5,866 bases of DNA from assembly GCA_030591195.1 (NCBI GenBank), contig JAUVBO010000227.1, forward strand, positions 1-5,866, written 5' to 3'. The stretch's first letter is position 1; every line of letters begins with the position of its first letter. The translations under genes and the position numbers were made by a program. This document shows positions 1 to 5,866 of the stretch, piece after piece. The notes beneath the pieces are model-generated. The model was not told the origin of the DNA and did not search any database. It saw only the letters and a program-made list of their open reading frames with translations. Source of the DNA: Pseudomonadota bacterium. Its GTDB lineage: Bacteria > Myxococcota > Polyangia > GCA-2747355 > JACKDQ01.

Positions 1-912
1 AAGGTGCCCGACGGCGAGGTGCGGCTCGCGCCGCGTCCCGCTCCGGGGTGGCAGGCTGCTGGCCCGATCAAGCGCTTCAACCAGAAGTCGCTCTTCGACC
101 GGATCAATGGGGCCGCGCCGCCCTACATCGCCGCCGGGTATCGCTACTCGCTCGGCGGCGAGTACCGCAAGGCCGGGCAGAAGGAGCCGGTGACGGTGGA
201 CGCGTACGACATGGGCAGCGTCGCCCAGGAGTTCGGCATGTATGCCCGGGAGCGCGACCCGAGCTACTCTTTCATCGCGATCGGTGATGAGGGCTACCTC
301 GCATCGGGCAGCCTCAACTTCTGGCGCGGCCGGTTCTACCTCAAGCTCGCCGGCTACGAGGAGGGCGAGGCGGCCGACCAGGCGCTGCGGGAGCTGGCCA
401 CGGCGCTGGCCAAGGCCTTGCCCGCCGAGCCAGCGGCGCTGAAGCAGGTCCGCGCCGCGCTCGGGCGGATGCCAGCTGCCGAGCGGGTGGCTCGGTCGGC
501 CGGGTTCTCGTTGCCCCCGCTCGACGGTATCGCCGGGCTCGCGGGGGCATACGTCGCTCGCTACCGGGTGGGCGGCAAGGAGGCCGGCGCCGAGTACCGG
601 CTGTTGCTGGTGCCCCTCGCTGACCGCGGCGCGAGCGAGCAGCGGCTGGCGGCTGTGGCCAAGCACTTCGCCAGCGCGGAGGGCGCCAAGGTCGAGGAGG
701 CGTCGACCAAGCTCGGCGAAGCGTCGGTCAAGCTGGTGCGAGTGAAGACCGACGGCTCGGTGGCCTTCTTCGTCGCCACGCCCGCGGGTCTGTGGGGAGC
801 GATCGGCCCGGGCGACGCAGCGACCGCCGCGGCCGTCCGACAGCGGTTGCTGGCGGCCGGCGAGGCCGGGCAAGGCGCGCCACCGAGCAACGAGGCGAAG
901 GGTAAGCAGTAG
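1..912 (+). CDS. DUF6599 family protein, 5'-partial, probably exported
   Basis: The frame is open to the left edge (AAG before the GTG at 4), so the true start and any signal peptide probably lie outside the window. Counting the GTG at 4 as residue 1, the DUF6599-like signature is visible: a GW near 15-16, then the block FDRINGAAPPYIAAGYRYS (31-49), which matches the family's Y-INGAA-LYL-YGF core. A VDAYDMGS..EFGMYARE segment (65-83), a GSLNFWRGRFYLKL segment (102-115) and a FFVATPAGLWGAIG segment near 255-268 follow. The last 20 residues are Gly/Ala/Pro/Lys-rich and look like a disordered tail. No catalytic motif or cysteine pair is visible and the family has no function that I know. It ends 19 bases before the DUF362 gene, which suggests one transcript and a shared role in the periplasmic redox module. 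The family call rests on recalled motif similarity, not a profile search. Confidence 0.78.
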   Translation, partial: KVPDGEVRLAPRPAPGWQAAGPIKRFNQKSLFDRINGAAPPYIAAGYRYSLGGEYRKAGQKEPVTVDAYDMGSVAQEFGMYARERDPSYSFIAIGDEGYLASGSLNFWRGRFYLKLAGYEEGEAADQALRELATALAKALPAEPAALKQVRAALGRMPAAERVARSAGFSLPPLDGIAGLAGAYVARYRVGGKEAGAEYRLLLVPLADRGASEQRLAAVAKHFASAEGAKVEEASTKLGEASVKLVRVKTDGSVAFFVATPAGLWGAIGPGDAATAAAVRQRLLAAGEAGQGAPPSNEAKGKQ

Positions 913-931
913 CCGGAGCGTTGGCGAGGTC

Positions 932-1954
932 ATGGGCGATTCGACGAAGAGGGACCCGCAGGAGCCGGCGGCAGGCAAGCCGGAGATCGACCCCGAGCGG
1001 CGTCAGGTGCTGGTGCGGCTCGGCAGCGCGGCGATGGTCGCCGCTGCCGCCGGCATCGGGACCTACGCCTTCTACGACGGCAAGAACCCGGTGCGCTCCC
1101 GCCGTGAGGCGGACCGGACCGTGCCCGACCACCGCGTCGAGGTGCCGAAGACGTCGCCGCGAATGGTGATCGCGCGGGGGCAGGACCCGGCGAAGAACGT
1201 GCGCGCTGCTCTCGACCGGATGGGTGGGATCAAGCGCTTCGTCAAGCCGGGTGACCGGGTGCTGGTCAAGCCGAACGTTGGCTGGGAGCGCAAGCCCGAG
1301 CAGGCCGCCAACACCGATCCGCGGGTGGTCGGCGCGGTGGTGCGCGCCTGTCGGGAGGCGGGCGCCAAGGAGGTGATCGTCACCGACTGCCCCGTGAACA
1401 ACCCCGAGCGTTGCTTCGCCCGCAGCGGCATCGCCGAGGCGGTGCGAGCCGCCGGGGGTCGGGTGGTGCTGCCGAGCCAGACTCGCTACGTGATGGTTGG
1501 TATCCCCGGTAAGCTCGGCCGCTGGCCGGTGCTCGAGCCGTTCGTCACGGCGAACAAGGTGATCAACGTGCCGATCGCCAAGCACCACTCGCTGACCCGG
1601 GCGACCATCGGGATGAAGAACTGGTACGGCATTCTTGGCGGCCAGCGCAACCGGCTGCACCAACGGATCGACGACTCGGTGGCCGAGCTGGCCGCGCTGA
1701 TGCGGCCGACGCTGACCGTGGTCGACGCCACCAGGCTGCTGGTACGCAACGGTCCCACTGGCGGGAGCCTCGCCGACGTCAAGCCTGGCGACGCCTTGGC
1801 GGTGAGCCTCGATCCGGTGGCCGCCGACGCCTGGGGCGTGACCCTGCTCGAGGGCGATCCGTCGCAGCTCGGCTGGCTGGTCAAGGGCGAGCGCAAGATG
1901 CTGGGCGTGATCGACTTCGCGTCCCTCTCCCCGCTCGAGATCAAGGTCGGGTGA
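932..1954 (+). CDS. DUF362 domain protein with Tat-type N-terminus
   Basis: This is a 340-residue protein. The N-terminus has PERRQVLVRLG (21-31) followed by a short Ala/Gly-rich hydrophobic stretch (32-47), a Tat-like signal or membrane anchor (R23, R24); no clear AxA cleavage site follows, so it may stay anchored. The DUF362 domain fills about 75-340: VLVKPNVGWERKPEQAANTD (110-129), VVRACREAGAKEVIVTDCP (136-154), NVPIAKHHSLTRATIGMKN (212-230) and the C-terminal VVDATRLLVRNGPTGG / VSLDPVAADAWG blocks. Many DUF362 proteins carry their own 4Fe-4S domain; this one does not, and a polyferredoxin is encoded next door instead. Three cysteines occur (C140, C153, C161). The ATG at 932 is preceded by GAGG at 926-929 (short spacing) and GGAG at 915-918 (long spacing). 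Its TGA is embedded in the GTGA start of the next gene, implying translational coupling. The molecular activity is unknown; a periplasmic redox role is inference from context. Confidence 0.88.
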   Translation: MGDSTKRDPQEPAAGKPEIDPERRQVLVRLGSAAMVAAAAGIGTYAFYDGKNPVRSRREADRTVPDHRVEVPKTSPRMVIARGQDPAKNVRAALDRMGGIKRFVKPGDRVLVKPNVGWERKPEQAANTDPRVVGAVVRACREAGAKEVIVTDCPVNNPERCFARSGIAEAVRAAGGRVVLPSQTRYVMVGIPGKLGRWPVLEPFVTANKVINVPIAKHHSLTRATIGMKNWYGILGGQRNRLHQRIDDSVAELAALMRPTLTVVDATRLLVRNGPTGGSLADVKPGDALAVSLDPVAADAWGVTLLEGDPSQLGWLVKGERKMLGVIDFASLSPLEIKVG

Positions 1955-3465
1955 TCGTGCGCTGGCTGACGATCAGGCGGATCTATCAGATCTTCTTCCT
2001 GCTGCTGTTCTTCGCTCTGCTGCTGCTCGCCGGCACCGGCCGCGTCGGGCGCTTGCCGGTCTCGTTGGTCCTCGAGGCCGACCCGCTGCTCGCCCTCGCC
2101 TCGGCGCTGTCGAGCCAGGTGGTCTTCTCGGGCATGGCGCTGGCGCTGGTAGTGGTGCTGCTGACGCTGGTCTTCGGGCGGCTCTTCTGCTCGTGGATCT
2201 GCCCGCTGGGGATCCTCAACCACGGAGTGAGCGCCCTGCGCTGGCCGCTCAAGCAGCGGGAGCGGGTCGAGGCCAACCGCTGGCGGCCGGTCTACCAGAC
2301 CAAGTATTACCTGCTGGTCGGCTTCCTCGTGCTCTCGGCCCTCGGTCTGCTGCAGGTCGGGCTACTCGATCCGATCGCGTTGATCACCCGGACGATGGCC
2401 GTCACCGTGCTCCCCGGGCTTCAGCTCTCGGGGGCCCCGCTTTACGCGGCCCAGCCGACCTACGCCGGCGGCTGGCTGGTGGGCGGGCTGTTGGTGTTGA
2501 TCCTGCTCGCCAACCGCTGGGTGATGCGGCTCTGGTGCCGGGTGCTCTGCCCGCTCGGCGCGTTGCTCGGCCTGCTGGCGAAGTTCTCGCTGCTGCGGAT
2601 CCACCGCGACGAGCGGGCCTGCATCGCGTGCGGCAAGTGCGCCGCCGACTGCCACGGCGCCTGCGACCCGCAGGGCGAGCTGCGCTTCAGCGACTGCGTG
2701 ATGTGCCTCAACTGCGTCGACGCCTGCCCCCAGGACGGCGCGCTCAGCTACGGGCTGTTGCCGGCGACATCCAGCGAGGTGCCGGCGCCGGACCTGTCGC
2801 GACGCAGGACCGTTATCGCCCTCGCCAGCGGCGCGGTTCTCGCGCCGGTGCTCCGCACCAGCCACGGCGTCGAGCAGGGGGCGCGCCACGACGTGATCCG
2901 TCCGCCGGGCTCCCTTGGCGAGGTGGACTTCGCCGCCAAGTGCGTCAAGTGCAACGCCTGCACCCGGGTCTGCCCGACGGGGGTGATCCAGCCGGCGGCG
3001 CTCCAGGCCGGCTTCGAGGGGCTCTGGACGCCGGTGTTGCAGTACGATGTCGGCTTCTGCTCGCCCGACTGCAACCTCTGCAGCCAGGTCTGCCCGACGG
3101 GCGCAATCGCCCCGCTCACCATCGCCGATCGCCTGGGCAAGCCGCCCGACGGCAAGCCGCTCAAGCTCGGCACGGCGTTCTACGACCGCGGCCGCTGCCT
3201 GCCGTGGGCGATGGGCACCCCATGCATCGTCTGCGAGGAGGTTTGCCCGGTCTCGCCCAAGGCGATCTGGATCGAGGAGGCCGAGGTCAAGCGTCAGGAT
3301 GGCAGCAAGGTCAAGGTCCACCTGCCCTACCTCGACCCCGCGCGCTGCATCGGCTGCGGCACCTGCCAGTTCCGTTGTCCGGTGGGGGCTCAGGCGGCGA
3401 TTCGCGTCAGCTCCGTTGGCGAGACCCGGTCACCCAATAACCAGATGCTGCTCAAGTCCTACTGA
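1951..3465 (+). CDS. Fused NapH/MauN-like and NapG/MauM-like membrane polyferredoxin
   Basis: This 504-residue protein is two known partners in one chain. Residues 1-270 resemble NapH/MauN: hydrophobic helices near 11-29, 55-78, 118-138 and 174-192, the paired CxxxCP motifs C80-C84 (FCSWICPLG) and C196-C200 (WCRVLCPLG), then ferredoxin motifs at C224/C227/C230/C234 and C249/C252/C255/C259. Residues 281-490 resemble NapG/MauM: a Tat-like SRRRTVIALASGAVLA, then clusters at C331-C341, C370-C381, C416/C425/C428/C432 with the long first gap and CLPW typical of NapG, and C466-C476. Six [4Fe-4S] clusters are predicted. NapGH pairs are known to pass electrons from quinol to periplasmic acceptors; the same role is inferred here, with the DUF362 protein as the likely partner. 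No nitrate reductase or methylamine dehydrogenase subunit is nearby, so a nap or mau symbol is not justified. The GTG start overlaps the upstream stop by four bases, with AAGG at 1943-1946 as a weak ribosome binding site. Confidence 0.93.
   Translation: MIVRWLTIRRIYQIFFLLLFFALLLLAGTGRVGRLPVSLVLEADPLLALASALSSQVVFSGMALALVVVLLTLVFGRLFCSWICPLGILNHGVSALRWPLKQRERVEANRWRPVYQTKYYLLVGFLVLSALGLLQVGLLDPIALITRTMAVTVLPGLQLSGAPLYAAQPTYAGGWLVGGLLVLILLANRWVMRLWCRVLCPLGALLGLLAKFSLLRIHRDERACIACGKCAADCHGACDPQGELRFSDCVMCLNCVDACPQDGALSYGLLPATSSEVPAPDLSRRRTVIALASGAVLAPVLRTSHGVEQGARHDVIRPPGSLGEVDFAAKCVKCNACTRVCPTGVIQPAALQAGFEGLWTPVLQYDVGFCSPDCNLCSQVCPTGAIAPLTIADRLGKPPDGKPLKLGTAFYDRGRCLPWAMGTPCIVCEEVCPVSPKAIWIEEAEVKRQDGSKVKVHLPYLDPARCIGCGTCQFRCPVGAQAAIRVSSVGETRSPNNQMLLKSY
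2791..2859 (+). other. Internal Tat-like motif and hydrophobic segment at fusion joint
   Basis: Residues 281-303 of the polyferredoxin read DLSRRRTVIALASGAVLAPV and then LRT. The order S-R-R-R-T-V-I followed by a short, weakly hydrophobic Ala/Gly/Leu stretch and a basic residue is what a Tat signal peptide looks like, and it sits where the signal of a separate NapG protein would be. Being about 280 residues inside the chain, after four membrane helices, it may act as a fifth, Tat-dependent membrane segment that places the last four clusters in the periplasm. Multi-span proteins whose last segment is Tat-dependent are known (actinobacterial Rieske proteins). The motif is seen in the sequence; the topology is inference. 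Confidence 0.6.
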
Positions 3466-3489
3466 CGGCTCGCCACCGCGTGCGCTCGG

Positions 3490-3518
3490 TTGCGTGCTGC
3501 CGGATAGTGAGCGAAAAT
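3490..3518 (+). promoter_or_regulatory. Weak candidate promoter upstream of the kinase gene
   Basis: TTGCGT at 3490-3495 and GAAAAT at 3513-3518 are separated by 17 bases and match the sigma-70 boxes at 3/6 and 4/6 positions. The A-run in GAAAAT stands out in otherwise GC-rich DNA. A transcript would begin near 3525, which would favour a kinase start downstream of the GTG at 3524. It lies in the only gap longer than 20 bases in the plus-strand cluster. Chance matches of this quality are common, so this is tentative. Confidence 0.2.
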
Positions 3519-3523
3519 CCTCG

Positions 3524-5266
3524 GTGCTGCTGCTCACCAGGGAGAGTACGCTGTCGCTCCAGCCCAAGCCGCGCAGTCCGACGCGAGACCGCTTGCTCTA
3601 CGGGCCGGTGCACGGCCGGCTCACCGACGACGATCGCCAGCGGCGGCTGCTGCTCTACCTCTTCATGACCGTCGGTATTCCGCTGCTGCTGATCTTCGGC
3701 GCCGGGGACCTGCTGGAGGGGGACTTCACCGAGGCTGCAGGCGATCTCGGATCGGTGGGGGTGCTCGTGATCGCCGCGCTGGTGCTACGCCGACTGCCCG
3801 ACGGGCGACCGGTCTTCATCGCGGTGACCGCGGTGATCGCTATGCACCTCGGCAGCCTGTTCGTCGCGGGCGGCGAGGCCGGCGAGAAGGGCGTCTGGCT
3901 GTTCATCCTGCCGGGGTTGGCGCACTTTCTCTGCGGCCAGTCGGTGGGGATGATCTGCTCGGTGGTGGGCCTGGTGACGGCGGTGGCGATCAGCCTCGGC
4001 TCGGGCATCGAGCCCTACACGCCGCAGCTGTTTGTCCGCCTGATCGCCGCCTACGTCATGATCATGCTGATGACACACTTCTACGAGCGGATCCGTGATC
4101 GTTCGATCCGTGAGGCCAACCAAGCCAGCGCCGCCAAGGACCGCTTTCTGGCGACTGTCAGCCACGAGCTCCGGACCCCGATGAATGGCGTGCTCGGCAT
4201 GGCGGGCCTGCTGGTCGAAGAGTCCGAGCCCGAGAGCACCGAGCGAGACTACGCGACGACGATCAAGCGCAGCGCCGAGTCGATGGTGGTGATTCTCGAT
4301 GATATCTTCGATCTGGCGAAGGTCGATCAGGGACAGATCGAGCTGCAGCGAGCGAGCTTCGACCCGGTCCAGCTGGTGGCAGACGTGGTAGCCCTGCTCG
4401 CGCCGACGGCGTGCCAGAAGCGCATCGGCCTGCGTCCGGAGGTCGGCGACTGCACGTCGCAGGAGCTGATGGGTGACGCCGATCGCTTGCGTCAGGTGCT
4501 GCTCAACCTGGCCGGCAACGCGGTCAAGTTCACCGAGCGGGGCGAGGTGACCATCGAGCTGTCGACCAAGCCCCTCGGCGGCGCGGTGGACGCGACGTTC
4601 GCCGTGCGGGACACCGGCCCCGGTATACCGCACGACCAGCGGGACGACGTCTTCGATCCCTTCGTCAAGCTCGATCCAGCGGCCAGCGGCTCGGGCCTCG
4701 GGCTGCCGATCTCCCGCCGGCTGGTCCGCCAGATGGGCGGCGAGCTGACCGTCGAGAGCGCACTGCGGCAGGGATCGGTCTTCCGCTTCGCGATCTGCCT
4801 CGAGGCCGCGTCGGCGGCGGAGGAGCAGCCCGCAGCGACGCTAACGGCCGATCCGGTGACGCTCAAGCCGCTGCGGATTCTGGTCGCCGAGGATGACCCG
4901 ATCAGCCAGCGGGTGGTCAGGCGCCTGCTCGAGAAACGAGGCCACCTGGTTCAGGTCGTTGGCGACGGCCGCGAGGTGATCCGGGTGCTCGAGATCGAGC
5001 GATTCGACGCGATCCTGATGGACGTGCAGATGCCGGTGCTCGACGGGCTGGATGCCACCCGTCGGATACGTGCCTCGACGCGGGTCAAGGACCCCCGGGT
5101 GCCGATCGTGGCGATGACGGCCTATGCGATGAAGGGCGACCGCGAGCGTTGCCTGGCTGCCGGAATGACGGGCTACATCACCAAGCCCGTCTCGGCAGGG
5201 GCGCTGCTCGGCGCCCTGGCGGAGACCGTCGACCAGCGAGTGGAAGGATCAAGGATCAATGGCTAA
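3524..5266 (+). CDS. Membrane-bound hybrid sensor histidine kinase with C-terminal receiver
   Basis: With the GTG at 3524 this is 580 residues. Residues 41-186 hold about five or six hydrophobic segments (near 41-60, 76-88, 96-114, 123-137, 140-158, 166-185) with short loops, so the sensor is a membrane bundle without a large periplasmic domain. A HisKA domain follows with the H-box TVSHELRTPMNG (phosphoacceptor H214). The HATPase_c domain has its N-box around N328/N332 (NLAGNAVKFT), G1 DTGPGIP (363-369) and G2 GSGLGLPIS (389-397). The receiver spans about 450-570: acidic E456-D457-D458, phospho-acceptor D500 in LMDVQMPVLDG, T532 and K554 of YITKP. No HPt or output domain is seen, so signal must pass to an unlinked partner. 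The start is uncertain: the frame is open far upstream inside the previous gene. GTG 3524 lacks a Shine-Dalgarno, CTG 3551 follows a good one (GGGAG, 3540-3544), and TTG 3593 and GTG 3608 are also possible. Domain calls are firm; the signal sensed is unknown. Confidence 0.93.
   Translation: MLLLTRESTLSLQPKPRSPTRDRLLYGPVHGRLTDDDRQRRLLLYLFMTVGIPLLLIFGAGDLLEGDFTEAAGDLGSVGVLVIAALVLRRLPDGRPVFIAVTAVIAMHLGSLFVAGGEAGEKGVWLFILPGLAHFLCGQSVGMICSVVGLVTAVAISLGSGIEPYTPQLFVRLIAAYVMIMLMTHFYERIRDRSIREANQASAAKDRFLATVSHELRTPMNGVLGMAGLLVEESEPESTERDYATTIKRSAESMVVILDDIFDLAKVDQGQIELQRASFDPVQLVADVVALLAPTACQKRIGLRPEVGDCTSQELMGDADRLRQVLLNLAGNAVKFTERGEVTIELSTKPLGGAVDATFAVRDTGPGIPHDQRDDVFDPFVKLDPAASGSGLGLPISRRLVRQMGGELTVESALRQGSVFRFAICLEAASAAEEQPAATLTADPVTLKPLRILVAEDDPISQRVVRRLLEKRGHLVQVVGDGREVIRVLEIERFDAILMDVQMPVLDGLDATRRIRASTRVKDPRVPIVAMTAYAMKGDRERCLAAGMTGYITKPVSAGALLGALAETVDQRVEGSRING
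3539..3546 (+). promoter_or_regulatory. Strong Shine-Dalgarno-like site AGGGAGAG without a standard start codon
   Basis: AGGGAGAG is the best ribosome-binding sequence near the start of the kinase gene. The only in-frame codon at suitable distance is CTG at 3551, six bases after the GGAG core. It may mark a rare CTG start or be a coincidence inside the coding region that begins at GTG 3524. Confidence 0.35.
5242..5257 (+). promoter_or_regulatory. Ribosome binding region with tandem AAGGATC repeat
   Basis: AAGGATC occurs twice head to tail (5244-5250 and 5251-5257) just before the ATG at 5259. The upstream copy is part of GGAAGGA (5242-5248), ten bases from the ATG, and is the better placed Shine-Dalgarno; the downstream AAGGA is only three bases away. 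The repeat lies inside the last codons of the kinase gene, so translation of the small protein is probably coupled to the kinase. Confidence 0.55.
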
Positions 5267-5429
5267 GTGTCAGCAGTGTGGCGAAGATAGCGACGAGATC
5301 ACCCGGGTCAAGGTCGACCGCAAGACGGTGCGGATGTGCGAGACCTGCCTCGAGGAACACCAGGAGCAGGAGGAGATCGCCGCCGAGGCCCAGGGCGTGA
5401 TGCGCGGCCTGATGGAGTACAAGGGTTGA
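5259..5429 (+). CDS. Small zinc-ribbon protein, 56 residues, unknown function
   Basis: An ATG at 5259 opens a 56-codon frame ending in TGA at 5427-5429, overlapping the kinase stop by eight bases. The product starts MAKCQQCGEDSDEITRVKVD and has two CxxC pairs, C4/C7 and C27/C30, separated by 19 residues: a treble-clef or zinc-ribbon knuckle that should bind one metal ion. The second half (31-56) is strongly acidic and Glu/Gln-rich (EEHQEQEEIAAEAQ), probably a helix, ending in VMRGLMEYKG. There is no signal peptide, so it is cytoplasmic. Codon use matches the neighbours and a good ribosome binding site precedes it, so it is very likely real despite its size. I do not recognise a named function. 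Small zinc ribbons of this type may bind RNA, DNA or a protein partner; the overlap with the kinase suggests co-expression but not necessarily shared function. Confidence 0.82.
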   Translation: MAKCQQCGEDSDEITRVKVDRKTVRMCETCLEEHQEQEEIAAEAQGVMRGLMEYKG

Positions 5430-5441
5430 GGCGCTAGCGAG
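5430..5441. other. Four-base convergent gene junction with short palindrome
   Basis: The stop codons of the plus-strand zinc-ribbon gene and the minus-strand gene are four bases apart. An eight-base perfect palindrome, CGCTAGCG (5432-5439), covers the junction, but it has no loop room and no T-run on either side, so it is not a convincing intrinsic terminator. Transcription from both sides probably runs into the opposing gene or ends by a factor-dependent route. Confidence 0.4.
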
Positions 5442-5866
5442 CGTCGACGACGGCGGGCCGGGCGAACACCGTGAACAGGTGCTGGAGCTTGGCGTTGAGC
5501 ACCTGGTTGTGGATCTTGTTCAGCTTGTGGTCGGGCTTGAGCCGCCACTCGGCCGAGAGTCGCTGCAGCGCGTCACCGAGCTGCCAACGATAGTCGAACG
5601 CCTTGCCGTCAAGGCTGAAGACGGCGCCCAGCTGTCCCTTGGTGTACCAGGCCTGGTCGTCGTGTGAGCGCAGCCGCTCGATGTCGACCCGTAGGGGCCG
5701 GACCGCCGCCAGCTCGACGATCGACCTGGCCCGCGCTCTGGTTGCCCCTCGCGCTCTCAGTCGCGAAAATAGCTCCGCGGCGCTGCCCAGGTTCTTGGAC
5801 AACAGGGCGTCGAGGTCCGGGTGGTAGAGTCCCTGCTGCTTCAGCTTGACCGCGACCTCGTTGGTG
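5434..5866 (-). CDS. Unrecognised protein, C-terminal 143 residues, partial at right edge
   Basis: Read on the minus strand, the frame is open from the window edge (first full codon at 5865-5863) to a TAG at 5436-5434, so the start lies outside. A TTG at 5802 is in frame, but the frame is open upstream of it (TNEVAVKLKQQGLYHPDLD), so treating it as the start is not needed. The fragment is basic, mostly helical in appearance and has no cysteine, membrane segment or recognisable catalytic motif. Visible landmarks are RARARSIVELAAVRPLRVD, HDDQAWYTKGQLGAVF near 68-83, then WQLGDALQRLSAEWRL and a C-terminal KLNKIHNQVLNAKLQHLF. The segment with HDDQAWYTKGQ is the best query for a homology search. 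G/C-rich third positions on this strand support coding. It faces the small zinc-ribbon gene tail to tail with four bases between the stop codons, so it is a separate transcription unit. No family could be assigned. Confidence 0.72.
   Translation of the reverse strand, partial: TNEVAVKLKQQGLYHPDLDALLSKNLGSAAELFSRLRARGATRARARSIVELAAVRPLRVDIERLRSHDDQAWYTKGQLGAVFSLDGKAFDYRWQLGDALQRLSAEWRLKPDHKLNKIHNQVLNAKLQHLFTVFARPAVVDAR

Follow-up and report, generated by a model that had tools for sequence, protein, structure and literature searches.

A fused polyferredoxin with an internal Tat motif and its DUF362 partner, a possible user of the nickel-pincer cofactor

The window (the whole 5.9 kb stretch of DNA that was analyzed) encodes a fused polyferredoxin, hereafter called the wire, whose gene is preceded by genes for a DUF6599 protein and a DUF362 protein (Table 1). 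Polyferredoxins of this Sec/Tat kind are already known, and, judged against open-licence papers, the new part of the system is the DUF362 partner, which may be one of the long-sought other users of the rare nickel-pincer nucleotide cofactor (NPN). We slightly favor the hypothesis that the exported DUF362 protein, with its predicted LarA-type fold, is a periplasmic NPN redox protein that the dual Sec/Tat wire connects to quinone. A narrower version is put forward more tentatively: these DUF362 proteins would form a missing class of NPN proteins other than LarA, related to it but reduced to one domain and exported by Tat, in which NPN serves net, rather than hidden, periplasmic redox chemistry connected to the quinone pool.

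Table 1. Coordinates of the features discussed, numbered from the first nucleotide of the window.
Feature	Position	Strand	Basis or remark
DUF6599 protein, 5′ end lost at contig start	1..912	+	PF20244, E 4.7e-36, 124.5 bits versus cut-off 27
DUF362 protein, 340 aa, N-terminal RR and hydrophobic helix	932..1954	+	Predicted LarA N-domain fold
Tat-like signal/anchor of DUF362, residues 21-48, RR at 23-24	992..1075	+	Conservation, model
DUF362 K217-x-H219-x9-K229	1580..1618	+	hhalign to LarA His and Lys
NapH-NapG-like fused polyferredoxin, 504 aa	1951..3465	+	GTG start overlaps DUF362 stop
NapH-like half	1951..2760	+	Four hydrophobic helices, two CxxxCP motifs, two ferredoxin-type clusters
First CxxxCP pair, C80-C84	2188..2202	+	80/80 loci (best 80 of at least 553)
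Second CxxxCP pair, C196-C200	2536..2550	+	80/80 loci (best 80 of at least 553)
Two cytoplasmic-side [4Fe-4S] motifs, C224-C259	2620..2727	+	Cys conservation, Fer4 families
Internal Tat motif SRRRTVI, residues 283-289	2797..2817	+	RR conservation
Fifth hydrophobic segment, residues 287-301, then R302 and more positive charge	2809..2853	+	Kyte-Doolittle
NapG-like half, four [4Fe-4S] motifs, C331-C476	2941..3378	+	Profile matches, Cys conservation

The fused polyferredoxin and its internal Tat motif

The reading frame of the wire is open from its GTG start at 1951 to the stop codon ending at 3465. A database protein (P0002) is 100% identical to the window protein but is 502 amino acids long, and thus its start was probably called two codons later than this GTG. 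Both halves that the initial annotation had proposed for the 504-residue frame were recovered by separate profile matches, with residues 1-282 matching NapH models (TIGR02163, E 9.2e-27; NF007013, E 1.5e-26) and residues 277-504 matching NapG/MauM models (NF007012, E 1.2e-23; TIGR00397, E 9.7e-23). Because all half scores fall below the curated cut-offs (94.2 versus 213.05 bits for the NapH model TIGR02163, and 83.6 versus 269 for the NapG model NF007012), we describe the halves as NapH-like and NapG-like rather than as NapH and NapG proper. By profile and cluster motifs, NapG/NapH and MauM/MauN are built from the same two halves, but these are pairs of proteins with other gene neighbors, whereas the window encodes one sub-threshold chain.

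The similarity is far beyond chance, since 7949 of the 7999 candidates scored in a homologue search reach E 1e-3; not all of these candidates need be fusions, and the best 120 that were listed are 501-562 amino acids long. Conservation across genomes was judged from 80 loci, which are the best 80 of at least 553 confirmed genome loci. A model of the wire produced by AlphaFold2 with 20 sequences reached a pLDDT of 43 and was set aside, and searches of PDB sequences with the wire returned only matches that are short ferredoxin-type or plainly unrelated.

The hydrophobic peaks of the NapH-like half lie at residues 11-29, 57-75, 121-139 and 169-187, which we read as four helices from the hydropathy profile alongside NapH, the profile having further overlapping peaks. 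Twenty-eight cysteines, all except C238, are each conserved in at least 79 of the 80 loci (best 80 of at least 553). The six [4Fe-4S] motifs and both CxxxCP motifs described in the initial annotation are present. Its count of six clusters may be too low, however, since 28 conserved cysteines are four beyond the need of six clusters and are enough for seven. From their sequence, the CxxxCP pairs C80/C84 and C196/C200 could form the site of this candidate seventh cluster.

The sequence SRRRTVI stands at residues 283-289, as had been claimed. The arginine pair is retained at the aligned position in 119 of the best 120 homologues listed, the exception (P0024) carrying KR, and in all 81 aligned sequences (the best 80 of at least 553 genome loci plus the window), which rules out a chance origin. 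The hydrophobic segment at residues 287-301 has a 15-residue Kyte-Doolittle mean of 2.15, versus 3.03 for TM1 of the same protein. This last helix is less hydrophobic than TM1 in 64 of 79 sequences and not in the other 15, with weakness scored by the Kyte-Doolittle proxy rather than by the dG scale of PMC5449189. All 81 sequences (again the best 80 of at least 553 loci plus the window) carry at least two lysine or arginine residues within positions 302-318.

A NapH-NapG fusion with an internal Tat signal has already been described by Tooke et al. (2017; PMC5449189) for Q1NSB0 from the delta proteobacterium MLMS-1, a protein for which these authors counted seven clusters. In the export experiments of that paper on which we draw, Q1NSB0 TMD-MBP and TMD-AmiA fusions were exported, a change of RR to KK abolished export, and export of TMD-AmiA was lost also in a tat- strain. 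Such proteins are listed there from Nitrospirae, Latescibacteria, Caldithrix and others. Compared by description, the window protein resembles Q1NSB0 in being a fusion with five helices, in having RR directly before a weak helix 5, and in carrying positive charge after it; helix 5 spans residues 338-359 of Q1NSB0 versus about 287-301 of the window protein. The actinobacterial Rieske protein and Sco3746, as portrayed in the same source (PMC5449189), likewise have Sec helices, after which come a single Tat-dependent helix and a cofactor domain, although these cofactor domains are unrelated to that of the window protein. Because the mechanism was demonstrated experimentally for the MLMS-1 protein, the earlier proposal that Sec inserts four helices before Tat takes over is supported here by analogy, but its novelty is lost. 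The words DUF362 and DUF6599 are absent from PMC5449189.

Gene neighborhood of the wire

The wire resides in neither a Nap nor a Mau setting but in a DUF6599-DUF362 system, which had gone unmentioned in the initial annotation. Among the best 80 of at least 553 loci, 73 have DUF362 and 53 have DUF6599 no more than 3 kb away from the wire; in three of the 53, DUF6599 is in the same frame as the fused chain. When 74 DUF362 proteins are aligned, R23 is present in 69 and R24 in 70, and the structural model shows a helix at residues 21-48. Clusters of antisense open reading frames among the neighbors were taken to be shadows of the coding frames and disregarded.

This neighborhood bears on the possibility that the wire is a NapGH/MauMN-type quinol dehydrogenase, fused by happenstance and feeding another periplasmic reductase. 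The best named models are indeed NapH and NapG/MauM, and NapGH is presented as a quinol dehydrogenase in PMC5449189. However, the scores are far under the curated cut-offs and the recurrent neighbors are DUF362 and DUF6599, and we consider this explanation highly improbable.

In 24 of the best 80 of at least 553 loci, the strand that encodes the wire also carries an aldo/keto reductase frame within 2.5 kb of it. Twenty-three of these 24 reductases have an RR signal, all 24 have a CxxC near the C-terminus, and at one locus (L103) the reductase gene directly follows that of the wire. Such linkage would be expected if the redox partner of the wire were this Tat-exported reductase, with DUF362 acting as its maturation or cofactor-delivery factor. 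We regard this arrangement as very unlikely, given that no aldo/keto reductase was found within 2.5 kb on the wire strand in the other 56 of the 80 loci, some of which are cut short, whereas DUF362 is mostly present there.

The DUF362 partner, LarA and the lar genes

The hypothesis that the DUF362 partner uses NPN begins with its predicted structure. No other fold comes close to the LarA-type NPN proteins as a match for the DUF362 model (pLDDT 91.5), and the 12 LarA-type rows align model residues 79-312 with chain residues no higher than 286. DUF362 and the LarA superfamily (DUF2088, the NPN-dependent racemases and epimerases), which are assigned to the common Pfam clan CL0471 in PMC11770544, are alike in the predicted fold of the N-terminal domain and in the positions of a histidine and a lysine. 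Unlike LarA, DUF362 has its own Tat-like signal and is linked to the wire, and it lacks the C-terminal LarA domain, the protein ending at residue 340. A Pfam scan of DUF362 gave PF04015 as the sole family at E <= 0.01, with no match to Lar_N (PF09861), and PDB sequence searches with this protein returned no match.

Profile alignment suggests that H219 and K229 are likely counterparts of LarA His174, the general acid/base, and Lys184, which carries NPN. With hhalign, the two residues fall on the LarA His and on the Lys ten residues later in one LarA alignment of 12 sequences. The match between the profiles is weak (E 0.013-0.044 and HH probability 1-3% in six runs that share one LarA alignment), and hhalign in global mode aligned other regions. 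Both residues are invariant in a DUF362 alignment (A2) of 68 sequences, and position 229 is lysine in 71 of the 72 sequences with a residue there, its equivalence to Lys184 being this weak profile match. A role of His243 as nickel ligand finds no support in the profile alignment, which puts it on a later LarA histidine and not on the His200 position. In the same weak alignment, DUF362 has no visible counterpart of LarA His108 (the second catalytic histidine, in TGxH) and no secure one of the nickel ligand His200.

A second line of evidence comes from the genes for cofactor synthesis. Although no lar gene lies within the window, larB, larC and larE adjoin the wire-DUF362 system in three separate branches of the tree. 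We drew 50 host genomes from the 80 loci; most of the 30 omitted loci are short or truncated, and seven of the eight lar-linked Acidobacteria are among them, whereas two of the 50 (L008 and L036) carry lar genes within the locus. LarB is present in 44 of these 50 wire genomes, 15 of the 44 being without LarA, and five of the 50 are without both LarB and LarC. According to PMC11796402, more than 1,000 genomes were surveyed and larA is missing from approximately 15% of them although larB, larE and larC are present, and the cofactor is probably used there in unidentified proteins; for cyanobacteria, an NPN-using fold distinct from LarA is expected in the same account.

Our genome surveys asked for a completeness of at least 85, with at most seven scored candidates per genome for Bacteroidota wires and at most ten in another survey, and the LarB/DUF362 co-occurrence tests ignore phylogeny. 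In the class of L008, two of the six genomes with DUF362, all six of which were examined, have this type of DUF362 with no wire nearby (G260 and G384), and G260 is one of four genomes in which DUF362 and LarB overlap. LarB occurs without Lar_N or DUF362 in 29 of 118 genomes in the phylum of L002, in 3 of 10 genomes from the L008 class, and in three of six named controls (Corynebacterium glutamicum, Methanocaldococcus jannaschii and Haloferax volcanii).

These distributions must also be weighed against an alternative wherein the dual Sec/Tat polyferredoxin is accompanied by a LarA-fold DUF362 that does not bind NPN, but holds another cofactor or serves as a structural subunit, the larBCE linkage merely reflecting a shared metabolic niche. 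In Bacteroidota (the phylum of L073), 14 of 19 wire genomes are without LarB, which rules out a family-wide rule that a wire implies NPN; 18 of these 19 wires are distant. Yet DUF362 adjoins the wire in 13 of the 14 regions examined (of the 19), and all 13 proteins keep the same histidine and lysine. Therefore, either these proteins do not use NPN or the two residues are not diagnostic. The control Bacteroides ihuae likewise has DUF362 while LarB is absent, and a common fold proves no function. On the other hand, larB, larC and larE occur together near the system at three separate places in the tree, and LarB is present in many genomes that have no Lar_N. Taken together, we judge an NPN-independent DUF362 to be a serious but rather unlikely explanation, and we retain the hypothesis of an NPN-using partner.

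Proposed arrangement and its meaning

According to our preferred hypothesis, Sec would insert the four helices of the 504-residue protein, and the RR motif and the weak fifth helix would, by analogy with the MLMS-1 protein, pass the four-cluster domain, already folded, on to Tat. The resulting iron-sulfur wire would link the membrane's quinone side with the periplasm. There it would contact its usual partner, the DUF362 protein of the gene directly upstream, which has its own putative Tat signal and, in the structural model, the N-terminal cofactor-binding fold of LarA. DUF6599 and, in many lineages, the aldo/keto reductase, which is Tat-exported and has cysteine motifs near its C-terminus, may be accessory periplasmic parts. 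We lean toward a direction of flow in which oxidation of a substrate would feed quinone.

A DUF362 protein with a Tat signal and a predicted LarA fold, linked to larBCE at three places in the tree, is present in many genomes that have larB, larC and larE but no larA. If the more tentative version of our hypothesis is correct, no NPN enzyme known to us would precede this protein either as one that works beyond the cytoplasm or as an oxidoreductase. The cofactor would be made inside the cell whereas the enzyme works outside, which would provide a reason for export by Tat. Furthermore, such a protein would account for some of the genomes in which NPN is made although LarA is absent, would add redox enzymes to a cofactor described for racemases and epimerases, and would give the polyferredoxin family a function.

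The fused polyferredoxin and its Tat-like motif

The initial annotation described a single open frame that joins NapH-like and NapG-like halves, and this reading was borne out by profile searches. NapH/MauN models match residues 1-282 of the encoded polyferredoxin and NapG/MauM models match residues 277-504, with scores below curated cut-offs in both cases, and the RR motif it reported is in place. Among the best 120 homologues from a protein search in which 7999 candidates were scored, lengths range from 501 to 562 residues and 119 sequences carry RR at the aligned position. A genome scan confirmed at least 553 relatives, and the best 80 were kept as loci (L numbers), from records titled Nitrospirae, Magnetococcales, Planctomycetes, Acidobacteria, Myxococcota, Latescibacterota, Bacteroidota and others. 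RR is kept in all 81 sequences (80 loci plus the window), and the fusion with RR is beyond chance.

Each of the 28 cysteines is conserved in at least 79 of the 80 loci. The motifs for the six clusters originally counted are present, and since 28 is seven times four, the two CxxxCP pairs may account for an additional cluster.

This architecture was recognised by bioinformatics and named polyferredoxin by Tooke et al. 2017 (PMC5449189), who describe a NapH-NapG fusion with RR ahead of a fifth helix and count seven clusters. MBP and AmiA placed on the five-helix portion of the MLMS-1 protein underwent Tat-dependent export, and Sec was kept from completing insertion by the weak hydrophobicity of helix 5 and the positive charges behind it (PMC5449189). 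The window protein, in which a weaker hydrophobic segment immediately follows RR, is similar: helix 5 scores 2.15 versus 3.03 for helix 1, on a scale simpler than that of Tooke et al., and K/R residues follow helix 5. Of 79 sequences, 64 likewise have a helix 5 that is less hydrophobic than helix 1, and all 81 of 81 have two or more K/R behind it. The originally proposed mechanism, Sec insertion of four helices followed by Tat transport of the cluster domain, is thus backed by analogy and is not new; the architecture was already known and had been read correctly. Judged by the MLMS-1 protein, dual targeting by Sec and Tat is very probable.

Operon partners

The DUF362 partner, a protein of 340 amino acids with a predicted LarA N-domain fold, is encoded within 3 kb of the polyferredoxin in 73 of the 80 loci, and DUF6599 in 53. 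Where at least 3 kb is available on each side (53 loci), DUF362 is present in 50, DUF6599 in 41 and neither in one. DUF362 carries an RR pair of its own (R23 in 69 and R24 in 70 of 74 aligned sequences). DUF6599 shares a frame with the polyferredoxin in three loci; in two of these, L050 and L075, Pfam matches place it behind the NapG half, so that it would be periplasmic provided Tat works.

Aldo/keto reductases (AKRs) are known as a family of cytoplasmic NADP enzymes. In 24 of 80 loci an AKR frame lies no more than 2.5 kb from the polyferredoxin and on its strand, with a CxxC close to the C-terminus in all 24 and an RR signal in 23, the other being a fragment; these Tat-like signals suggest that the linked AKRs are apparently exported. 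A radical SAM protein, which we take to be of the AmmeMemoRadiSam type, is encoded near the system in L075 (11851-13056) and in four other loci, and a MEMO-like family in three loci. A small frame at 5259-5429 of the window (about 56 codons; two CxxC pairs by eye) perhaps encodes a zinc ribbon.

Coordinates of the polyferredoxin, its neighbours and related frames
Feature	Location	Remarks
Polyferredoxin gene	window 1951-3465	single open frame, 504 codons plus stop
SRRRTVI motif	polyferredoxin residues 283-289	
Main hydrophobic peaks	polyferredoxin residues 11-29, 57-75, 121-139, 169-187	
DUF362 gene	window 932-1954	stop overlapped by polyferredoxin gene
DUF6599 gene	window 1-912	truncated at contig start; DUF362 gene next
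Hybrid histidine kinase	window 3557-5266	MASE6, HisKA, HATPase, receiver domains; directly downstream; start codon uncertain
DUF6599-polyferredoxin frame	L050:6770-8941	724 codons stop to stop; record titled Acidobacteria
DUF6599-polyferredoxin frame	L075:5855-7984	710 codons stop to stop; record titled Bryobacterales
DUF6599-polyferredoxin frame	L076:2786-4978	731 codons stop to stop; record titled Bryobacterales
AKR	L103:6656-7936	Tat-like RR signal family near polyferredoxin

Association with nickel-pincer nucleotide genes

Profiles for larB, larC and larE, the biosynthesis genes of the nickel-pincer nucleotide (NPN), match close to the system in nine of 80 loci: eight from Acidobacteria, and L008, from a record titled Gammaproteobacteria, with larE and larB 4-6 kb downstream. 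All three genes pass NCBIfam cut-offs in L036 and L008, the two loci so checked, the other seven being profile matches. They do likewise in G398, a genome from the class of L008, where larC-larE-larB-DUF6599-DUF362-polyferredoxin-AKR occupies a single strand between bases 101 and 7936 (evidently region L103). L104, close kin of L103, carries DUF362-polyferredoxin-AKR and then a LarA frame truncated at the contig end (69-5290).

In a midpoint-rooted FastTree of 87 polyferredoxins, the acidobacterial lar-linked sequences fall in one clade (support 1.0; lar genes in 8 of its 10 members), that of L008 is nearest Magnetococcales records, that of L103 is nearest L104 and L020, and the node common to L008 and L103 takes in 83 of the 87 tips. 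From these positions, lar linkage arose, or persisted, three times separately.

Among 50 polyferredoxin-bearing genomes, LarB is above cut-off in 44, LarC in 43 and Lar_N, the LarA N-terminal domain family, in 33. Fifteen of the 44 have no Lar_N above cut-off, including those of L002 and L020, each a chromosome in one contig; the six without LarB comprise four with Lar_N, maybe incomplete, and two with neither. The phylum of L002 (148 genomes; LarB in 118, Lar_N in 13, DUF362 in 92, polyferredoxin in 42) has LarB in 87 of 92 genomes with DUF362 versus 31 of 56 without (p 1.4e-8), and in 40 of 42 with the polyferredoxin versus 78 of 106 without (p 0.003), by tests that ignore phylogeny. In the class of L008 (275 genomes; LarB in 10, DUF362 in 6, Lar_N in 4), DUF362 and LarB occur together in four genomes (p 1.3e-5, or 2.4e-4 without the centre, phylogeny again ignored). 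In three of these (L008's genome, G282 and G398) DUF362 has the polyferredoxin next to it. G260, which completes the four, and G384, which lacks LarB, encode a different type of DUF362 that has no polyferredoxin nearby, and G237 gave just a weak match of 849 aa. In the control Synechococcus elongatus, LarB, LarC and DUF362 are present and Lar_N was not found.

Other observations argue against a general link to NPN. In the phylum of L073 (208 genomes), the polyferredoxin profile matches 19 genomes, 18 of them distantly (211-268 bits), and LarB occurs in 5 of these 19 versus 9 of the 189 others (p 0.004; 0.018 when the centre is left out; phylogeny ignored). Because LarB is absent from 14 of the 19, the system there may be a version that does not use NPN. 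DUF362 adjoins the polyferredoxin in 13 of 14 regions fetched from this phylum, and H219 and K229, the likely counterparts of LarA His and Lys residues, are kept in 13 of 13; L110-L120 and L122 have a distant fused polyferredoxin adjoining DUF362. Both Lar_N and DUF362 are missing from 29 of the 118 LarB genomes in the phylum of L002, from 3 of 10 in the class of L008 and from 3 of 6 LarB-bearing controls (Corynebacterium glutamicum, Methanocaldococcus jannaschii, Haloferax volcanii), and the control Bacteroides ihuae has DUF362 without LarB. The 29 (G059, G066, G077 and 26 others) make up a further set of orphan NPN makers; six such regions (L123-L128) hold LarB and LarC close together and gave no match to polyferredoxin, DUF362, DUF6599, LarE, LarA or AKR profiles.

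A candidate route from NPN to quinone

In about 15% of surveyed genomes larA is absent although larB, larE and larC are present, and the cyanobacterial NPN user is considered likely to be a protein still to be found that differs from LarA in sequence and fold (PMC11796402). DUF362 serves as an outgroup in a paper on Lar, and no other paper joining DUF362 with NPN was found in the open-licence literature.

We propose that Sec would put four helices of the polyferredoxin into the membrane and Tat would carry out its four-cluster domain. NPN would be loaded on DUF362 in the cytoplasm, and DUF362, exported via its own Tat signal, would dock on the cluster domain, where NPN hydride chemistry would be divided into single electrons that pass through the clusters to quinone. 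Since NPN in LarA accepts hydride from 2-hydroxy acids, we lean towards oxidation of a periplasmic hydroxy compound.

We set our confidence slightly lower because the six DUF362-LarA profile runs are not independent of each other and because the controls and G260/G384 count against the link. That lar-linked DUF362s carry NPN seems to us reasonably likely, and the overall explanation, a Sec/Tat polyferredoxin linking an NPN-carrying DUF362 partner to quinone, is favoured by a smaller degree. That the DUF362 system is a net redox enzyme is a tentative proposal, to which we give somewhat less than even credence. In our view the operon is a novel variation on a known kind of system, in that a putative Sec/Tat polyferredoxin would serve a partner of predicted LarA fold, itself a probable NPN carrier. 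More tentatively still, DUF362 might represent a class of exported non-LarA NPN proteins with net redox chemistry, wired to quinone.
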